Shown here: piece after piece, positions 1 to 64,000 of the stretch
Numbering within the stretch: position 1 is the stretch's first letter
Layout: each line of letters begins with the position of its first letter
Assembly: GCA_028277745.1 (NCBI GenBank)
Contig: JANQFR010000009.1
Coordinates: 1 to 64,000, forward strand
Direction of reading: 5' to 3'
Length of the DNA stretch: 64,000 nt
Source: Phycisphaeraceae bacterium
Lineage (GTDB): Bacteria; Planctomycetota; Phycisphaerae; Phycisphaerales; Phycisphaeraceae
Program-made: the position numbers and the translations under genes
The notes under the pieces: generated by a model
The model's input: only the letters and a program-made list of their open reading frames with translations
Told to the model about the DNA's origin: nothing
The model's database searches: none

Positions 1-233
1 GTGGGAGCACCGCTACGTGGCGTTCCAGGGGCCGCGGGTGGAGCGGTGGGCGGCGGAGGGGTGGTTGCTGCAGAACCCCGCCCCGGTTCACCTGCTCGAT
101 CAGCGCATCGAACAACGCCGCCAGCGGCGGCGCTTCGCTTGGCGCCACCGGCGCGGGGTTCTGCAGCAACCACCCCTCCGCCGCCCACCGCTCCACCCGC
201 GGCCCCTGGAACGCCACGTAGCGGTGCTCCCAC
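1..233. repeat. 81-bp perfect inverted repeat (fold-back) at window edge
   Basis: Bases 1-81 are the exact reverse complement of bases 153-233, separated by a 71-base unique loop (82-152). The right arm and the loop read as normal coding sequence of a minus-strand AraC-type gene. The left arm only mirrors the right arm, so the protein becomes nonsense once it is entered. A perfect long palindrome that starts exactly at the edge and breaks a gene is more typical of a fold-back assembly or amplification chimera at a contig end than of a natural element. A genuine inverted duplication is not excluded. Confidence 0.9.
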
Positions 234-457
234 GGCCGGCCCCACGGCGACTCGTGGAACCGGATCCGCGGCCCCGGGTAACACGGCCAGACCCATGCCC
301 CCTCCATCGGCCACGCCTGGCCGTCGTACCGCAGCGCGACCGAGCCGCGTGTCATCAGCTGCAGCGCGTGATATGTAAACCGCTTGTCCACCAACGCCAC
401 GCAGCGCGGCCGATGGTCGCAGTGCAGGAAGGTCAGATCGCCCGAAGACATGATCAT
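1..457 (-). CDS. AraC-type transcriptional regulator, N-terminal part (truncated)
   Basis: The open minus-strand frame starts at ATG 457 (or ATG 451) and runs off the left edge. The translation (MIMSSGDLTF..., then about 120 sensible residues) resembles the cupin-like N-terminal sensor domain of AraC-family regulators. Key stretches are YHALQLMTRGSVALRYDG and FHESPWGRPWEHRYVAF, followed by the PPLAALFDALIEQV linker helix. Coding sense is lost below about base 82, where the fold-back repeat begins, so the C-terminal helix-turn-helix is not present here. It is divergent from a phytanoyl-CoA dioxygenase gene 90 bp away. That arrangement suggests it senses a small ligand and controls that gene, which is an inference from position. 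Confidence 0.7.
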   Translation of the reverse strand, partial: MIMSSGDLTFLHCDHRPRCVALVDKRFTYHALQLMTRGSVALRYDGQAWPMEGAWVWPCYPGPRIRFHESPWGRPWEHRYVAFQGPRVERWAAEGWLLQNPAPVAPSEAPPLAALFDALIEQVNRGGVLQQPPLRRPPLHPRPLERHVAVLP

Positions 458-547
458 ATTATGCAAAAAACTGACCCGCGAATCCATGGACCCCCTGTTC
501 CCGGAAAGCCAAAATACGCTCATGAACCCCGAAACGGAGCAAAAACC
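458..547. promoter_or_regulatory. Divergent intergenic region between AraC-type and PhyH genes
   Basis: This 90-bp spacer separates the starts of two divergent genes. It is locally A+T-rich next to the regulator start (TATTAT at 457-462, then a run of six A at 464-470) in an otherwise GC-rich neighbourhood. It must hold the promoters of both genes and probably the AraC-type operator. I see no clear paired direct repeat that would fix the operator. Confidence 0.4.
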
Positions 548-1333
548 ATGTCCGCCACCATCACCGAAACCGTTGTCAGACCCCTCCAACTCCTCCCCAG
601 TGAGATTAGATTTTACAAAGAAGAGGGCTACCTGTGCCTCCCGGGGCTCATCGCCCCCGACACCGCAGAGGCCCTGCGCGAGGAAGTGCTCGACGTGCTC
701 GATGCGAACGGCTTCTCTCGCGAGCGGCTGAACCAGGCCGACGGCTCGGCGGACAAGCTGCGGCAGTATTTCCAATACCTCAAGACCCAACGCCTGCACG
801 AGCTGGTCCAAGGCGAGAACATCCGCTCCCTCGCCAGCCAGCTGATCGAGGGGGCGGCCCATGTCTACCTCCCGTTCACCGCGGTCAAGGCCGGCGGGGG
901 CGGCGGGCAGTTCCACTTCCATCAGGACAACAACTACACGCAGCACGAGCCGGCCATGGGCTCGATCAACATCTGGGTCGCCCTGGTCGACATGACGCCC
1001 GAGAACGGCTGCCTCCAGGTCGTGCCGCGGTCCCACCTCAAGGGCCAGATCGCCTCGCACAACAGCGACGACGGCGACAACCACCAGCAGATCGACGTCG
1101 ACCCGATCGATTGTCTGCCCATCCGCATGCGCGCCGGCGACGCCGTCGCGTTCACCCGCTGGACCGTGCACGGCTCGGGCCCCAACCACACCGACCGGCC
1201 CCGGGTCGCTTACGCGCTGCAGTTCCACCGTGACGATGTGAAATTCCTCGACAAGGAAGACGGGGAATGGAAACGGCTGGTCGACGAGCCGCGTTGGAAC
1301 GTCGGCCCTGTTGAACAACTCGGCCCGGCCTGA
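548..1333 (+). CDS. Phytanoyl-CoA dioxygenase (PhyH) family Fe(II)/2-oxoglutarate oxygenase
   Basis: This 261-residue protein has the PhyH-family double-stranded beta-helix signature. The iron-binding pair is H125 and D127 in QFHFHQDNNY, the distal histidine is H208 in WTVHGSG, and R219 in RPRVAYALQF is placed to bind 2-oxoglutarate. Bacterial PhyH-like enzymes hydroxylate diverse small molecules, and the substrate cannot be read from sequence. ATG 548 is chosen because the family N-terminus (SEIRFYKEEGYLCLPGLI) follows directly. The next gene starts 25 bp downstream on the same strand, so the two are probably co-transcribed. The truncated AraC-type regulator is divergent from it. Confidence 0.85.
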   Translation: MSATITETVVRPLQLLPSEIRFYKEEGYLCLPGLIAPDTAEALREEVLDVLDANGFSRERLNQADGSADKLRQYFQYLKTQRLHELVQGENIRSLASQLIEGAAHVYLPFTAVKAGGGGGQFHFHQDNNYTQHEPAMGSINIWVALVDMTPENGCLQVVPRSHLKGQIASHNSDDGDNHQQIDVDPIDCLPIRMRAGDAVAFTRWTVHGSGPNHTDRPRVAYALQFHRDDVKFLDKEDGEWKRLVDEPRWNVGPVEQLGPA

Positions 1334-1358
1334 CGCGCCGACGCCTGGATAAGCCCCC

Positions 1359-2456
1359 ATGAAACCCGACCTGCAACGCTGTCTCGACGACCTGGCCCGC
1401 CGCATCAACGAAGATGAGGAGGCCGCCCTTCATCGGGCGTGGCGGCGGTTTCTCGACGACGCACACGACGAGGACGTGTTTGTCCCGCCCACGCGGACGC
1501 CCAGGCCCCCGGCCACGGACTGGCCGGCCGTCCACATCAACGACGCCCTGCACGACCCGGATCTGATGCTCCTCCAACAGTTCGGCATGGTGAGCGAGGC
1601 GCTGGCCCGGGGCGGCAACGCGGTGCTCGGGGTGCGGTGCAACTACGGGGTGTCGATCATGGCCAGCCAGTTCGGCTGCACGGTCATCGAGATGCCGCGG
1701 GAGCAGGGCGACCTGCCCACGCCCCAATGCCTCGACGGCGAGGCGGCGCTACGCGCCGCGGTCGACGCCGGCGTGCCCGACCTCCGCACGGGACAAGGCG
1801 GACAGGTCTTCGACACCGCCCAGCACTTCCTGGAGGTGCTGGACCGCTGGCCCGTGCTCGGACGATGGGTCGATCTGTACCACCCCGACGGCCAGGGACC
1901 GATGGACAACGCCGAACTGGTCTGGGGCAGCGACATCTTTCTCGCGTTCTACGACCAGCCCGACCTGGTCCACGCGGTATTGGAGTTGATGACCGAGCAC
2001 TACATCACGTTCTTGCGGGCATGGTTCGATCTGGTCCCGCCCCACGACGACAACGTGTCCTCGCATTGGGGTTTCATGCTGCGGGGACGGATCGTGCTGC
2101 GGGACGATTCGTTGATGAATCTCTCGCCGGAACTCTACACCACATTCATCCGGGACCGCGAGGGCCGCTGCCTGACCGAGCTGGGGGGCGGCGCGATCCA
2201 TTTCTGCGGCCGGGGCGACCACTTCATCACCGCGATGTCGGAGATCGAGCACCTGTACGCGATCAACATGTCTCAGCCGCACCTCAACGACATGGAGCTG
2301 ATCTACGCCCACACGGTCGACAAAGGGATCCCGTTGATCGGCTTCGACTCCGCCGCCGCGGGCGCGGCCGGCCGTGACCTACGCGGCCGGGTCCAGTGCC
2401 CGAAACGCCCTCCCGCCGGGGTCGCGTCGGCCCGGGCGGCGGTTGTGGACCATTAG
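1359..2456 (+). CDS. Uroporphyrinogen decarboxylase-like (URO-D superfamily) protein
   Basis: This 365-residue protein has URO-D/methyltransferase superfamily features: a WVDLYHPDGQGPMDNAELVWG core, DNVSSHWGF, and a late GAIHFCGRGDHF segment followed by INMSQPHLNDMELIY. In such proteins a Cys or His in this last segment can bind zinc or cobalamin substrates. Planctomycetes carry many URO-D-like genes that lie outside the haem pathway, usually next to catabolic or regulatory genes. Placement 25 bp after a PhyH gene favours such a specialised role over hemE. The last 25 or so residues after GRDLRGRVQC look unlike the family and may reflect a 3'-end frameshift or simple extension into the repeat at 2481. 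Confidence 0.75.
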   Translation: MKPDLQRCLDDLARRINEDEEAALHRAWRRFLDDAHDEDVFVPPTRTPRPPATDWPAVHINDALHDPDLMLLQQFGMVSEALARGGNAVLGVRCNYGVSIMASQFGCTVIEMPREQGDLPTPQCLDGEAALRAAVDAGVPDLRTGQGGQVFDTAQHFLEVLDRWPVLGRWVDLYHPDGQGPMDNAELVWGSDIFLAFYDQPDLVHAVLELMTEHYITFLRAWFDLVPPHDDNVSSHWGFMLRGRIVLRDDSLMNLSPELYTTFIRDREGRCLTELGGGAIHFCGRGDHFITAMSEIEHLYAINMSQPHLNDMELIYAHTVDKGIPLIGFDSAAAGAAGRDLRGRVQCPKRPPAGVASARAAVVDH

Positions 2457-2480
2457 ATAGACATGCACGTCCCGAGCGAC

Positions 2481-2508
2481 AGCCCGGCCCTGCGGGCCGG
2501 CGCTAAAC
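2481..2508. repeat. Intergenic palindrome, family B copy 1
   Basis: A GCCCGGCCC-TGC-GGGCCGGC hairpin is followed by GCTAAAC. The same 28-base unit recurs at 26013-26040 (one base different) and in reverse orientation at 55932-55959. All three copies lie between genes. Confidence 0.8.
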
Positions 2509-2577
2509 GCCGCGTGGCGCTCAGTCGAGTCGATCACCGGCCGTGTCTTCGGCGCGGCTCTGTGGTCTAATCTGGGG

Positions 2578-3318
2578 ATGCCCCGCTTCAAGGACCAAGC
2601 CATCTGCATCCGCCACCTCGACTGGTCGGAAACCAGCCAGGTGGTCGTGCTGCTGACCCGGGAGCACGGCAAGGTCCGCGGGCTGGCCAAGGGGGCGAAG
2701 CGCACCAGCCCCAGCGCGATCGCCCGGTTCTCCGGCGGGATCGAACTGCTCACCCGCGGCGAGATCGTCGCGACGACCCGCCCCACCGCCGCGCTGGCGA
2801 CGCTGACCGAGTGGGACCTGCAGGACGACTGCTTCCACCTGCGCCACAACCTTGAAGCTCAACGTGTGGCGATGGCGGCGGCCGACCTGTGTAACGCGAT
2901 GCTGGCCGACGAAGACCCCCACCCCGGCGCCTACGCCTTGATGCATGACCTGCTCGAAGCGCTGCGGACGTCCCCGCCCCAAGCGGCGCTGCTGACGTTT
3001 CAATGGGGCCTGCTGGCGGACTGCGGCTACCGCCCGGAATTGGACGCCGACGTGCGCAGCGGCGAGCCGCTGGGCGACGCGTCGGCGTACACCTTCGACC
3101 CGGTCGCCGGCGGCCTGACGCTGAGCAACGGCGTGGCCGACTGGCGTGTGCGCGCCGCGACGGTTCAACTGCTCCGCCGCCTATCCGCCGGCGAACCGTT
3201 CGACGCTCAGGATCAGGATGGCGTCACACGCGCGAATCGTCTGCTGTGCGTTTACGCCAGGGCGATCCTCGACCGCGAGCTGCCAACGATGCGGCTGATC
3301 CTGGGCGAAAAGAATTAA
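2578..3318 (+). CDS. recO: DNA repair protein RecO
   Basis: This 246-residue protein matches RecO in length and layout. An N-terminal OB-fold half (QAICIRHLDWSETSQVVVLLTREHGKVRGLAKGAKR) is followed by a helical C-terminal half. RecO binds single-stranded DNA and SSB and loads RecA through RecF/RecR in gap repair. The zinc-type CxxC pair found after GYRPELDxC in many RecO proteins is absent (the region reads GYRPELDADVRSGEP), as in several Gram-negative lineages. ATG 2578 directly begins the conserved N-terminus. It appears to be a single-gene unit between repeat-containing spacers. Confidence 0.85.
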   Translation: MPRFKDQAICIRHLDWSETSQVVVLLTREHGKVRGLAKGAKRTSPSAIARFSGGIELLTRGEIVATTRPTAALATLTEWDLQDDCFHLRHNLEAQRVAMAAADLCNAMLADEDPHPGAYALMHDLLEALRTSPPQAALLTFQWGLLADCGYRPELDADVRSGEPLGDASAYTFDPVAGGLTLSNGVADWRVRAATVQLLRRLSAGEPFDAQDQDGVTRANRLLCVYARAILDRELPTMRLILGEKN

Positions 3319-3522
3319 GCGCCGATTTGGTCATGATGACGCCGACAAAATACGGGATGCGTTAAATATTGATAAACACTTGGTCAAAGCCATCCCATCG
3401 CCGTTTCTGCCGCGCGTATCCGATTGATTCCGAACAGCCTGGGCTATATCCTTAAGGCCGTCTGAAACATCGCATTGCACCTGTACATCCGGGACCGATG
3501 AAAAGAAGACCGGGAGGGCATC

Positions 3523-4203
3523 ATGGAAATCCGCCAACGAGGAATCGCATCTCAAGTGACCGGTATGGCCGCCGGGGTCGTGACCGCCTGGGGTGCGGCG
3601 CCGTCCGCTGACGGCGCGGTGCTGACCGCGACGATCGCGCCGACACAGGACATCACCAAAGGCGTGCTCGCGTTCACCTCCGGCTACTCAAACCGGGGAT
3701 TTCAGGCGGTGGGCGCGATTTCGGCCGGCGCCGAACTCACGATCACCGTCGAAGCGAATGATTTTGAAGATTTTACGCAGTCTTACCTGTTTGTCGGGCT
3801 CTACGACGACAACGGTGCGACGGGCGTCACGGTGTCGTTCCTGAGCGATGACGCCGCCGCGATCATCGGAAATCAGACGTTCGACGAAGTGTTCGCGGAC
3901 CCCGATGACAACATCCGCGATGTGACAGAGGCGGAAATTTTCGAAACCTTTGAGTTTGGTCTGGAAACCACGAGATCCGTAGACAACAAGGTTGACGATT
4001 TGATTCTCAGTTATTTCGACGGCCGTTTCGCAGAATTTTTCAGCCCGTCGTTCGCGGTCGATTTCACCCAGAACTCCGTCCTCGTCAACTTCTCGACCGG
4101 CAGCTTCGGCGGAACGATCACCGTACCGGAGCCGTCAGGCCTCGCGTTGATGCTGACCTTAATGGGGCTGGGCCTTGTGACGCGTCGACGCCCGACGGGA
4201 TAA
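3523..4203 (+). CDS. Exported PEP-CTERM protein (canonical VPEP tail)
   Basis: This 226-residue protein has an N-terminal signal sequence (hydrophobic TGMAAGVVTAWGAAPSADGA), a beta-rich middle without a recognised domain, and a C-terminal sorting module. The module is VPEPSG, a hydrophobic stretch (LALMLTLMGLGLV) and a terminal TRRRPTG cluster. Proteins with this tail are processed by an exosortase at the inner membrane and exported to the surface or extracellular matrix; no exosortase lies in this window. A strong GGGAGG ribosome site precedes ATG 3523. It is the only protein here with the VPEP form, since four others carry VPTP. Confidence 0.8.
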   Translation: MEIRQRGIASQVTGMAAGVVTAWGAAPSADGAVLTATIAPTQDITKGVLAFTSGYSNRGFQAVGAISAGAELTITVEANDFEDFTQSYLFVGLYDDNGATGVTVSFLSDDAAAIIGNQTFDEVFADPDDNIRDVTEAEIFETFEFGLETTRSVDNKVDDLILSYFDGRFAEFFSPSFAVDFTQNSVLVNFSTGSFGGTITVPEPSGLALMLTLMGLGLVTRRRPTG

Positions 4204-4241
4204 CCCACGCCGCGCTTCGGCCGGGCGGATCGAGCTCGGGC

Positions 4242-5417
4242 ATGAATTCACGTCAGGCACGCTCGTCGTTTCCCCCCGGTTTGACCGTTTGCATCATTGT
4301 CCGCAACGACGCTGAGAGGCTGGCCGAGGCGATCGGATCGGTGCATGGCGTCGCGGACGCCGTGGTCGTCACCGACACCGGCTCAACCGATGATTCGGCG
4401 TCAACGGCCCGCGCCCGCGGCGCCCGGGTCGACCGCTTCGAGTGGTGCGACGATTTCGCCGCCGCCTACAACCATTGCCTGGCGTCGGCGCGTACCGAGT
4501 GGGTGTTTTCGTTGGATTCGGACGAGCGGCTGCACCCCGCGTCGGTCGGAGCGGTGCGGGACGCGATCAATCAAGACGACGTCATGGGCTACGACGTGAT
4601 CCGGCGTGACCTTCTCGACCTGATGTCGCCGGACGTCTACTCGGAGCTCTGGCAGCTGCGGCTGTTCCGCCTGCGTCGGGAAACGCGGTACGTCGGTCGG
4701 ATCCATCACCAGTTCAAGCCGTCGATGGAGGCGCTGGCCCGGACCGAATCGCGCCGGATCGTCCGCTCGCGGATCGTGATCGAGCACACGGGCTACGTGA
4801 ACCGCGACTGGCCGGCCAAGTACCGTCGTGACGCCAAGCTGATGGAGCTGGAGTTGCAGGACCGGCCGGGCCAGTTCTATTTCCTGGTGGAGCTGGGCCT
4901 GTGCCTGCTGCGGCTGGGCGACCACGCGGGCCTGCGATGGTTGACTGAAGCGGGCGAGCAGGCGACCGATAGTCGCCGCCGCGCCCGGCTGCCGAAGGCG
5001 CCGTTTCTCCAGCTCCTGGAATGGGTGCTCAGCGGCGCCGGCGTGCCCAGCGATTATCCGATCGGCCCGGATGTCGCCAAACGATGGGCCCGGGAACACT
5101 TCATCGACGCGCCGCCCATTGTCTGGCAACTCGCCTCGAGCGCCTATGCAGAAGCGCGTTACGAGGAAGCGGCGCGGTGGCTCGACCGGCTGATCGACAT
5201 GGGGCGGACCGGCCGATATGACCGCATCGCGGGGTTCGATCCGCGCGTGATTGGCGACGATGCTCGACTCAACCGTGCGGCCTGTGACTTGCAGATGCGA
5301 CGGCTCGACGAAGCAGAACAACGCTTCCAACAACTGTTGACGAGCCCGCGGGTCGCGGGGCAAGCCGCGACGAACCTCCAAGAGATTCAGCGGCTGCGCA
5401 GGGGATCGAGACCATAA
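4242..5417 (+). CDS. Family 2 glycosyltransferase with C-terminal TPR-like region
   Basis: This 391-residue protein has an N-terminal GT-A fold of family GT2: VCIIVRNDA at the start, VTDTGSTDDS at 43-52 for nucleotide binding, and LDSDE at 91-95 as the metal-binding DxD. The second half is helical, with tetratricopeptide-like pairs such as WQLASSAYAEARYEEAARWLDRLI and RLDEAEQRFQQLL. This GT2-TPR architecture is common in bacteria with sugar-modified cell-surface or peptide products. Donor and acceptor cannot be told from sequence. There is no signal peptide, so it acts on the cytoplasmic side. It follows the PEP-CTERM gene by 38 bp and could be co-transcribed with it. Confidence 0.8.
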   Translation: MNSRQARSSFPPGLTVCIIVRNDAERLAEAIGSVHGVADAVVVTDTGSTDDSASTARARGARVDRFEWCDDFAAAYNHCLASARTEWVFSLDSDERLHPASVGAVRDAINQDDVMGYDVIRRDLLDLMSPDVYSELWQLRLFRLRRETRYVGRIHHQFKPSMEALARTESRRIVRSRIVIEHTGYVNRDWPAKYRRDAKLMELELQDRPGQFYFLVELGLCLLRLGDHAGLRWLTEAGEQATDSRRRARLPKAPFLQLLEWVLSGAGVPSDYPIGPDVAKRWAREHFIDAPPIVWQLASSAYAEARYEEAARWLDRLIDMGRTGRYDRIAGFDPRVIGDDARLNRAACDLQMRRLDEAEQRFQQLLTSPRVAGQAATNLQEIQRLRRGSRP

Positions 5418-5460
5418 CCCGTCACGGGCCGGGGGAACTCCACGCCGGTATGGTCGGCGG

Positions 5461-6051
5461 CTATTCGCGCCCGCCCGCCTCGATGCGCTGGATGTAGAAC
5501 ATCGAGTCGGCGGCGCGCGGGCCGATCATGTGCCAGCTCAGGGGGAACTTGGGGTTGCGCGACGCGTAGGCCTCGAAGATCCGCCGGCCCCAGGCGTACT
5601 GTTGCTCGATGTTCTTCTCGATGCGGGCGGTGTCGGTGTTGGGGATGAACTTGCGGGTGGTGTAGGACCAGTTGGGGTCGAGGCGGACCAGCAGGTGGGC
5701 CTCCTCCCACTCGATCGGGTAGCCGTGGACGTGGCCTTCGCCGGTGCCCGGGGTGTGGTACCAGTAGCAGACGTAGCGGTCTTTCTCGGCGGTGGAGGTG
5801 TCCTGCCCGCCGCCGACCAGGAGGCGGGCGTGGCTGACGCGGACGGGGACGACGCCCCAGCGTTTCCTGGCGATCCAGATCTGCCGCTCGCGCACGTCAT
5901 AGAGGCCGACGTGCGCGTAATCAACGCGCACGTTCGCGGTGCAGTACTGCTTGTTAATCCGGCGATCTGCAGCCAAGGGTCGATCGCGTTCCCAAGATTG
6001 GAGCGTCCAAGCGGCCCACCGCCGGGCCGCAACGATTGTCGCGGCCGGCAC
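5461..6051 (-). CDS. Conserved hypothetical protein, aromatic-rich
   Basis: I do not recognise a family. The frame gives 196 residues from a GTG at 6051. From about residue 40 it reads as a genuine soluble protein, with YAHVGLYDVRERQIWIARKRWGVV, RYVCYWYHTPGTGEGH, WEEAHLLVRLDPNWSY and SWHMIGP. It is rich in Trp, Tyr and His and has no membrane segment. The first 30 or so residues look non-conserved and no good ribosome site precedes 6051, so the true start may be an internal codon. It is convergent with the glycosyltransferase (44 bp apart) and divergent from the gene at 6120. Confidence 0.55.
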   Translation of the reverse strand: MPAATIVAARRWAAWTLQSWERDRPLAADRRINKQYCTANVRVDYAHVGLYDVRERQIWIARKRWGVVPVRVSHARLLVGGGQDTSTAEKDRYVCYWYHTPGTGEGHVHGYPIEWEEAHLLVRLDPNWSYTTRKFIPNTDTARIEKNIEQQYAWGRRIFEAYASRNPKFPLSWHMIGPRAADSMFYIQRIEAGGRE

Positions 6052-6119
6052 AGGCCACTATCTTATGCGGACCCGGGCCGGATTGCATCGACGCCTCTTT
6101 TCAGATGGAAACCACCAGC

Positions 6120-6536
6120 ATGGGCGACACCGCCGCCAGCGACCGAACCGCCGTCACCGGCCGCCTGCTGACCCAGCAGAACGGCATGATCGTCCTGGGC
6201 GTGCCCGCCAGCGACTACCAGTTGCATCTGATGGTCGACCACGAGGTCGAGCCCGACGCCACCGGCCGGGTGACCGGCACGATCCACGGGGAGGCGAAAC
6301 GGGTCGATGTGATCGAGGCGGGCGGGCGGTTCATCGAGCCGGTGATCGGCCGGCCAAGACGGGTGCAGGGCCGCGTGATCGGCGGCGACCTCGACACCAA
6401 CACCCTCGCCGTTCACGCCGGCGGCGCCGCGGTGGTCGCGACGCTCATGCCGCCCCAGAAGACCGCCGACTTCGCCATCGGCCAGCTCGTCGCGTTCGAC
6501 GTCGCCCGCGGCGCGGCTTTCAAACCTACCTCTTGA
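6120..6536 (+). CDS. Conserved hypothetical protein (small beta-rich)
   Basis: This 138-residue protein starts at ATG 6120 ([12 protein letters not shown]), after a GGAA site. An ATG at 6105 in the same frame is an alternative. Regular alternation of short hydrophobic strands and glycines ([46 protein letters not shown]) suggests a compact beta-barrel or OB-like fold. I assign no function. It ends 22 bp before the UDP-glucuronate decarboxylase gene on the same strand, so the two are probably one transcription unit. A link to nucleotide-sugar metabolism is possible but unproven. Confidence 0.65.
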
Positions 6537-6558
6537 ACCCCGCCCCGGGAGGGGCCCC

Positions 6559-7554
6559 ATGACCACCAGACGCATCCTCATCACCGGTGGGGCCGGCTTC
6601 CTCGGCTCACACCTCTGCGAGCGGCTCGTCGATGCCGGCCACGACGTCATCTGCCTTGATAACTTCTTCACCAGCCAGAAGACCAACGTCGCCCACCTGC
6701 TGAGCCGTCCCAACTTCGAACTCATCCGCCACGACGTCACCCGCGAGATCTGGCTCGAGGTCGACCAGATCTACAACATGGCCTGCCCCGCCTCGCCCAT
6801 CCACTACCAATACAACCCCATTAAGACCACCAAGGTCTCGGTCCTCGGCGCCATCAATGTGCTGGGCATGGCCAAGCGGTGCAACGCCCGCGTGCTCCAG
6901 GCGTCCACCTCCGAGGTCTACGGCGACCCCGATATCCACCCCCAGCCCGAGTCCTACCATGGCAACGTCTCCTGCATCGGCCCCCGCGCCTGCTACGACG
7001 AGGGCAAACGCGTCGCCGAGACCTTGTTCTTCGACTACCACCGCCAGAACGGCGTCGACATCCGCGTCGTCCGCATCTTCAACACCTACGGGCCGCGCAT
7101 GCACCCCTTCGACGGGCGCGTCGTCACCAACTTCATCGTCCAGGCCATCCAGGGCCAGGACATCACCATCTACGGCGACGGGTCACAGACCCGCTCCTTC
7201 TGCTATGTCGACGACCTTGTCAACGGCATCATCGCCATGATGGACAACGAGCAGGGCTTCATCGGCCCGGTCAACCTCGGCAACCCCGGCGAGTTCACCA
7301 TCAAGCAGCTCGCCGAGATGGTGATCGCCATGACCGGGTCCACATCCCGGATCACCTACCTGCCCCTGCCCAAGGACGACCCCACTCAGCGCAGGCCCGA
7401 CAATACGCTGGCCAAAGAGAAGCTCGGCTGGGCGCCCGCCATCAAGCTCGAAGAGGGCCTGGCGAAGACGATCGCGTACTTCAAGTCGATCGACCTGAGC
7501 GAATACCGCAAGCCGACCGACTTCGATTACGCCACGTCCAACCGCGAAAGGTAA
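6559..7554 (+). CDS. UDP-glucuronic acid decarboxylase (UDP-xylose synthase)
   Basis: This 331-residue extended short-chain dehydrogenase converts UDP-glucuronate to UDP-xylose with bound NAD. It has the nucleotide-binding GGAGFLGS (10-17), the TSEVYGDP segment (117-124) and the catalytic Y146/K150 in YDEGKR. The family-specific stretches [17 protein letters not shown] and [12 protein letters not shown] are nearly identical to known bacterial and plant UXS enzymes. Length and ends are standard. The product is a sugar donor for surface polysaccharides, which fits the several glycosyltransferases in the window. GTG/ATG ambiguity is low because ATG 6559 directly precedes the Rossmann strand. Confidence 0.92.
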
Positions 7555-7573
7555 AAAGGGGCGTTTAGCGCAT

Positions 7574-8659
7574 TCACGTCGCCGCCGTCGGATGCAGGTC
7601 GCGTTCCGACTTGCGTACGTTGAGCTCGACGAGGTTCTCGAGCCCCACGCGCCCCAGCACCGCGCTCAGGTCGTGGTCCGACTCGATCTTGAACCCCGCG
7701 TCGGCGAGCATCTGCAGCGTGGTCGCGGCCGCGTCGCCCCGGCTGTTGAGATACCCGTCCAGGAACAGCGAGTTCGCCGGGTACAGGCTCATCACCTGCA
7801 ACGAGCGGAAGTGCACCTCTCGGCCGGCCGCGACGCGGACCTCGGCCGTCGGGTTCGCCAACCGGAACAGGCAGAGCACCCGCAGGCAGTACTCGGGCGT
7901 CAACTCGTCGGCCCCCGTCGCGTGGGTGCCCTCGAACGGCAGCAGGAAATTCACGGGGATGCTCTTGGCGTCCATCCGGCGGAACGTCATCGCCAGGTCG
8001 ATCAGCTCGTCGCGCGTCTCGCCCATGCCGACGATCAGGCCCGAGCAGCACTCCATCCCGGCGTTGCGCGCGGCCGCCAGGGTGTCGACGCGGTCCTGGT
8101 AGGTGTGCGTGGTGCAGATCTTGGCGTAGTTGCGGGGCGACGTGTTGAGGTTGTGGTTGTAGCGGTCGAGCCCGGCGTCGGCGAGCACCTTCGCCTTCTG
8201 ATCGTCGAGCAGGCCCGCCGACACGCAGACCTCCATGTTGGCGTAGCGCGACTTGATCTGTCTCACCAGGTCGGCCAGCCGCTGGGTCCGGCCATCGCCC
8301 GGGCCCCGGCCGGCGAACACCATGCAGTACCGGTGCGCCCCCGCCTCGTACGCCCGCCGGGCCTCGTCGAGGATCTCCTCCTCGCTCTTCATCGGGTAGT
8401 CGGCGATCGGCTCGTCGCTCGTCCTGGCCTGCGAGCAGTAGGAGCAGTCCTCGGGGCACCGGCCGTTCTGGGCGTTGTTGATCACGTGCACCTGCACCGT
8501 CTTGCCCCAACGGGCGAACCGCACGCGGTAGGCGGCGTGGACCAGCGGCAGCAGGTCGATCGTGTCGTCATCCAGCAGCCGCCGGCTGAGGTCGGGATCG
8601 AGCGGCTGGCCGTCGAGGGCGCGTTGGGCGAGCGCGTCATAAAACGCGGGGTCTTGCAT
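7574..8659 (-). CDS. bioB: Biotin synthase
   Basis: This 361-residue radical-SAM enzyme inserts sulfur into dethiobiotin, the last step of biotin synthesis. The [4Fe-4S] cysteines C68, C72 and C75 lie in GRCPEDCSYC, followed by the BioB stretches YNHNLNTSPRNY, CCSGLIVGMGET and SIPVNFLLPFEGT. Start 8659 (MQDPAFYDAL) is chosen because a good GAGGTGA ribosome site precedes it, although the frame stays open upstream to 8758. No other biotin genes are nearby. It is convergent with the UDP-xylose synthase (19 bp apart) and divergent from the dehydrogenase at 8818. Confidence 0.93.
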   Translation of the reverse strand: MQDPAFYDALAQRALDGQPLDPDLSRRLLDDDTIDLLPLVHAAYRVRFARWGKTVQVHVINNAQNGRCPEDCSYCSQARTSDEPIADYPMKSEEEILDEARRAYEAGAHRYCMVFAGRGPGDGRTQRLADLVRQIKSRYANMEVCVSAGLLDDQKAKVLADAGLDRYNHNLNTSPRNYAKICTTHTYQDRVDTLAAARNAGMECCSGLIVGMGETRDELIDLAMTFRRMDAKSIPVNFLLPFEGTHATGADELTPEYCLRVLCLFRLANPTAEVRVAAGREVHFRSLQVMSLYPANSLFLDGYLNSRGDAAATTLQMLADAGFKIESDHDLSAVLGRVGLENLVELNVRKSERDLHPTAAT

Positions 8660-8817
8660 CGGGGTCACCTCATCGGTTTCAAATCGGACGCCGATCTTAC
8701 CCGAACCCCCCCGCGCGGGCGACACGTCCGCCCCGCCGGCCGGGCCGCCCCGGCGCAACCGCCGCGGAGATCAGCTATTCTTGTCGGCCCGAAACCGCCC
8801 CCGGAGCACCCCGTCCC

Positions 8818-9645
8818 ATGGCCATCAAGACCGACCTCTTCGACCTCACCGGCAAAGTCGCCCTCGTCACCGGCGGGGCCTCGGGCATCGGCCTGGCCAT
8901 CGCCCGGGCGTTCCTCGAGCACGGCGCCCGCGTCATCGTCGGATCCCGCACCCAGTCCAAGGTCGACGACGCCGTCCGCCAGCTCGACGCGATCATCCCC
9001 AACGACGACGACGACCTCACCGTCGGCGGGGTCAGCCTCGACGTCCAGAGCGAAGACTCGATCAACCACGCGGTCAAGAAAGCCATGGACCTGCTCGGCG
9101 GGCTCCACATCGTCGTCAACTCGGCGGGCATCATGTGCAAGAAGCCCACCTTCGACCTCACCGACCAGGAAGCCAACCAGCTCTACGACATCCACGTCAC
9201 CGGCGCCCTCCGCGTCAGCCAGGCCGCCGGCCACATCTTCCGCGAGCAGCACGACGGCTGCATCATCAACATCGCCTCGATCGGCTCCTACGTCTCCCTC
9301 ACCGAGGTCACCGCCTACGCCTGCGCCAAGTCCGCCATGATGGGCCTGACCCACAGCCTCGCCAACGAGTGGGCCAAGTACGGCATCCGCACCAACGGCA
9401 TCGCGCCCGGCTTCATCCCCACCGACCTCAACCGCAAATTGATCGAGGGCACCGACCGCGGCCGACGCATCCTCGAACACACCCCGATGGCGCGCTTCGG
9501 CGACAGCGCCGAGATCGCCGGCGCCGCCGTCTACCTCGCCAGCCCCGCCGCGTCGTTCGTCAACGGCGTCACCATCCCCGTCGACGGCGGCTACCTCGCC
9601 TGCGGCGCCGGCGACAGCGTCGCGCCGTGGGAGAAGGACGCCTGA
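8818..9645 (+). CDS. Short-chain dehydrogenase, sugar-type (gluconate/KduD-like)
   Basis: This 275-residue classical SDR has TGGASGIG (18-25), NSAGI (101-105), catalytic S154, Y167 and K171 (YACAK) and a C-terminal IPVDGGYLA. The overall pattern (FDLTGKVALVTGGASGIG, NEWAKYGIRTNGIAPGF, FVNGVTIPVDGG) is closest to gluconate 5-dehydrogenase and 2-deoxy-D-gluconate dehydrogenase types, which oxidise sugar acids. Its terminal GAGDSVAPWEKDA is unusually distinctive. A GGAG site precedes ATG 8818. A decayed copy of its 3' end lies at 11444-11503, beyond the secreted beta-helix gene. Polysaccharide breakdown followed by sugar-acid oxidation is a plausible shared theme. Confidence 0.85.
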   Translation: MAIKTDLFDLTGKVALVTGGASGIGLAIARAFLEHGARVIVGSRTQSKVDDAVRQLDAIIPNDDDDLTVGGVSLDVQSEDSINHAVKKAMDLLGGLHIVVNSAGIMCKKPTFDLTDQEANQLYDIHVTGALRVSQAAGHIFREQHDGCIINIASIGSYVSLTEVTAYACAKSAMMGLTHSLANEWAKYGIRTNGIAPGFIPTDLNRKLIEGTDRGRRILEHTPMARFGDSAEIAGAAVYLASPAASFVNGVTIPVDGGYLACGAGDSVAPWEKDA

Positions 9646-9806
9646 CCCCAAACCCACCACTTGCCGGCCAACCGCCGGCCGGTTTGATGGGGTGCGTCGA
9701 TCGCCAAGGGTTTACCTCGTTGCAGAATCCACACCCTCGCCCCGGTTCATGCCCGAACGTTTCCACCTCGATTCCGGCGCCTATTCGTATTCCGCCCGCC
9801 CGGGCA

Positions 9807-11390
9807 TCACTCGATTGCCTGCATATCCAACTCGCGAAACATGAACGCGTTGTCGCTCAGCCGCAGCGCATGGCCGCTGGCCGTGGTGATGTTCTTGAAT
9901 TTCACGGTCTTGGTCACTTCATAAGGAAATGCTTGCTCATAACCAGCACCCGTAAGCTCGGGGTTGAAATCCGAAAACAGGGTCGGCCCGCGGTAACCTT
10001 CGGGGTGGTTCGCGTCGTCGATGTGCAAGGTGTCGATGGTGATCTTTGAGGGCATAAAGCAGGGATAACCAAAGTCGTGCTGGCCGTCGTTGGAGCCGCC
10101 GATGAGGCTCGGGCGGGCCTGCCTACCGGCATCGGGGACAAACACGCAGCGCCGAATGATCCACTCGCCCTCCCACGTGCTGCCGTAGTCGCGCCGCAGG
10201 TTGACCAGTCGCCAGCCGTAGACCGTCGAGTCTTCCAGCAGAAAGTCGCCCTTGCCGATCAAGTTGATCCCCATATGGCCGAGGGTCGATGCTTTGATCG
10301 TCGCGTGGTACACGCCCTGGTGCGCATCGAACCGCGACAGCTCGCAACGGAGAAACTCCAGGTTCTTGCTGTAGTTCGACGCCATGATGCCCCAGTAGCG
10401 CCGGTCCGTGATGGAATTCGTCTGCGTGCAGTCGATGATGCGGACGTGGGCCGCGTGATTGATGCTCAAGTCGTAGCTGCCCATGGACACCGGCTTCCCC
10501 GCTCGGCCGATCGTGCGATACGTCTTACGCCCGGTGAGCACGCTGTTCCGCACCGTCACATGGGCACACCGCGCGATATTCACAAAGCCCCGGTAGGGCG
10601 CCCCGTGTTCGCCCTCGCCGGTGACGTGGTGCTCGAGGCCGTCGATCACCACGTTGGACCGACGCACCGCCAAACCCCTTGCGTAGTAGGTGTACTTCGA
10701 CTCCTCGGCGTTGGCGATGGTGGTGAAGCGCCCGCCCGTGATCGTCAACGGGTCGGGATCGATCGGCAACACCTCGAGGCCGGTGATCTGATCAAAGTCC
10801 CAGAGGATGGGGGTTTTGGGATCAACCCGCCCGGCCCGGTCGACCAGGAACACATCGGTTTGGGCTTGCCCGCTGTTCTGATTCAGGCCGCGGCGGATAT
10901 AGCGTCGGACGTGGTCGTTGATGGCGATGACCAAGCTGTCGTGCGGCAGTTCCACCGGCAGCTCCGCCTGATCCTGTTTGAGCGCGGCAACGCCCCCGAT
11001 GTCGAGCGGTTCGAGTTTGCTTCGGATTTCAAAGACATCGGCACGGCGGTTCTCGACGTCCCGGTCGTCGATCACAAAGCGGGCGTCGCCAAAGTCCGTG
11101 TCGGTCTGGATGACGATACGCCGGTCTCGTCCACCGAGGTAATACGTCGCGCCGGCCTCGGCCCGCACGGGCAGGTTCTGCTCGTTGGCGAACGCATGAG
11201 CCGCCGCGAGGGCGTCGAGGTCGTCGGTCTGGCCGTCGCCCCTTGCCCCGAAATCGCTGTAGCGGACCACGGCCGCGGAGGCCGGTGGCTCTGCCGCCAC
11301 CGTGCTCGGCGTCGCGACCGCAGACACGAGCACCGCCGTACACGATACCGTGAGCAGCAATTCCCGCGTGCAAAGGCCGAAGGGCTTCAT
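9807..11390 (-). CDS. Secreted right-handed beta-helix protein (pectate-lyase-like)
   Basis: This 527-residue protein has a signal peptide (about residues 1-33, hydrophobic LLLTVSCTAVLVSAVA ending in AA). It begins its mature part with YSDFGARGDGQTDD, the typical opening of pectate-lyase-3/GH28-type parallel beta-helix proteins. Repeated short strands follow (VVIDGLEHHVTG, VTVRNSVLTG, VRIIDCTQTNSITDRRYWGIMASNY, FLLEDSTVYGW). Such proteins cleave or bind acidic polysaccharides outside the cytoplasm, but I cannot assign catalytic residues or a substrate. It stands alone on the minus strand between the SDR and a relic of that SDR 3' end, which suggests a local duplication or insertion brought it here. 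Confidence 0.75.
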   Translation of the reverse strand: MKPFGLCTRELLLTVSCTAVLVSAVATPSTVAAEPPASAAVVRYSDFGARGDGQTDDLDALAAAHAFANEQNLPVRAEAGATYYLGGRDRRIVIQTDTDFGDARFVIDDRDVENRRADVFEIRSKLEPLDIGGVAALKQDQAELPVELPHDSLVIAINDHVRRYIRRGLNQNSGQAQTDVFLVDRAGRVDPKTPILWDFDQITGLEVLPIDPDPLTITGGRFTTIANAEESKYTYYARGLAVRRSNVVIDGLEHHVTGEGEHGAPYRGFVNIARCAHVTVRNSVLTGRKTYRTIGRAGKPVSMGSYDLSINHAAHVRIIDCTQTNSITDRRYWGIMASNYSKNLEFLRCELSRFDAHQGVYHATIKASTLGHMGINLIGKGDFLLEDSTVYGWRLVNLRRDYGSTWEGEWIIRRCVFVPDAGRQARPSLIGGSNDGQHDFGYPCFMPSKITIDTLHIDDANHPEGYRGPTLFSDFNPELTGAGYEQAFPYEVTKTVKFKNITTASGHALRLSDNAFMFRELDMQAIE

Positions 11391-11443
11391 CGATACCTCT
11401 TTCTGGTTGAGTGGCTTGAAGCGTCCACGATACCGTGTTCAAG

Positions 11444-11503
11444 CCCCGCCGCCAGCTTCGTGAACGGCATCGGCGACAGCGTCGCGCCGTGGGAGAAGGA
11501 TTA
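11444..11503 (+). pseudogene. Relic of the 3' end of the short-chain dehydrogenase gene
   Basis: Sixty bases read SPAASFVNG-IGDSVAPWEKD-stop. This matches the C-terminus of the dehydrogenase at 8818-9645 with an in-frame loss of 13 codons (the IPVDGGYLACGA part). Bases 11472-11500 are identical to 9610-9638 over 29 positions, and the preceding stretch is diverged at synonymous sites. Homology begins abruptly at 11444. It is therefore a fragment of a paralogue or an old duplicate, not a working gene. Together with the intact copy it brackets the beta-helix gene. Confidence 0.75.
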
Positions 11504-11560
11504 ACGCCAAACACGTCGTTAGAACGCGGCCGCGCGGGGCAGGGACCGTGCGGAACGGCT

Positions 11561-12484
11561 TCACAACTCACGATACGGCTTCGACGTCTCCACGGATGCG
11601 TGCTGACGTGACCGCATCTTGTAGCGCGTGCCCCACGGCCATGCCGAGATGTCGGCGATGTCCGTCTGGATCGGCGGCTGACACCGCAGCGACGTCGCCT
11701 GCTCCAGCCAGCGCACGATCGGGCGGACGCGGGACGTCAGCGACGCCATGTTCGTCGGCAACATGGGGTTCAACTCGGCACGGATCCGCACCTGCACCGC
11801 GCCGGGCTCGCTCGGGTCGGACGCCAGGATGATCGTCCACAGCCAGCCGTGATCGCGGGTGCGATGGGTCTGGCGGTTGTGGAGCACCAGCCGATGAACC
11901 GAGGCGCCCAGGGCCGCGAAACCCTCGGCGGCGAACCGGGCGGTGCGCGGCGGCAGGCCGCGGGTGATGCGCAGCTCGCCGCCCACCAACGCCAACTCCA
12001 CCCGATGCCATTTGCCCGACACGGGGACCCCCACGCCGACCAGCGCCAGCAGGCCGACCGCCGACCAATACGCCGCGTCGCCCGCCGGCCCCAGCGTCGC
12101 GCGGGTCTGGGCGAGCCGGGCCTTTTCCCGGGCGAGGTCCTGCCGGGCGCGAGCGGCCGCCTGGGCCGACTGCTCGCTGATCCGCTCGCTCATCTCGCTC
12201 ATGCCGGTCCGCGCCCGGGACGACTGCTTCTCCAGACTCGATACCCTTTGCTCCAGCTCGGCGACTTTCCGGCGCTGCTCGCTGACCTTGTACGAGCCCG
12301 GCGGCAGGCCGAAGGTCCACATGATCAGCCCAATGAACACCGCCGCGAAGAGCGTCACCCACAGGGTGCGGTAAAACGTCTCCTCGCTGGGCTTGAACAC
12401 GAGTCGCCCGCCGTCTTCCTTGAGGCTCCAATCGACGACGTCGATCGTCAGGGATCGATGTCGCTGCATGAGGCGTCGAATCAT
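11561..12484 (-). CDS. Membrane protein with central coiled coil, last gene of DUF2314 operon
   Basis: I recognise no named family. The 307-residue protein has a cytoplasmic N-terminal segment, a membrane span near residues 44-65 (TLWVTLFAAVFIGLIMWTFG) and a long coiled coil (about 70-130: RRKVAELEQRVSSLEKQ to ARARQDLAREKARLAQTRATL). A second hydrophobic stretch (AYWSAVGLLALVGVGVPV) is followed by a folded domain ending near TRYKMRSRQ. Its ATG at 12484 overlaps the stop of the preceding gene by one base (TGATG), so the two are translationally coupled. With the two upstream DUF2314 genes it forms a compact membrane-associated operon of unknown role. Confidence 0.7.
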   Translation of the reverse strand: MIRRLMQRHRSLTIDVVDWSLKEDGGRLVFKPSEETFYRTLWVTLFAAVFIGLIMWTFGLPPGSYKVSEQRRKVAELEQRVSSLEKQSSRARTGMSEMSERISEQSAQAAARARQDLAREKARLAQTRATLGPAGDAAYWSAVGLLALVGVGVPVSGKWHRVELALVGGELRITRGLPPRTARFAAEGFAALGASVHRLVLHNRQTHRTRDHGWLWTIILASDPSEPGAVQVRIRAELNPMLPTNMASLTSRVRPIVRWLEQATSLRCQPPIQTDIADISAWPWGTRYKMRSRQHASVETSKPYREL

Positions 12485-12981
12485 CAGACGCCCCCCGCGT
12501 CCACTGCCGGGAGCGCCTGGGGTGTCGGCATCCGCCGCGCAGTGAACCCGCCCACCACGCCCGGCCCGTCGGTGAACATCCAGTCACAGACCGAGTTCTC
12601 CGGCGTCACGACACGCACGCCCATGTGCAGCCCCGGCTCGACCGCCGAGTCGTTGTCCAACTCGCCCAGCACGCGCCCGCCCTCGATCGCCGTCACCATC
12701 ACCCACATCCGTTCGGTGCGGCCGTCGCGAGAGATCGGCGTCTTGACGAAAAACCGCTGGTCCGGCCGCCGATGCTCGAACGCCTCGATAAACGCCGGCC
12801 ACCGCGATCGGGCGTAACGCATCAAGGCCCGGCGGCGCGGATCGCCGCAGGTCCGACAATACCGCCGCCAACGCACCCACACGCCGACCGCCACGCTGAC
12901 CCCGATCGCCGCCAGCGCAGCCGCGATCATGAATGAAATCGACAGCAATCCGAGCAGGATGCCCAAGCCAAGCGTGAACAC
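12484..12981 (-). CDS. DUF2314-domain membrane protein
   Basis: This 165-residue protein has an N-terminal membrane anchor (LGILLGLLSISFMIAAALAAIGVSVAVGVWV), a short basic loop with CRTCGDPRRR, and a DUF2314 domain from about residue 50. The domain is visible as WPAFIEAFE, FFVKTPISRDG, MWVMVTAIEGGRVLGELDND and GLHMGVRVVTPENSVCDWMF. DUF2314 is a small domain of unknown function that often occurs near toxin/immunity or stress loci. The domain recurs in the upstream gene with the same order of motifs, so the two proteins are paralogues in one operon. Coupling to the next gene is by a one-base stop/start overlap. Confidence 0.75.
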   Translation of the reverse strand: MFTLGLGILLGLLSISFMIAAALAAIGVSVAVGVWVRWRRYCRTCGDPRRRALMRYARSRWPAFIEAFEHRRPDQRFFVKTPISRDGRTERMWVMVTAIEGGRVLGELDNDSAVEPGLHMGVRVVTPENSVCDWMFTDGPGVVGGFTARRMPTPQALPAVDAGGV

Positions 12982-12996
12982 CGCGCCCCCTTTCGC

Positions 12997-14013
12997 TCAA
13001 GCCGTTCGGTCACGTTTCGCGGGGTTGCGGGCGTCCTTCACCGCCTTGACCGTGAACCCGCCGTGCATCCGTCGGCCGTCGTGGAAGAGCCAGTCGTTGA
13101 GCTGCTCGACGCGGAGCCGCACGCGTTGGCCAGCGTGCAGCGTCGGGTCGTGGACCGAATCGTTGTCGAGGACGCCGTAGATCACCCCGTGCTCCAGGGC
13201 GGTCACGCGCAGCCACATGAACTCCTCTTCGTGCGACGCGGTGCGGAACGGCCCCTTCACGGAGAAGACCTGCTCGTCCCGGCGGTTCTCGAACGCCATG
13301 ACAAACCGGGGCCAGGTCGCCCGCGCCTGCTCCACCGCCGCCTGCAGGCGTGCGTCACGGTCCGACACCTGGTAGACCGGCACATAGCTGACGCCTTCCA
13401 TTTCCTGAGGCAGCGCCCCGTGCCGCAACTGCTCCAGCAGCCGGGCGTGGTGCGGCAGCAGCTGGCGCGTCGCCGGGTTGTACAGCGCCAGGCAGTCCTC
13501 GTCGGCCAACTCCGCCGCGATCCGCCCCAAGACCCGGTAAGCCTCCGCCAGTTCACTGCTGCCGGGCCGGGCGTAAGGCGAAAGCCAGTCCACGCTCAGC
13601 CACGCCCGGTGCTCCCCCAGGGCCCGACGCAGCCGCGGGTCCGCGGTCGGAGCGCCGTCCTCCATGTACCGGCGGCCGCCGTGATGGATCATGAAGGTCC
13701 GCCCGTCCAGTTGAACCATGTACGCGGGTGAGACGCCCACGAGGAACGCGTCGGACTGCGGGTCGTCGCTTAGAACGATGTCCAACGCCCGCTCCACCTG
13801 GTGCGCCAGCACGGCGGCATCCAGTTTCCTCGACGATCGCAACAGCCAGACCCAGGCCTGAAGCGGCGGCTCGTCCGGCAGGCGCACCTCGGCCGGTTCG
13901 GCCTCCCCGCGCCCGGCGCGGCGACCCCAGAGCCGCCAGACGGCTCCTAACACCGCCGCCGCCACTAGCGCCAGCAACGTCCCCCACAGGATCAATGCGT
14001 GCTCTTGAATCAA
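12997..14013 (-). CDS. Membrane-anchored protein with C-terminal DUF2314 domain
   Basis: The protein has 338 residues and one N-terminal membrane span (LILWGTLLALVAAAVLGAVWRLWG). A middle domain follows (about 50-210) with VQLDGRTFMIHHGGRRYMED and LADEDCLALYNPATRQLLPH, a pattern seen in DUF4261-like proteins. The DUF2314 domain occupies about 220-325 (WPRFVMAFENRRDEQVFSVKGPF, EFMWLRVTALEHGVIYGVLDND, GQRVRLRVEQLNDWLFHDG). The LDND and DWxF signatures are shared with the next gene 15 bp downstream. It is the first gene of the three-gene operon that ends at 11561. The role is unknown, and the architecture suggests a membrane-tethered sensor or adaptor. Confidence 0.72.
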   Translation of the reverse strand: MIQEHALILWGTLLALVAAAVLGAVWRLWGRRAGRGEAEPAEVRLPDEPPLQAWVWLLRSSRKLDAAVLAHQVERALDIVLSDDPQSDAFLVGVSPAYMVQLDGRTFMIHHGGRRYMEDGAPTADPRLRRALGEHRAWLSVDWLSPYARPGSSELAEAYRVLGRIAAELADEDCLALYNPATRQLLPHHARLLEQLRHGALPQEMEGVSYVPVYQVSDRDARLQAAVEQARATWPRFVMAFENRRDEQVFSVKGPFRTASHEEEFMWLRVTALEHGVIYGVLDNDSVHDPTLHAGQRVRLRVEQLNDWLFHDGRRMHGGFTVKAVKDARNPAKRDRTA

Positions 14014-14055
14014 TCTACATCGAGTCTACCAGACCCCGCCCGGGCGCAAAATAGA

Positions 14056-14077
14056 ACGGCGGCCAATTGGCCGCCGT
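14056..14077 (-). terminator. Hairpin terminator downstream of rplU
   Basis: A perfect ACGGCGGCCAA/TTGGCCGCCGT hairpin (11-bp arms) is followed on the minus strand by a T-rich stretch (TCTATTTT), and on the plus strand by TCTTTTCATTT. It is placed to end rplU transcription before the DUF2314 operon and could work in both directions. Confidence 0.7.
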
Positions 14078-14119
14078 CTTTTCATTTCTAACACGATCTG
14101 GAACCGCCCGTGACCGGGC

Positions 14120-14434
14120 TCAGCCCTTGATCGCGACGATTTTGGCCTTGATGTAGCCCTGGCGGTGCCCCTTGACGCGTTTATAAGTCTTGCGCCGCTT
14201 GAACTTCACGACACGCACCTTCTCGCCGCGCCCCTCTTCGAGGATGTCCGCCTCGACCGTGGCCCCGTCCAGGACCGGGGCGCCGATCCGCGCCTCGCCC
14301 TCGCCGCCGATCATCAGCACCCGGTCAAAAATCAGCGTCGCGGCGTCGTCCGGCAGGTCGCGCAGGTCCACCTTGATCTCATCGCCTTCGGACACCTTGA
14401 TCTGAGAGCCGCTGTCTTCAATGATCGCGTACAT
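14120..14434 (-). CDS. rplU: 50S ribosomal protein L21
   Basis: This 104-residue protein has the L21 start MYAIIEDSGSQIKVSEGD, a VLMIGGEGEARIGAP centre and the diagnostic VKFKRRKTYKRVKGHRQ C-terminal signature, which binds 23S rRNA. Start 14434 is chosen because it begins the conserved N-terminus and is preceded by a GAGGCGGA site; the frame stays open upstream without homology. In most bacteria rpmA (L27) follows immediately. Here a terminator and an unrelated operon follow instead, so rpmA must lie elsewhere. Confidence 0.93.
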   Translation of the reverse strand: MYAIIEDSGSQIKVSEGDEIKVDLRDLPDDAATLIFDRVLMIGGEGEARIGAPVLDGATVEADILEEGRGEKVRVVKFKRRKTYKRVKGHRQGYIKAKIVAIKG

Positions 14435-14562
14435 CGTGATTTCCGCCTCGGGCTGGGAGTGAGGGTGTCGGGGGTGGTTGAATCGAGCCGCGTAGTGTAG
14501 CCATCGCCGTCCGCCGCGCCAAATCAGGCAAGAACCCGGCATGACGCGAAAGATCAAAAAAG

Positions 14563-14620
14563 GTTAGCCCGATTAAAATGGAAAAAATAATTCCATTATT
14601 TCTTATAGAAACAGGCTAAC
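14563..14620. other. AT-rich nested hairpin upstream of rplU
   Basis: An outer stem GTTAGCC (14563-14569)/GGCTAAC (14614-14620) encloses an inner stem AATGGAA (14577-14583)/TTCCATT (14591-14597) in a region made almost entirely of A and T. It lies 130-190 bp upstream of the rplU start and between rplU and the RNA gene terminator. It could form the leader or promoter region of rplU, with a possible minus-strand TATAAG -10 box inside. That role is an inference. Confidence 0.4.
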
Positions 14621-14649
14621 TTGAATTTGAGCCGAATGCCTGTCCAGAT

Positions 14650-14675
14650 AAAAAACGACCCGCCGAAGCGGGTCG
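14650..14675 (-). terminator. Rho-independent terminator of the RNA gene
   Basis: Read on the minus strand, CGACCCGC-TTCG-GCGGGTCG is followed directly by six T. This is a textbook intrinsic terminator with a UUCG tetraloop, at the 3' end of the RNA transcript starting near 14886. Confidence 0.88.
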
Positions 14676-14886
14676 CCTGATAAGCCGTAGAGGGCCGCGG
14701 GCGTCAAGCCGCCCGGTGGGTTGACTCGAACCCCTCGTATAGGTGGGTGCGTTGCCGGGTCATCCCGACCTTCCACTCGACGGAGGCTTGGTCTTCGCGC
14801 CCGATCGCCGCTCCCGAGGGGTCGAATAAAGGTTCGAGCAAACGCAGGTACGGACGGCCTGGGCCCGAGCCCTCGCGGACTTTACG
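14650..14886 (-). ncRNA. ssrS: Structured non-coding RNA, candidate 6S RNA
   Basis: A transcript of about 235 nt is bounded by a strong promoter and a terminator, with no open frame. Its ends pair over more than 20 bp by hand folding: 5' GAGGGC with 3' GCCCTC, CGGGC with GCCCG, and AGGCCGTCCG with CGGGCGGCTT. An asymmetric open region follows in the middle, then another stem (CGACCCCTCG with CGAGGGGTTCG). A long terminal stem, central bubble and apical stem is the 6S RNA plan, in which the bubble mimics an open promoter and binds RNA polymerase. The 3' strand also resembles the 6S CACCTTGAACCAAGGGTTCAAGG region. I am confident of a structured RNA but only moderately confident that it is 6S. 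Confidence 0.55.
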
Positions 14887-14891
14887 ATGCT

Positions 14892-14921
14892 ATTATACCT
14901 CCGCGCCAGAGCGGGGCCCAA
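14892..14921 (-). promoter_or_regulatory. Sigma-70-type promoter of the RNA gene
   Basis: On the minus strand, TTGGGC (14921-14916) is separated by 18 bp from a perfect TATAAT (14897-14892). A perfect -10 box is rare in this GC-rich window. The expected start is about 14886. Confidence 0.75.
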
Positions 14922-15008
14922 CGTTTTCGCCGATTAGCAATAGAGGGCGGATGCGGCGGACCACAGGGCCGGGATCTCGCCGCTTGGCGAATAACCACAT
15001 CGAACGGG

Positions 15009-16193
15009 TCAGGTGCTCAAGTCGGTGTCGTCCCATGCGGCGTCGGGGCTCAGCGCCCAGGTGAGCGCGTGGCGTCTCTCCTGAATGACGCCGCCGTTCA
15101 TATTCGGATGAAAGCCCGCCGGCACATTACCGGGGTGACCAAGCGTGGCGGATCGCGCAGCGTTGTGGACACAATAGAGCGTGTCCTCCAGGAGGACGAC
15201 CTCTTTCTCGGACCGGGGCGACTGCTGGGTGAGCCACGCGTCGATGTGGGTATCGAAAGGCGGCGCAAATTGACTGAGCACGGCTCGGATGCGCTCGCCC
15301 TCCATCATGACGCCGGTGACATCCGGCGGCGGGTCGAAGCCCAACACCCAGGCAAGCGGCCAGGCGTTCTCGAACTTCCAACCGATATGGTCGACAAACC
15401 GCTCGTGGGCCTCCGCCCGCCTGGCTTTCAGCATCTCCGCCTCGTCTTGAGCAAAGCTCCGGCCGAGGCGGTTCGTTTGGATGGCGTCTCGAACGGTCTG
15501 GGCGCTGACCTTCTCCTTGGGGAGGCAGACCCACGCCATCAGGCACTTGATGGCGAGCAGCCGCCGCGCGATTTCCCCGAGGGGACGGAGCGTGGCTTGC
15601 TTCTGGTGGGGAAGCCAATCGGCGAAGGCAAACCCGATGCGTTTAAGCTGAGGCGTTATCCGTTCGCGGTGTGCTTGAAGGTCATACGTGTGGGTCTGAG
15701 CGTCCAGCAATTGGAGGCCGCCCTCATCAAGGTCGACCCACTCGGGAGCAAGCCCCCCTCCCTCCGGGGCGCCGCCGCCATGCGGGCTGACGAGGACGGT
15801 CCCGTCTCCGAGCATGAAGCTGTCATGGACAAAGACCAGGCCGTCGTAGGCGCGTGCGATGTGGAAAATGCTCTGCCAGATGGCGTCGTTGTCTTCGAAT
15901 TCCTTGTCGGTGAGCAGCCCCAGAACGGTCGACACCCGTGGGACGATGCGCTGGATCAGCTCCAGGTGTTCGGCCTCGCCCCCCACGGACGCGACGTAGT
16001 TCATGAGGCCTTGGAGGTGTTCCTGAACATCCTCGGCGGGCATGATCGGGAAACGAACGACGTCGCCGTCCAGGCGGACGTCGAAGTACGTGGCCCTGCC
16101 GAGCAGACCCGTCTTGTCGCTTTCGACGTGCTCGAAGATTTTGGCGAGGTTGACCCTGGAAGCCGGAAGGTAGATCGAGGCGTTGGCGGGCAT
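15009..16193 (-). CDS. DUF4272-domain protein
   Basis: This 394-residue soluble protein has a C-terminal DUF4272 domain. It is visible as ARRLLAIKCLMAWVCLPKE, then WKFENAWPLAWVLGFDPPPD, a variable middle, LEDTLYCVHNAAR and the closing VIQERRHALTWAL. The N-terminal half (about 1-170) carries ATYFDVRLDGDVVRFPIMPAEDVQEHLQGLMNYV and a poly-Gly loop. DUF4272 proteins are of unknown function and are often found near polymorphic-toxin or immunity-like genes. It has no signal peptide. Its upstream neighbour is 219 bp away and it appears monocistronic. DUF2314 and DUF4272 genes within 4 kb of each other may be meaningful. Confidence 0.7.
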   Translation of the reverse strand: MPANASIYLPASRVNLAKIFEHVESDKTGLLGRATYFDVRLDGDVVRFPIMPAEDVQEHLQGLMNYVASVGGEAEHLELIQRIVPRVSTVLGLLTDKEFEDNDAIWQSIFHIARAYDGLVFVHDSFMLGDGTVLVSPHGGGAPEGGGLAPEWVDLDEGGLQLLDAQTHTYDLQAHRERITPQLKRIGFAFADWLPHQKQATLRPLGEIARRLLAIKCLMAWVCLPKEKVSAQTVRDAIQTNRLGRSFAQDEAEMLKARRAEAHERFVDHIGWKFENAWPLAWVLGFDPPPDVTGVMMEGERIRAVLSQFAPPFDTHIDAWLTQQSPRSEKEVVLLEDTLYCVHNAARSATLGHPGNVPAGFHPNMNGGVIQERRHALTWALSPDAAWDDTDLST

Positions 16194-16411
16194 GGCGGCG
16201 CTTTCTTTGAATCTGTGATTTCCCGGACGATGCGCAGACCTGGCTTGTCATTATGTCAGGAAAAGGCCGCCGCCGTGTCCGCCGCGTTGCGCAAACGCCG
16301 AACCCGCCCAAACTCATCACGATTTAACAATGACGTCAGGGCGGCGTGCAGCGTGATCGGCCGTTTGTTTCGCCAGCCGGCTATGCACCGCTGCGGCCGA
16401 TGCGGTCCGCG

Positions 16412-17308
16412 CTAGCGGTCGCCTTGAGCCCGAGAAAGACGCAGCAGAAACTCGGGCTGGGTCAGGCCTCGGGTGTTCTGGGGGACAAAGACCGACTTGA
16501 ACGCGCCGGTGGCGCCGTCGTAACGCAGGACCTGGTCGCTTTTGCGGCTGGCGACGTACAGGTCGCCGTCCGCGCCCCAGGCGAGGCCCGACGGCCCGTG
16601 GAGCCCGCCGGACTTGTGTTTGACGAAGGTGTCGAGGAACGCGCCGGTCTGGCCGTCGTAGCGGAGCACCCGGTCGTTGCCCAACGAGCTGACATACAGC
16701 TTGCCGTCGGGCCCGTACCACAGCTGGATCGGGTGATCGAGTTTGCTGGCGTGGGGGGCGATGAAGTAGCCCTTGGGCTCGCCGGTCTTGCCGTCGTAAC
16801 GGAGCACGGCGTGGTTGTTGCGGCCGGCGACGAGCAGGTCGCCGTCGGGGTGGAACGCGATGCCGCGGATGCCGTCGAGCCCGCCCGCGCCGCGCTTAAC
16901 GAAAACGCCTTGGTACGCGCCGGTCTTGCCGTCGTAGCGCAAGACGGCGTTGTTGTCCTGGCCGGAGACGTAGAGGTCGCCGTCGGGGCCGAACAGGGCC
17001 TGGTACGGATGCGACAGCCCGCCGCCGGCGGCGAACGCGCCCTTGAACCGACCGTTGACGTCGTAGCGCAGGACGGCCCAATTGTCCGAGGAGGCGCTGC
17101 AGACGTACAGGTCGCCGTCGGGCCCGCGGGTGATGCCGCGCGCCTGCTCGAGCCCGCCCTTACGGGACTCGACGAGCTTGCCGTCGGACGCGCCGGCTTC
17201 GGTGAACCGCAGCACGTCGTTGCCTGAATGTGTGGTGAACAGCCATTGCGCCATAGCGGGCGCCGTCGTCCAGAGCAGGACCAGCATCATGAGGATCGTA
17301 CGGATCAT
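16412..17308 (-). CDS. Secreted NHL/SMP-30-like beta-propeller protein
   Basis: The protein has 298 residues with a signal peptide (MIRTILMMLVLLWTTAPAMAQ, cleavage after AMA). Five or six NHL-like blades follow, each with a repeat of the form GPDGDLYVxxxxxxxVLRYDGKTG. The blades make a toroidal propeller that may bind ligands or partners in the periplasm. Catalytic residues are not evident. The start at 17308 is favoured because it overlaps the upstream stop as ATGA. That overlap indicates translational coupling to the membrane protein gene at 17305-18033, so the pair probably acts together at the envelope. Confidence 0.8.
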   Translation of the reverse strand: MIRTILMMLVLLWTTAPAMAQWLFTTHSGNDVLRFTEAGASDGKLVESRKGGLEQARGITRGPDGDLYVCSASSDNWAVLRYDVNGRFKGAFAAGGGLSHPYQALFGPDGDLYVSGQDNNAVLRYDGKTGAYQGVFVKRGAGGLDGIRGIAFHPDGDLLVAGRNNHAVLRYDGKTGEPKGYFIAPHASKLDHPIQLWYGPDGKLYVSSLGNDRVLRYDGQTGAFLDTFVKHKSGGLHGPSGLAWGADGDLYVASRKSDQVLRYDGATGAFKSVFVPQNTRGLTQPEFLLRLSRAQGDR

Positions 17309-18033
17309 CGCCACTCCCAATCGATCGCGCCGCGGTGGTTCTCGTCGAGCTTGCTCTCAAAGACCTGTTCGAGCTCGGCCATATCGAACTTGCGCGAGAC
17401 GCGGAATACAAAAGTGATCGCGTGTTTGTTGAGGTTCTTTCGCTCCTGGATGATATGGCAGCGACGCTTCTGCAAGATCTGCCGATAAGCGACGGCGGCC
17501 TCGGGGATATCCGACTTGTGCAGGCCCTGGACCACCATGCGGTAGGTGGTGCGGGTCTCGATCACCCAGATGATGATGAAGCCGAACGCGGCGGAGAGGA
17601 TCGCGACCTGGGGCAGGTCGAGCCCGGCGCTGAGCCCGATGACGGTGGCGAGGATCACCCGGCCGGTCTGGGCGGCGGAGCCGACGTTGGTGCGGAACCG
17701 CAGCAGCCCGCCGATGCCGAACACCACAAAGCCCACGATGCCGCCGAACCTGAGCACCATGGTGCCGATCACCGCGGCGACGAGGGCGTACATGATGAAG
17801 GTCTTGGGCGCCTCGACCTCGTCGAGGCTTTCGAGCTTGCCGTAGACCTTGGGGTGGTACGCGATCGCGGCCGCCAGCAGGGACGCCATCAGCATCTGCA
17901 GGACAAAATGGATCAGGAAATCGTAGTCCTTAAAACCCGCCCAGCCCTCGCCGCCGGTCGCGCCGGAAGAACCAGAAGAGCCGGATAAGATCGAGCTGAG
18001 ATCCGCCAGGATCATGGGAACGATTGGAAGCAT
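17305..18033 (-). CDS. Multi-span membrane protein, DUF4956/MgtC-like
   Basis: The protein has 242 residues from ATG 18033 (MLPIVPMILAD), with four or more membrane spans: HFVLQMLMASLLAAAIAYH, MYALVAAVIGTMVL, GIVGFVVFGIGGLL, and VILATVIGLSAGL to AFGFIIIWVIE. The GGLLRFRT motif between spans and the cytoplasmic C-terminal domain match the DUF4956 family, with general resemblance to MgtC/SapB. DUF4956 proteins often accompany polyphosphate-polymerase-like (VTC) genes, none of which is present here. The frame is open upstream to 18117 without homology. It is coupled by ATGA overlap to the secreted propeller gene. Confidence 0.68.
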   Translation of the reverse strand: MLPIVPMILADLSSILSGSSGSSGATGGEGWAGFKDYDFLIHFVLQMLMASLLAAAIAYHPKVYGKLESLDEVEAPKTFIMYALVAAVIGTMVLRFGGIVGFVVFGIGGLLRFRTNVGSAAQTGRVILATVIGLSAGLDLPQVAILSAAFGFIIIWVIETRTTYRMVVQGLHKSDIPEAAVAYRQILQKRRCHIIQERKNLNKHAITFVFRVSRKFDMAELEQVFESKLDENHRGAIDWEWR

Positions 18034-18130
18034 CAAGGCCCCCCTCAATCGACATGGACCACCCGCATCAGTTTGACGGCGTAAGGTTCGGCCGTCAAGG
18101 GAGCGGTCGGCGCCCACCCCGGATGCGGGC

Positions 18131-18460
18131 TTACGGCTCAGCGTCGACCAGCTCGAGCAAGGCGGCGACGGTGCGGTGGGCCTCGACCGGGTGGCGCAGG
18201 GGCTGGTTGCGGTGGATGGTGTAGTGGTTGCGCCGACCGTCGCGGCGTCGGGTGATGACGCCGGCGCTTTCCAGTTCCCGCACGATCTTCTGCACCGCCC
18301 GTTCGGTGATGCCCACGGCCTCGGCGACCTCGCGCAGCCGCATGTCCGGCTGCCGGGAGAGGCAGATCAGCACGTGGGAGTGGTTGCTCAGGAAGGTCCA
18401 TCCGCCGCTCGCCGGGCGTGACGCGGCCCGCTGGGGCTTTTTCGCTTTTTTCTTCGACAC
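18131..18460 (-). CDS. Winged-helix transcriptional regulator (MarR/ArsR-like)
   Basis: This 109-residue protein starts at GTG 18460, ten bases after a GGGAGG site. After a Lys-rich N-terminus comes a winged helix: [43 protein letters not shown] as the helix-turn-helix, then [11 protein letters not shown] as the wing. It has no obvious effector domain. It is divergent from the isocitrate dehydrogenase gene (99 bp spacer) and upstream of the membrane-protein pair. The palindrome at 18497-18512 in the spacer is a natural operator candidate for it. The same frame stays open to 20200 antisense to icd, which is a shadow. Confidence 0.75.
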
Positions 18461-18496
18461 CGGCTTGACGCCTCCCAGAAACACGATAGGCTTTAC

Positions 18497-18512
18497 ACGA
18501 AATAAATTTCGT
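18497..18512. promoter_or_regulatory. Candidate operator palindrome between regulator and icd
   Basis: ACGAAAT-AA-ATTTCGT is a perfect 7-2-7 dyad within an A+T-rich patch. It is partly overlapped by an outer ACAC.../...GTGT dyad (18495-18520). It lies in the only spacer shared by the winged-helix regulator and isocitrate dehydrogenase, 37 bp upstream of the regulator start and 47 bp upstream of the icd start. This is consistent with autoregulation and control of icd. Confidence 0.5.
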
Positions 18513-18559
18513 ATTTGTGTTTTCCGCTTTCTCCCACAGCTTAAAACAAGGACGACTGA

Positions 18560-20077
18560 ATGACCACCATGGCCCGAACCCAAACCGATCCGAACGCCTC
18601 TTCGTCCGCCGCCCCGACCGCGGCCCCGGTCACGGTCGCTCGCGGCGACGGGATCGGGCCTGAGATCATGGACGCCACGCTCCGTGTCCTGGAAGCCGCG
18701 GGGGCGCAGCTCGCCATCGAAGAGATCCAGATCGGCGAGCAGGTGTACGAGCAGGGATTCACCGCCGGCATCGCCCCCGAATCCTGGGAGTCCCTGCGAC
18801 GCACCCGGGTCTTCCTCAAGGCCCCGATCACCACCCCCCAGGGCGGGGGCTTTAAATCCCTCAACGTGACCACCCGCAAAACCCTTGGCCTGTACGCCAA
18901 CGTCCGGCCGTGCGTGGCGTATCACCCGTTCGTCGCCTCCAAGCACGAAGGCATGGACGTGGTGATCATCCGGGAAAACGAGGAGGACACCTACGCGGGC
19001 ATCGAGCACCGCCAGACGCCCGAGGTCGCCCAGTGCCTCAAGCTCATCAGCCGGCCGGGCTGCGAGAAGATTGTCCGCTTCGCCTTCGAATACGCCCGCG
19101 CCAACGGCCGCAAGAAGGTCACCTGTTTCACCAAAGACAACATCATGAAGGCGACCGACGGCCTGTTCCACGAGGTCTTCGATGAGGTCGCGCCCGAGTA
19201 CCCGGACCTGGAAAGCGAGCACTGGATCGTCGACATCGGCGCCGCCAAGCTCGCCGACACCCCGGGGCTGTTCGATGTGGTGGTCATGCCCAACCTCTAC
19301 GGCGACATCCTCTCCGACGTGGCCGCCCAGATCGCGGGCTCGGTCGGGATGGCGGGCTCGGCCAACATCGGCGAGCACGTGGCGATGTTCGAGGCGATCC
19401 ACGGCTCTGCCCCGCGCCGCGCGGGGCAGAACGTCGCCAACCCCTCGGGCCTGATGCTCGGCGCGGTGCAGATGCTGCTGCACCTGCAGCAGCACGACGC
19501 CGCCCAGCGCATGCACAACGCCTGGCTGAAAACCATTGAAGACGGCATCCACACCTACGACATCTTCAAGCTCGGACACAGCACCCAACAGGTGGGCACC
19601 CGTGAGTTCGCCGACGCGGTGATCGAGCGTCTCGGCAGCGAGCCCTCGACCCTGAACCCGGTCCGCTACCAGGCGGCGAAGGATGCCGCCCCGGCCAAGG
19701 CGGCCGAGGGGGACAAGCCCCGTCCCGCTAAGGACCTGGTGGGCGTGGATGTGTTCCTGGACTGGGACGAGCCCGGGCGCAGCCCCGGCCGGCTCGGCGC
19801 GGCCCTGCAGGCGGCGACCGCCGCCGGACCGCTCAAGCTCAAGATGATCACCAACCGCGGCGTCAAGGTGTATCCCGACGGGTTCCCCGAGACCTTCTGC
19901 ACCGACCACTGGCGTTGCCGGTTCGTCAACCGGGAGCAGCCCGGCCAGACGATCACCCACCGCCAGATCGTCGGGCTGCTCACCGCCATGACCGAAGCCG
20001 GCTTCGACTTCATCAAAACCGAGCACCTGTGCACCTTCGATGGAACGCCAGGTTTCTCGCTGGGGCAGGGTGAATGA
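18560..20077 (+). CDS. icd: Isocitrate dehydrogenase, NADP-type, long form
   Basis: The protein has 505 residues. The catalytic part has GDGIGPE (29-35), the phosphate-binding [10 protein letters not shown] (S100, N102, R106) and the signature [24 protein letters not shown]-terminal extra domain of about 130 residues (from [20 protein letters not shown] to the end) matches the long Thermus/Rickettsia-type IDH rather than the 416-residue E. coli type. It oxidises isocitrate to 2-oxoglutarate in the TCA cycle. MTTMARTQ offers two start codons, 18560 and 18569. Transcription may be controlled by the divergent winged-helix protein. Confidence 0.9.
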
Positions 20078-20415
20078 CCCCACACCCTCGCCCCTTCCCC
20101 TGGCCTGGGTAAGAAGAGCGTCTTTGCCTGACCTCTCCTTCCCCGAACCCGTGAAAGACGCGACTCGCACCCAGGCCCTTCCGGCTGAAGCCCACGACAA
20201 CCCGTCGTGGGCTTCGCCCTGCGCAGAGCCCGCTTGTCCGTATCCCCTCCTGCTCTTGGAGCGGGGGGATTGGCTTAGCCGGGCCGCTACGCGGTCCCGG
20301 ACCAGGCGCCGGCTAAGGCGGCCAAGCGATCGACTGAACGTGAATCGGCTTCAATGGTCGATCGCGGCGCTAAAGAAGACGCGCTAACGGTGAGACAGGC
20401 GAGGAGCGCGGCGGC
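20078..20415. other. Non-coding spacer with a family A repeat
   Basis: This 338-bp gap lies between the convergent icd and LysM genes. Apart from the family A palindromic repeat at 20271-20357, I see no gene, RNA signature or clear terminator. Frames open across it have no protein-like composition. Confidence 0.6.
20271..20357. repeat. Family A two-hairpin repeat, copy 1 (degenerate)
   Basis: TTAGCCGGGCCGCTACGCGG, then TCCCGGACCAGGCGCCGGCTAA, shows the first hairpin of the family and a shortened second hairpin. A tail (GACTGAACGTGAATCGGCTTC) is shared with copies at 23211 and 31353. Confidence 0.75.
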
Positions 20416-21291
20416 TTATTCGGCGAGGCGCGGGGCGGGAGGGATCTGCAGCTTCATGCCGCCTTGAATCCGGTCGGGGTTGTTGCCGAGCTGGTCGCGG
20501 TTGGCGTTGAAGATGAAGCGCCAGAGCGTTGGATCGCCGTAGTACTGTTCAGCGATGGAGGACAGGTTGTCGCCGGGCCGGACGGTGTAGACGACGACCG
20601 AGCCGGGCGCCGCGGCGCGGGGCGAATCGGTTTCACGCAGTTCCTCTTCGGGCGGGAGCTTGAGGACCTGGCCGACCTTGAGACGGATCGGATCGACGGT
20701 GGGGTTGGCCTGGGCGATGTCGACCCATCGCCGATCGTTGTCGTAGAGGTCATCGGCGATGGAGCTGAGCGTGTCGCCGGGCTGAACGGTGTAGGTCCTG
20801 GCCGGGGCGGCGGGGGGTGTGGTGGTGGTGGCTACGGCCGGGGCGGGCGGGGGCGCGACAGGCTGGGGCTGGGGGAGGAACACGGGCGTGGGGGTCGGGG
20901 CGTCGGGGCCGTCGAGCACGATGGCGGGCGGCTGGTCACGGCTCGGCGCGGGCTGGGTCGCGGCGGGCGGTTGGGGCGGGGTGGGCGATGAGCGTCGGGC
21001 GTTGGCGAGCCGGTTACGGAGTTCGGCCATCCGATCGGCGTTGTCGGACGAGGCCCCATCGGGCCCGGCGCTGGGGGCGGGGGGAGCGGGGGGGGATTCA
21101 GACGGCGCCCGAGTCTCGGCACGGGGCAGGGACGTGAGGTTCTCCCGGGACGGAGAGGGCTGGGCGTCGTCCGAGGCGGGGTCGACCTCCGGCCGATCGG
21201 GCTGGCCGTCGCCCTGGAAGAGGTAGGACCCGAGGATAAAGAGAAACAGGGCCGCGGCCGCGACGAGTGCGATCTTGTATGAACCGGTCAT
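20416..21291 (-). CDS. Membrane-anchored protein with two LysM domains
   Basis: The protein has 291 residues from ATG 21291: a short N-terminus, one membrane span (KIALVAAAALFLFILGSYLF, 6-25), and a Pro/Ala/Ser-rich periplasmic linker (about 30-165). Two LysM domains follow at 167-213 (YTVQPGDTLSSIADDLY) and 235-284 (YTVRPGDNLSSIAEQYYG). LysM binds N-acetylglucosamine polymers, so the protein most likely tethers the inner membrane to peptidoglycan. It lacks any catalytic domain. The frame is open upstream to 21492 but without homology. It is divergent from the glycosyltransferase at 21371. Confidence 0.85.
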   Translation of the reverse strand: MTGSYKIALVAAAALFLFILGSYLFQGDGQPDRPEVDPASDDAQPSPSRENLTSLPRAETRAPSESPPAPPAPSAGPDGASSDNADRMAELRNRLANARRSSPTPPQPPAATQPAPSRDQPPAIVLDGPDAPTPTPVFLPQPQPVAPPPAPAVATTTTPPAAPARTYTVQPGDTLSSIADDLYDNDRRWVDIAQANPTVDPIRLKVGQVLKLPPEEELRETDSPRAAAPGSVVVYTVRPGDNLSSIAEQYYGDPTLWRFIFNANRDQLGNNPDRIQGGMKLQIPPAPRLAE

Positions 21292-21370
21292 CCGTGAACT
21301 CCGAGCGGGTATCCGCGCCAGTTTACCAGCGCGTCGGGGGAGAGGGGCGGATTGATATAGACTGTCGCCG

Positions 21371-22147
21371 ATGGCGAAGGTTTCGGTGGTGATCTGTTGT
21401 GCGGACGCGGCGGACACGCTGGAGGCGGCGTGCGTGTCGGCGGCGTGGGCGGATGAGCTGATCGTGGTGGACTCCGGCTCGACCGACGCCACGCCCCGGA
21501 TCGCCCAGCGGCACGCGGATCGCTATGTCGTCGAGCCTTGGCGGGGCTACACCGGGCAGAAACAATACGGCGCGTCGCTGGCGGGCTGCGACTGGGTGTT
21601 CATCCTCGATGGCGACGAGGAGGTGTCGGCCGAGCTGGCGGATCAGGTAAAAGCCTTGACGGACCTGGACTTGGAGCGGCGTGACGTCTTCCTCATGCCC
21701 CGGCTGAACTATGTCATGGGCCGGCCCGTGCGGTCGTGGCTGCCCGACTGGCAGTCGCGGCTGATCCATCGCGAGCGGGTGAGCTGGCCCGAGGAGGCGT
21801 TGCACGAGCGGCGTGAAGCGAGCGACCCGTCGCGTGTCGGCCGGCTGAAGGGGGCGATCTACCACAAGCGGACCAGCCAGGCGGGGTTCGGCGACTACTT
21901 CGGCGGCCAACGGCTGGACGACCGGCTGATGATGGTGGCCCGGCAGATGCACGAGCGAGGCAAGCGGGCACGGTGGTGGGACCTGGCGTTTCGGCCGTGG
22001 ATCGCGTTTGTCAAGTTTTACGTGTTTAAGCGCGGCTTCCTGGACGGCGCGTTCGGGCTGCTGATCGCGCAGAAAGCCGCGGTCAGCGTCCAGTTGAAAT
22101 ACGCGGCGCTGTGGGCGGCGGAGCGGGAGACAGGGGTTAGGCGCTAG
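21371..22147 (+). CDS. WaaE/KdtX-type family 2 glycosyltransferase
   Basis: This 258-residue protein has GT2 motifs: VSVVICCADAADTLEAAC at the start, VVDSGSTDAT for nucleotide binding and LDGDEEVSAEL for the metal site. It also has the WaaE-type features SWLPDWQSRLIHRERV and ERGKRARWWDL, followed by a hydrophobic C-terminal helix (PWIAFVKFYVFKRGFLDG). WaaE-type enzymes add glucose to the inner core of lipopolysaccharide. Together with kdsB in this window it supports an LPS-bearing outer membrane. The TAG stop falls inside a 15-bp inverted-repeat arm. Confidence 0.82.
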   Translation: MAKVSVVICCADAADTLEAACVSAAWADELIVVDSGSTDATPRIAQRHADRYVVEPWRGYTGQKQYGASLAGCDWVFILDGDEEVSAELADQVKALTDLDLERRDVFLMPRLNYVMGRPVRSWLPDWQSRLIHRERVSWPEEALHERREASDPSRVGRLKGAIYHKRTSQAGFGDYFGGQRLDDRLMMVARQMHERGKRARWWDLAFRPWIAFVKFYVFKRGFLDGAFGLLIAQKAAVSVQLKYAALWAAERETGVRR

Positions 22148-22250
22148 GGTTTAGGGCCTAGTAAGACGCTTACAACTCTGCTCAGCGGCACGTTTCACGA
22201 GATTGGTCCTCGGGGGCCCGGGCCCTCGCGCCCAGACCCTAGCGCCTAAC
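22136..22250. repeat. 15-bp inverted repeat flanking an 85-bp spacer
   Basis: GTTAGGCGCTAGGGT at 22136-22150 is exactly complementary to ACCCTAGCGCCTAAC at 22236-22250. The left arm contains the stop codon of the WaaE-type gene. It might act as a distal transcription-end structure, but it has no T-run. Confidence 0.7.
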
Positions 22251-22265
22251 GCCGTAAACTCCCGC

Positions 22266-22294
22266 TTGACAGGCGTATATCCCCCAAGTAGCTT
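22266..22294 (+). promoter_or_regulatory. Candidate promoter of the STAS/anti-sigma pair
   Basis: A perfect TTGACA (22266-22271) is followed after 17 bp by a weak TAGCTT (22289-22294), 54 bp upstream of the STAS start. The -35 box is convincing and the -10 box is not. Confidence 0.4.
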
Positions 22295-22347
22295 CACCCA
22301 CCGGCCCGTTCCCAATCCATCACCCGCGCACGCTTGGAGTCCCGTCG

Positions 22348-22704
22348 ATGGCCCCCCAATCCCGCCTCGTCGTTCATGAAGACGGCGAGATCACGAAGAT
22401 CGAGTTCCTCGACCGTAACATCCTCGAAGAGGCGAGCATCCAACAGATCGGCGACGAAATCGGCGCACTGATCGACAACGCGACCAACCCGAAGCTCCTG
22501 ATCAGCTTCGAGAACGTCGAACACCTCTCCTCGGCCGCGTTGGGCACGCTGATCACGATCAACAACAAGATCCGGCAGAAGGGCGGGCAGCTGAGGCTGG
22601 CCAACATCGACAAGCAGATCTACGAGGTCTTTGTCATCACCAAGCTCAACAAGCTCTTCCAGATCCACGCCAACAACGAAAAGGCTCTGAAAAGCTTCAA
22701 GTGA
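22348..22704 (+). CDS. STAS-domain anti-sigma factor antagonist
   Basis: The protein has 118 residues and is a single STAS domain: ITKIEFLDRNILEE as the first strands, then NPKLLISFENVEHLSSAALGTLITI, which carries the regulatory serine (S61 or S62), and GQLRLANIDKQIYEVFVITKLNKLF. Unphosphorylated antagonists bind anti-sigma kinases and release a sigma factor. The gene is followed after 48 bp by such a kinase, so the two form a partner-switching module. No sigma factor or PP2C phosphatase is in the window; these must be encoded elsewhere. Confidence 0.85.
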   Translation: MAPQSRLVVHEDGEITKIEFLDRNILEEASIQQIGDEIGALIDNATNPKLLISFENVEHLSSAALGTLITINNKIRQKGGQLRLANIDKQIYEVFVITKLNKLFQIHANNEKALKSFK

Positions 22705-22752
22705 CCTTCAGATGCTGGACACAGAGGGGAAAGGCGGGGATCAGGAACGGCC

Positions 22753-23184
22753 ATGGGCGACGAAGTGACCAGGACATTGGTGATCCCCAGCGAGATCGAT
22801 CAAGTCGGTGAGGTCGCTACCGCTATCCTGAAAGACATCCAGTCGTTTGAGACGTTCCGCGAGGAGGCCGTGTTCGGCATCCGGCTGTCCCTGGACGAAG
22901 CGGTCACCAACGCCATCCGTCACGGCAACCAGCGCGACCCGAGCAAACACGTGACCGTCGAGTACCGGATCACCGCGGAGGTCTGCCGCGTGACCATCTG
23001 CGACGAAGGGTCGGGGTTTCACCCCGAGGACGTGCCCGACCCCACGCTGGCGGAGAACCTCTGCCGCCCTCACGGCCGGGGCGTCATGCTGATGAAGGCG
23101 TATATGACCGAGGTCTCCTTCAACAAGGAAGGCAACTGCGTCACCCTCGTCAAACGGGCCGACTGCCCGTTGCCCAACGATTGA
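22753..23184 (+). CDS. Anti-sigma regulatory factor, RsbW-like serine kinase
   Basis: This 143-residue GHKL-fold ATPase has an N-box with E49 and N53 in DEAVTNAIRHGN, a G1 box DEGSGF (84-89), and a G2 box in GRGVMLMKAYM (108-118). It lacks histidine-kinase phosphoacceptor elements, as expected for RsbW/SpoIIAB-like kinases that phosphorylate a STAS antagonist and hold a sigma factor. It is co-directional with, and 48 bp behind, the STAS gene. The output could be a stress sigma factor or another partner-switched protein. Confidence 0.85.
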   Translation: MGDEVTRTLVIPSEIDQVGEVATAILKDIQSFETFREEAVFGIRLSLDEAVTNAIRHGNQRDPSKHVTVEYRITAEVCRVTICDEGSGFHPEDVPDPTLAENLCRPHGRGVMLMKAYMTEVSFNKEGNCVTLVKRADCPLPND

Positions 23185-23210
23185 CCGCGCCGGAGCTTAG
23201 TACGAGTCCA

Positions 23211-23336
23211 TTTGATCTGTATCGCCGTCCGCTGATGAAGCGCTGAGCCGGGCCGCTACGCGGCCCCGGACCAGGCGGGCGTATCCCGCCGGCTAAGACG
23301 GCAACACGATTGACTGAAAGTGGATCGGCTCTAAGC
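23211..23336. repeat. Family A two-hairpin repeat, copy 2 (long form)
   Basis: The 126-bp unit begins TTTGATCTGTATCGCC. It carries two hairpins (GGGCCGC-TAC-GCGGCCC and GGCGGG-CGTAT-CCCGCC) between GAGCCGG and CCGGCTAAG, and ends in GACTGAAAGTGGATCGGCTC. The same long unit recurs at 31353-31488. Confidence 0.85.
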
Positions 23337-23407
23337 AGGCGATACGCATTGGTTGTAAGCGGGATTCGTATGACGGGGGCGGCGCGTCGGGCTATGATGG
23401 CCGGCGG

Positions 23408-24043
23408 ATGTCCTACCGCCAAGTGCCGAACCTGCTCACCCTGGCCCGGCTTGTGTTCGCCGCCCTGTTCTTCCTGGCCCTCAACCAGTACCGCTACGCC
23501 CTGGGCGGGCCCAACGGCTGGCTGTTGGCGGCGCTGGTGCTCTTTATCCTCGCCGCCGTTACCGACGCGCTCGACGGCCACCTCGCGCGCAAATGGAAGG
23601 TCGAGTCCACCTTCGGCCGGATCATGGATCCGTTCTGCGACAAGGTCCTGATCCTGGGCGCGTTCATCTACCTCGCCGGGCCGCGCTTCGTCATCCCCGA
23701 GATCGCGGCCGACGGAGGGTTTTTCAACATGGTCAGCGGCGTCTACCCCTGGATGGTCGCCGTCATCCTCGCCCGTGAGCTGCTGGTCACCGGCATCCGG
23801 GGCGAACTCGAAGGGGCGGGCGTGAAATTCGGCGCCAACTGGTTCGGCAAACTCAAGATGATCCTCCAGTCCATCGTCATCCCGATCATCCTGCTGATCG
23901 TCTGGTACGACCCACGCCTCAGCGGGCACGGCTGGAGCGGCTGGGTCCGCGACATCCTCGTCTACGCCACCGTCCTCGCCACCGTCCTCAGCGGCATCCC
24001 CTACATCACGCGCGCCGCCGCGGTCATGAAACGCCCCGCCTGA
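23408..24043 (+). CDS. pgsA: CDP-diacylglycerol--glycerol-3-phosphate 3-phosphatidyltransferase
   Basis: This 211-residue inner-membrane protein makes phosphatidylglycerophosphate from CDP-diacylglycerol and glycerol-3-phosphate. The complete CDP-alcohol phosphotransferase motif is present: D53, D56, G57, A60, R61, G70, D74 and D78 in DALDGHLARKWKVESTFG plus RIMDPFCDK. N-terminal VPNLLTLARLVFA and several spans fit PgsA. Start 23408 (MSYRQVPNLLT) is directly supported. It is separated from rhaB by 38 bp, so co-transcription is possible although the functions are unrelated. Confidence 0.9.
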   Translation: MSYRQVPNLLTLARLVFAALFFLALNQYRYALGGPNGWLLAALVLFILAAVTDALDGHLARKWKVESTFGRIMDPFCDKVLILGAFIYLAGPRFVIPEIAADGGFFNMVSGVYPWMVAVILARELLVTGIRGELEGAGVKFGANWFGKLKMILQSIVIPIILLIVWYDPRLSGHGWSGWVRDILVYATVLATVLSGIPYITRAAAVMKRPA

Positions 24044-24081
24044 GCCGGTACACTTGCCCGCCCACCCTCTGGAACCGTCCG

Positions 24082-25575
24082 ATGCCCACCCCCGGTTTTG
24101 TCGCTTTCGACCTCGGCGCCGAGTCCGGCCGCACCATGCTGGCCGACCTCCAGCACGACAAGCTCTTCCTCCACGAGATCAACCGCTTCCCCAACCTCCC
24201 CCAGACCCTCCCCTCCGGCCACCACTGGAACCTGCTCGAACTCTGGCGGCATATGGTCGAGGGCCTGCGCCTGGCGGGCGAACACGCCCGCGCCCAGGAC
24301 GTCCAACTCGTCAGCCTGGGCGTCGACACCTGGGGCGTCGACTGCGGCCTGATCGGCCAGTCCGGCCAGCTCCTGGGCCTGCCCTTCGCCTACCGCGACC
24401 CGCGCCACGCGCCCGCCATGCAACGCGCGATCGACCAGCTGGGCGAAAAGGCCATCTATGACGCCACCGGCATCCAGTTCATGCCGTTCAACACCCTCTT
24501 CCAGCTCGTCGCCCAGCAGCACACCGAGCCCGCCACCCTTGAGCACGCCCGGCACATGCTCAACATGCCCGACCTGCTGCACTATTTCTTCAGCGGCGTC
24601 GCGAAAAACGAGGCCACCATCGCCTCGACCACCCAGATGATCGACCCCCGCACCGGCGTGTGGAGCCACGACCTGCTCGGCCGGCTCGGGCTCAACGGCC
24701 ACTTCCTCGCCGACACCGTCCCCGCCGGCTCGGTCCTGGGCAGGCTGCGGGATGAGATCGCCCGGGAGGCGAAGATCGAGCCGATCGACGTGATCACCCC
24801 CGGCTCCCACGACACTGCCTCCGCCGTCGCGGCGGCGCCGGTGTTGGAAGACCAGCCCCATTGGGCCTACCTCAGCAGCGGCACCTGGTCGCTCATGGGC
24901 GCCGAGCTCGATGCCCCGATCGTCACCGACGCCGCCCGCGAGGCGGGGTTCACCAACGAGCGCGGCGTGGCCGATAAGATCCGGTTCCTTAAAAACATCT
25001 CCGGCCTCTGGCTGGTCCAGGAAGTCCGCCGCGACTACGAACGCCGGGGCCGGACGCTCGACTACGCGACGCTCACCGAGCTCGCCGAGCAGGCCGAGCC
25101 TTTCCGCACGCTCCTCGATCCCGACCATGCCCCCTTCGCGGCGCCGGGCGACATGCTCGCCAAGGTCGACGCCTTCGCCGACCAGACCGGCCAGCCCCGC
25201 CCCGCCGAACCCGGGCAGTACGTCCGCGCCGCCCTCGAGTCGCTCGCATTGACCTACGGCCAGGTCCTCCGCGACCTCGAATCCCTGATCGGCCGGCCGG
25301 TCGAGGTCCTCCACATCGTCGGGGGCGGCGGCCGCAACGCCCTGCTCAACCAGATGACCGCCGACGCCACCGGCAAACGCGTGGTCGTCGGGCCTTACGA
25401 AGCCACCGCCATCGGCAACGCGCTGACCCAGGCCATCGGCGCCGGCCACGTCCGCGACCTGCCCCACCTCCGCGCGATCGTACGCCGCTCGTTCGAGTTG
25501 AACGAATACGACGCCCGGGAGCCCGACGCGTTCGCCGCACAGGCCGAACGCTTTACCCAGATTCGCGGATCGTGA
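24082..25575 (+). CDS. rhaB: Rhamnulokinase
   Basis: This 497-residue FGGY-family kinase phosphorylates L-rhamnulose at O1. The ATP-binding start FVAFDLGAESGRTML (DLGAESGR 10-17) is rhamnulokinase-type. It is followed by GVDTWGVDCGLI, YRDPRH, GIQFMPFNTLFQL, PGSHDTASAVAA, YLSSGTWSLMG and HIVGGGGRNALLNQMTADATG, all in the order typical of RhaB. No rhamnose isomerase, aldolase or permease is adjacent, so the pathway is scattered. Rhamnose from algal polysaccharides would be a natural substrate for a planctomycete, by inference. Confidence 0.9.
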   Translation: MPTPGFVAFDLGAESGRTMLADLQHDKLFLHEINRFPNLPQTLPSGHHWNLLELWRHMVEGLRLAGEHARAQDVQLVSLGVDTWGVDCGLIGQSGQLLGLPFAYRDPRHAPAMQRAIDQLGEKAIYDATGIQFMPFNTLFQLVAQQHTEPATLEHARHMLNMPDLLHYFFSGVAKNEATIASTTQMIDPRTGVWSHDLLGRLGLNGHFLADTVPAGSVLGRLRDEIAREAKIEPIDVITPGSHDTASAVAAAPVLEDQPHWAYLSSGTWSLMGAELDAPIVTDAAREAGFTNERGVADKIRFLKNISGLWLVQEVRRDYERRGRTLDYATLTELAEQAEPFRTLLDPDHAPFAAPGDMLAKVDAFADQTGQPRPAEPGQYVRAALESLALTYGQVLRDLESLIGRPVEVLHIVGGGGRNALLNQMTADATGKRVVVGPYEATAIGNALTQAIGAGHVRDLPHLRAIVRRSFELNEYDAREPDAFAAQAERFTQIRGS

Positions 25576-25705
25576 GCATCGGCTTCGGCGCGCCGGGCTT
25601 CCGCCGAGGTCATAAATATTTTCGCTAATTCAGCTTCGCTTTTCATGCGATGGCGAACCTCGACCGATGAGGAAAAGTAAGAGCGTTGTTTGTCGGAGTT
25701 GCGCC

Positions 25706-25996
25706 ATGACCGAGTCGCATGCGATTGTGAACCTCGCCCGTCAACGCCTCGACCATGGCTGCAGCCGACACCTCTCCGCTCAAGACGCCTGGAACCACCT
25801 GGTCCTGCCGCTGCGCCTCGAAGACGGTTGCCTGATCTGCGCGACCACCCACGGCGCCCTGGGCGACGCCGACGCCCTGCTGCGCGGCAAGCTCAAGACC
25901 CCATTCCGCTTTGTGCTGGCCGAGTTGCGGCCGCTCGAAGAGTTCATCGCCGATATCTACGACTTCGAGGGTATCGACGTGGACGAAGCGGCCTGA
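25706..25996 (+). CDS. Small MshEN/GspE-N-like domain protein
   Basis: The protein has 96 residues from ATG 25706, preceded by a CGGAG site; an upstream ATG at 25667 lacks one. The core (LVLPLRLEDGCLICATTHGALGDADALL, then FRFVLAELRPLEEFIADIYDF) has the pattern of the N-terminal domain of type II/IV secretion ATPases. In those it can bind cyclic di-GMP (MshEN) or contact a membrane partner. Here the domain stands alone without an ATPase. The Leu/Gly spacing of the known c-di-GMP motif is only partly present, so ligand binding is uncertain. Confidence 0.6.
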   Translation: MTESHAIVNLARQRLDHGCSRHLSAQDAWNHLVLPLRLEDGCLICATTHGALGDADALLRGKLKTPFRFVLAELRPLEEFIADIYDFEGIDVDEAA

Positions 25997-26012
25997 ATCG
26001 AGCTCAGGCGGC

Positions 26013-26040
26013 AGCCCGGCCCTGCGGGCCGGCGTTAAAC
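26013..26040. repeat. Family B palindrome, copy 2
   Basis: Same 28-base unit as at 2481 (one base different), lying between the MshEN-like gene and cysS. Confidence 0.8.
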
Positions 26041-26044
26041 GAGG

Positions 26045-27541
26045 CTATGCGAGCCGTTTGCTGGCGACGGTCCCCGCCGGGGTTGTTTTGACGTCGTACC
26101 CGGCGGCGATCAGCTCGTCGCGGATCGCGTCGGCGGCGGCGTAGTCCTTCGCCGCCCGCGCCGCGTCGAGCGCCTTGCAGCGCTCCTCGATCGACGCATC
26201 CTCCGCCGCCGCGCCCGCCGGCAGGACGCCCAGGACCCGGTCAAAGGCCGCCAGCACCCCGCGCGACACGGCGGGGTCCGGGTGCTTGCCGTTAAGGAAC
26301 TCGAACACCACGCCCAACGCGCCGGCCATGTTCAGGTCGTCCGCCAAGGCGTCGATGAACCGCGCCGCCGCGGGGTGATCGGGGCCCGCGGTTTCGTACG
26401 GGGCGCCGGCGAGCCGCTCGTCGAGGGCGGCGGCGAACTCGCGTAGCCGCCGCACGTTCGCGGCCGAGTCTTCCAGGCCCTGTTTCGTGAAGTTCAGGGA
26501 TGAGCGGTACTTGGCCTTGGTCATCTCGTACCGCAGCACCGCCGGGTCGACCGGCCGGCCGGTCACCCGGCCCTCCAGCACGTCGCGCACGGTGTAGAAG
26601 TTGCCCTTGCTCTTGGACATCTTCTCACCCTCGACCAGCAGGTGACGGCTGTGCATCCAGAACCGGGCGAACGCCGGCTGGCCGGTGGCGCCGCGGGACT
26701 GGGCGATCTCGCACTCGTGGTGGGGGAAGATGTTGTCCTCACCGCCGGTGTGGATGTCGATCACGTCCCGGCCGAGCACCGCCCGGGCCATGGCGGAGCA
26801 CTCGATGTGCCAGCCGGGGTATCCCGCACCCCAGGGGCTGTCCCACTTCATCAGGTGGGTCGGGTCGGGCTTCCAGAGCAGGAAATCGGCGGGGTGGCGT
26901 TTGTGGGCCTGGTGCTGGTCGTCCACGCGTCCGCCCGCGCCGCCGCGGAGCTGGTCGAGCGTGTTGCCGCTGAGCCGGCCGTACTCGGGGAACGACTCGA
27001 CGCGGAAGTACACCGCCCCGTCGTCGGCGACGTAGGCGTGGTCCGAGGCGATGAGTTTCTGCACCATCGCCTTCATATGTTCGATGTGGGCCGTCGCCCG
27101 CGGCAAATGGGACGGGTCATCGTCGACCACCTTCATCCCGAGCCGGCGAGCGTCCTCGATGAACGCCTGGGCGTAGAAGTCGGCGATCTGGTAGGGGTCG
27201 GTCGGGTCGTCGATCGCATCGAAGTGGGCGTCGCCGGCCTTCTTGGCGTCGAGGATGCGTTGGCGGGCGACGTCCATCTTCTCCTCGCCCCCGCCGTCGG
27301 CGAGGTGGTCTTCGGTCATGTGGCCGACGTCGGTCAGGTTCAGCACCTGCTGGACGTCGTGCCCGGCCAGTTCCAGGAACCGCCGCAGGACGTCGGCGAA
27401 GAGGAAGGTCTTGAAGTTGCCGATGTGGGCGAAGTCGTACACCGTCGGGCCGCAGTTGTACATGAACACCCGGCCGGGCTCGATCGGCTCGAACGGTTCG
27501 ACGCGGTGGGTCAGCGTGTTATAGAAGCGGATGTCGGGCAT
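26045..27541 (-). CDS. cysS: Cysteinyl-tRNA synthetase
   Basis: This 498-residue class I synthetase charges tRNA-Cys. The nucleotide-binding HIGN is at 39-42 and KMSKS at 307-311. The zinc ligands that select cysteine are C30 (YNCGPTVYD), C248 (WHIECSAM), H274 and E278 ([11 protein letters not shown]). An insert of about 25 residues ([15 protein letters not shown] region and its surroundings) precedes DFLLWK, a common variation. The C-terminal anticodon-binding region ends in a [19 protein letters not shown] helix pair. It is convergent with the gene at 25706 and 28 bp downstream of the CorC-like gene on the same strand. Confidence 0.95.
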
Positions 27542-27568
27542 GGGACGCGGATTATAGGGCCCGACGCG

Positions 27569-28852
27569 TCAGCCGCCGTTGGCGTGCGGCGCCCCGGCTT
27601 CCTGGAGCTTCTCGATCTTCACCTTGTTCACCCGCGTGCGCTCGGCGTCGGTGACGGTGAAGCGCCGCCCTTCGTACTCGAACGACTCGCCGACGTCGGG
27701 GATGTGGCCGAGGGTGGCGAACACGAAGCCGCCCAGCGTGTCGTAGTCGCCGTCCTCGGGGAAGGCGATGTCCAGCTCGTCCTCGAGGTCGTCGATGTCC
27801 ATGCGGGCCTCGACCTCGAAGGTGTGCTCATCGATCTGGACCAGCGGTTCGGGCTCGTCTTCCTCTTCGTATTCGTCCTGGATCTCGCCGACGATCTCTT
27901 CGAGGATGTCCTCGATGGTGACCAGGCCGGCGGTGCCCCCGTATTCGTCGAGCACGATGGCGAGGTGGACCTTGCGCTGCTTGAACTCGCGCAGCAGGTC
28001 CGACACCGGCTTGGACTCGGGCACGAGGAACGCCTCGCGGGCCACGTCGCGGAGCCGAAACTCCGCGCCGTCGCCGAGGAACTTGAGCAGGTCCTTGGCG
28101 TAGAGGATGCCGACGATGTGGTCCAGCGACTCCTCGTACACCGGGACGCGGGAGTGGCCGTCCTCGAGCACCGTCCGCTTCACCTCGTCCAGCGCAGCGT
28201 CCACCTCGATGCCGTGGACCTCGGTCCGCGGGGTCATGATCTCCCCGGCCGACGTGCCGGGCAGCGAGAAGACCGCTTCGAGCATATCCTTCTGCTCGTC
28301 GTCGATCTGGTCGGCCGACTCGTGGTCCTCCACGGCGGCGAGCACGTCGTCGGAGATGTCCGCGTCGTCGGCGTGCAGGTCGACGCCCGAGATCCGGCGG
28401 ATCATCGGGTCGAACACGTGCAGCACCCACACCACGGGCGAGAACACGGTCAGCAGCGCCGTGAGGATCGGCAGCGACCAGGCCAGCAGGCGCTCCTGCC
28501 GGTACCGGGCCCAGCTGATGGGGATCGCCACGTGGAAGACCGTGATCAGCCCCGCCGCGACGACGAACGTCGTCGAGTAAAACACCCACACCCTCACCGG
28601 CGCCAGCCAGTCCTGTACGAGCTCGATCGTCGCGATGATCACCACCACGCCGCACGCCACCCGCAGCACGCCGGTGAGCAATTGCAGCGCCGGCAGCCGC
28701 CGATCCAGCGCTTCGAGCCGGTGCGCCCGGCCCGAGGCTTCCATCAGGTCGGCCAGCCGCTTGCGGGAGAATGTCTTGAGCGCGGCGTGGCAGGCGGCGA
28801 AGAAACAGCCCAACACCAACGGTACGAGCGCGATCCAGATCGCGGGGTTCAC
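27569..28852 (-). CDS. CorC/HlyC-type transporter-associated membrane protein (CNNM, CBS pair, CorC_HlyC)
   Basis: This 427-residue protein has an N-terminal CNNM-like membrane region with spans between about residues 1 and 150. A CBS pair follows at about 205-325 (IMTPRTEVHGIEVDAALDEV, HSRVPVYEESLDHIVGILYAKDLL, HLAIVLDEYGGTAGLVTIEDILEEIVGEI). The C-terminal CorC_HlyC domain begins near TFEVEARMDIDDLEDELDIAFPE. These proteins are implicated in magnesium or cobalt export, and CBS pairs sense adenine nucleotides. In many bacteria ybeY lies next to such a gene, as here (start of this gene 96 bp after ybeY). Confidence 0.9.
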   Translation of the reverse strand: MNPAIWIALVPLVLGCFFAACHAALKTFSRKRLADLMEASGRAHRLEALDRRLPALQLLTGVLRVACGVVVIIATIELVQDWLAPVRVWVFYSTTFVVAAGLITVFHVAIPISWARYRQERLLAWSLPILTALLTVFSPVVWVLHVFDPMIRRISGVDLHADDADISDDVLAAVEDHESADQIDDEQKDMLEAVFSLPGTSAGEIMTPRTEVHGIEVDAALDEVKRTVLEDGHSRVPVYEESLDHIVGILYAKDLLKFLGDGAEFRLRDVAREAFLVPESKPVSDLLREFKQRKVHLAIVLDEYGGTAGLVTIEDILEEIVGEIQDEYEEEDEPEPLVQIDEHTFEVEARMDIDDLEDELDIAFPEDGDYDTLGGFVFATLGHIPDVGESFEYEGRRFTVTDAERTRVNKVKIEKLQEAGAPHANGG

Positions 28853-28947
28853 TTTCGGACTTCCGTCCCCCAGTCATTCAGCCAATCATGGCCGTTCCAG
28901 AAAGCGCGTCGGCGCCGTGGGGGCGACGCCGTCGCGGCAAAGGTCCA

Positions 28948-29505
28948 TCAACGCTTATCGTCACGCTTCCAGAAGCGCGGCCCCACCCCCAAACGGGTGA
29001 GCAGTTCGTCCTCGCGGCGGTGCATCCGCTCGAAGGCGTCCGCTTCGTGGTCATCCTCTCCCAACAGGTGCATGAGCCCGTGCACCGCGTACAGCAGCAC
29101 CTCGTCGCGCACATCGTGCTCGCGGCGGGCCGCTTGGCGCGCCGCCTCGTCCACGCAGACGGCGATGTCGCCGTCGAGCCCATCGGCGGGGCCGTCGCTG
29201 AGGTCAAAGGTCAACACGTCGGTCGTCCCCGGCTCACCGCGGTAGGTCTCGTGCAACACGGTCATCGCCGCGTCGTCGACGAGGCTCACCCCCAGCCGAC
29301 CGGCGCCCGCCCCCGCCAACGCCGCCGCCCGCTCCAGCAGCGGCCCGAGCCAGCCGTGCAGCGGCGGGTCGGTGTCCTCGACGTTCAACTCGACATCCAC
29401 CTCACAGCCCGATCCGGGGCGCGGACTGGCAGGCTCCTCACCCTCGCCGGGCGCAGCGGGGGCGTCGGCGGCGAGGGAGGCGTTGGCTGTGAGAGGGTCG
29501 GACAC
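28948..29505 (-). CDS. ybeY: Endoribonuclease YbeY
   Basis: This 185-residue zinc metalloprotein processes 16S rRNA 3' ends and acts in ribosome quality control. The fold markers are TTDVLTFDLSD and AVHGLMHLLGEDDH, which carry the zinc histidines. In this copy the residues are H142, H146 and H153, so the last interval is one residue longer than the canonical H-x3-H-x5-H. The N-terminal 35 residues (Ala/Pro/Glu-rich) extend beyond the usual start, so a later start is possible. It is followed on the same strand by the CorC-like gene, a common ybeY neighbour. Confidence 0.85.
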   Translation of the reverse strand: MSDPLTANASLAADAPAAPGEGEEPASPRPGSGCEVDVELNVEDTDPPLHGWLGPLLERAAALAGAGAGRLGVSLVDDAAMTVLHETYRGEPGTTDVLTFDLSDGPADGLDGDIAVCVDEAARQAARREHDVRDEVLLYAVHGLMHLLGEDDHEADAFERMHRREDELLTRLGVGPRFWKRDDKR

Positions 29506-29597
29506 GGCTAAAATCAGAAAATCGCTCAGCAGGTGATCAACCCCAGAGTTTACCCCAAACCCGGCCCGATCTCCAAGGCCCCATTTACGGTAAATGT

Positions 29598-30563
29598 TTA
29601 GCGGCCGCCCCCCGCCTGCTCGTCGAAGAAATCGACCGCCGCCTCGGTGACGGCCGGGCCGTGGGTGGAGCCGAGGATCGTCAGGTGGGCCGCGTCGGGC
29701 ACGAGCAGCAGGACCGAGCCCGCCGGGGCCTCGGCGTGGAGGCGGCGGGCATGGTCGGGCGGGATGTGCCGGTCGGCCAGCCCATGGACCAGCAGCACGG
29801 GCGCCCGCGTCCGGGCGATCGCGGCGAGGTTGTCCGCCTCGTCCGGGTCGAAGCCGGCGATCCGCCCCGCTTCGTCCACCGCCGACTGGATGTCCCGATC
29901 GCTCACCCAGCCGCCCACCACCGGCACGTACTTACGGGTGTAGATCGGCACGATGTCGCGCAGCCGGGTGAACGTGGCGACCGTCGCCACGGCCTCGACC
30001 CGGGGATCGATCGCGGCGGTCTGCAACGCAACCGCCCCGCCGTACGACGGGCCGAACAGGAACGCCCGCCCGGCGGATCGGCCCCGCCGCTCCAGTTCAT
30101 CCAGCACCCGCACCAGGTCGTGCCGGTCATGCACCCCGTAGCTGGCGTATCGACCCGACGATCGGCCGTGCCCACGCAGGTCCACCAGCACCGCGCGGTA
30201 ACCCCGCGCCGCCAGATACCGGCCCAGGCCCACCATCGATCGCTTCCGATCCTGGATCCCGTGCAGCACCACCACGTCCGCGGCGGCTTCGCCCTCCGGC
30301 TCGATCACCCACACGCTCAACGACGCCTCCGGCGGGCCGGACGCGACCCGCCACGCGTCGGTGATCCCCAACTCCCGCAGCCGGTCCAGCGGCGGATCGT
30401 CCGCCGGGTCGATCACCCGATCGGCGTTGGGCACGTGCAACATCGCCTGCGGCAACATCTGACGCACACACCCGATCAGGACCAACGGGGCCGCCGCGCA
30501 GACGATCAGCGCCCCTACGAACCACCATCGACGCCGAACGCGGATACGCCGCATGGCCCGCAT
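29598..30563 (-). CDS. Alpha/beta hydrolase, probable lipoprotein
   Basis: The protein has 321 residues from ATG 30563, eleven bases after GGGGAGG. The N-terminus has an Arg-rich start, a hydrophobic segment and a lipobox LIGC (C32), which suggests lipid anchoring. The hydrolase core has VVVLHGIQDRKRSM for the oxyanion loop, LVDLRGHGRSSG, the nucleophile elbow GPSYGG, the acid in HGLADRHIPP and the histidine in PDAAHLTIL. This serine-hydrolase triad could act on esters or peptides, and the natural substrate cannot be read. It is divergent from the methyltransferase at 30686, with a family C repeat between them. Confidence 0.8.
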   Translation of the reverse strand: MRAMRRIRVRRRWWFVGALIVCAAAPLVLIGCVRQMLPQAMLHVPNADRVIDPADDPPLDRLRELGITDAWRVASGPPEASLSVWVIEPEGEAAADVVVLHGIQDRKRSMVGLGRYLAARGYRAVLVDLRGHGRSSGRYASYGVHDRHDLVRVLDELERRGRSAGRAFLFGPSYGGAVALQTAAIDPRVEAVATVATFTRLRDIVPIYTRKYVPVVGGWVSDRDIQSAVDEAGRIAGFDPDEADNLAAIARTRAPVLLVHGLADRHIPPDHARRLHAEAPAGSVLLLVPDAAHLTILGSTHGPAVTEAAVDFFDEQAGGGR

Positions 30564-30602
30564 GGTATCACGGGCCTCCCCGGCGCCCTTTGGCTTACAA
30601 TC

Positions 30603-30645
30603 AAGCCGGTTCTGAGGACGCCGCCAGGCGTCCGAAGATCCGGAT
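30603..30645. repeat. Family C repeat, copy 1
   Basis: AAGCCGGTTCTGAGGACGCC, then GCCAGGCGTCCGAAGATCCGGAT, is a palindromic unit (GGACGCC/GGCGTCC hairpin inside GCCGG...CCGG-type ends). It recurs at 40414-40455 and, with a different centre, at 34786-34872. Confidence 0.75.
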
Positions 30646-30685
30646 ACCCCAGTTTTGAACACCAGTCCCAAGGACGGATCTTGCC

Positions 30686-31357
30686 ATGCGATCACTCAGG
30701 CGGGTGGACCCCCGACGCGGCTACGACCGCTGGGCCGACAGCTACGACGCGACCGCGAACCCGGTGGTGGCGATGGACAACCGGCACACGCTGGCGGCCC
30801 TGCAGCCAGCGCGGGGTGAAACGATCCTCGACGCCGGCTGCGGCACCGGCCGCCACCTGACCGCGATGGCCGCCGCCGGCTGCCGGCCGGTCGGGCTCGA
30901 CTTCTCGTTCAACATGCTCCGGCGGGCCCGACGCAAGAACCCGCGCCTGCGCGTCGCCCAGGCCGACCTGGGCGAACGCCTGCCGCTGCGCCCCGGGAGG
31001 TTCGACGCCGCCGTGTGCGCGCTGGTGGGCGAGCACCTGCGCGACCTGGGCCACCTCTTCCGTGAACTCTGGAAAGCCTTGCGGCCCGGCGGTCGGCTGG
31101 TCTTTTCCGTGTTCCACCCGGAGATGGCGGCGGCGGGCTCCGAGGCCAACTTTGAGCAGCGCGGCGTCGAGTACCGCCTCGGCGCCGAACGCCATCGGGT
31201 CGGGGATTATCTCACCGCCGCCGACGACGCGGGCTTCGATCGCCTGCAACGCCTCGAGGCGGCGGGCGATCAGACCCTGGCCGACCAAGTCCCCTCGGCT
31301 CAGAAATACGTCGGGTTCCCGATGCTGCTGGTGATTCAGGGCCGCAAGACCGTTTGA
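30686..31357 (+). CDS. SAM-dependent methyltransferase, class I
   Basis: This 223-residue protein starts with RRGYDRWADSYDATANP, has the SAM-binding motif I ETILDAGCGTGRH and the acidic GLDFSFNMLRRARRK (motif post-I), and ends with typical LRPGGRLVFSVFHP. The length and the YDRWADSYD opening fit BioC/UbiE-like small-molecule methyltransferases. Its TGA stop is supplied by the first bases of a family A repeat. The substrate is unknown, and no biotin or quinone genes are adjacent. Confidence 0.8.
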   Translation: MRSLRRVDPRRGYDRWADSYDATANPVVAMDNRHTLAALQPARGETILDAGCGTGRHLTAMAAAGCRPVGLDFSFNMLRRARRKNPRLRVAQADLGERLPLRPGRFDAAVCALVGEHLRDLGHLFRELWKALRPGGRLVFSVFHPEMAAAGSEANFEQRGVEYRLGAERHRVGDYLTAADDAGFDRLQRLEAAGDQTLADQVPSAQKYVGFPMLLVIQGRKTV

Positions 31358-31488
31358 TCTGTATCGCCTGACGCTCATGGAGGGGCGGAGGTTGGCTTAG
31401 CCGGGCCGTTACGCGGCCCTGGCCCAGGCGGGCGTAGCCCGCCGGCTAAGACGGGAAAGTGATCGGCTGAAAGTTGATCTGCTCAAGC
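31353..31488. repeat. Family A two-hairpin repeat, copy 3 (long form)
   Basis: This 136-bp unit is collinear with 23211-23336 (TTTGATCTGTATCGCC start, two hairpins, GGCTGAAAGTTGATCTGCTC tail). It exactly fills the gap between two convergent genes and provides the TGA of both (31355-31357 on plus, 31485-31483 on minus). Confidence 0.85.
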
Positions 31489-32250
31489 CGTGCGGCAGAG
31501 GATGAAAGCCGGGTAGGGATGCGGGTTGACGTACCCCAGCTTCTGCGCGAGTTGGGCGGACTCGGGGTTGAACGCGTCCCAGCAGGGTTTCAGCCCGTGG
31601 TCAAGGCAATAGAGGATCAGGGCCGCGGACACCGCGGACGCCAGCCCCTGGCGGCGGAAGTCGGGGGCGGTGAAGACCTCGAACTCCAACGCCGCGCCGC
31701 CCAACGCGTGCGGCGCGGCGCCCGCCACGATCTCATCGCCGCGCCACACCGCGAAGCCGACCGACCGCTTGACAAAAGCCGCGGCGTCGACGTCATCGAG
31801 GATGAAATCCGAGCGGCATCGCCTGAACGCCTCGACGTCGGCCTCGGCCACCCGCCGCAGGTTGAAGCCGGCGGGCAGCCGCTCGATCCACCCCGCCAGC
31901 CGGTCCCGGTCCCACGCCACCGGCTCCTCTACGGCGACCCGCTCGAACGGGTCCAGCGCCCGGCCCCACAGATCCATCAGCAGCCGCTCCCAGGCCGGGT
32001 CATCGACGATCACCGACGCGGGCGCCGACAACGTCGCGGCCAGCTCCCGCGCCTCGGGGGAAGACGCATCGCCGACGAGCAGGGAGTGGCTATGGTGCAG
32101 CCGGGCGCACCGCGGCTCCACAGCGGCGTCGGCCGAGGCCCCGCCCTGGCCCCCCGACAGGCACGCTGCAACCACCCCCTTGAGGGGGGCGAAACCGTCG
32201 AACAGCGGGCTGAGCACCTCACGGTCAGCCGGCGGGATGTCTACGATCAT
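31483..32250 (-). CDS. GNAT-family N-acetyltransferase
   Basis: This 255-residue protein has a C-terminal GNAT fold, with GFAVWRGDEIVAGAAPHALGGAALEFEVFTAPDFRRQGLASAV (acetyl-CoA-binding RRQGLA) and then LKPCWDAFNPESAQLAQKLGY. The N-terminal half is a substrate-side domain like those in the GNAT_acetyltran family. ATG 32250 overlaps the stop of the methyltransferase gene by four bases (ATGA), so it is the last gene of a coupled three-gene operon. The acceptor is unknown. Confidence 0.78.
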   Translation of the reverse strand: MIVDIPPADREVLSPLFDGFAPLKGVVAACLSGGQGGASADAAVEPRCARLHHSHSLLVGDASSPEARELAATLSAPASVIVDDPAWERLLMDLWGRALDPFERVAVEEPVAWDRDRLAGWIERLPAGFNLRRVAEADVEAFRRCRSDFILDDVDAAAFVKRSVGFAVWRGDEIVAGAAPHALGGAALEFEVFTAPDFRRQGLASAVSAALILYCLDHGLKPCWDAFNPESAQLAQKLGYVNPHPYPAFILCRTA

Positions 32251-32993
32251 CGTTTGGTTCCGACGAAAAGGGTCCAGGCCGCCTCGTCCTCGTTGCTCGG
32301 CGGGTCCAGCTCCGCCGCGAACCCCGCCCGCTCCATCAACGCCAGCCATCGGGCCGCCGGGAACAGGCCGCAGGTGTGTCGGTCTTCCACCACCTCGACG
32401 CGCCGGGTCCGGGCGTCGCGGATCAGATAGAGCAGGATCATCTCAAACGTCGTATCGGCCGGATCGGGGTCGTGGACATAAGTGAAATAGGTCAGGTCGG
32501 CGTCGTCGGTCGTCGTGCCGTCGTCGGCGACGTCGTTGTCGACAAAGGTGTCGGCGGTGTAGGTCGGGGCGATCAGCGCCAGCCCGCCGCGGTCGAGGTG
32601 GGCCCCGGCCGTGTGCAGCGTGGCGAGCAGGTCGTCCTCGGTGAGCATGTAGTCGATCGCGTCGTGGATCAGCACCGCGTCAAACGTGCGGCCAAGGCGG
32701 ACCGTGCGCATGTCGCCGACGTGCGTGGGGACATCGGGGTTCAACGCCCGGCAGTTGGCGAGCATCGGCTCCGACAGATCGACCGCGACGCAGTCGAACT
32801 CGTCGCGCAGGTGGTGCAGGGTGTGCCCCCCGCCGGCGCCGAGCTCGAGGACCGCCGGCCGGCGATCGCCGGCGGGCGGGCGGCGTTCCCGCAGCAGCCG
32901 GCGGAGGTGCTCCGCCTCCGGGACGTAATGCGCCGGCGGGCTGAGGCGCGGCCAGAGGTGGGCCAGATCGTCATACAACCGCGGGGTGGTCAT
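32247..32993 (-). CDS. SAM-dependent methyltransferase, class I
   Basis: The protein has 248 residues, with motif I AVLELGAGGGHTLHHL, post-I CVAVDLSEPMLANC, DAVLIHDAIDYMLTEDDL and the later strand ELDPPSNEDEAAWTLFVG. An open acidic loop (DNDVADDGTTTDDADLTYF) is unusual. It is coupled at both ends by ATGA overlaps, to the exported protein upstream (32990-32993) and to the GNAT protein downstream. The operon therefore joins one exported protein with two small-molecule group-transfer enzymes. Confidence 0.8.
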   Translation of the reverse strand: MTTPRLYDDLAHLWPRLSPPAHYVPEAEHLRRLLRERRPPAGDRRPAVLELGAGGGHTLHHLRDEFDCVAVDLSEPMLANCRALNPDVPTHVGDMRTVRLGRTFDAVLIHDAIDYMLTEDDLLATLHTAGAHLDRGGLALIAPTYTADTFVDNDVADDGTTTDDADLTYFTYVHDPDPADTTFEMILLYLIRDARTRRVEVVEDRHTCGLFPAARWLALMERAGFAAELDPPSNEDEAAWTLFVGTKR

Positions 32994-33997
32994 CGGGGAC
33001 GATGATATGCGAGGTGATGCGCCACCGCTGCGGCCGTGACGGAGGAGACCGGGCCGAGGCGGGCGTCGTAGTGCTCGACCTTGACCACGCAGTCGCCGAC
33101 GGGGCCCATCAGGTCGATGACGAACTCGCCGCGGCGCAGGTCGTGGGGGTAGGTGTCGTAGGCGTTGACCGCCCAGATGACGCCGCGGCCGGCGTCGCGG
33201 AAGTCTTCCTCACCCCAGTACTCGCTGCCGGGGTGGGCGTAGCCGCCGATCGCGAGGACCAGGTCGCGCGGCCCGGGCCGCGCCGCGTCATCGGCGAGGA
33301 CGGGAAACGGCAGCCCGAGGACGTGGTGAGGCAGCGCCCGGCCGGCGGGGCGGAGGCGGACCACGCCGCCGTCAGCGAGCGTGTCGTCGATGCGGAACGC
33401 GGCGCGGTCCAGCGCGTCGCCGCTGGCGGTCGCGAGGTCCCGCAGCACGCGGCGAACCGCCGCGAGATAGCGCGGCGCCAGCGTGTGGGCCGGGATCGGC
33501 TCGAGCCAGAGGTCGTGGTGGAACCGCTGGCCGCCGTAGCGGAAAAACCGGTCGCGGCGGGTGTCGATCTCCAGCGACTGGCGGACGACCGGCGTCTCGC
33601 CCAGGCGGGTGCAGGCGGCGAAGAGCTCGAGCTGCACCGCCCACGCCGCGGCGAGCCGCACCGCCGGGTCGGGGTCGTCCGGCAGGGGCAACGCCACCGT
33701 GTCGGGCGGGGCCGGCAGCCCTTCGAGCAGCAGCACCACGTCCCCGGCGCGCGGGGGGTCGAGCGTCGAGAACGCGAACGCCCCCGCGCCGCCGACCAGG
33801 TCGGCCGCCACACCCGGGTCGCCGACCACGGTCAGATCGGCGCCGCCGATCAACGCCCGGGCCGCCCGGTCGAGCAACGCCGCGTCGATCGCGCGCCGTT
33901 GAAGATCGCTGAGCCGGCGGTCGAGTGTCTGGAAATAATCCTCGCCGAGCGCGGCCTGGGTGATCAGCGCGCACAGCATCAACGCGATGGGTCTCAT
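32990..33997 (-). CDS. Exported protein of unknown function, possible SIS-like domain
   Basis: The protein has 335 residues from ATG 33997, with a short signal peptide (MRPIALMLCALITQAALGED). The mature part starts YFQTLDRRLSDLQRRAIDAALLDRAARALIGGADLTVVG, which resembles the opening of sugar-isomerase (SIS) domains. It continues with VVLLLEGLPAPPDTVALPLPDD and a C-terminal PRDLVLAIGGYAHPGSEYWGEEDFRDAGRG. The SIS resemblance is weak and made by eye, and an exported SIS protein would be unusual. It is the first gene of the coupled operon running to 31483. Confidence 0.55.
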   Translation of the reverse strand: MRPIALMLCALITQAALGEDYFQTLDRRLSDLQRRAIDAALLDRAARALIGGADLTVVGDPGVAADLVGGAGAFAFSTLDPPRAGDVVLLLEGLPAPPDTVALPLPDDPDPAVRLAAAWAVQLELFAACTRLGETPVVRQSLEIDTRRDRFFRYGGQRFHHDLWLEPIPAHTLAPRYLAAVRRVLRDLATASGDALDRAAFRIDDTLADGGVVRLRPAGRALPHHVLGLPFPVLADDAARPGPRDLVLAIGGYAHPGSEYWGEEDFRDAGRGVIWAVNAYDTYPHDLRRGEFVIDLMGPVGDCVVKVEHYDARLGPVSSVTAAAVAHHLAYHRPR

Positions 33998-34057
33998 CCC
34001 TGGGTCTCCTGCCCCAATCATGCCCCAGGAATCGAGAAATGCAAGTTTTTTAAAGCC

Positions 34058-34110
34058 ATAGCCGGCGTGCTACGCACGCCTGGCCCGGGGCCGCGTAGCG
34101 GCCCGGCTAT
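34058..34110. repeat. Family A repeat, copy 4 (reverse orientation)
   Basis: ATAGCCGG to CCGGCTAT contains the hairpins GGCGTGC-TAC-GCACGCC and GGGGCCGC-GTA-GCGGCCC in reverse order relative to copies 2 and 3. It sits between efp and the exported-protein gene. Confidence 0.8.
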
Positions 34111-34119
34111 CGGTGATCG

Positions 34120-34683
34120 CTACTCGCCGGTGACGCGGGAGAGGTACGAGCCGTCTTCGGTGGAGACGCGGACGACCTGGCCGTTGGCGATGAACGGCGG
34201 GACGCGGGTCTTGAGGCCGGTCTCGAGGGTGGCTTCCTTGAGCTGATTGGTCGCGGTGGCGCCCTTGATGCCCGGGGGGGTGTCGGTGACCTCGAGGTCG
34301 ACCGCCGCGGGCAGGTCGATGCTTACGACGTTGCCCTGGTAGACCAGCCCGACGACCGGGGTGTTGGGTTTGATGTAGAGCAGCGCGTCGCCCAGCACGT
34401 CTTCAGGGATAGTGGCCTGCTCGTAGGACTCACTGTCCATGAACACGGCGCCGGAGCCGTCGGAGTAGAGATACTCCATCTCGCGGCGGTCGAGGTTGAC
34501 CTGGTTGACGTCTTCGGAGGTGCGGAGGCGTTTTTCGACGTTCTGGCCGGTCTGGACGTTCTTGAGCTTGGCCTGGACGAACGCGGGGCCCTTGCCGGGC
34601 TTGACGTGCTCGGTCTTGGTGCAGATCCAGAGCTGGCCGTCGATGTCGAGGGCCATGCCGGGCTTGAGGTCGTTGGATTTCAT
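34120..34683 (-). CDS. efp: Translation elongation factor P
   Basis: The protein has 187 residues in three beta-barrel domains. The N-terminal KOW-like domain carries the tip KPGKGPAF with K31, the residue that is modified in other bacteria to act at the ribosomal P site on polyproline stalls. Domains II and III contain EYLYSDGSGAVFMDSESYEQ and DTPPGIKGATATNQLKEATLETG, close to the EF-P consensus. Genes for the modifying enzymes (epmA/epmB, earP) are not nearby. Many products in this window have Pro-rich stretches, which fits a need for EF-P. Confidence 0.95.
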   Translation of the reverse strand: MKSNDLKPGMALDIDGQLWICTKTEHVKPGKGPAFVQAKLKNVQTGQNVEKRLRTSEDVNQVNLDRREMEYLYSDGSGAVFMDSESYEQATIPEDVLGDALLYIKPNTPVVGLVYQGNVVSIDLPAAVDLEVTDTPPGIKGATATNQLKEATLETGLKTRVPPFIANGQVVRVSTEDGSYLSRVTGE

Positions 34684-35005
34684 GGGTCAAGCTCCGTGGT
34701 TTCGGGGGGCGGGGCGGAGATTGTGGCAGAGGCGCAGGGGTTATGCAACGCGCCGGGCTCAGGCCCCTTGGGAGAAGGCCTTTATAAAGCCGGTCCTGAG
34801 CGAAGCGAAGGTCCGGATGGACAGTTGGAGAGGGTCGGTATCCGGGCCTTCGCTTCGCTCCGGTCCAGCTTTGGCTCCATGCCTCAGAAAAAAACGGGAG
34901 CCGGTGTAACACGTGGGCGGGCTTGCCGTAACCACACGTAAGCCGTTGTGTTATCGGCTCAGGAGGGGCGTCATGGGTTTGGGACAAGAAGGGAGAGAAG
35001 GATAA
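34684..35005. other. Non-coding spacer with a large imperfect hairpin
   Basis: This 322-bp gap lies between efp and the first of three exported paralogues. Its main feature is the inverted pair at 34786-34818 and 34840-34872. A GAAGGGAGAGAAGGAT ribosome site closes it before ATG 35006. I see no gene or known RNA. Confidence 0.6.
34786..34872. repeat. Inverted pair of family C-like units (33-bp arms)
   Basis: The left arm reads AAAGCCGGTCCTGAGCGAAG, then CGAAGGTCCGGAT. The right arm is its near-complement, starting ATCCGGGCCTTCGCTTCGCT and ending TTT. There are only a few mismatches and a 21-base loop. The arms can form a long stem or act as a two-way terminator between efp and the exported-protein cluster. 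Confidence 0.75.
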
Positions 35006-35668
35006 ATGACGATGCGACAAACGCTTTCGGCCGCTGTGATCGGCTTGGCCGCCTTGACGGGTCTCACGGCCCACGCCGCCACCGTCTACAGCAACCTGTC
35101 GGGCACGGGGACGTACACCGGCTTCTCAGCGATCTCCATCCGCGGGGCGAATGTGCCCCCTAACTCGCTCAGAGCGGCGGTGTCATTCACCCCGGCCCAG
35201 AACTACACGCTCGACTCCATCGAACTGGGGGTGTCCAGCGATACGAACTTTACCGACAACCTGACGGTGACCTTGGCGGCGAGCGACTCGGGCCTGCCGG
35301 GGGCGGGGATCGAAACATTCGGTGTCCTCAGCGGGTTCCCCGAATTCAACACATCCGACTCGTTCCTGGCGACCGCAACGTCCGCCGCCAACCCTTTGCT
35401 GCAGGCGGGCGTCGAGTACTTCGTGATTCTCGAAGCAGCCGACCCCGACTCAAAGATCAAGTGGCACAACAACAATCAAGGGGCAACGGGACGTTTCCTC
35501 CAGAGCGGCGGAGGCGCATTTTGGACGACGGCCCCGGGCAGCCCAGAATTTGTGTTCCGCGTGAACGGGACCGCCGTCATCGTGCCCACCCCCACCGCCG
35601 TGGCCGCCGGCGCCGCCCTGCTGGGGCTGCTCGGCCTCACGCGGGTTCGCCGCCGTCCATCGGCGTGA
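35006..35668 (+). CDS. Exported choice-of-anchor-R-type protein with VPTP sorting tail, paralogue 1
   Basis: The protein has 220 residues with a signal peptide ending AHA. A beta-sandwich domain follows: ATVYSNLSGTGTY, then YTLDSIELGVSS, LAASDSGLPGAGIETFGVLSG, AGVEYFVILEAADPDSKIKW and FVFRVNGT. It resembles choice-of-anchor R domains, which occur with several sorting tails. The C-terminus is VPTP, a hydrophobic run (AVAAGAALLGLLGL) and VRRRPSA, a PEP-CTERM-like signal. It is first of three tandem copies (35006, 35795, 36562), each with its own ribosome site, and is probably a surface or matrix protein. Confidence 0.8.
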   Translation: MTMRQTLSAAVIGLAALTGLTAHAATVYSNLSGTGTYTGFSAISIRGANVPPNSLRAAVSFTPAQNYTLDSIELGVSSDTNFTDNLTVTLAASDSGLPGAGIETFGVLSGFPEFNTSDSFLATATSAANPLLQAGVEYFVILEAADPDSKIKWHNNNQGATGRFLQSGGGAFWTTAPGSPEFVFRVNGTAVIVPTPTAVAAGAALLGLLGLTRVRRRPSA

Positions 35669-35794
35669 AGCCGCAACGCCTCACCACTCAAGCAAAAAAC
35701 AATGCGGTTTGATGAACGCGCACCTCACTGCGGATGGATTCATTCAACCTTGCCTCACGCGTTTTAATCCACAAAGGGAAGAAAGAGACTCATC

Positions 35795-36445
35795 ATGACC
35801 AAGCAACACACCTTCTCAATCGTCGCCATCGGCCTGGCCATCGTCGTCGGTGGATCGGCCCCCGCGGCCACCGTCTACAGCAACCTGTCGGGCACGGATA
35901 CCTACAACGCCTTTTCCGGAAACACCGTCCGGGGAGCCAATCAGCCTTTCCCGTACTCATATGCCGTGTCGTTCACGCCGGGCGGCCACTACACGCTCGA
36001 CTCCATCGAGCTGGGGCTGTCCAAAGAGAGCGGCGGCTTCCCCGATGACGTGATCGTCACGCTGGCGGCCAGCGACTCGGGCCTGCCGGGGGCGACGATC
36101 GAGTCGTTTGGCGTGTTCAGCGGCTTCCCCGAGTTCGGCACGTCCGACTCGTTCCTGGCCACCGCGGTCTCGGCCGCCAACCCGCTGCTCCTGGCGGGCG
36201 TCGAGTACTTCGTGGTCGTCGACGCGGCCGACCCCGATACCAGCGCGGTGTGGAACCATAACCTTCAGGGAGCCCTGGGGCGCTTTTTCGAGGTGGCCCC
36301 GGACGTATGGCTGGAAAACCCCAACGCACAGCACGCGCTGCGTGTGAACGGGACCCGGACCATCGTGCCCACCCCCTCAGCCGCGGCCACCGGAGCCGCC
36401 CTGCTGGGGCTGCTCGGCCTGAGCCGGAGGCGCAGACCGGCGTGA
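35795..36445 (+). CDS. Exported choice-of-anchor-R-type protein with VPTP tail, paralogue 2
   Basis: The protein has 216 residues and is collinear with the flanking paralogues. It has a signal peptide, ATVYSNLSGTDTY, YTLDSIELGLS, LAASDSGLPGATIESFGVFSGFPEFGTSDSFL (split by the same spacing), AGVEYFVVVDAADPDTSAVW and LRVNGT. The tail is VPTPSAAATGAALLGLLGL plus SRRRRPA. The exposed loops (for example GGFPDDVIV and VAPDVWLENPN) differ from copy 1, while framework strands are almost unchanged. This is the pattern expected of a surface family diversifying at its loops. Confidence 0.8.
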   Translation: MTKQHTFSIVAIGLAIVVGGSAPAATVYSNLSGTDTYNAFSGNTVRGANQPFPYSYAVSFTPGGHYTLDSIELGLSKESGGFPDDVIVTLAASDSGLPGATIESFGVFSGFPEFGTSDSFLATAVSAANPLLLAGVEYFVVVDAADPDTSAVWNHNLQGALGRFFEVAPDVWLENPNAQHALRVNGTRTIVPTPSAAATGAALLGLLGLSRRRRPA

Positions 36446-36561
36446 CCCGCCCCGCCGCAACATCGTTTTTCGACAAACCTCGGATACATGGATGAGTCCG
36501 CGTGGGGCTCAGTCGAGGCCGGGGGCGCTTTACCGTTTTGATGCAACCAAGGAGAAAGAAA

Positions 36562-37224
36562 ATGAAGACCATGCAATTTATGTTCTCGGCCATGGCGCTG
36601 GGCTTGGCGGTCCTGGCGGGCCCCGCGGCCCACGCCGCCACGATCTACAGCAACCTGTCGGGCGCCGACACCTATCTCGGCAACACCTCCGTCATCTTTC
36701 GGGGCCCCAACGTCCTGCCCTTCGAGGGCAGGTACGCCGTGTCGTTCACGCCAGGCAATAACTACACGCTCGACTCCGTCGAGGTGGGGCTGTCCAGCCT
36801 GCAGGGTTGGGCCGATGACGCGGAGATCGCGCTGGCGGCCAGCGACTCGGGCCTGCCGGGGACGGTGATCGAGTCGCTGGGCGTCTTCAGCGGCTTCCCG
36901 GAGTTCGGCACGTCCGACTCGTTCCTGGTGACCGCCAACTCGGCCGCCAACCCGCTGCTGCAGGCGGGCGTCGAATACTTCATCGTCGTCTCCGCGGGCG
37001 ACCCCGACGCCTACGCGTACTGGAACCTCAACAATCAAGGGGTACACGGTATTTTTCACCAGGAAGACGGCGGGGTATGGCAGGAATTCGCCGGCACCAT
37101 CCAGCCCACGCTCCGCGTGAACGGGACCATCGTGCCCACGCCCACCGCCGCGGCCATGGGCGGCGTCCTGCTGGGGCTGTTCAGCCTCGCACGGACCCGG
37201 CGGCGCGGGGCCCAAGGCGGCTGA
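36562..37224 (+). CDS. Exported choice-of-anchor-R-type protein with VPTP tail, paralogue 3
   Basis: The protein has 220 residues from ATG 36562, after an AAGGAGAAAG ribosome site; the frame is open further upstream without homology. It shares signal peptide, ATIYSNLSGADTY, YTLDSVEVGLSS, LAASDSGLPGTVIESLGVFSG, AGVEYFIVVSAGDPDAYAYW and LRVNGT with the other two. Its tail VPTPTAAAMGGVLLGLFSLARTRRRG is the most diverged, with extra residues after the Arg cluster. A hairpin terminator follows at 37265. Confidence 0.8.
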   Translation: MKTMQFMFSAMALGLAVLAGPAAHAATIYSNLSGADTYLGNTSVIFRGPNVLPFEGRYAVSFTPGNNYTLDSVEVGLSSLQGWADDAEIALAASDSGLPGTVIESLGVFSGFPEFGTSDSFLVTANSAANPLLQAGVEYFIVVSAGDPDAYAYWNLNNQGVHGIFHQEDGGVWQEFAGTIQPTLRVNGTIVPTPTAAAMGGVLLGLFSLARTRRRGAQGG

Positions 37225-37264
37225 AACATTTTCACAGATCCGGCGCCAACCCCGACACACCACC

Positions 37265-37294
37265 GAAGCCCAGGGACCGCGGTCCCTGGGCTTC
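37265..37294 (+). terminator. Hairpin after the exported-paralogue cluster
   Basis: GAAGCCCAGGGACC-GC-GGTCCCTGGGCTTC is a 14-bp perfect stem followed by CTTCAT. It ends the cluster 41 bp after the last stop and 85 bp before the ABC-transporter start. Confidence 0.7.
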
Positions 37295-37378
37295 CTTCAT
37301 ATTCAGACGCCAGCAATATGTTTGACGCCGGCGCTTGGCCTAAGCCTCTTGGACGCCCCCGTTGATACACTGCCCTTC

Positions 37379-38136
<758 letters not shown>

Positions 38137-38140
<4 letters not shown>

Positions 38141-39729
38141 ACGCCTGGATCAACAATCTCGAGGTGCTGCTGGAACGCTGGCCCACCCTCGCGAGCGAAC
38201 ACGTGCTGGTGACCGTGGTGTCGCTGGGGCTGGGCGTGTTGATCGCGTTGCCGCTGGGGATCTGGACGGTGCGGCGGCCGCGGTGGCGGGCGGCGGCGAC
38301 GGGCGTGGCGAGCGTGGTGCAGACCGTGCCGGCCCTGGCGCTGCTGGCGTTGATCCTGCCGGTGCTGGTGGGGATCAACGCGCTGCTGATGTGGCTGCTG
38401 GGGCTGACCGACGGGCCGCTGCGGGCGATCGGGTTCCTGCCCACGGTGATCGCGTTGACGCTCTACAGCCTGCTGCCGATGCTGCGCAACACGCTCGCCG
38501 GGTTGGCGGGGGTGGACCCGGCCACGGTCGAGGCGGCGCGGGGCGTGGGCATGACCCGGCGGCAGGTGCTGTGGCGGGTCCAGATGCCCCTGGCGCTGCC
38601 GGTCATCGTCGCGGGCGTGCGCACCGCCGCGGTCTGGACCGTGGGCATGGCGACCCTGTCCACCCTCATCGGCCAGCCGAGCCTGGGCGACTACATCATC
38701 ACCGGCCTGCAGACCCGCAACACCCTCTCGATCCTGCTGGGCGTGGTCAGCGCCGCGGCGCTGGCGATCGCGCTCGACCAGTTGCTGGGGCTGATGGAGG
38801 CGGGCGTGGCCCAGCGCTCCGCGTGGAGGAAAGCCGTCGCCGCGCCCGGACTGGCGCTGATCGTCCTCGCCGGGTTCACGCCCATCACCATCGCGCCCTG
38901 GCTCGACGCCGACCGCGACCGCCCCGACGCCGAAATTGGCGCCAAGACGTTCAACGAGTCGTACATCCTCGCCCATCTCATCGCGGACGAGCTGCAAAGC
39001 GATTTCGACGTGCACCAACGCGTCGGACTCGGGTCCACCGTCGCCTACGACGCCCTGCGGGTCAACGAGCTCGACGCCTACGTCGACTACACCGGCACCA
39101 TCTGGGCGACGATCATGAAACGCGACCAAATCGCCCCGGCCGACGTGGTGCTCCGTGAGATGACCCAGTGGCTCAAGGAGCACGACGGGATCGTCTGCCT
39201 CGGATCGCTGGGGTTTCAGAACGCCTACGCCCTGGCCGTGCGCAAGGAAACCGCGGAGCAGCACGGCCTCAAGACCATCTCCGACCTCGCGAAGGTCTCG
39301 GACCAGATGTCGATCGCGTCGGACCCCGAGTTCTTCGGCCGGGCGGAGTGGCGGGACCTGGTGTCGACCTACGGGCTCGACTTCCAGCAGAAAGTCCCGA
39401 TGCAGAGCACGCTGATGTACGAGGCGATCGCCGCGGGCGAGGTCGACGTCATCACCGCCTACACCAGCGACGGCCGGATCACAGCGTACGACCTGGTGAC
39501 CCTGACCGACGACCGGCACGTGCTGCCGCCTTACGAAGCGGTGCTGCTGCTGAGCCCGGAGGCGGCCGCCAACCCCAAGCTGACCGCCCTGCTCCAGCCC
39601 CTGATCGGCGCCATCGACATCGACGAGATGCGCCGGGCGAACCTGATGGTCGACATCGACGGCGACACCGTGGCGACCGCCGCCGCGTGGCTGCGCGATC
39701 AGATCGATAAGAACAAAAAAACTGACTAA
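38137..39729 (+). CDS. opuCB/opuCC fusion: OpuC-type permease fused to its substrate-binding domain
   Basis: The protein has 530 residues. Residues 1-225 form the permease with LASEHVLVTVVSLGLGVLIALPLG and the coupling loop VEAARGVGMTRRQVLWRVQMPLALPVI. A hydrophobic hinge (GLALIVLAGFTPI) leads to the substrate-binding domain (about 258-530) with IGAKTFNESYILAHLIADEL, VDYTGTIWATI, VITAYTSDGRITAYDLVTLTDD and LLSPEAAANPKLTALL. These are the OpuCC-family hallmarks for quaternary amines such as choline, betaine or carnitine. Such fusions are known. Fusion removes the need for a free binding protein and tethers it outside the inner membrane. Confidence 0.9.
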
Positions 39730-39734
39730 CGAAA

Positions 39735-39799
39735 CACAGAGACGCCGGGAGACAACCAAGATGTTTTGTGGATCGACTCTGTGCCTGGGCGTCTCTGTG
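39735..39799. repeat. 12-bp perfect inverted repeat after opuC
   Basis: CACAGAGACGCC (39735-39746) pairs with GGCGTCTCTGTG (39788-39799) around a 41-base loop. It lies between opuC and the cyclo-ligase gene and may serve as a transcription-end structure. Confidence 0.7.
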
Positions 39800-39837
39800 G
39801 TGAGCTTCTTATGCCTTGAAGCCCGCCATGATCTGCG

Positions 39838-40404
39838 ATGAACATCAGCGCGGAAAAATCATCCTTCCGGCAACGGCTCAAAGCCCAACGCGATGCGTTG
39901 AGCGCCGCCGAGGTGCGGGACAAGTCGCGGCGGATCCTCGATCACCTCATGCCGATGGTGAATCCTCAACAACATATCTTCTGCTATATCTCGCACCGCA
40001 ACGAAGTCGACACCCATACGTTCATCCAAGCGTGTCTCGCCAAAGGCGTAAGACTCTCGGCGCCGCGCGTAATCGGCGACGGGGTGATGGAGGCCCGACG
40101 GATCGACGAATGGGACGCCATGACGATCGGCCGCTTCGGGGTGCTCGAGCCGGAACCGGACGCGAAGTTTGCAAAACGGGTGGAACTGTGTGTGGCGCCC
40201 TGCGTCGCGGTGACCGAGCGCGGCGATCGGCTGGGGATGGGCGGGGGGTATTACGACCGGTGGTTCGCGGCGCACCCCAAAGTGAAGCGGGTGGCGCTGG
40301 CGTATGAGGCGCAGGTCGTGGAGGCGTTGCCCACCGATGAGCGTGACCAGAAGGTGGACCTGGTGGTGACCGAGTCGCGGGTGATTGATTGTCGGTCAGG
40401 CTGA
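39838..40404 (+). CDS. 5-formyltetrahydrofolate cyclo-ligase
   Basis: This 188-residue protein converts 5-formyl-THF to 5,10-methenyl-THF using ATP. The family markers are KSSFRQRLKAQRDALS at the start, IFCYISHRNEVDTHTFI for substrate contacts, and VAVTERGDRLGMGGGYYDRWFA, whose GMGGGYYDR is the diagnostic ATP-loop motif. In E. coli the orthologue (ygfA) follows the 6S RNA gene. Here the 6S-like candidate is 25 kb away, so that linkage is not kept. Confidence 0.9.
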   Translation: MNISAEKSSFRQRLKAQRDALSAAEVRDKSRRILDHLMPMVNPQQHIFCYISHRNEVDTHTFIQACLAKGVRLSAPRVIGDGVMEARRIDEWDAMTIGRFGVLEPEPDAKFAKRVELCVAPCVAVTERGDRLGMGGGYYDRWFAAHPKVKRVALAYEAQVVEALPTDERDQKVDLVVTESRVIDCRSG

Positions 40405-40413
40405 CGCAGCGCC

Positions 40414-40455
40414 AAGCCGGTCCTGAGGACGCCGCAGGCGGCCGAAGGTCCGGAT
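40414..40455. repeat. Family C repeat, copy 3
   Basis: AAGCCGGTCCTGAGGACGCC, then GCAGGCGGCCGAAGGTCCGGAT. Closely similar to copy 1 at 30603 and located between two convergent genes. Confidence 0.75.
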
Positions 40456-40470
40456 CTCAACGACGAGCGA

Positions 40471-41751
40471 TCACGCCGACTTCATGATCTCGCGCAGGGT
40501 GATGGTGGCGAACGCGCCGCGGGGCAGTTCGAAAGCGAGCTTGACGTACGGGCCCGACTCATCGACCCCGCCGGAGAGGTCCGGATCGCGCAGCCGGACG
40601 CGGCAGGGGCGCCGAGCGCCGGCGAAGTCGTCGCCCGGATCGTCCGCCACCTGTTCGACGCTCAGCCCGTGCCGAGCTAAGGCGTCACGTTCGATCTCGT
40701 CGGGCCGGCCCTCGGTGCGGGGCATGCCGGGGCCCCATAACGGGCCGGAGGGCGAGACGTCTAACGACGCCACGCGCCCGCCCGGTGCGTTCTCCGTTTC
40801 GGCGACGGCCTCATCCACGCTGAACACCGCGCGGGAGTCGTGCTTCCACGCCAGGTCGCCGGGCAGCAGCCGATTGAAGAGCCCGCCGCGCAGACGCGTG
40901 TCCAGGGCGGTGTTGAAGATGGCCGACTGCATCGCCGAGAGCAGGAAGTGGCGTTGCGTCGCGTCGATGCTCGCCACGGCCTGCTCCGCGGTCTTGCCCT
41001 GGCGCAGCGCATCCAGCGCCTGCCGGTCGTAGGGCAGATTGCGGGGCCACAGCTCCAGGGCCCGGCCATGGTCGCCCGCTTCGTACGCGCGTCGGCCCTC
41101 GACGAGGTAGTCCGCGTCGCTCGGCGAAGGTCGGCCCAGCATCTCGTCGAGAAACGCCTGGTGCTCGCCCAGCAGCAGGCAGCGGCCGAGTCGGTGGCTG
41201 TTGCGTCGGTAGCCGAAGCGTTGCTCACCGAGGTAGTTGGGCGCCCCCAGGCGCACGAGTTGATCGAGGATGCGTTTGGCGGAGACGACGGACGTGGGCT
41301 CGACGTCGCGGATGCGGATCACGAAGCGATTGCCGCCGTGGTGGCCCCGACGGAGCTTGTTGGTGTGACGGTCGGACCACAGCACCTGCATGGTCTTGTA
41401 GCGTTCGAGGTTGGCGAGGAACTCCGCCTCGCCCGCCGGGTCGGGCAGGTGCACGGAGAAGTGCTGACGGGTGACCGCGTGTTTGTCCTTGAGGCCGGCG
41501 TAGCCGACGGCGGATCGGCGGACACGGAAGGCCTTGGCGAGCTTCTTCACGACGTCCTGCGTGGTCAGGCCGCGCTTCTCGATGTAGAGATAAACGTGTT
41601 CGCCTTCGCCGCTGGGCGGATAGAGCGGCTGCTCCTCGACGAGGAAGTCCTCCCGGCGTTGCTTGATCACGCCTCCAATGCCCGGCAGGTCGGGGGTGAG
41701 GTAGGCGAGGTCACGGACGTCGACGGGTTGGGGGCCGATCGAGGTGGGCAT
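40471..41751 (-). CDS. truD: tRNA pseudouridine synthase D
   Basis: The protein has 426 residues from ATG 41751 (MPTSIGPQPVDVRDLAYL). TruD forms pseudouridine 13 in tRNA-Glu. The catalytic aspartate is D89 in GYAGLKDKHAVTRQ. IKQRREDFLVEEQPLYPPSGEGEHVYLYIEKRGLTT precedes it, and FVIRIRDVEP, GAPNYLGEQRFG and FLLSAMQSAIFN follow, all in family order. A TRUD insertion domain occupies the second half. The frame is open 22 codons upstream without homology. It is downstream of ilvE on the same strand. Confidence 0.92.
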   Translation of the reverse strand: MPTSIGPQPVDVRDLAYLTPDLPGIGGVIKQRREDFLVEEQPLYPPSGEGEHVYLYIEKRGLTTQDVVKKLAKAFRVRRSAVGYAGLKDKHAVTRQHFSVHLPDPAGEAEFLANLERYKTMQVLWSDRHTNKLRRGHHGGNRFVIRIRDVEPTSVVSAKRILDQLVRLGAPNYLGEQRFGYRRNSHRLGRCLLLGEHQAFLDEMLGRPSPSDADYLVEGRRAYEAGDHGRALELWPRNLPYDRQALDALRQGKTAEQAVASIDATQRHFLLSAMQSAIFNTALDTRLRGGLFNRLLPGDLAWKHDSRAVFSVDEAVAETENAPGGRVASLDVSPSGPLWGPGMPRTEGRPDEIERDALARHGLSVEQVADDPGDDFAGARRPCRVRLRDPDLSGGVDESGPYVKLAFELPRGAFATITLREIMKSA

Positions 41752-41799
41752 GGCGGGGGTCAGTGTAGCGACGTGGAAGCCCGGGGGAGACACCGCTGG

Positions 41800-41827
41800 A
41801 AGCCCGGGGATGGCCATCCCCGGGCTT
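41800..41827 (-). terminator. Hairpin between ilvE and truD
   Basis: AAGCCCGGGGATGG-CCATCCCCGGGCTT is a 14-bp perfect palindrome just after the ilvE stop. A partial direct copy (GAAGCCCGGGGG) lies beside it at 41776. The minus-strand T-run is poor, so termination may be weak. Confidence 0.5.
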
Positions 41828-41833
41828 TGCCAT

Positions 41834-42817
41834 TCAGTCTTCCGGCGCCTGGTCGGCGACGAGCTGCCGGAAGGCGGCGATCAGCCGGCGGGTCACCGGC
41901 CCGGGCTCGCCCGTGCCGATCTTGCGGCCGTCCACCTGCGTCACCGCGATCACCTCCGCGGCGGTGCCGGTCAGGAACATCTCGTCCGCGACGTACAGGT
42001 CGTGGCGGGTCAGGTCGGTCTGGACCACCGGCAGGTCAACCTCGTGAGCAAGCTGGATCACCACGTTGCGGGTGACGCCCTCGAGGATGCTGGCGTGCAG
42101 AGGCGGGGTGAGCAGCGACGTCTTGTCGTGATAGGGAGCGACGATGAACAGGTTGTCGCTGGTGCACTCGGCCACGAAGCCCTGGGCGTTGAGCATGATG
42201 GCCTCGGGCGCGCCGGCGTCGATCGCCTCGATCTTGGCCAGGACGTTCTTGAGGTAGTTGAGGCTCTTGACGCGCGGCGAGAGGCTCGCGGGGTGGTTCG
42301 CCACCGTCGCCGCGGTGATGATGTGCATGCCGTGATCGTACATCTCCTGCGGATAAAGCTTGATCGTGTCCGCGATGATGAACACGACGGGATTGGGACT
42401 GGAGAAGGGGTTGAGCCCGAGCGAGCCGGCGCCGCGGGTCACGACGAGGCGGATGTAGCCGTCGAGCGTCCCGTTGCGCTGCACGAGTTGGCGGACGGCG
42501 TCGCCCAGTTCGTCGGCGGAGTAGGGGATATCCAGCCGGATGGATTTGGCCGAGTCGTACAGCCGCTTGAGGTGGGTGGCGAGCTTGAAGATCCGGCCGT
42601 TGTAGGAGCGGATGCCCTCGAACACGCCGTCGCCGTAGAGCACGCCGTGGTCAAAGACGCTGACGGCGGCTTCGCCGGCGGGGACGAAGGCGCCGTCCAG
42701 CCAGACCTCACGCTGCGGCTGAGGCGGGGCGGCGGCGGACGGGCGGGCGGCGGTCTGCGGCTCGGTGGGCACGGTCGACTCCAATCCATGAAGCGTATGT
42801 GTGGAATCCATCATCAT
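41834..42817 (-). CDS. ilvE: Branched-chain amino acid aminotransferase
   Basis: This 327-residue fold-type IV PLP enzyme is responsible for the last step of Leu, Ile and Val synthesis. It has FDHGVLYGDGVFEGIRSYNGRIF, YIRLVVTRGAGSLGL and the PLP-lysine region SPRVKSLNYLKNVLAKIEA. AECTSDNLFIV, GVTRNVVI and VADEMFLTGTAAEVIAV follow, in the order of IlvE. Three ATG codons in a row (42817, 42814, 42811) leave the exact start open, and a 35-residue non-conserved N-terminus precedes the REVWLDGAFVP core. It is divergent from glyS. Confidence 0.88.
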   Translation of the reverse strand: MMMDSTHTLHGLESTVPTEPQTAARPSAAAPPQPQREVWLDGAFVPAGEAAVSVFDHGVLYGDGVFEGIRSYNGRIFKLATHLKRLYDSAKSIRLDIPYSADELGDAVRQLVQRNGTLDGYIRLVVTRGAGSLGLNPFSSPNPVVFIIADTIKLYPQEMYDHGMHIITAATVANHPASLSPRVKSLNYLKNVLAKIEAIDAGAPEAIMLNAQGFVAECTSDNLFIVAPYHDKTSLLTPPLHASILEGVTRNVVIQLAHEVDLPVVQTDLTRHDLYVADEMFLTGTAAEVIAVTQVDGRKIGTGEPGPVTRRLIAAFRQLVADQAPED

Positions 42818-42840
42818 ATCGACGTCGAGCCCCGGGGGGG

Positions 42841-43001
42841 AGGGGAAACCGCAGGAACCGCAGGAACCGCAGAAAAAACAGGAACCGGCAAGCCCACCCG
42901 ACAGGTTGGTTTCACGGCCGCTGCACGCCTCAGCGATGGGCCGTCCCCACGGCGGTTCCTGCGGTTCCTGAGTTTCCTGCGGTTCCTGCGGTTTCCTCCC
43001 C
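42841..43001. repeat. Mirror arrays of a 9-10-mer (GCAGGAACC) forming long complementary arms
   Basis: Bases 42841-42888 contain repeated CCGCAGGAA units. Bases 42952-43001 contain the complementary GGTTCCTGC units, so the arms can pair over nearly 48 bases around a loop of about 63 bases. It sits in the divergent ilvE-glyS spacer, where it could influence both promoters or simply mark slippage expansion. Confidence 0.75.
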
Positions 43002-43086
43002 TCCGCGCGGGGCCCAAACCGATACACTACCCCGCTCGAACCGCCGCCCCGCATCCCCGTGCCGGGGCCTTACGAAAGGCTTTGCG

Positions 43087-44730
43087 ATGACCATCACCGA
43101 CCCCGCCCACAAGTCCATGGACGACATCGTCGCCCTCTGCAAGCGGCGCGGCTTCGTCTTCCCCGCTTCCGAAATCTACGGCGGGCTCAACGGCTTCTGG
43201 GACTACGGCCCCCTCGGGACCGCCCTCAAAAACAACATCCGCGACTGGTGGTGGAAACGCACCGTCGAGTGCCCCCCCATCGGGCCCGACGGCGAGCCTG
43301 TCTCCATCGTCGGCCTCGACTCGTCGATCATCCAGAACCCCAAGACCTGGGAAGCCTCGGGCCACGTCGGCGGGTTCAGCGATCCGATGGTGGACTGCAC
43401 GGAAAGTAAGAAACGTTACCGCGCAGACCAACTACATGCGGCTGCTGTAATCACCAGTGATGAATATCAAGAAAACCATCCACTTCAACTAACTATGGTT
43501 TGGTTCGCATGGTTAGAAAATGATGAAGTAAGTCGTGCTCAGGCATATCGAAAAGCGGAAAAATTTGTTAAAAAAAACGGTGGCAAATTTGACCCAAGTC
43601 AACACGCCAGCTTTATGTTTCTTGCCGGCGCAGATCCGCAAGAAGATGTATCAATAGAAGATAGAGCAATGCTTTTAGGGCGGATTGTTGGCCCGGACAC
43701 CGACAAACCCGGCACGCTCACGCCTCCGCGCGACTTCAACCTCATGTTCGAGACCTACGTCGGCGCCATCCGCGACGAGGACGCCAAGGCTTACCTCCGC
43801 CCCGAGACCGCCCAGGGCATCTTCCTCAACTACCTCAACGTCCTCAACACCATGCGGGTCAAGATGCCCTTCGGCATCGCCCAGATCGGCAAGTCCTTCC
43901 GCAACGAGGTGACGCCCCGCAACTTCATCTTCCGCTCCCGCGAGTTCGAGCAGATGGAGATGGAGTGGTTCTGCGCCCCGGAAGATTCGCCGAAGTGGTA
44001 TCAGTTCTGGAAAGAAGAACGCATGAATTGGTGGGAGTCCCTGGGCATCTCCCCGGAGAACCTCCGCTTCCGCGACCACGACGAGGACGAGCTGGCCCAC
44101 TACTCGAAGATGTGCGTGGATGTCGAATACCAATACCCCTTCACCGCCCCGGGCTTCGGCGAGCTCGAGGGCGTCGCCCACCGCGGCTGCTTCGACCTCA
44201 CCCAGCACCAGACCCACTCCAAGACCAAGATGGAGTACTTCGACCAGGAGCGGCAGCTCAGGGCCAAGGAAGCAGGCAAGTCCAAGGAGGAGATCGACGC
44301 GGTCAGCAAGTACATCCCCAACGTGATCGAGCCCGCCAGCGGGTTAACCCGTGCGGTGCTGGTCCTGCTGTGCGAGGCCTACACCCCCGACGACAGCCGG
44401 CCGAGCAAGGTCTTCATGAAGTTCAAGCCCCGGTTCGCCCCGATCAAGGCGGGCGTCTTCCCGCTGGTCGCCAAAGACGGCATGCCCGAGGCCGCCCAGA
44501 AGCTGTATCTCGATTTACGAGAAAGATTTGCGGTCCAGATGGACGTCAAGCAGAACATCGGCAGACGCTACGCCCGGATGGACGAGGCGGGCACGCCCTT
44601 CTGCGTGACCATCGACGGCGAAACATTATCGGACCAGACCGTCACCGTACGCGACCGCGACAGCCAGGGTCAACAGCGGATCAACATCAGCCAGGTCGAA
44701 ACCTTTCTCAGCGAACAGATCGAGCAGTGA
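43087..44730 (+). CDS. glyS: Glycyl-tRNA synthetase, alpha2 type, with AT-rich internal segment
   Basis: The protein has 547 residues from ATG 43087. The eukaryote-like class II GlyRS (GlyQS) has YGGLNGFWDYGPLG, NPKTWEASGHVGGFSDPMVDC, motif 2 IAQIGKSFRNEVTPR, FRSREFEQMEMEWF, EGVAHRGCFDLTQH and motif 3 GLTRAVLVLL, and it charges tRNA-Gly. Residues about 107-202 form the insertion after motif 1. They are encoded by DNA of about 41% G+C (98 of 240 bases at 43441-43680, counted by hand), while flanks are near 65%. The frame stays intact and homology at both junctions (KKRYRADQL, LTPPRDFNLMFETY) is good. The segment may come from recombination with an AT-rich donor. Confidence 0.92.
   Translation: MTITDPAHKSMDDIVALCKRRGFVFPASEIYGGLNGFWDYGPLGTALKNNIRDWWWKRTVECPPIGPDGEPVSIVGLDSSIIQNPKTWEASGHVGGFSDPMVDCTESKKRYRADQLHAAAVITSDEYQENHPLQLTMVWFAWLENDEVSRAQAYRKAEKFVKKNGGKFDPSQHASFMFLAGADPQEDVSIEDRAMLLGRIVGPDTDKPGTLTPPRDFNLMFETYVGAIRDEDAKAYLRPETAQGIFLNYLNVLNTMRVKMPFGIAQIGKSFRNEVTPRNFIFRSREFEQMEMEWFCAPEDSPKWYQFWKEERMNWWESLGISPENLRFRDHDEDELAHYSKMCVDVEYQYPFTAPGFGELEGVAHRGCFDLTQHQTHSKTKMEYFDQERQLRAKEAGKSKEEIDAVSKYIPNVIEPASGLTRAVLVLLCEAYTPDDSRPSKVFMKFKPRFAPIKAGVFPLVAKDGMPEAAQKLYLDLRERFAVQMDVKQNIGRRYARMDEAGTPFCVTIDGETLSDQTVTVRDRDSQGQQRINISQVETFLSEQIEQ
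43405..43690 (+). other. AT-rich island inside glyS
   Basis: Codons switch abruptly to A/T-ending forms (AAA, GAA, TTA, ATA, AAT, CAA) near 43405 and back to C/G-ending forms near 43690. No stop codon, repeat or target duplication is seen at the borders. Confidence 0.85.
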
Positions 44731-44979
44731 AGCCCGGGCCCCGCCCGGCCGAAATTGAAGATGGGCTGACTTTAAGGCCTGGGCAGGCTAAGCCGATCAG
44801 CTCTAATACGTTAGCGTCAGGAAAATCACCAAATGAGACTGGCCCGACCGGTCGGGGCAGGGTATTATAGTTCGAAGCGTAGAAACGAACGCGTTCGTTT
44901 TTGCTGGGTGGAAGCAGGATGGGGAACGCGGCACGGTTTAACCGGAAGTGACCTGCTTGGGTAGAAGTGGAGAGAGCTG

Positions 44980-46044
44980 ATGTGGTTTAAGCAGTACCCG
45001 ATCTTTGCGCTCGGCGTAAGTTGTTTACTGACGCTCGGCGTCTCCGCCGAGACGAATAAACTCATTACGTTCGAGTCCCTGGACGTTGGCGAGCCGGTCG
45101 ACCGCACGGTCGACGGCGTCTCCGTGGCCAGTCACCACAACGGTCACCGCAAGATCGTCGTGTTCGACACCGCGGCGCGGGAGACCGATCGGCCGAGCCT
45201 CGAAGGCCCCAACGGCGTCGACGGACGCGTGTGGGCCATGGGCAACCTGCTCATGGACAAGCAGGTCGGTCAGGTGCTCACGCTCGAAGAGCCTTCCGCC
45301 GAGGGCGGGGCCGTCAGCGTCGAGTTCCCGAACCCCGCGGTGTCGCTCAGCCTCGACCTGCTCGACGTGCAGGACGCCGGCGACGGCTACATCCAGTTCT
45401 ACAAGGACGGCGACGAGGTCGGCGTGGTCCGCTTCTCCGATCTGGTCAACCCCGATTCGCTGTTCTACGACCCGACCATCGAATTCGGCGCCAACTCCGC
45501 CAACCGCGTCCAGCCGATCTATGCCGACCTGCTGGGGGTGGACGAGTTCCACAGCATCGTGATCCATCTCGCCAATTCCGCGGCGATCGACAACCTTGAA
45601 TACGACACGCCTCCCAGCCTCGCGATCTTCGCCTTCGAGCAACTGCTGGAGCCCAACGGCTACGACGGGGGCTTCGGCAGCGGCGGTTCGTCAGGCGGCG
45701 TCAGCGGCGGCGGGCCGACCTCCCTGTTTGCGGTCCTGGCCGGCAGCGGGGGTGGGGGCGGCGGCGGAGGTGGCGGCGGCGGCGGAGTGGCCCCGCCCGA
45801 CAGCAGCGACGACCCCACGAACAACGTGTTCCGCGACCCGCAGCTTCCGACGTTCGATGAGCCGGTCGACGAGGACGACCCCAAGGACGATCCTGAAAAC
45901 GATCCTCCCGATGAAGAGACGCCGCGCGACGACGGCCCGGACGGCGGCCCCGAGCTGACGCTCGTGCCAACCCCGTCGGCGGTGCTGGGCGGCTTCGCCC
46001 TGCTCGGCATCCTCGGCCTGCGTCGGCGCCGGCGTCAGGCGTGA
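44980..46044 (+). CDS. Exported Gly/Asp-rich protein with VPTP sorting tail
   Basis: The protein has 354 residues with a signal peptide (FALGVSCLLTLGVSAE). The N-terminal domain is beta-rich (about 25-215: ITFESLDVGEPVD, VSVEFPNPAVSLSLDLLDVQDAGDGYIQFY, EFHSIVIHLANSAAIDNLEY), with a jelly-roll look. A poly-Gly stretch (a run of 13 glycines near residue 270) and an Asp/Pro/Glu-rich linker lead to the tail VPTPSAVLGGFALLGILGL plus RRRRRQA. The flexible linker would hold the folded domain away from the membrane or matrix. A GGAGAGAG site precedes ATG 44980. A terminator follows. Confidence 0.75.
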   Translation: MWFKQYPIFALGVSCLLTLGVSAETNKLITFESLDVGEPVDRTVDGVSVASHHNGHRKIVVFDTAARETDRPSLEGPNGVDGRVWAMGNLLMDKQVGQVLTLEEPSAEGGAVSVEFPNPAVSLSLDLLDVQDAGDGYIQFYKDGDEVGVVRFSDLVNPDSLFYDPTIEFGANSANRVQPIYADLLGVDEFHSIVIHLANSAAIDNLEYDTPPSLAIFAFEQLLEPNGYDGGFGSGGSSGGVSGGGPTSLFAVLAGSGGGGGGGGGGGGGVAPPDSSDDPTNNVFRDPQLPTFDEPVDEDDPKDDPENDPPDEETPRDDGPDGGPELTLVPTPSAVLGGFALLGILGLRRRRRQA

Positions 46045-46090
46045 CCCGAACCGGACCCGCCCTGGGTTCTTGATGATCCGACTCCAGCCC

Positions 46091-46119
46091 AAAGCCCGGC
46101 CTCGTGGCCGGGCTTTTTA
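46091..46119 (+). terminator. Rho-independent terminator after the Gly/Asp-rich protein
   Basis: AAAGCCCGGCC-TCGT-GGCCGGGCTTTTTAT: a 10-bp GC-rich stem and a T-run. Confidence 0.85.
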
Positions 46120-46273
46120 TTCAGTGTCCCCGCCCCGATGCGTATGAATCGCCGGGGAAACTGGTATACTTCTGGCCTTGGAGACCCGCCCGGGGCGCCC
46201 CCGCCCGCCCCGTGAGCCGGTTGCGCGTCCCGCCGAACCGAGAACCTCAGACTCACAGCTCAAGGCGAACCTT

Positions 46274-47437
46274 ATGCCCGTACCGATCTCGCAGATGTGG
46301 ACCGTCGCGTCCTACGTCATCGGCCAGAAGCTCAAAGGCAACAAGCGATACCCCCTGGTGCTCATGCTTGAGCCGCTGTTCCGCTGCAACCTCGCCTGCG
46401 CCGGCTGCGGCAAGATCCAGTACCCCGCGCACATCCTCAAGAAAGAGCTCAGCGTCGAGCAGGCGCTCAAGGCGGTCGACGAGTGCCCGGCGCCGATGGT
46501 CAGCATCCCCGGGGGCGAGCCGCTGCTGCACCCGCAGATCGACCAGATCGTCGAGGGCCTCATCGCCCGCAGGAAATACATCTACCTCTGCACCAACGCG
46601 ATCCTGCTCGAAAAGAAGCTGCGCGAAGGCCTGTTCAAGCCGAGCAAGTACCTCACCTTCAGCGTACACATGGACGGCCAGGAAGAACACCACGACTTCG
46701 CGGTCTGCCGCGAGGGCACGTTCCAGAAGGCGAGCAAGGGCATCCGACTCGCGGTTGACATGGGCTTCCGCGTGACGACCAACACCACCCTGTTCGAGGG
46801 CTTCGACCCCAACTCCGTGCGCGCGTTCTTCGACGAGATGATGGACGCGGGCGTCGAGGGCATGATGGTCAGCCCCGGCTACGCCTACCCCAAGGCGCCC
46901 GACCAGGCCTCGTTCATGCAGGAGCGGGCCAAGACCAATGAGGCGTTCGAGACGCTGCTGAGCAACCGCGACAAGCGGTGGAAGTTCAACCAGTCGCCCC
47001 TGTTTCTCGAATACCTGATGGGCAAACGTCATTACGAATGCACGCCGTGGGGCAACCCGACCTACAACCTCTTCGGTTGGCAGAAGCCGTGCTATCTGCT
47101 GCAGGACGGGTACGTCGACACGTTCGCCGAGTTGATGGAAACCACCGCGTTCGACGAATACGGCAAGGCCTCGGGCAACGAGGCGTGCCAGCAGTGCATG
47201 GTCCACTGCGGGCACGAGCCCACCGCGGTCGACCACACGTTCTCGAGCTTCGGCGGGTTCTTCGCCACCGTGAAAGCCACGCTGTTCAACCGCTACGCCA
47301 ACCCGGCCGCCCGGCGGCGGCTCGACGCGGCCAAGGGCCGGCCGCACGGCCCGCTGGTTCAGCTCAACCTGAACATCGAAAAACGCAAGGCCCAGCAGGC
47401 CGAAAACGCCGACCCGCAAACCGTCGGCGCCGCGTAA
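46274..47437 (+). CDS. hpnH: Adenosyl-hopene transferase (radical SAM)
   Basis: This 387-residue radical-SAM protein uses C38, C42 and C45 in FRCNLACAGCGKIQ to bind its cluster. It adds the adenosyl group to diploptene in the first step of extended hopanoid side-chain synthesis. The protein is highly conserved with HpnH: MLEPLFRCNLACAGCGKI, VSIPGGEPLLHPQI, FSVHMDGQEEHHDFAV, GMMVSPGYAYPKAPDQ, TPWGNPTYNLFGWQKPCYLL and CQQCMVHCGHEPTAV. ATG 46274 begins MPVPISQMW; the frame is open upstream to 46178. Hopanoids are produced by many planctomycetes. The squalene-hopene cyclase is not nearby. Confidence 0.93.
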   Translation: MPVPISQMWTVASYVIGQKLKGNKRYPLVLMLEPLFRCNLACAGCGKIQYPAHILKKELSVEQALKAVDECPAPMVSIPGGEPLLHPQIDQIVEGLIARRKYIYLCTNAILLEKKLREGLFKPSKYLTFSVHMDGQEEHHDFAVCREGTFQKASKGIRLAVDMGFRVTTNTTLFEGFDPNSVRAFFDEMMDAGVEGMMVSPGYAYPKAPDQASFMQERAKTNEAFETLLSNRDKRWKFNQSPLFLEYLMGKRHYECTPWGNPTYNLFGWQKPCYLLQDGYVDTFAELMETTAFDEYGKASGNEACQQCMVHCGHEPTAVDHTFSSFGGFFATVKATLFNRYANPAARRRLDAAKGRPHGPLVQLNLNIEKRKAQQAENADPQTVGAA

Positions 47438-47463
47438 ACCATCACCCTTTCCACGGACGGCTC

Positions 47464-48120
47464 ATGGACGGGCTCTCCACACCCCTGCGTATCTGGACGG
47501 TCGGCGCCGCGGCGTGTCTGCTGCTGGCCGCGGCGTCCGCGACCGACGACTCCGACGGCCTGGTCGTCTTCGCCGGCTACGAAGCGCCACGCTACCAGCA
47601 GCACGACGCCCTGATCATCCGGCTGGTCAAACACTTCAACGCCGACAAGGTCGCGTACGCCGGCGCTGACGAAAAACAGGCGGCCGACATCCCCGACCTC
47701 TCACCCGTCCTCGTCAAGGCCTGGATCATCCAGGAATCCGGCGGCGGCGACGCCCGGTCCCGCGCGGCCTGGGAGATGGACCCCGCCCAGGTCAACGTCC
47801 CCGGCGACTGGTCCGACGTCAAAGAACACGTCGGCCTCGCCCGACCCTCTAAACGCAACACCCCGACCCTCGAAAACAACCTCCGCGCCGCGATCATGTT
47901 CCTCGCCCGCAAGGGCTTCGGCCGCTCCGGCCAACCCGCGTCGCGCCGCCCCGATGGTTACTTCGACAGCTGGGCCACCGCCCTCGAACGCTACAACGGC
48001 CGGATCGTCATCTGCACCAACGACCGGCCCTACTGCGACAACTACGCCCGGCGTATCCTTGTGCGGATGAACGACCCCGACCGACACGCCCCCATCGAAC
48101 TGCCCCGGCCGGTACGCTGA
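47464..48120 (+). CDS. Lytic-transglycosylase-like (SLT-fold) exported protein
   Basis: The protein has 218 residues from ATG 47464. It has a signal peptide or anchor (LRIWTVGAAACLLLAAASA) and a lysozyme-like domain with catalytic-type E91 in VKAWIIQESGGGDARS, then DPAQVNVPGDW and a late YFDSWATALERYNGR. SLT-fold enzymes cut peptidoglycan glycan strands in the periplasm. The residues after the Glu differ from classical SLT (ESGGGDARSRAAWEMDPAQVN), so activity is probable but not certain. It starts 27 bp after hpnH and is followed after 10 bp by a lipoprotein gene, suggesting an operon. Confidence 0.75.
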   Translation: MDGLSTPLRIWTVGAAACLLLAAASATDDSDGLVVFAGYEAPRYQQHDALIIRLVKHFNADKVAYAGADEKQAADIPDLSPVLVKAWIIQESGGGDARSRAAWEMDPAQVNVPGDWSDVKEHVGLARPSKRNTPTLENNLRAAIMFLARKGFGRSGQPASRRPDGYFDSWATALERYNGRIVICTNDRPYCDNYARRILVRMNDPDRHAPIELPRPVR

Positions 48121-48130
48121 AGGAAGCCCC

Positions 48131-48616
48131 ATGCGCCTCATCCTGAGCCTGACCGCGACGCTGACCCTCGGCTGCGCCGCCCAACGCGTCACCGACCCGC
48201 CGCCGGCGCCCATCCGCCTCGCCCCGCCGGCCGAGGACGGCGTCAGCGTCCAACGCGTCGACCTGGGCCGAGGGCTCGTCGTGGACGCGACGTCCGACAT
48301 CACCTCCAAGGGTAACGGCACGCTCAACATCCTCAACCAATCCCTGTTCATCTACGACGCCCACGACGAGGGCGACGTCTACGAACACGGCCGGCTGAAC
48401 GTCGCGTTCACCGACCTCGACGACGACGGCTATCGCGACATGGTCATCACGGGCGTCGTGCTTTATACCTACGAAACCGGGGACGACGTGATCGCCGACC
48501 GCGAAGCCGTGACGTGGGTCTACACCTACGAGCCCGACGCGAACGGATTCGCCCTGCGTTACACCAACGCCAGCTTCGACCTGGCCGACGGCCCCGAGCG
48601 GGAGCCTTATGACTAA
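48131..48616 (+). CDS. Small predicted lipoprotein, FG-GAP-like
   Basis: This 161-residue protein has a lipobox LTLGC (C15) after a short hydrophobic signal. The later strand-turn pattern AFTDLDDDGYRDMVITGVVL resembles FG-GAP or calcium-binding propeller repeats. I do not recognise the whole protein. It is 10 bp behind the transglycosylase-like gene and overlaps the next gene by eight bases, so it belongs to the same operon and may act with the cell-wall enzyme. Confidence 0.65.
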   Translation: MRLILSLTATLTLGCAAQRVTDPPPAPIRLAPPAEDGVSVQRVDLGRGLVVDATSDITSKGNGTLNILNQSLFIYDAHDEGDVYEHGRLNVAFTDLDDDGYRDMVITGVVLYTYETGDDVIADREAVTWVYTYEPDANGFALRYTNASFDLADGPEREPYD

Positions 48617-49268
48617 GCGCGGATCGATCCGGATGGAGTGGGCGGCGGTGCTGTTCGTGGTGGCGGCGCCGCTGATCGCCACCGCGGCGCTGGCGGCCTA
48701 CGCGGCGGGCGACCAGGCGGGACGGGTGGTGACGTCGATCCCGAAGATCGAGCGCGCGGTGATCGGGCTGGCCACGGCGCTGCCGCCGACGGTGCTGCTG
48801 CTCTATATCCTCCACCTGCGCCGAGTGCCGCTGGAGCGGTTGGGCCTGCGCATCGACCGGCTGCCGATGACGGTCATCGAGGGGCTGGCGCTGTACGGGG
48901 TCGCGATGGGGCTGCTCTGGCTGATGATCGATCGCGGCCCGGTGGCGCCCTCGCCCCTGCTGGAGATCAGCGGCATCCTCGGCATGGTGCTGTACGCGTT
49001 CGCCAACGGTTTTTTTGAAGAGCTGTTCCGCGCCTACATCATCCGCCGCACGGCCGACGCGTGGGGCTCGCTGCTGCTGGGCGCGGCGTTGAGCGTGGCG
49101 ATCTTTCTGGGTTATCACATTTATTACCGGGGCTGGCATCTGGGCTGGCTGGCGGCGATCGCGGTGCTCTGGGCGGGGTATTACTTATGGCGGCGGGACG
49201 TCGGGGCGTTGGCGGTGAGTCACATCGCGCTGGACCTGACGACGTTCATGATCAACGATGCGGGGTAG
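48609..49268 (+). CDS. CPBP-family intramembrane metalloprotease
   Basis: This 219-residue membrane protein has about six spans and the three CPBP motifs: EELFR (E137, E138, R141) in NGFFEELFRAYIIRR, H170 in FLGYHIYYRGWH, and H205 in AVSHIALDL. These residues match the CAAX-protease/Abi family, which cleaves or modifies membrane-linked proteins and peptides. Location at the end of a cell-wall operon (transglycosylase-like, lipoprotein) suggests an envelope processing role. The start overlaps the preceding gene by eight bases. Confidence 0.85.
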   Translation: MTKRGSIRMEWAAVLFVVAAPLIATAALAAYAAGDQAGRVVTSIPKIERAVIGLATALPPTVLLLYILHLRRVPLERLGLRIDRLPMTVIEGLALYGVAMGLLWLMIDRGPVAPSPLLEISGILGMVLYAFANGFFEELFRAYIIRRTADAWGSLLLGAALSVAIFLGYHIYYRGWHLGWLAAIAVLWAGYYLWRRDVGALAVSHIALDLTTFMINDAG

Positions 49269-49319
49269 CCGTTCAGGGCAGGGCTGTGGTGGGCATCGCG
49301 GATCGCCGATGAGAGACAC

Positions 49320-51479
49320 ATGAGTGATCCGGAAGTCAATCCGCACGGTTCGATTTATGATGGTCCAGGCGTGACCGAGCACCATTCCGATAAAACACGT
49401 TACGCGTGGGTCTGGCCGGTGCTGATCGTGGTCGGCGGCGTGGGGGCGTACATCAACAGCCTGCCCAACGGGCTGCTGTTCGACGACCCGCCGCACCTGC
49501 GAAGAGCCCAGCAGATGATCGCCGCCGACCTGCCCGGGCTGTTCGCCAACTCGGCCCGGGCCTTCGCCGACACCTCGTTCTGGATCAACACCCACCTCAC
49601 CGGCCGGTCTCCCGCCGGGTATCGTGCGGTCAATATCCTGATCCACCTGCTCAACGCCCTGCTGCTGCTGGACATTGCCCGGCGGGTCCTGGCCGAGTGG
49701 CCGGGCGCCAGCCGCTTCCGAGACGTCGCCCCGCACGTCGCGGGCGTGATCGCCCTGATCTGGGCGTTGCACCCGGTCAACTCGATGGCGGTGTCGTACA
49801 TCGTCCAGCGGCACGAGTCGCTGATGGCGTTGTTCTTTCTGCTGACGCTCAACGCCGTGCTGCGCGCCTGCCGGTCGAACGCGGCCTTGTGGGGGGTGGT
49901 GGCGGTCCTTGCCTGCGGGCTGGGGATGATGACCAAGCAGGTGATGGTCGCGGCGCCGATCGTGGTGTTCCTGTTTGACCGCTGCTTCTATGGCGGCTCC
50001 TTCATGGGAACCCTCAAAGCACGTTGGCCGATCTACCTCGGCCTCGCCGCGACCTGGGCCCTGCTGCTCCGCGGGTTGTTCGGCACGCTGACCGAAGGAG
50101 ATTCGGCCGGCTTCGGCGTGACGGTGATCACGCCGCTGGCCTACCTGCTGTCGCAGGGTGAGGTCATCCTGCACTACCTGCGGCTGAGCGTGTGGCCTTA
50201 CCCGTTGATCTTCGACTATACCTGGAGAGCCGCGTACCCGGACGGGGGCTGGCTCCTGCCGTCGCTGATCGTGGCCGGCATGGTGGTCCTCGGCTTCGTC
50301 GGCGTGATCCGCAACCGCTGGTGGGGCGTGCTGCTGGCGTGGTGGTTCTGCATCCTCGCGCCGACGTCCAGCATCCTACCGATCATCGACCTGGCCAACG
50401 AGTACCGGTTGTACCTGCCGGTGATGGCGGTGGTCGCGGCGGCCGTGATGCTCGCGGCGTGGCTGCTGCGGAGCAGGCCGGCGGTCGGGCTGGTCGCCGC
50501 GGCGGCGATCGCCCTGTTGTTCACGGGCCTGATTGTGCAACGGAACCTCGACTACCGCGACGAGTTGACGATGTGGTCGAAGATCGTGGTCCAAGTGCCG
50601 CACAACCAGCGCGCCTGGCACAACCTCGCGGCGCTCCACATCAAGATGGACGAGTTAGACACGGCCGCGGAGATGCTCGACAAGGCGCTGGAGCTGAATC
50701 CGGACTATTCAACGGCCCACGGGCATTACGGCCGGATCGAGGAAAAGCGGGGCAACCTCGATGCGGCGATGGAGCGTTACCGGCGCGCCCACCAGATCAG
50801 CCCGCGCCCGGCCCACGTCATCCTTCTGGGCAAGCTGCTGTCCCGGATCGACCAGGTCGAGGAGGCGCGGCGGGTGTTTGAAGACGCCATGGCCGCCGAC
50901 CCGGACAACCATAAGCTCTTGACGGCATGGGCGAGGCTGCAGTTTGAGTGGGGCGACAACAAGGCCGCGGAAGCGGCGGCCCGACGGGCGCTCGCGCTCG
51001 ACCCGCGGCGCGCGGTCACGATGGTCGTGCTTGCGGACACGCTCGAAGACCGGGATGAGGCCCTCGAACTGTACCTGCGGGCCGAGGAACTGGGCTACAA
51101 ACGCGCCTCGGCCCCCAACGCCATCGGCGTGATCCTGCTCGACCGCGGCGACCGCGAAGGCGCCTACCGGGCGTTTGAACGGGCGATGGTGATCGATCCG
51201 TTCGACCCGGTCACGCTGCGTTACTACGGCGAAGCCGCGATCGAGGCGGGCGACTACGGGCTCGGCGTGGCGGCGCTGGAACGCTGCGTGGAGATCGATC
51301 GGGATCAGCCCAACGTCTGGAACCTCATCGGCACGATGTACGCCCGGAAAGGGGATATGCAGAGGGCCGCCGACCTGTTTGAGACGGCGGTCGAGCTGGA
51401 CCCCGACCATGCCGACGCGCAGGCCAATCTTCAACGCGCCCGTGACCTGCTGGCTCAGACGCCGCCGCGGTCACGGTAA
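49320..51479 (+). CDS. Multi-span membrane protein with C-terminal TPR repeats (TMTC-like)
   Basis: This 719-residue protein has an N-terminal cytoplasmic tail and 10-12 membrane spans (about 28-420). The first periplasmic loop reads NSLPNGLLFDDPPHL, resembling the TMTC/GT-C glycosyltransferase loop (YVNSLPNGFVFDD). ALHPVNSMAVSYIVQRHESLMALFFL and LAPTSSILPIIDLANEYRLYLPV follow, as in bacterial TMTC-like proteins. TPR units run from about 440 to 705. TMTC proteins transfer mannose to proteins in eukaryotes. The bacterial ones are presumed O-glycosyltransferases, which is an inference. Its 3' end overlaps the end of kdsB by 25 bp. Confidence 0.8.
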   Translation: MSDPEVNPHGSIYDGPGVTEHHSDKTRYAWVWPVLIVVGGVGAYINSLPNGLLFDDPPHLRRAQQMIAADLPGLFANSARAFADTSFWINTHLTGRSPAGYRAVNILIHLLNALLLLDIARRVLAEWPGASRFRDVAPHVAGVIALIWALHPVNSMAVSYIVQRHESLMALFFLLTLNAVLRACRSNAALWGVVAVLACGLGMMTKQVMVAAPIVVFLFDRCFYGGSFMGTLKARWPIYLGLAATWALLLRGLFGTLTEGDSAGFGVTVITPLAYLLSQGEVILHYLRLSVWPYPLIFDYTWRAAYPDGGWLLPSLIVAGMVVLGFVGVIRNRWWGVLLAWWFCILAPTSSILPIIDLANEYRLYLPVMAVVAAAVMLAAWLLRSRPAVGLVAAAAIALLFTGLIVQRNLDYRDELTMWSKIVVQVPHNQRAWHNLAALHIKMDELDTAAEMLDKALELNPDYSTAHGHYGRIEEKRGNLDAAMERYRRAHQISPRPAHVILLGKLLSRIDQVEEARRVFEDAMAADPDNHKLLTAWARLQFEWGDNKAAEAAARRALALDPRRAVTMVVLADTLEDRDEALELYLRAEELGYKRASAPNAIGVILLDRGDREGAYRAFERAMVIDPFDPVTLRYYGEAAIEAGDYGLGVAALERCVEIDRDQPNVWNLIGTMYARKGDMQRAADLFETAVELDPDHADAQANLQRARDLLAQTPPRSR

Positions 51480-52219
51480 CGCTGGACGAACCGGGCGTAC
51501 TGCTCGGGGGTGTCGATCCCGGGGTGGGGGGCGTCGGCGTGGATCACGGCGATGCGGCAGCCGTGCTCGAGCACGCGGAGCTGTTCGAGCTGCTCGGCCT
51601 GTTCGAGCGGGGTGGGGTCGAGCGACGGGTACCGCAGCAGGAAATCGCGGCGGTAGGCGTAGAGGCCCGGGTGCTTATACACGACCGCGGCGGGCCGCTG
51701 GGCCAGCAGTTCGGCGTCTCGGTCATAAGGGATGAGGGAGCGTGAGAAGTAAAGGGCGCGGTTGCGCCGGTCGAGCACAATCTTGACGATGTTGGGATTG
51801 GCGGGGTCTTCCCGTTCATCGAATGGCGTGGCGAGGGTGGCCATGTCGGCGTCGGGGTCGGCGTCGAGGCCGGTCACGAGTTGGTCGATGACCTCGGGCT
51901 CGATCTCCGGCTCATCGCCCTGGACGTTCACGATCAGGCCCGGGGGCGGCCCGTCGAGCGTGGCGACGACCTCGGCGATGCGGGACGTGCCGTTGGGGTG
52001 GTCCGCGCGGGTCATCCGCGCTTCACTGCCGGCGGCTGCGACCGCGTCGGCGATCCGCCGGTCGTCGGTGGCGACGATGATGCGGGTCACGGTCCGGGCG
52101 CGTCGGACCTGCTCGACGACGTGCTGGATCAGCGGCTTGCCGGTCTGGGCCGCCAGGGGCTTGCCGGGGAACCGCGACGACTCGTAACGGGCGGGGATGA
52201 CGGCGATGGCGTCGGGCAT
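51455..52219 (-). CDS. kdsB: 3-deoxy-manno-octulosonate cytidylyltransferase
   Basis: This 254-residue protein activates KDO to CMP-KDO for lipid A-core synthesis. It has VIPARYESSRFPGKPL for CTP binding, RIIVATDDRRIADAV, PNGTSRIAEVV, VNVQGDEPEIEPE for metal/CTP, YFSRSLIPYDR and the closing HPGIDTPEQYARF. The first 20 residues and the IVNVQGDEP loop are diagnostic. It is convergent with the TMTC-like gene (25-bp overlap of 3' ends). It starts 40 bp after the end of the TPR gene upstream on the same strand, and a KDO-containing LPS is thereby predicted. Confidence 0.95.
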   Translation of the reverse strand: MPDAIAVIPARYESSRFPGKPLAAQTGKPLIQHVVEQVRRARTVTRIIVATDDRRIADAVAAAGSEARMTRADHPNGTSRIAEVVATLDGPPPGLIVNVQGDEPEIEPEVIDQLVTGLDADPDADMATLATPFDEREDPANPNIVKIVLDRRNRALYFSRSLIPYDRDAELLAQRPAAVVYKHPGLYAYRRDFLLRYPSLDPTPLEQAEQLEQLRVLEHGCRIAVIHADAPHPGIDTPEQYARFVQRYRDRGGV

Positions 52220-52258
52220 GGAGGGTCAACGGAGCGGCAGCGCCTGTGCGCCGGGCGG

Positions 52259-53773
52259 CTAAACGGGGTCGCGTTGGCGCATCTTCTCGACGAGGCCGCG
52301 GAGCTTGTCCGCCCGTTCGCGGATATCACGATAGCCGATGTCCATCTGCAGCAGCTGGGAGGCGATCTTCTGGGCCTTCTGGGCCTGGTCCAGGTCGTTG
52401 TTCTTGACCGCGGACTGCTCGTAGGCTTCCATCAGCAGGTAGCGCAGGTCTTTCGCGAGCTTGTCGTTAGGGATCTTATGCTGATCCACGCCGATCTCGA
52501 GCGTGTCGATCGCCTCGTCGAGCCAGCCGATGCGGAGGTAGCAATCGCCGAGGTAGAAAAGCGCGTGGGCCCTGTGCTTGGGGTCCTCCTTGGCCTGCTG
52601 GAACGCCCCGATGGCGTCGTCGAATTTGCCGGCCAGAAACAGCCGACGGCCGAGCTCGAACTTCAGGCCCAGGTCGGTCGGATAGTTCTTGACCCGCTCG
52701 TCGAACTCCTTGAGCTCGAAGATGAGCTTTTTCTTGGTGAACTCGGCGTACTTGGTCTTGAGTTTCTCGTCCTCGGGCGCTTGCTTGATCTGGCTGCGCA
52801 GCTCCCGGAGGTACCGGTTGAACTGCTTCATCGTGATGTCGCCGACCTGGACTTTGTAGCGGTACTGGCCGGTCTCCTCCCAGGTCTGCTTGAGCAGGAC
52901 CATGGCCTCGTCTTCGGTCGCCTTGGCCTCCTTGGCGACCAGGGCTTGGACGAGTTTGAGCCGCTTGTCGTTGTCCTCGGGGGCCTCTTCGTACTCGGCG
53001 CGGCGGCGGGCGATGATCTCGTCGGCCTTCGACCGCATCGTGGTGATCGAGTCGTCCTGCTCCAGGGCTTTTTGCTTCTCGCCGTCGCGGACGAAGTTGC
53101 GGAAGCCGCCCTCCTCGGCCTGGGCGTCTTTGGTGTAGCCGCCCTGCTGCATGGTGTTCTCGGCCTCGAGGTTCTTCAGCTCCAGCAGCAGGTTCGAGTT
53201 GTCCGGCTCCAGGCGGACCAGTTGCCGGCAGGCCTCCACCGCCTTGTCGAACACCCCGATCTTGGCGAACAGGTCGCGGCAGTCTTTGTAGACCTTCTTG
53301 TTGTTCTTGGCTTTGTTGAGCTCGAGCGCGAGCGCGCCCGCCCAGTTGGCGACCTCGCCCATGTGCAGGTCTTCGTGCTCATCGTCGGCGTCAACGGCGT
53401 GCTTCATCACGTCGCGGGCGAGCTCGGCGTTGATCATGTTCATCGACCAGAGCCGCTCGGAGTGGAGCATCTTGTCGATCGCGGAGGGGCCGCCGGATTT
53501 GAGTTTTTCGGCGAACCCCGCCGCCTTGCCGCCGGCGACCTTGCGCCGCTTGGCGACGTCGTGCAGGGCCTCGTGCATGTTGAGGTTGTCGGGGTCGTGC
53601 TTGAGGCCGTTGACGTAGCACTCGATGGCGTAGTCGTAATTACGGGCGTCGGCGACGGTCTCGGCGTGCTCGAAAAACCGGCGGGCCTTGCGGGGGTCGC
53701 GCTTGAAGCCGTCGCCGCCCTTGCCGCCTCCCCCGCTTTTGTCGTCGTTCTTTTTCTTACCGAAGAAAACCAC
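52259..53773 (-). CDS. TPR-repeat protein (about 500 residues)
   Basis: The protein has 504 residues from GTG 53773 (VVFFGKKKNDDKSGG), eight bases after AGGA; the frame is open further upstream without protein character. A basic Gly/Lys-rich start leads into helical repeats. TPR-like units are visible at RRFFEHAETVADARNYDYAIECYVNGLKHDPDN, VFDKAVEACRQLVRLEPDN and FDDAIGAFQQAKEDPKHRAHALFYLGDCYLRIGWLDEAIDTLEIGV. The middle has charged helices (KKKLIFELKEFDERVKN). It lacks a signal peptide or membrane span, so it is a cytoplasmic scaffold. Homologues are widespread in Planctomycetes by my recollection, and the role is unknown. It precedes kdsB on the same strand. Confidence 0.75.
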   Translation of the reverse strand: MVFFGKKKNDDKSGGGGKGGDGFKRDPRKARRFFEHAETVADARNYDYAIECYVNGLKHDPDNLNMHEALHDVAKRRKVAGGKAAGFAEKLKSGGPSAIDKMLHSERLWSMNMINAELARDVMKHAVDADDEHEDLHMGEVANWAGALALELNKAKNNKKVYKDCRDLFAKIGVFDKAVEACRQLVRLEPDNSNLLLELKNLEAENTMQQGGYTKDAQAEEGGFRNFVRDGEKQKALEQDDSITTMRSKADEIIARRRAEYEEAPEDNDKRLKLVQALVAKEAKATEDEAMVLLKQTWEETGQYRYKVQVGDITMKQFNRYLRELRSQIKQAPEDEKLKTKYAEFTKKKLIFELKEFDERVKNYPTDLGLKFELGRRLFLAGKFDDAIGAFQQAKEDPKHRAHALFYLGDCYLRIGWLDEAIDTLEIGVDQHKIPNDKLAKDLRYLLMEAYEQSAVKNNDLDQAQKAQKIASQLLQMDIGYRDIRERADKLRGLVEKMRQRDPV

Positions 53774-53932
53774 GGGTTCATCCTGAACAGGACGGGAAAA
53801 CAGCCCGGGCGGCGCGCCGTCCGGGAGCTTTATTGTGGCATATCGGGGCCGGGTCCGCCAGTAGCGGCCGCGGGCGGGCATGTTACCATGTCGCCCCAGC
53901 GCCAAGGTTTACAACACAAACAGAGGCAACGG

Positions 53933-54715
53933 ATGGTCAAGATCGCGATTCACGGATCGGGCGGACGGATGGGTCAGCGGCTGTGCGCCCTGGCGGCGGC
54001 GGACCCGGGGTTGGAGCTGGTCGAGGCGGTCGACGCCCCCGGCGGACCGGCGCAGGGCCGGCCGGCAACGGACGGATCGGCGGTCATGATCGGCGACACG
54101 CTGACCGACGCCGCCGACGTGGTGATCGACTTCAGCGTCCCGGCCGCGACCGCCCAGGTCCTCACGCGTTGCCGACAGATGAACAAGCCGCTGGTCATCG
54201 GCACGACCGGCCTGACCGAAGCGGACGACCGCGCGATCACCGCCGCGGGCGACGACATCCCGGTCCTGTGGGCGAGCAATTTCAGCCGGGTGGTCAACGT
54301 CCTCAACCACCTCGCGGCGCTGGCGACGACGATGCTCGGGGAGGACTACGACATCGAGATCCTCGAAGCCCACCACCGCTTCAAGAAGGACGCCCCGTCG
54401 GGCACCGCGATCACGCTGGCGCGGACCGTTGCCGACGCCGCGGGCCGGTCCTTTGAAAAGGACGTCATCTTCAGCCGCTGCGGCGACGACGTGCCGCGCC
54501 AGCCGGGGCAGATCACGGTGCAGGCGCTGCGGATCGGCGACCACGTCGGCGAACACACGGTGTACTTCGCGGCGCTGGGCGAGCGCCTGGAGCTGAAGCA
54601 CGTGAGCACCAACCGCGACAGCTACGCCAGCGGCGCGCTGCACGCCGCGGCCTGGCTGGCGGGCAAGCCGGCGGGGCGCTACGCGATGGCGGACGTTTTG
54701 GGTTTCGACCGGTAA
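53933..54715 (+). CDS. dapB: 4-hydroxy-tetrahydrodipicolinate reductase
   Basis: This 260-residue NAD(P)H-dependent enzyme belongs to the lysine/diaminopimelate pathway, and diaminopimelate is also needed for peptidoglycan. It has the nucleotide loop GSGGRMG (8-14), TGLTEADD, ASNFSRVVN and the catalytic EAHHRFKKDAPSGTA (H147, H148, K152). ATG 53933 lies seven bases after an AGAGGCAA site. The frame stays open upstream to 51881 antisense to other genes, which is a shadow. It is divergent from the TPR gene. Confidence 0.95.
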   Translation: MVKIAIHGSGGRMGQRLCALAAADPGLELVEAVDAPGGPAQGRPATDGSAVMIGDTLTDAADVVIDFSVPAATAQVLTRCRQMNKPLVIGTTGLTEADDRAITAAGDDIPVLWASNFSRVVNVLNHLAALATTMLGEDYDIEILEAHHRFKKDAPSGTAITLARTVADAAGRSFEKDVIFSRCGDDVPRQPGQITVQALRIGDHVGEHTVYFAALGERLELKHVSTNRDSYASGALHAAAWLAGKPAGRYAMADVLGFDR

Positions 54716-54773
54716 CGCGTTACGATCACATTTTCATCTCCTCGTCCCTGACCCGAGCCGATCGTTTGATTCC

Positions 54774-55892
54774 ATGATCACCGTCTGCCTGGCCCTGGTG
54801 TTTGTCGCGTTGGCGTTGTGCCTGCCGGCGTCGGTGTACCTGTTGCGGGCGAGCCGGCGTTGGGGGTTGGTGGACCGGCCGGGGCTGGAGCCACACAAGC
54901 GTGACCCGCGGGGGGTGCCCAACATCGGCGGGATCGCGATCTTCTGGTCGATCGCGGCGCCGATGGCGGCGTGCATGATCGGGGTGTGGGTCTTGCCGTA
55001 CGAGTGGTGGGAGGCCCGGCTGCCGGCGGTGGCGGTGCACCTCAACGGGCTGCGGGCGACGACGTCGATCGGCGGCGGGGTGCTCACGGGGCTGGCGGTG
55101 CTGCACCTGATGGGGCTTTACGACGACCGTCGGTCGTTGGGGCCGTGGACGAAGCTGGCGGTGCAGGCGGTGGTGGCGGCGGGGTTGGTGCTGCTGTGCG
55201 ACATGCGGGTGCTGTCGTTCCTGGGCGAGCGGTACGCCTGGGGCGAGGCGGCGTCGATGGCGGCGAGCCTGGTCTGGATCGTGGTGATCATCAACGCGTT
55301 CAACTTCCTGGACAACATGGACGGCCTGGCGGGGGGCGTGGCGGCGGTGTGCGCGGGGCTTTACCTGGCGTCGACACTGATCGGCGGGCAGTGGTTCGTG
55401 GCGGCGTTGTCGGCGTTGCTGCTGGGGGCGTTGCTGGGTTTTCTGGTGTTCAACTTCCCGCCCGCGAAGCTGTTCATGGGCGACGGCGGGTCGCTGGTGG
55501 TCGGGTTGATGCTCGCGGTCATCTCGATCCGCACCACCTATTTTGACTCCCACGCCCTCCAGACGCCGGGGCACTGGTACGGCGTGCTGATGCCGCTGAT
55601 GGTGCTCGCGGTGCCGTTGTACGACTTCGCCAGCGTGGTGCTGCTGCGGGCTGCGCGGGGTCAGAACCCGATGCGTGGGGATCACAACCACTTCTCGCAC
55701 CGCCTGGTCCGGCTGGGCATGAGCAAGGCCCAGGCGGTGATGATCGTGCTGATGTGCACCCTGGCGACGGGGCTGGCCGGGGTGATGCTCGGCTCGCTGG
55801 ACCGCTGGCAGGCGATCCTGGCGGGGGGTCAGACGCTGGCGGTCCTGACCCTGCTGGCCCTGCTGGAGGGCAGCGCCCGAGAGCGGTGGTGA
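54774..55892 (+). CDS. Undecaprenyl-phosphate sugar-1-phosphate transferase (WecA/TagO-like)
   Basis: This 372-residue membrane protein has about 11 spans and the polyprenyl-phosphate transferase motifs: HKRDPRGVPNIGGIAIF, D117/D118 in GLYDDRRSLGPWTKL, NAFNFLDNMDGLAGG (177-187), FMGDGGS and GDHNHFSHRLV for substrate selection. The HxHFSHRL form and lack of MraY signatures point to WecA/TagO-type enzymes, which start synthesis of O-antigen, enterobacterial common antigen or other surface glycans. It sits 58 bp behind dapB on the same strand. Confidence 0.9.
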   Translation: MITVCLALVFVALALCLPASVYLLRASRRWGLVDRPGLEPHKRDPRGVPNIGGIAIFWSIAAPMAACMIGVWVLPYEWWEARLPAVAVHLNGLRATTSIGGGVLTGLAVLHLMGLYDDRRSLGPWTKLAVQAVVAAGLVLLCDMRVLSFLGERYAWGEAASMAASLVWIVVIINAFNFLDNMDGLAGGVAAVCAGLYLASTLIGGQWFVAALSALLLGALLGFLVFNFPPAKLFMGDGGSLVVGLMLAVISIRTTYFDSHALQTPGHWYGVLMPLMVLAVPLYDFASVVLLRAARGQNPMRGDHNHFSHRLVRLGMSKAQAVMIVLMCTLATGLAGVMLGSLDRWQAILAGGQTLAVLTLLALLEGSARERW

Positions 55893-55931
55893 AACATGGC
55901 GGATGGATTGGATCGCGCCCAAGGTTGCGCC

Positions 55932-55959
55932 GTTTAGCGCCGGCCCGCAGGGCCGGGCT
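55932..55959. repeat. Family B palindrome, copy 3 (reverse)
   Basis: GTTTAGCGCCGGCCCGCAGG, then GCCGGGCT, is the reverse complement of the unit at 2481. It is located between the WecA-like and cysE genes. Confidence 0.8.
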
Positions 55960-56044
55960 GCCGGGGGGACGCGCATTTTCTAATAGAAGCCGCTCAACCC
56001 GGCCGCCCGCGACAGCCATCGGATCGGCGGGCTATCATGACGCT

Positions 56045-57013
56045 ATGGCCAAGACCCGGGAAACCCCGCGCATCGACGCGAGCAAGCTCATCGCCGAGCT
56101 GACCGACCAGCTCGTCGACAGCTACCTCGCCGATGAACGCACCCAGCACCTCGACTCGATCTTCCTGCCCTCGCGCGCCAAGTGCATCGAGATCATCGAG
56201 CTGCTGCGTCGGCTGGCCTTCCCGGGTTTCTTTGATGACCACCTCATCACCACCGGCAACGTCCACGACCACGTCAAGTCGATGCTGGCCAAGACGCATC
56301 ACCAGCTCTACGACCAGGCGCGCCAGGCCCTGCGTTACGACCTCAACGCCCGCGAAGGCGGGCGGCTGGGCGACAACTGCGATGGCTGCGACGAGCGGGC
56401 CGAGCAGTTGACCGATGATTTTCTCCGCTCCCTGCCGGAGCTGCGGCGTCTGCTCGCCCTCGATGTCATGGCGACCTTCGAGGGCGACCCCGCCTCGGCG
56501 TCTACCGATGAAAACATCTTCTGCTACCCCGGCATCGACGCGATCTTCACCCACCGCGTCGCTCACCGCCTGAACCAGCTCGGCACGCCGCTGCTGCCCC
56601 GCATCATGAGCGAGTACGCCCACAACGAGACCGGCGTCGACATCCACCCCGGCGCGACCATCGGCGAATCGTTCTGCATCGACCACGGCACCGGCATCGT
56701 CATCGGCGAGACCTGCGTCATCGGCGACCGGGTCAAGCTGTACCAGGGGGTCACGCTCGGCGCCCTGTCGCTCCGCGGCGGCCACGACCGCTGGGCCGGG
56801 GTCAAGCGGCACCCCACCATCGGCGACGACGTGACCATCTACGGCGGGGCCATCATCCTCGGCGGCGACACCACCATCGGCGACGGGGCCACCATCGGCG
56901 GGTCGGTGTTCATCACCAGCGACATCCCGGCCGGCCACACCGTCACCATGGAAAAAGCCAACCTGAAAATCACCCCACCCAAAAAGCGGAAAAAGCCGCC
57001 GGAGACGCCTTAA
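56045..57013 (+). CDS. cysE: Serine O-acetyltransferase (EpsC/CysE type, long N-terminus)
   Basis: The protein has 322 residues from ATG 56045. The N-terminal helical domain (about 1-165) is longer than in E. coli CysE. It is followed by left-handed beta-helix hexapeptide repeats: GVDIHPGATIGESFCIDHGTGIVIGET, GDRVKLYQGVTLGAL, HPTIGDDVTIYGGAIILGGDTTIGDGATIGG. The catalytic His is in CIDHGTG. It makes O-acetylserine, the first step of cysteine synthesis. The NCDGCDE segment and Cys-rich middle match the planctomycete EpsC-type variants. A basic PPKKRKKPPETP tail ends it. Confidence 0.88.
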   Translation: MAKTRETPRIDASKLIAELTDQLVDSYLADERTQHLDSIFLPSRAKCIEIIELLRRLAFPGFFDDHLITTGNVHDHVKSMLAKTHHQLYDQARQALRYDLNAREGGRLGDNCDGCDERAEQLTDDFLRSLPELRRLLALDVMATFEGDPASASTDENIFCYPGIDAIFTHRVAHRLNQLGTPLLPRIMSEYAHNETGVDIHPGATIGESFCIDHGTGIVIGETCVIGDRVKLYQGVTLGALSLRGGHDRWAGVKRHPTIGDDVTIYGGAIILGGDTTIGDGATIGGSVFITSDIPAGHTVTMEKANLKITPPKKRKKPPETP

Positions 57014-57104
57014 ACCCCCGTCCGCACGCGACGGCTCACACGATCTTCACGACACGATCGAGGCCCCCTCTGGTTACGCCCGCTTCAGCCACCTACCATC
57101 CCAC

Positions 57105-57794
57105 ATGCCGGACGGCAGACTCGACTACTCCCAACCCTTTCCGCTCTTCCCGCTGGCCCACACCGTGCTGCTGCCGCACTGCACGGTCCCCCTGCATATC
57201 TTCGAGCAGCGCTATCGCGACATGACCGCCGACGCCCTCGACGGCCGACGCCTGATCGCCATGGCAAGCTTCGACGGCGACGAATACAAACACGACTACG
57301 AGGGCGCCCCCACGATCCGTCCCTGCGTCTGCATCGGCTACATGGTCCGTCACGAACGCCTCGACGACGGACGGTACAACATCCTGCTCCAGGGCATCAG
57401 CCGGGCCCGCATCGTCGACGAGCTGGACGCCCCGACGCTCTACCGCCAGGCCCAACTCGAGCCGATCGAGACCGATGTCCCCATGGAGCTCGACCTCGAA
57501 CGGCAGCGGAAGCGGCTCGAACAGCTCATCAAGGACCCGCTGCTCCAGCAGCTCGGCGCCATCCGGGCGGTGCACGACTGGCTGACCGACGAGGTGCCCA
57601 CCACCGTGCTGGCCGACCTGGCCACCCTCGCCTCGTGCGACAGCGAGGCCGACCGGTACCGGATGCTCGCCGAGTGTCAGGCCGCGGCCCGCATCGACTG
57701 GCTGGAGGCCCACCTCAAGTCCCTGCGGCACACACTCCAGCTCGCTCAACGCCTCGGCTCGGCCAAGTCCGACGACGGCCTCGACCTCAACTAA
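57105..57794 (+). CDS. LON substrate-binding-domain protein (no protease domain)
   Basis: The protein has 229 residues and is a single LON N-terminal domain: LFPLAHTVLLPHCTVPLHIFEQRYRDM, IAMASFDGDEY, CVCIGYMVRHERLDDGRYNILLQGISRARI, then a helical end from DLERQRKRLEQL. Stand-alone LON-domain proteins bind other proteins and are thought to act as adaptors or substrate recognisers. No AAA or protease part is present. A hairpin overlaps its TAA stop. No partner gene is adjacent, so the target cannot be guessed. Confidence 0.85.
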   Translation: MPDGRLDYSQPFPLFPLAHTVLLPHCTVPLHIFEQRYRDMTADALDGRRLIAMASFDGDEYKHDYEGAPTIRPCVCIGYMVRHERLDDGRYNILLQGISRARIVDELDAPTLYRQAQLEPIETDVPMELDLERQRKRLEQLIKDPLLQQLGAIRAVHDWLTDEVPTTVLADLATLASCDSEADRYRMLAECQAAARIDWLEAHLKSLRHTLQLAQRLGSAKSDDGLDLN

Positions 57795-57821
57795 AGCCCG
57801 GGGACCGTGGTCCCCGGGCTT
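57794..57821 (+). terminator. Hairpin at the stop of the LON-domain gene
   Basis: AAGCCCGGGGACC-GT-GGTCCCCGGGCTT: a 13-bp perfect stem overlapping the TAA stop. It lies 26 bp before the next start, so it may be either a terminator or a family D-like spacer palindrome. Confidence 0.55.
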
Positions 57822-57846
57822 CAGCGCTCCCGCTATCATCCGCCCC

Positions 57847-58752
57847 ATGGCCGTCTCCGCTTTGATCATCGGCTGCGGTTACCTCGGCGCCCGGCTCGCG
57901 CCCCGGCTGATCGAGCGGCGCCCGACGGTCTACGGCACCACCCGCGGCGGCCGGGTCGCCGAGCTGGCCGCCCTGGGCGTGCGACCGTTGATCGTCAGCG
58001 TCACTCAGCCGGTTACGTTCGCCGCGCTACGCCCCGCCATCGAGGCCGAATCGCTCGATGTCTATTACCTGGTCCCGCCCGGCCGCATGGGCGCGTCGCC
58101 CAGCCCCCGCCAGGTCGTAATCGGCGGCGTGGCCCACCTTGTCAAGCAGCTGCGCCACGCCAACGTCCGCCGCGCGGTGCTGGCCTCTTCGTCGGCGGTC
58201 TACGGCCAGACCGACGGGCGACGTATCGACGCCGACACCCCGCCCGAGCCCGCCGGCGATCGCGCCCGGCTCCTGCTCGAGGGCGAACGCCTCTGGCTCA
58301 ACGCCGGCGAGCCCTACCACGTCATCCGCTTCGCCGGCCTGTACGGCCCCCAACGCGTCATCGGCCTCCGCGCCGTCGCCGACGGCTCGCCCATCGTCGG
58401 CAACCCCGACGCCCTGCTCAACCTGATCCACGTCGACGACGCCGTCGACCTGCTCCTGGCCGTCATGGACAGCCCTTCCCCCGCGCGGATCGAACTGGGC
58501 TGCGACGGTCGGCCGGTTGCCCGCCGCGATTACTACACCCATCTCGCCCAACGCATGGGCCTGCCCGCCCCCGCCATCGTCAACCACGCCGACGCCGCCG
58601 CCCGCTTTGGCCTCAGCGCCCAGCGCCTGGCGCGCACGTCATCCAAATCGCTCGACAACATCCTCACCTGCCGACGCACCGGCTGGCGGCCCCGACACAC
58701 CGACTACCGCGCCGCCCTCGACACTCTCATCCAACGCCCCGCCCCGGGCTAG
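57847..58752 (+). CDS. NAD-dependent epimerase/reductase, YeeZ-like SDR
   Basis: The protein has 301 residues with an N-terminal Rossmann GCGYLG (9-14), a short LASSSAVYGQTDG (YG signature), then HVIRFAGLYGPQR and LIHVDDAVDLL. It is the atypical SDR type that lacks the usual YxxxK in standard place. The substrate is unknown. Its TAG stop is provided by the first bases of a family A repeat. It is downstream of the LON-domain gene. Confidence 0.78.
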   Translation: MAVSALIIGCGYLGARLAPRLIERRPTVYGTTRGGRVAELAALGVRPLIVSVTQPVTFAALRPAIEAESLDVYYLVPPGRMGASPSPRQVVIGGVAHLVKQLRHANVRRAVLASSSAVYGQTDGRRIDADTPPEPAGDRARLLLEGERLWLNAGEPYHVIRFAGLYGPQRVIGLRAVADGSPIVGNPDALLNLIHVDDAVDLLLAVMDSPSPARIELGCDGRPVARRDYYTHLAQRMGLPAPAIVNHADAAARFGLSAQRLARTSSKSLDNILTCRRTGWRPRHTDYRAALDTLIQRPAPG

Positions 58753-58800
58753 CCGGGCCGCTACGCGGCCCTGGACCAGGCGGGCGTAGCCCGCCGGCTA
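58750..58800. repeat. Family A repeat, copy 5
   Basis: TAGCCGGGCCGCTACGCGGC, then CCTGGACCAGGCGGGCGTAGC and CCGCCGGCTA: both hairpins intact, bounded by TAGCCGG and CCGGCTA. It begins inside the stop codon of the epimerase gene. Confidence 0.85.
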
Positions 58801-58831
58801 TCGATGTGATCCACAGCGCCTATGATCCGTC

Positions 58832-59575
58832 GTGCAACGCTTAACCTTGGCCTTGCTGCTCGTGTTGCTGACCGGCTGCGCTCGCTCCACGCTCCAGCGC
58901 CAAACTATCGTCACCCACACCCGCGACGCGTCGTGGGACGCGCTTGACATCGACTTCCAGTACCTGCTCTACCTCCCCCCGGGCCACGACGACCCCGCCA
59001 ACGCCGACCGGCGGTGGCCCATGATCGTCTTCCTCCACGGGATCGGCGAAAACGGCGGCGACCCGGCGCGCGTCACCGTCCAGGGCCTGCCCGACGAGAT
59101 CGAACGCGGCTTCGACCTGCCGTTCGTGGTCATCAGCCCCCACAACTCCGGCCTATTCAACCGGCTGTGGCACACCGACTCGCTGATCGCTCTGGTCGAC
59201 GACGCGGTGGTGCGATACCGCGCAGACCCCGACCGGGTGTACCTCACGGGCGTGAGCCTGGGCGGATACGCGACGTGGGTGACCCCCACCGTGGCGCCGG
59301 ACCGCTTCGCCGCGGTCGTGCCCGTCGCGGCGTGGGGCTACCCCGGCGAGGTCGGCCGCATGCGCCACATCCCGGTCTGGGCGTTCCACGGCGAAAACGA
59401 CTTCATCGTCAACCCCGACCACCATCGCGCGATGGTCGACGCCCTCAACGCCGCGGGCGGCGACGCCAGATGGACCCTCGTCCCCGGCCGGGGCCACGGG
59501 GTCGCCAAAACTCTTTACACCGACCCGGAGTTGTATGACTGGCTGCTGCAGCACCGCCGCCAACCACCGCCCTGA
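58832..59575 (+). CDS. Predicted lipoprotein esterase, alpha/beta hydrolase
   Basis: The protein has 247 residues from GTG 58832, with signal and lipobox LLTGC (C16). The hydrolase part has MIVFLHGIGENGGD, the nucleophile GVSLGG, HGENDFIVNPDH for the acid and PGRGHGVAKTLY for the histidine. It is similar to the phospholipase/carboxylesterase and PHB-depolymerase-like secreted esterases. No good ribosome site precedes the GTG, so start confidence is modest. The hairpin at 59576 follows the TGA stop. Confidence 0.75.
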   Translation: MQRLTLALLLVLLTGCARSTLQRQTIVTHTRDASWDALDIDFQYLLYLPPGHDDPANADRRWPMIVFLHGIGENGGDPARVTVQGLPDEIERGFDLPFVVISPHNSGLFNRLWHTDSLIALVDDAVVRYRADPDRVYLTGVSLGGYATWVTPTVAPDRFAAVVPVAAWGYPGEVGRMRHIPVWAFHGENDFIVNPDHHRAMVDALNAAGGDARWTLVPGRGHGVAKTLYTDPELYDWLLQHRRQPPP

Positions 59576-59597
59576 GCGCCGGGCGGAAGCCCGGCGC
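59576..59597 (+). terminator. Hairpin after the esterase gene
   Basis: GCGCCGGGC-GGAA-GCCCGGCGC: a 9-bp GC-rich stem with a GGAA loop that starts one base after the esterase stop. It lacks a T-run. Confidence 0.5.
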
Positions 59598-59617
59598 TTC
59601 TCCGCTAAACTACCCGG

Positions 59618-61894
59618 ATGACCATGGACGGCCGCACCGCCCCCACCGCCGACGACCTCTTCTCCGACCTGACCGAGCCGCAGACCCAGGCCGTGCTGCA
59701 CAAGGACGGCCCGCTGCTGGTCCTGGCCGGGCCCGGCTCGGGCAAGACCCGCGTCATCACCCGCCGCGTCGCCAACCTCGTCCTCAACGAGGGGATCGCG
59801 CCTTGGAACGTCCTGGCCATCACCTTCACCAACAAGGCCGCCGGCGAGATGAAGCAACGCGTCGGCGAGTACTTCACCGAGCGACAGGCCCGGGCCGTGA
59901 CCGTCGCCACCTTCCACGCCCTCTGCGCCCGGCTGCTCCGCCAGTACGCCGAATTCCTCGGCCTGCCCCCGGGCTACTCCATCTACGACACCGCCGACCA
60001 GAAGGCCGCGATCAAGACCGCGCTCGAAGACCTTGAGATCAACCCCAAGAACTTCCCCCCCGCCGCCATGCTCGCGGCGATCAGCAACGCCAAGAACGAC
60101 CTCGTCGGCCCCGACGCCTTCGCCGACGCCGCCGCCGACTTCTACTCCCGCACCGTCGCCAAGGTCTACGTCAAGTACGCCCAGATCCTCGAACGCAACC
60201 ACGCGGTCGACTTCGACGACCTGCTGCTCAAGACCGTCGAGCTGCTCCGCGGCCACCCCCAGGTCCTCGAGCGGCTGCAGGACCAGTACCGTTACATCCT
60301 CATCGACGAATACCAGGACACCAACCACGCCCAGTTCATGATCGCCTCCGCCCTCGCCGGCCGGCATCACAACATCATGGCGACCGGCGACCCCGACCAG
60401 TCCATCTACGGCTGGCGCGGCGCCAACATCAACAACATCCTCGAGTTCGAGCAGCACTTCCCCAACCCCACGGTCGTCCGGCTCGAACAGAACTACCGCT
60501 CCACCAAGTCGATCCTCGCCGCCGCCGACACGCTGATCCAGAACAACCGCGCCCGCAAGCACAAGGCCCTGTGGACCGACAACGCCCGCGGCGAGCCGGT
60601 CGAGACCGTCACCTGCCGCGATGAGCGCAGCGAGGCGCAGTGGGTCGTCGACACGTTCCAGAAGCTCCACGACGAGCAAGGCGTGCCCTGGGGCCAGATG
60701 GCGGTGTTCTATCGCATGAACTCGCTCTCACGCGTGGTCGAGGACGAGCTGCGCAACACCGGCGTGCCCTACCAGATCGCCCGCGGCACCGCGTTCTACG
60801 ACCGCAAGGAGATCAAGAACGCCGTCGCCTACCTCCGCACCATCGCCAACCCCGCCGACGAGGTCAACCTCTTCCGCGTCATCAACACCCCCGCCCGCGG
60901 CATCAGCGACAAGACCGTCAAGTCCGTCCAGGCCTACTGCCTGGCCAACAACCTCTCGGTCGAACAAGCGCTCGGCGACCCGATGAAGATCACGTCGATC
61001 AACACCCGGGCCCAGTCCGCGGTCGCCAAATTCGCCCGCCTCGTCCAATCGTGGCGCAACGCCTGCGGCCTGGGCGACGAGGACGCCGCGGTCGAGGTCT
61101 CGCTCCGCGCTATTGTCGAACGCGTCATCCGCGAGTCGGGCCTCGAGGAATTCCACCGCAATGACAAGTCCGACCCCGACCAGGAGCGCCTGGCCAACCT
61201 CGGCGAGCTCGTCTCCTCCGCCCAGCAGTTCGAGGAGGAATACACGTTTGAGATCGAATTCGAGGGCGACGGCCACACGCCGGGCATCACCGAGAAACTG
61301 CTGGCCTTCCTCGAACAGATCAGCCTCGTCGCCGACGTCGACGCGGTCGACAACGCGCAGGGCGCCGTCACGCTCATGACCCTCCACGCCGCCAAGGGGC
61401 TGGAGTACCAGGCGGTCGCCATCATCGGCGTCGAGGACGGCCTGCTGCCCCACGAACGCGGCCAACGCAACGAGACCGAGCTCGAAGAGGAGCGCCGGCT
61501 CTGCTTCGTGGGCATCACCCGCGCCATGCAGCGGCTCTACCTCACCCACGCCCGCTGCCGCACCGTCTTCGGCCAGACCACCCCCACCATCCCCAGCCGC
61601 TTCCTCAACGAGCTGCCCGAAGACACGGTCAGGCCGGTCGAGGCGGCCGACGACGAGCCGGTCGGTTTCGACGCGTCGCTCTCCCGCCCCCAGCGCACCC
61701 TCGCCGCCAAGCAGGCCATGCAGTACCCCCCCGGCACCCTGGTCCGCCACCCCCAGTTCGGCCTCGGCCGCGTGCGTGACATCCACCCCATGGGCGCCCA
61801 CACCCGCGCCAAGGTCGACTTCAACACCGTCGGCCCCAAAACCCTTATCCTCCAGTACGCCCGGCTCGAGATCGTGGACGCGCAACAAACTTAA
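59618..61894 (+). CDS. UvrD/PcrA-type 3'-5' DNA helicase
   Basis: This 758-residue SF1A helicase unwinds DNA with 3'-5' polarity in repair and replication restart. The motifs run LAGPGSGKT (I), AITFTNKAAGEMKQR (Ia), IDEYQDTNHAQ (II), ATGDPDQSIYGWRGAN (III), LEQNYRST (IV), VTLMTLHAAKGLEYQAV (V) and GITRAMQRLYL (VI). The C-terminal part (VRHPQFGLGRVRDIHP) is the PcrA/UvrD Tudor-like tail that binds RNA polymerase and other partners. Length fits PcrA/UvrD rather than Rep. Confidence 0.93.
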   Translation: MTMDGRTAPTADDLFSDLTEPQTQAVLHKDGPLLVLAGPGSGKTRVITRRVANLVLNEGIAPWNVLAITFTNKAAGEMKQRVGEYFTERQARAVTVATFHALCARLLRQYAEFLGLPPGYSIYDTADQKAAIKTALEDLEINPKNFPPAAMLAAISNAKNDLVGPDAFADAAADFYSRTVAKVYVKYAQILERNHAVDFDDLLLKTVELLRGHPQVLERLQDQYRYILIDEYQDTNHAQFMIASALAGRHHNIMATGDPDQSIYGWRGANINNILEFEQHFPNPTVVRLEQNYRSTKSILAAADTLIQNNRARKHKALWTDNARGEPVETVTCRDERSEAQWVVDTFQKLHDEQGVPWGQMAVFYRMNSLSRVVEDELRNTGVPYQIARGTAFYDRKEIKNAVAYLRTIANPADEVNLFRVINTPARGISDKTVKSVQAYCLANNLSVEQALGDPMKITSINTRAQSAVAKFARLVQSWRNACGLGDEDAAVEVSLRAIVERVIRESGLEEFHRNDKSDPDQERLANLGELVSSAQQFEEEYTFEIEFEGDGHTPGITEKLLAFLEQISLVADVDAVDNAQGAVTLMTLHAAKGLEYQAVAIIGVEDGLLPHERGQRNETELEEERRLCFVGITRAMQRLYLTHARCRTVFGQTTPTIPSRFLNELPEDTVRPVEAADDEPVGFDASLSRPQRTLAAKQAMQYPPGTLVRHPQFGLGRVRDIHPMGAHTRAKVDFNTVGPKTLILQYARLEIVDAQQT

Positions 61895-61901
61895 CCTATG
61901 A

Positions 61902-62002
61902 AACCGCAGATGAACGCAGATGCACGCAGATAGAATGAATAGAAAAAACCAGCCTTACAATATTTCTTTTTTATCTGCGTTCATCCGCGTTCATCCGCGG
62001 TT
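61902..62002. repeat. 31-bp near-perfect inverted repeat (CGCAGATGAACGCAGAT type)
   Basis: AACCGCAGATGAACGCAGAT, then GCACGCAGATA (61902-61932) pairs with TATCTGCGTTCATCCGCGTT, then CATCCGCGGTT (61972-62002), 28 of 31 positions. An AT-rich 39-base loop separates them. The unit is itself tandem (CGCAGATG). It ends four bases before the first trpF start codon, so it could hide the start or be recently inserted. Confidence 0.85.
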
Positions 62003-62005
62003 CCA

Positions 62006-62695
62006 ATGACCCAAGCCATGCCCCGCACCCGGATCAAGATCTGCGGCATCCGCCGCCCCGACGACGCCCTGGCCGCCGCCCACGCGGGCGCCGACGCGAT
62101 CGGCCTGGTGTTTGTCGAACGGTCGCCCCGCCGCATCACGGTCGACGAAGCGAAGCGGATCATCCGGGCCCTGCCGCCGTTCGTTGAGCCGATCGGGTTG
62201 TTTGTCGACGACCCGCCGGCGACGGTCCGAGGCATCGCCGATGAGCTGCGGCTGCGCACCGTCCAGTTGCACGGGCGCGAGGGCGCGGGGTACGTCGCCC
62301 AACTCGACGGGCTGAAGGTGGTCAAGGCGCTGAGCTTCGACGAGGGGCACGCGGCCGAGAAGATCCAGCCCTGGCGGGACGGGTGCAAAAACCTGACGGG
62401 GATCCTGTGGGACGCGGTCCCGCCGCAGGAGGCGGCGGAGTTGACCGGCGGGTCGGGGCGGAGCTTCGACTGGGCCGCGCTCGCGGCGTTGCAGGACACG
62501 GGCCAACTCGACGGCCTGCCGCCCACGATCCTGGCGGGGGGGCTGACGCCGCTCAATGTTGGCGACGCGATCGCCACGGTCCGGCCGTACGCGGTGGACG
62601 TCAGCAGCGGCGTCGAGGGCGAGCGCGGCGTGAAGGACGCCGACAAGATCCGCGCGTTCTGCGACGCCGCGCGCGCCGCCGACGCCGCGCCCTGA
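62006..62695 (+). CDS. trpF: Phosphoribosylanthranilate isomerase
   Basis: This 229-residue TIM-barrel enzyme converts N-(5-phosphoribosyl)-anthranilate to CdRP in tryptophan synthesis. The first strand has RIKICGIRRPDD (C13 is the catalytic base). GADAIGLVFVERSPRRI, PIGLFVDDP, LRTVQLHG, LAGGLTPLNV and DVSSGVEGERGVKD (catalytic Asp) follow. No ribosome site precedes ATG 62006 because the inverted repeat abuts it; ATG 62018 (MPRTRIKICG) is an alternative. The neighbour trpS is also tryptophan-related, which is perhaps fortuitous. Confidence 0.92.
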   Translation: MTQAMPRTRIKICGIRRPDDALAAAHAGADAIGLVFVERSPRRITVDEAKRIIRALPPFVEPIGLFVDDPPATVRGIADELRLRTVQLHGREGAGYVAQLDGLKVVKALSFDEGHAAEKIQPWRDGCKNLTGILWDAVPPQEAAELTGGSGRSFDWAALAALQDTGQLDGLPPTILAGGLTPLNVGDAIATVRPYAVDVSSGVEGERGVKDADKIRAFCDAARAADAAP

Positions 62696-62742
62696 CGCCG
62701 GCCCCACGTCGCCGGGCGGCTTTGGGTTACAATCCCGCCGCT

Positions 62743-63756
62743 ATGAAACGCGTTCTCTCCGGCATCCAGGCGTCCGGCCAGCTCCACATCGGCAACTACG
62801 CCGGCGCCATCAAGCAGTTCATCGAGATGCAGGACACGCATCAGATGTACGTCTTCGTCGCCTCCTACCACGCCCTCACCACCACGCGCGACCCCGAGGA
62901 GCTGCGGGCCAACACCCGCCAGGTCGTGATCGACTACATCGCCTTCGGCCTCAACCCCGACGCCAAACACCACACCTTCATCTACCTCCAGCACGACGTG
63001 CCGCAGGTCACCGAGCTGGCCTGGCTGCTCGCGTGCGTCTGCCCCAACTCGATGATGGACAAGGCGGTCAGCTACAAGGACAAGATCGCCAAGGGCCTGA
63101 CCGCCAACATCGGGCTCTACACCTACCCGATCCTCCAGGCCGCCGACATCCTCAGCGTCGACCCCGACCTCGTGCCGGTCGGCCGCGACCAGCTCCAGCA
63201 CATCGAGATCACCCGCGACCTGGCGTCACGCTTCAACAACCTCTTCGGCGACACCTTCAAGCTGCCCGACCACCGCCTCCGCGAGGACGCCGAGATCGTC
63301 CCGGGGATCGACGGCCAGAAGATGAGCAAGTCCTATGGCAACGCGATCGATCCGTTCCTGCCCGAGAAACAGCTCCGCAAAACGGTCATGAAGATCGTCA
63401 CCGACTCCACCCCGGTCGACGCGCCCAAGGACCCCGACGCCTGCACCGTGTTCCAGATCTACCGCGCCATGGCCGGCGCCGACGACGAACGCACCCACGC
63501 CCTGGCCGACCGCTACCGGGCCGGGGGGATGGGCTACGGCGACGCCAAGCAGGCGCTGTTCGAGCTGATCATGGACGAGTTCAAGGACGCCCGGGCTCGC
63601 CGGACGGAGTTGATGAAGGAGCCGCGTTACATCGACGAGGTGCTCAAGGACGGCGCCGTCGCGGCGCGGGAGAAGGCCGCCACCGTGCTCCGCCGGGCGC
63701 GGGCGGCGACCGGGCTGGACGCCCCCGCCACCGGCGTCTGGGCCCCGCCGTCGTAA
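62743..63756 (+). CDS. trpS: Tryptophanyl-tRNA synthetase
   Basis: This 337-residue class I synthetase has RVLSGIQASGQLHIGNYAGAI (HIGN with H15), the helical-domain KDKIAKGLTANIGLYTYPILQAADIL, VPVGRDQLQHIE and KMSKS (193-197). It charges tRNA-Trp. ATG 62743 begins the family N-terminus. It follows trpF by 47 bp on the same strand, so tryptophan synthesis and charging may be co-regulated. A family A repeat starts four bases after the stop. Confidence 0.95.
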   Translation: MKRVLSGIQASGQLHIGNYAGAIKQFIEMQDTHQMYVFVASYHALTTTRDPEELRANTRQVVIDYIAFGLNPDAKHHTFIYLQHDVPQVTELAWLLACVCPNSMMDKAVSYKDKIAKGLTANIGLYTYPILQAADILSVDPDLVPVGRDQLQHIEITRDLASRFNNLFGDTFKLPDHRLREDAEIVPGIDGQKMSKSYGNAIDPFLPEKQLRKTVMKIVTDSTPVDAPKDPDACTVFQIYRAMAGADDERTHALADRYRAGGMGYGDAKQALFELIMDEFKDARARRTELMKEPRYIDEVLKDGAVAAREKAATVLRRARAATGLDAPATGVWAPPS

Positions 63757-63759
63757 CCC

Positions 63760-63818
63760 ATAGCCGGCGGGCTACGCCCGCCTGGTCCGGGGCCGGGGCC
63801 GCGTAGCGGCCCGGCTAT
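63760..63818. repeat. Family A repeat, copy 6 (reverse orientation)
   Basis: ATAGCCGGCGGGCTACGCCC, then GCCTGGTCCGGGGCCGGGGC, CGCGTAGCGGCCCGGCTAT: same orientation as copy 4, with a small GGGGCC duplication in the centre. Confidence 0.85.
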
Positions 63819-63829
63819 TGAATCGAAGA

Positions 63830-64000
63830 TCAGGCGGACTGTGAGAGGCTGCTGATCGCGGTCTGCTGGGCGCCGGTGATCGAGGCGGCCGGCTGCTCCT
63901 GCTGGGACACCTTGTCGATGAGCATCTGCCACGTGTCGCGCTCGAACGTGATCAGCTTGACCGCCTCGTCGACCGCGGCGACGTCGCGATTCATGTTGGC
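63830..64000 (-). CDS. C-terminal 56 residues of an unidentified protein (runs off window)
   Basis: A minus-strand frame enters from the right edge and ends at TGA 63832-63830. The visible part reads ANMNRDVAAVDEAVKLI, then TFERDTWQMLIDKVSQQ, EQPAASITGAQQTAISSLSQSA. It looks helical and polar, with no membrane segment. The pattern is reminiscent of small helical chaperone or flagellar proteins, but I cannot name a family. It is convergent with trpS. Confidence 0.6.
   Translation of the reverse strand, partial: ANMNRDVAAVDEAVKLITFERDTWQMLIDKVSQQEQPAASITGAQQTAISSLSQSA

Follow-up and report, generated by a model that had tools for sequence, protein, structure and literature searches.

Three tandem choice-of-anchor R genes with a VPTP-type C-terminal tail in a Phycisphaeraceae genome: probable exosortase substrates

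Three adjacent genes of a Phycisphaeraceae bacterium (g1, g2 and g3; Table 1) are probably an ordinary tandem family of exosortase-tagged exported proteins. They lie in the window, by which we mean the whole analysed stretch of 64,000 nucleotides from contig JANQFR010000009.1, part of a metagenome-assembled Phycisphaerae genome. An earlier note, made from the DNA letters, had described a triplicated surface protein whose diverging loops might serve in phage evasion; the most informative feature of the trio is one absent from that note, the C-terminal tail. On the reading we consider likely, the three are tandem-expanded exosortase (PEP-CTERM-like) substrates: exported, cut at the tail by an exosortase, and passed on to the envelope or the exopolysaccharide matrix, the copies having diverged from one another. 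This would make the trio a clear added example of tandem growth among planctomycete exosortase-type substrates.

Table 1. Positions in the window of the trio and of features within and beside it.
Feature	Position	Strand	Basis
g1, choice-of-anchor R protein, 220 aa, IVPTPTA tail	35006..35668	+	ORF; NF041539 51.7 bits vs cut-off 30
Signal-peptide-like N-terminus of g1, 25 residues	35006..35080	+	by eye from alignment
C-terminal sorting-type tail of g1	35579..35665	+	tail-model match 35579-35659 (training row); alignment
g2, choice-of-anchor R protein, 216 aa, IVPTPSA tail	35795..36445	+	ORF; NF041539 42.5 bits
Low-synonymous-divergence stretch, g2 side, possible gene-conversion tract	35993..36235	+	columns 69-149; coordinates hand-converted
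C-terminal sorting-type tail of g2	36362..36442	+	tail-model match 36362-36439 (training row)
g3, choice-of-anchor R protein, 220 aa, IVPTPTA tail	36562..37224	+	NF041539 46.6 bits
Low-synonymous-divergence stretch, g3 side, possible gene-conversion tract	36766..37005	+	columns 69-149
C-terminal sorting-type tail of g3	37129..37221	+	tail-model match 37129-37206 (training row)
Hairpin 3' of g3, possible terminator	37265..37294	+	13 bp stem, z -4.46

The collinear paralogues that the earlier note placed at 35006, 35795 and 36562 are indeed same-strand ORFs, and their products are 59-63% identical (BLASTP: g1-g2 63%, g1-g3 59%, g2-g3 61%). With E values of 4e-70 or lower, the likeness is not a matter of chance, and tandem duplication of the gene is supported. 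For g3, the ATG at 36562 was preferred over the listed GTG at 36502 because a clear AAGGAG precedes it. All three proteins exceed the curated NCBIfam cut-off for the choice-of-anchor R family (NF041539); none has a match in Pfam. Conserved blocks alternate with variable stretches along the alignment, as had been claimed, the most variable columns past the signal-peptide region being 39-58, 79-91 and 151-186. Two of the proposed framework motifs, LAASDSGLPG and AGVEYF, occur in all three proteins, but YTLDSIELG is found only in g1 and g2, g3 reading YTLDSVEVG. The assignment of blocks to "strands" and variable stretches to "loops" finds no support: an AlphaFold2 model from the three-row alignment is unusable (mean pLDDT 32), and a profile search found no solved relatives (best E 0.078).

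The gaps between the genes are 126 and 116 nt long and have no obvious common upstream sequence. A purine-rich ribosome site can be seen by eye ahead of each gene, in agreement with the separate sites described before. The single shared terminator suggested for the trio is plausible, in that a strong hairpin follows g3 while both gaps fold no better than shuffles, but the terminator scan of 34650-37450 as a whole yielded 2 sites against 2.5 expected from shuffles, the second being within g2 (36263-36280). The genes may be transcribed together. One possibility is that the array exists mainly for dosage, the three copies raising the amount of a single structural matrix protein, with their divergence reflecting relaxed constraint. 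The fairly high dN/dS within the trio (see below), the retention of the conserved blocks and the position of the only strong hairpin at the trio's end would all fit; about 40% of residues differ between copies, however, and the gaps could hold separate control. We think dosage an unlikely explanation, and return to the probable family of exosortase substrates.

Export of the trio is probable, and had been proposed before; it is suggested by the N-termini, the tails and the presence of exosortases in the genome. The signal-peptide-like N-termini, judged by eye from the alignment, begin in g2 and g3 at 35795 and 36562, and an AxA-like end lies near residue 25 (also by eye only). At the other end, each protein carries IVPTP(T/S)A, then a hydrophobic stretch, then arginines; as in PEP-CTERM-type signals, a predicted hydrophobic helix is thus followed by a C-terminal basic cluster, and the very-low-confidence structure model likewise puts a putative helix at residues 196-212. 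Nine further proteins encoded in this genome have tails of the same type, related pairs (by eye) included, and P-T-P-x-A is invariant or nearly so in the resulting 12. A tail model was made from the 12 sequences; at E<=0.01 it matches the genome 13 times, and 12 of these matches, those of the trio among them, are its own training rows. Homologues of the trio in other genomes end in either PEP or VPTP versions of the tail.

Two further occurrences of the tail may be recorded here. Within the window, positions 44980-46044 encode another VPTPSA-tailed protein, of 354 aa, with no NCBIfam match at E<=0.01. Two more VPTPTA-tailed proteins, seemingly related by eye, form another adjacent pair on contig C99 (~108.3-109.9 kb; positions 15-644 and 925-1599 of locus L004).

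No trio tail matches the PEP-CTERM model TIGR02595 (cut-off 16), and the motif reads PTP in place of PEP; two other tails of the genome score 15.4 and 17.6. The three trio tails also have no match to PTPA-CTERM (NF033465, cut-off 29 bits), under which two other tails reach 6.5 and 18.5 bits. Alternatively, the tail may simply anchor the protein in the membrane by its C-terminus, or be the substrate of another type of enzyme, with no exosortase processing. Besides the scores just given, this alternative can draw on two tails that, taken in isolation, exceed the cut-off of an LPXTG or MYXO-type model: g1 scores 17.0 under the LPXTG-anchor model (cut-off 15.9; g2 15.1), and g2 just passes TIGR03382 at 16.0 (cut-off 15.85) while reaching 19.8 under TIGR03901, for which the cut-off is 20 and g1 and g3 reach 18.4 and 13.6. 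None of the full-length proteins passes an LPXTG or MYXO-CTERM cut-off, however. The LPXTG scores of full-length g1 and g2 are 11.2 and 11.8, and the genome has no sortase (PF04203) at E<=1 in a search that was positive in 5 of 14 control genomes, so that the trio does not qualify as sortase substrates. Also against the plain anchor or other enzyme are the near-invariance of P-T-P-x-A across the genome's tails, the PEP versions borne by homologues, the presence of exosortases in all 51 family genomes and the co-occurrence of the tail with one exosortase clade described below. We regard that alternative as improbable, and processing by an exosortase as the better reading of the tail.

Three exosortases score above the Pfam cut-off in this genome, and all keep the C-x-G, N-x-x-R and H-x-x-x-G motifs described by Haft et al. 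(2006; PMC1569441). One of them, L018 (contig C57), is nearest XrtA, with 118 against the XrtA cut-off of 208; another, L017, is nearest XrtD/XrtW, and both fall under the cut-offs of the named exosortases. Among the genomes of the family, 51 of 51 have an exosortase, and the tail model finds a match in 28 of 51 at E<=0.01. An exosortase tree of 108 rows (from 114 matches, after exclusion of three partial and three long-branch sequences, L019, L284 and L285; genome G013 has no row in the final tree) resolves three groups: one of 42 rows containing L018 (support 100/98), one of 45 rows containing L017 (100/99) and a third of 21 rows (100/100). The L018, or XrtA-like, group is present in 20/20 genomes with a best tail match of E<=1e-4 and in 12/30 others (p 8e-6). 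Counted by genus, the figures are 11/11 and 10/21 (p 0.0045), this being the only correction for kinship. The L017 group shows no difference (17/20 and 27/30), and the third group is rarer with the tail (2/20 against 19/30). At the looser threshold of E<=0.01, the L018 group is found in 24/28 tail genomes and 8/22 others, four genomes with weak tail matches lacking the XrtA-like clade. An alternative FastTree tree has weaker clades and places some rows otherwise, and its XrtA-like remainder gives 20/20 and 15/30.

The tail thus co-occurs with the XrtA-like exosortase clade. We treat this as a lead, since the idea arose after the same lists had been inspected by eye and kinship was allowed for only roughly; the threshold was also of our choosing, and the tail model came from this genome's own tails. 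A more specific proposal, which we put forward tentatively as possible but rather doubtful, is that VPTPTA-CTERM is a separate sorting signal with its own XrtA-like exosortase, operating alongside a second lane of PEP type within one cell; the trio would be specialised substrates of the first lane, their core partly homogenised by gene conversion while exposed stretches diverge. If the pairing of tail and enzyme holds, it would offer a testable rule for which enzyme sorts which proteins in genomes with several exosortases.

The likely course of events for an exosortase-processed trio can be sketched as follows. Each protein would leave the cytoplasm by way of its N-terminal signal peptide, and its VPTPTA tail would retain it in the inner membrane. 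There an exosortase, for which the XrtA-like L018 is the likeliest candidate, would cleave at the PTP motif or close to it, and the folded domain would then be handed on to the envelope or the exopolysaccharide matrix. The copies would have been born by tandem duplication, g2 and g3 perhaps swapping a central tract, and then have diverged, so that one cell would display three related surfaces; the copies may have specialised. A role in the matrix would be consistent, by analogy only, with the Aquincola PEP-CTERM protein that takes part in floc formation (PMC9850573).

Like PEP-CTERM substrates (TIGR02595, PF07589), the trio proteins combine a predicted exported N-terminus with a proline motif, a hydrophobic stretch and a basic cluster, and like PEP-CTERM genomes this one has several tailed proteins together with exosortases. 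They differ in reading PTP where those substrates have PEP, in falling short of TIGR02595, and in their tandem layout: most PEP-CTERM genes are single-gene operons according to Haft et al. (PMC1569441). PTPA-CTERM (NF033465), VPLPA-CTERM/XrtD and XrtA systems share with the trio a short proline-containing motif ahead of the helix, but the trio tails do not match the first, and L018 and L017, while nearest XrtA and XrtD/XrtW, remain below the cut-offs of the named exosortases. To NF041539 proteins in general the trio is alike in scoring over the family cut-off, and homologues end in PEP- or VPTP-type tails; it differs in its distance from the nearest outside relatives (about 35% identity) and in number. 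At E<=1e-5, choice-of-anchor R has matches in 70 of 397 genomes of the class, and 56 of these 70 have a single one, whereas five are present here, the tandem trio among them. A literature search found nothing on choice-of-anchor R, nor on choice-of-anchor together with PEP-CTERM.

A lineage-specific tandem expansion is the best explanation for the trio. To the nearest outside relatives, identity over the domain is about 35% by BLASTP (38% at most in a multiple alignment), and at E<=1e-6 relatives occur in 3 of the 51 family genomes, this one included, the other two holding one each; many of the other 50 genomes are incomplete, and the 51 include no other genome of the same genus. In G229, the single copy lies at ~3.087 Mb beside an apparent ruvB (by eye), and efp, the neighbor of the trio here, lies at 78 kb; this distance and the low outside identity were both counted in favor of lineage-specific expansion. 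A search for loci related to the trio as a whole found none. Neighborhoods of efp were also compared, using the best 80 of 530 loci from an EF-P search (mostly Phycisphaerae or other Planctomycetota) and 29 more: an ORF matching the trio profile was present in 0 of these 109, which is weak evidence, as some loci come from the same genomes and many are short on the trio side. With g2 as the query, there was no match among PLSDB plasmids.

The copies are old: pairwise dS within the trio is 0.45-0.61, with gene-wide dN/dS of 0.48-0.65. Among the segments compared, columns 61-150 have the smallest dN and columns 151-187 the largest. The highest dN/dS among five segments is 0.99, for g2/g3 in columns 61-150, and one 30-codon window of the same pair has pN 0.29 and pS 0.06 (no significance test). 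Diversifying selection (dN/dS >1) was not found gene-wide or in the five segments, for which three sequences give little power.

Evidence for gene conversion among the copies is mixed. A synonymous-site scan of g2/g3 has a low stretch in columns 69-149, with 9.0 differences over 64.7 sites where the proportion for the whole is 0.34, and is significant for this pair (family-wise p values across the three pairs are 0.124, 0.064 and, for g2/g3, 0.0175); the scan was run after the dip in divergence had been noticed. The longest identical tracts were reached by codon shuffles in 2/500 cases for g1/g2, 9/500 for g2/g3 and 108/500 for g1/g3, a control that ignores the clustering of conserved residues. 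These two results favor the recombination among copies suggested in the earlier note, but three other tests were not significant: a site-pattern scan (reached by 71/300 shuffles), a runs test (p 0.054) and an identical-residue codon scan (p 0.057, 0.097 and 0.11). Amino-acid differences are not lowered in the g2/g3 low-synonymous stretch. A conversion event with later divergence, selection acting locally, or chance might account for the stretch.

Among five tandem-looking regions inspected from the class-wide list, G107 (L286) has three adjacent choice-of-anchor R genes and G209 (L290) two, in different species of one genus, g133. Adjacent genes there are 66-72% identical (BLASTP) and have a PEP tail, unlike the trio, and similarity within the array suggests an origin separate from the trio's. 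The two genes of G209 are the counterparts of the second and third of G107 (83.6 and 94.5% identical), with orthologue dN/dS of 0.40 and 0.21, against 0.45-0.57 for the paralogues. The 1.5 kb upstream of the G209 pair does not match the G107 contig, and so the first copy is missing from that position; the comparison covers a single pair of draft genomes, of which G209 is 69% complete, and the absent copy could lie elsewhere. Copy number in g133 thus seems to change between species, with each copy keeping its identity. The other regions were a tandem pair in G413, 61% identical and without a sorting-type tail, a tandem pair in G165, 30% identical, and a single protein with two domains in G312.

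These comparisons bear on the proposal that the trio is a hypervariable surface-recognition or phage-evasion cassette, with recombining copies, diversifying exposed stretches and a copy number that varies among strains. The tandem layout, the variable stretches amid conserved blocks, the possible g2/g3 conversion tract with dN close to dS nearby and the change from three to two copies in the g133 array are what such a cassette might look like. Against it, dN/dS in the trio is below 1 gene-wide and the g133 orthologues are conserved, which by analogy only would argue against rapid loop variation in the trio. Phage evasion itself receives no positive support, and we consider a cassette of this kind quite improbable, retaining the exosortase-substrate family as the probable account.

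On one side the trio is flanked by efp; the other side has genes for a ProV-like ATPase and for a permease/binding-protein fusion, whose scores both lie below the curated cut-offs of their best models. No functional link with the trio is seen. EF-P of this genome is nearest those of Phycisphaerae (best identity 73%). Between efp and g1, positions 34786-34872 of the window hold a REPIN-like inverted repeat, whose core pattern (CTGAGCGAAGCGAAGG, a short gap, CGGA) is matched 21 times across the genome, as against 0 for a reversed control; five of these places are inverted pairs ~40-50 bp apart. The genome has one Y1-type transposase above the Pfam cut-off and two weaker matches below it. A GC-rich palindromic stretch lies 3' of efp at 34053-34113. 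When up to 2 mismatches are allowed, a 15-mer from this stretch matches the window at four places, a number reached in 1 of 100 shuffles.

Follow-up and report, generated by a model that had tools for sequence, protein, structure and literature searches.

An AT-rich insertion domain in the glycyl-tRNA synthetase of a Phycisphaeraceae bacterium and its recurrent replacement among relatives

The glyS gene and its AT-rich island

The window analysed here, a 64,000-nucleotide stretch from a Phycisphaeraceae bacterium, carries a glyS gene that is interrupted in its composition, though not in its frame, by an AT-rich island (Table 1). Judged from its sequence, the product is a dimeric-type glycyl-tRNA synthetase (GlyRS). 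It reaches 596 bits against the NCBIfam profile NF003211 for glycine--tRNA ligase (cut-off 312) and 476 bits against TIGR00389 (cut-off 243), and it exceeds the cut-offs of both PF00587, the class II core, and PF03129, the HGTP anticodon-binding domain. Fold matches were obtained with 8SLG and 1ATI, and among solved structures the nearest are GlyRS from mycobacteria and Thermus. No second GlyRS was found in the genome of the window, where glyS is the sole GlyRS detected. The preliminary description of the locus, which had reported an unbroken frame and a GlyRS-like protein, is thus confirmed by the 547-residue ORF and its profile score.

Table 1. Features of the glyS locus in the window
Feature	Coordinates	Strand	Remarks
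glyS, dimeric-type glycyl-tRNA synthetase, 547 aa	43087..44730	+	profile matches, closest solved structures
Conserved N-terminal flank on the side of motif 1, GC3 near 0.9	43087..43401	+	at most 86% identity in relatives
5' junction motif PMVDCTESKKRYRAD, protein-conserved	43384..43428	+	codon usage switches within the motif, at codon 106
AT-rich island: insertion domain of GlyRS, residues 106-201, located between motifs 1 and 2	43402..43689	+	
3' junction motif GPDTDKPGTLTPPRDFNLM	43690..43746	+	GC-rich again from the first codon
C-terminal conserved flank: remaining class II core (PF00587) and anticodon-binding domain (PF03129)	43735..44727	+	

The borders of the island are those of the best two-change-point segment on third-position G+C (GC3), with a log-likelihood gain of 79. 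In codons 106-201 (43402-43689), GC3 is 0.28 vs. 0.91 for the rest of glyS; the codon usage of the flanks combined with the domain's own amino acids would predict 0.87 (z = -17). The overall G+C content is 42.7% over 43405-43692, compared with 65.4% in the upstream coding sequence (43087-43404) and 62.2% downstream (43693-44727), and a recount at 43441-43680 gives exactly the 98/240 (40.8%) first counted by hand. Codon usage shifts within conserved motifs, in TESKKRYRAD at the 5' side and immediately ahead of GPDTDKPGTLTPPRDFNLMF at the 3' side. If an island is defined as an internal 240-bp window with at most 45% G+C between flanks that both have at least 55%, glyS is unique in harbouring one among 209 ORFs of at least 900 bp in 443 kb sampled from this genome. 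A small run of A/T-ending codons (TTA CGA GAA AGA TTT) is also observed near the 3' end of glyS, at 44517-44535, and is possibly a second, tiny recombination tract.

The island encodes the insertion domain that GlyRS carries between class II motifs 1 and 2, on the acceptor-arm side. In the mycobacterial enzyme, this domain corresponds to residues 88-143, is partly or largely disordered without ligand, and contains a helical insert assigned by the authors to the tRNA acceptor arm (PMC12208437). The predicted model of the window's GlyRS has a mean pLDDT of 80, with values mostly of 84-94 in the insertion domain and lower ones at residues 131-140 and 181-190; the predicted secondary structure of the domain is beta-beta-alpha-beta-alpha. 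A model of a zinc-type domain (L088) had a pLDDT of 54 and was set aside. Against Pfam, the window's domain gave nothing beyond a chance match to KdgM (E = 0.12).

Upstream of glyS, the interval that separates it from an aminotransferase gene contains a 58-nt inverted repeat (42830-43010) with 81% complementarity and a 65-nt spacer. It is built of the 9-bp unit GCAGGAACC, has a folding energy of -95.5 kcal/mol (z = -6.5), and was not seen in the other loci compared. No T-box or other Rfam element was found near glyS.

Variability of the insertion domain among related bacteria

The domain was compared in 131 related glyS genes, with one genome per species. Its core ranges from 12 to 124 residues. 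The flanks align well in 60 relatives, and many of the matches are interrupted exactly at residues ~117-200. The domain sequences fall into several clusters and many singletons: the motifs YAFxEG and KKLKK mark a common short type, CxxC and CPxCGG a zinc type, and a terminal PSPFTGK a long type; further types include a very short one with cysteines. Unrelated domains are found behind flanks that are 90-96% identical in genera g9, g10, g20, g31, g34, and g37. Five different domains occur in the five species of g20, three types among five in g37, and at least two types within each of g31, g9, g10, g15, g22, and g34; zinc-ribbon and non-zinc domains alternate within one genus.

Over all pairs, the median identity of the domain core stays at 0.16-0.20 in every bin of flank identity from 0.55 to 0.90, the N-terminal flank being taken as the 95 residues preceding the domain. 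The domain sequence is nearly independent of flank similarity. With clusters defined by BLAST single linkage at E <= 1e-5 (D00-D05, of which D00 may conceal sub-types) and singletons left out of the count, the flank tree requires no fewer than 24 cluster changes. The best relative of the window's own domain, in genome G014, is 38-39% identical to it. According to the preliminary description, the island would have been an old native feature if close relatives had the same AT-rich DNA and the segment grouped with its own clade. The opposite was found, with domains 25-32% identical behind flanks that are 83-84% identical. Domain swapping was also seen in L112, L119, and L123, which are labelled Proteobacteria/Alphaproteobacteria and of which L123 has an AT-rich variant, so that the phenomenon is not limited to planctomycetes.

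Aspartyl-tRNA synthetase (AspRS), which likewise belongs to class II and has an insertion domain, served as a control in the same 34 genomes. It is colinear from end to end in 31 of them; in two it is split across contigs, and G061 gave weak matches only. In 32 within-genus pairs, the median of the lowest identity in a 70-residue window is 0.77 for AspRS vs. 0.14 for GlyRS. In G014/G062, the only pair with a low AspRS value (0.29), the ORFs differ in length and the value is probably due to sequence ahead of the start; comparisons involving G065 end at a contig edge. AspRS in the same genomes shows nothing comparable to the variation of the GlyRS domain.

The tRNA partner is also highly conserved. 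With tRNA genes located by the Rfam tRNA model and ARAGORN, the major tRNA-Gly(GCC) was found to be identical across its 72 nt in seven genomes (G000, G008, G021, G064, G040, G044, and G048) that have at least five domain types. The acceptor stem GCGGGTG/CACCCGC is in register in 25 of 28 genomes and shifted by one base in the other three, and U73 and the 3' strand of the stem are constant in all 28. CCA is not encoded in the tRNA-Gly genes.

Several observations concern the surroundings of tRNA genes. In G030 (C1:2585431-3218193), a full copy of tRNA-Gly(GCC) is accompanied by roughly eleven copies of its 3' half, at spacings of some 20-105 kb over 630 kb; such copies also occur in G073 and G072 and look as if integrative elements had accumulated at the tRNA-Gly gene. 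In G019, the full gene (L280 52-124) is followed by an apparent tyrosine recombinase (598-1758), and a copy of the 3' half lies 44 kb beyond (C13:44492-44538), making this site a probable integrative element. In the window's own genome, eight tRNA genes, including Thr-AGT and Arg-ACG, are packed in less than 1 kb (L209 1501-2442; G000:C64:51682-52623), in an array that resembles those of the kind found in phages or mobile elements.

Replacement of the segment and bias of its composition

In two near-sister pairs, the junctions are sharp. Between G030 and G073, the DNA is colinear and 86-94% identical on either side; within glyS, the alignment is lost over the domain only, and it has additional short breaks elsewhere. 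Between L112 and L123, blocks of 1.8-2.6 kb, 91.1% and 89.1% identical, flank a 210/273-bp mismatch located in the domain. The junctions of this pair lie within the conserved motifs: the first 23 nt of the 5' motif are identical, as are the final 24 nt of the 3' motif. Moreover, domain variants are common to distant lineages, with the domain more similar than the flanks between distant hosts: identities are 0.74 for the domain and 0.63 for the flank in L033/L113, and 0.89 and 0.85 in L057/L064. Breaks confined to the domain and distant hosts whose domains are closer than their flanks both require an exchange of the segment alone. The segment is discordant with its flanks in both composition and ancestry, as in a mosaic gene. 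Since genus g1, to which the window belongs, has no sister species, it is composition and divergence that argue for a swap in this particular lineage.

Between swaps, the domain is under purifying selection. Its dN typically reaches 3-5 times the flank value, and omega is mostly 0.01-0.3 for alignable, vertically inherited domains. For several close pairs (L134/L138, L019/L056, and L112/L119), dS is also elevated in the domain. This is suggestive of variants older than the flanks, and codon selection on the flanks could contribute.

The compositional bias is widespread and has one direction. At a threshold of z < -4, 40 of 125 domains have less third-position G+C than expected, vs. 2 of 590 control blocks from the same genes; no domain lies above z = +4, and the window's domain has the most extreme AT bias of the 131. 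Low GC accompanies domain rarity (Spearman 0.43 between GC and nearest-domain identity) as well as greater length (Spearman -0.45), and common short variants have a host-like GC. The bias is one-sided even where host GC is middling. It would be best explained by an AT-rich donor pool; alternatively, heterologous segments, which lack partners, may escape a gene conversion that raises GC. Searches of 397 genomes of the class gave no close relative for the window's domain, those of plasmids no donor, and those of viral contigs and phages no credible donor. Four phage matches with 42-50% identity were discarded, the contigs being short, unannotated, and similar to bacterial fragments.

Origin of the domain and implications

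Replacement of the insertion domain was in frame, confined to this segment, and recurrent. It is highly probable that the AT-rich domain of the window entered by replacing this segment alone in a native glyS, through a recurrent, cassette-like exchange by recombination. The conserved motifs PMVDC..RYRAD and GPD..GTLTxPR-FNLMF are the only shared stretches, for which reason homologous recombination within them is the likely route. They would act as homology arms, so that the reading frame is preserved along with the parts for catalysis and anticodon binding. The domain would be an exchangeable cassette, of which numerous unrelated versions exist, in otherwise normally inherited surroundings, its replacement being repeated within the order and also in one lineage of Alphaproteobacteria whose GlyRS is of this type. 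An AT-rich donor pool may supply the segments, and the window would hold a version that has not been ameliorated. Either a selective driver, perhaps escape from a binder of the domain, or a domain that is unusually tolerant of being replaced may sustain the exchange. Two results speak against this explanation: the searches gave no donor or near-identical domain for the window's own allele, and a one-sided AT bias in hosts of middling GC is unlike what random donors would give. Of the options in the preliminary description, the one favoured for the window's gene is recombination with an AT-rich source that replaced a single structural insertion. Beyond that description, replacement proves to be no isolated event, as the domain shows it repeatedly throughout the order and outside it.

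Other origins of the island were weighed. An assembly or binning chimera, also raised at the outset, could be suspected in a draft of 99 contigs. However, the frame is intact, the motifs are conserved at both borders, and equivalent islands exist in the single-contig genomes G066 (dGC3 -0.46) and G057 (dGC3 -0.58) and in dozens of others, which makes such an error very unlikely, to the point of being negligible. Evolution in situ would dispense with swaps, the domain evolving so fast, and accepting AT-biased mutations, that homologues would lose all recognisable similarity within a genus. The high dN, the one-sided bias, and the beta-beta-alpha-beta plan that many non-zinc variants may share, from sequence and model, would all fit. 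Nevertheless, alignable domains are constrained, wholly unalignable ones stand behind nearly identical flanks with intermediates absent, zinc-ribbon and non-zinc types alternate inside one genus, and the common short variants keep a host-like GC. Nor can this process yield domains closer than flanks between distant hosts; such discordant sharing already largely refutes it, and we regard it as improbable. Matching of the domain to species-specific acceptor stems of tRNA-Gly might be imagined from the position given to the mycobacterial domain, at the acceptor arm (PMC12208437). But a tRNA-Gly(GCC) that keeps its acceptor stem and U73, and is even identical in genomes with different domain types, argues against co-evolution, and we give this idea hardly any credence.

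Two further readings bear on why swaps occur. They may occur merely because a loosely attached domain tolerates almost any substitute, with no selection for new variants. The disorder described for the mycobacterial domain (PMC12208437) and the existence of short forms with a core of 12-14 residues are in keeping with this. Purifying selection between swaps is not, and the 209 other long ORFs, surely some of them with loosely attached parts, show no comparable islands; this reading may well hold, even if we lean slightly away from it. More doubtful, while still conceivable, is a polymorphic cassette under frequency-dependent selection, where an antagonist (a phage protein, an interbacterial toxin, or a natural product) would attack GlyRS via the domain and new domains from the AT-rich pool would give escape. 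This would resemble surface-antigen exchange, but within the translation machinery.

Mosaic genes formed by intragenic homologous recombination, such as those of penicillin-binding proteins and surface antigens, likewise have foreign segments between conserved stretches, native flanks, and a preserved frame. Here, in contrast, one domain of a cytoplasmic housekeeping enzyme is concerned, the import is often unalignable with the segment replaced, and the process recurs in different orders. Hypervariable, cassette-like loci subject to balancing selection, including restriction-enzyme specificity domains and O-antigen loci, share with glyS a conserved frame and unrelated central variants common to distant lineages, whereas the GlyRS domain has no known partner, antagonist, or phenotype. 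The GlyRS of Thermus thermophilus (1ATI, 1B76) is of the same dimeric type, with an insertion in the catalytic core and a full-length fold match, but the window's domain has no sequence alignment to it. The sole precedent found at this position is mycobacterial: two groups of GlyRS, ~80% identical, carry different insertion domains, one of them with a zinc-binding motif (PMC12208437). As in the present case, the alternatives occupy the same position of the same enzyme; however, only two variants are described, and the available text does not discuss recombination, AT-rich islands, or wider hypervariability (PMC12208437). We found no description of hypervariability or cassette exchange of any synthetase in the open-access literature, which is weak evidence.

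An essential enzyme of translation should be inherited as a whole or replaced as a whole, and the GlyRS domain departs from that expectation. It is exchanged so often that almost no phylogenetic signal is left in it, while the tRNA and the rest of glyS hardly change. Hence, GlyRS trees or inhibitors based on the insertion region will mislead. The system is experimentally simple and lends itself to domain swaps and to growth and resistance tests. Finally, the pattern points to an unexplained pressure, or to an unusual freedom, at a defined site of GlyRS.
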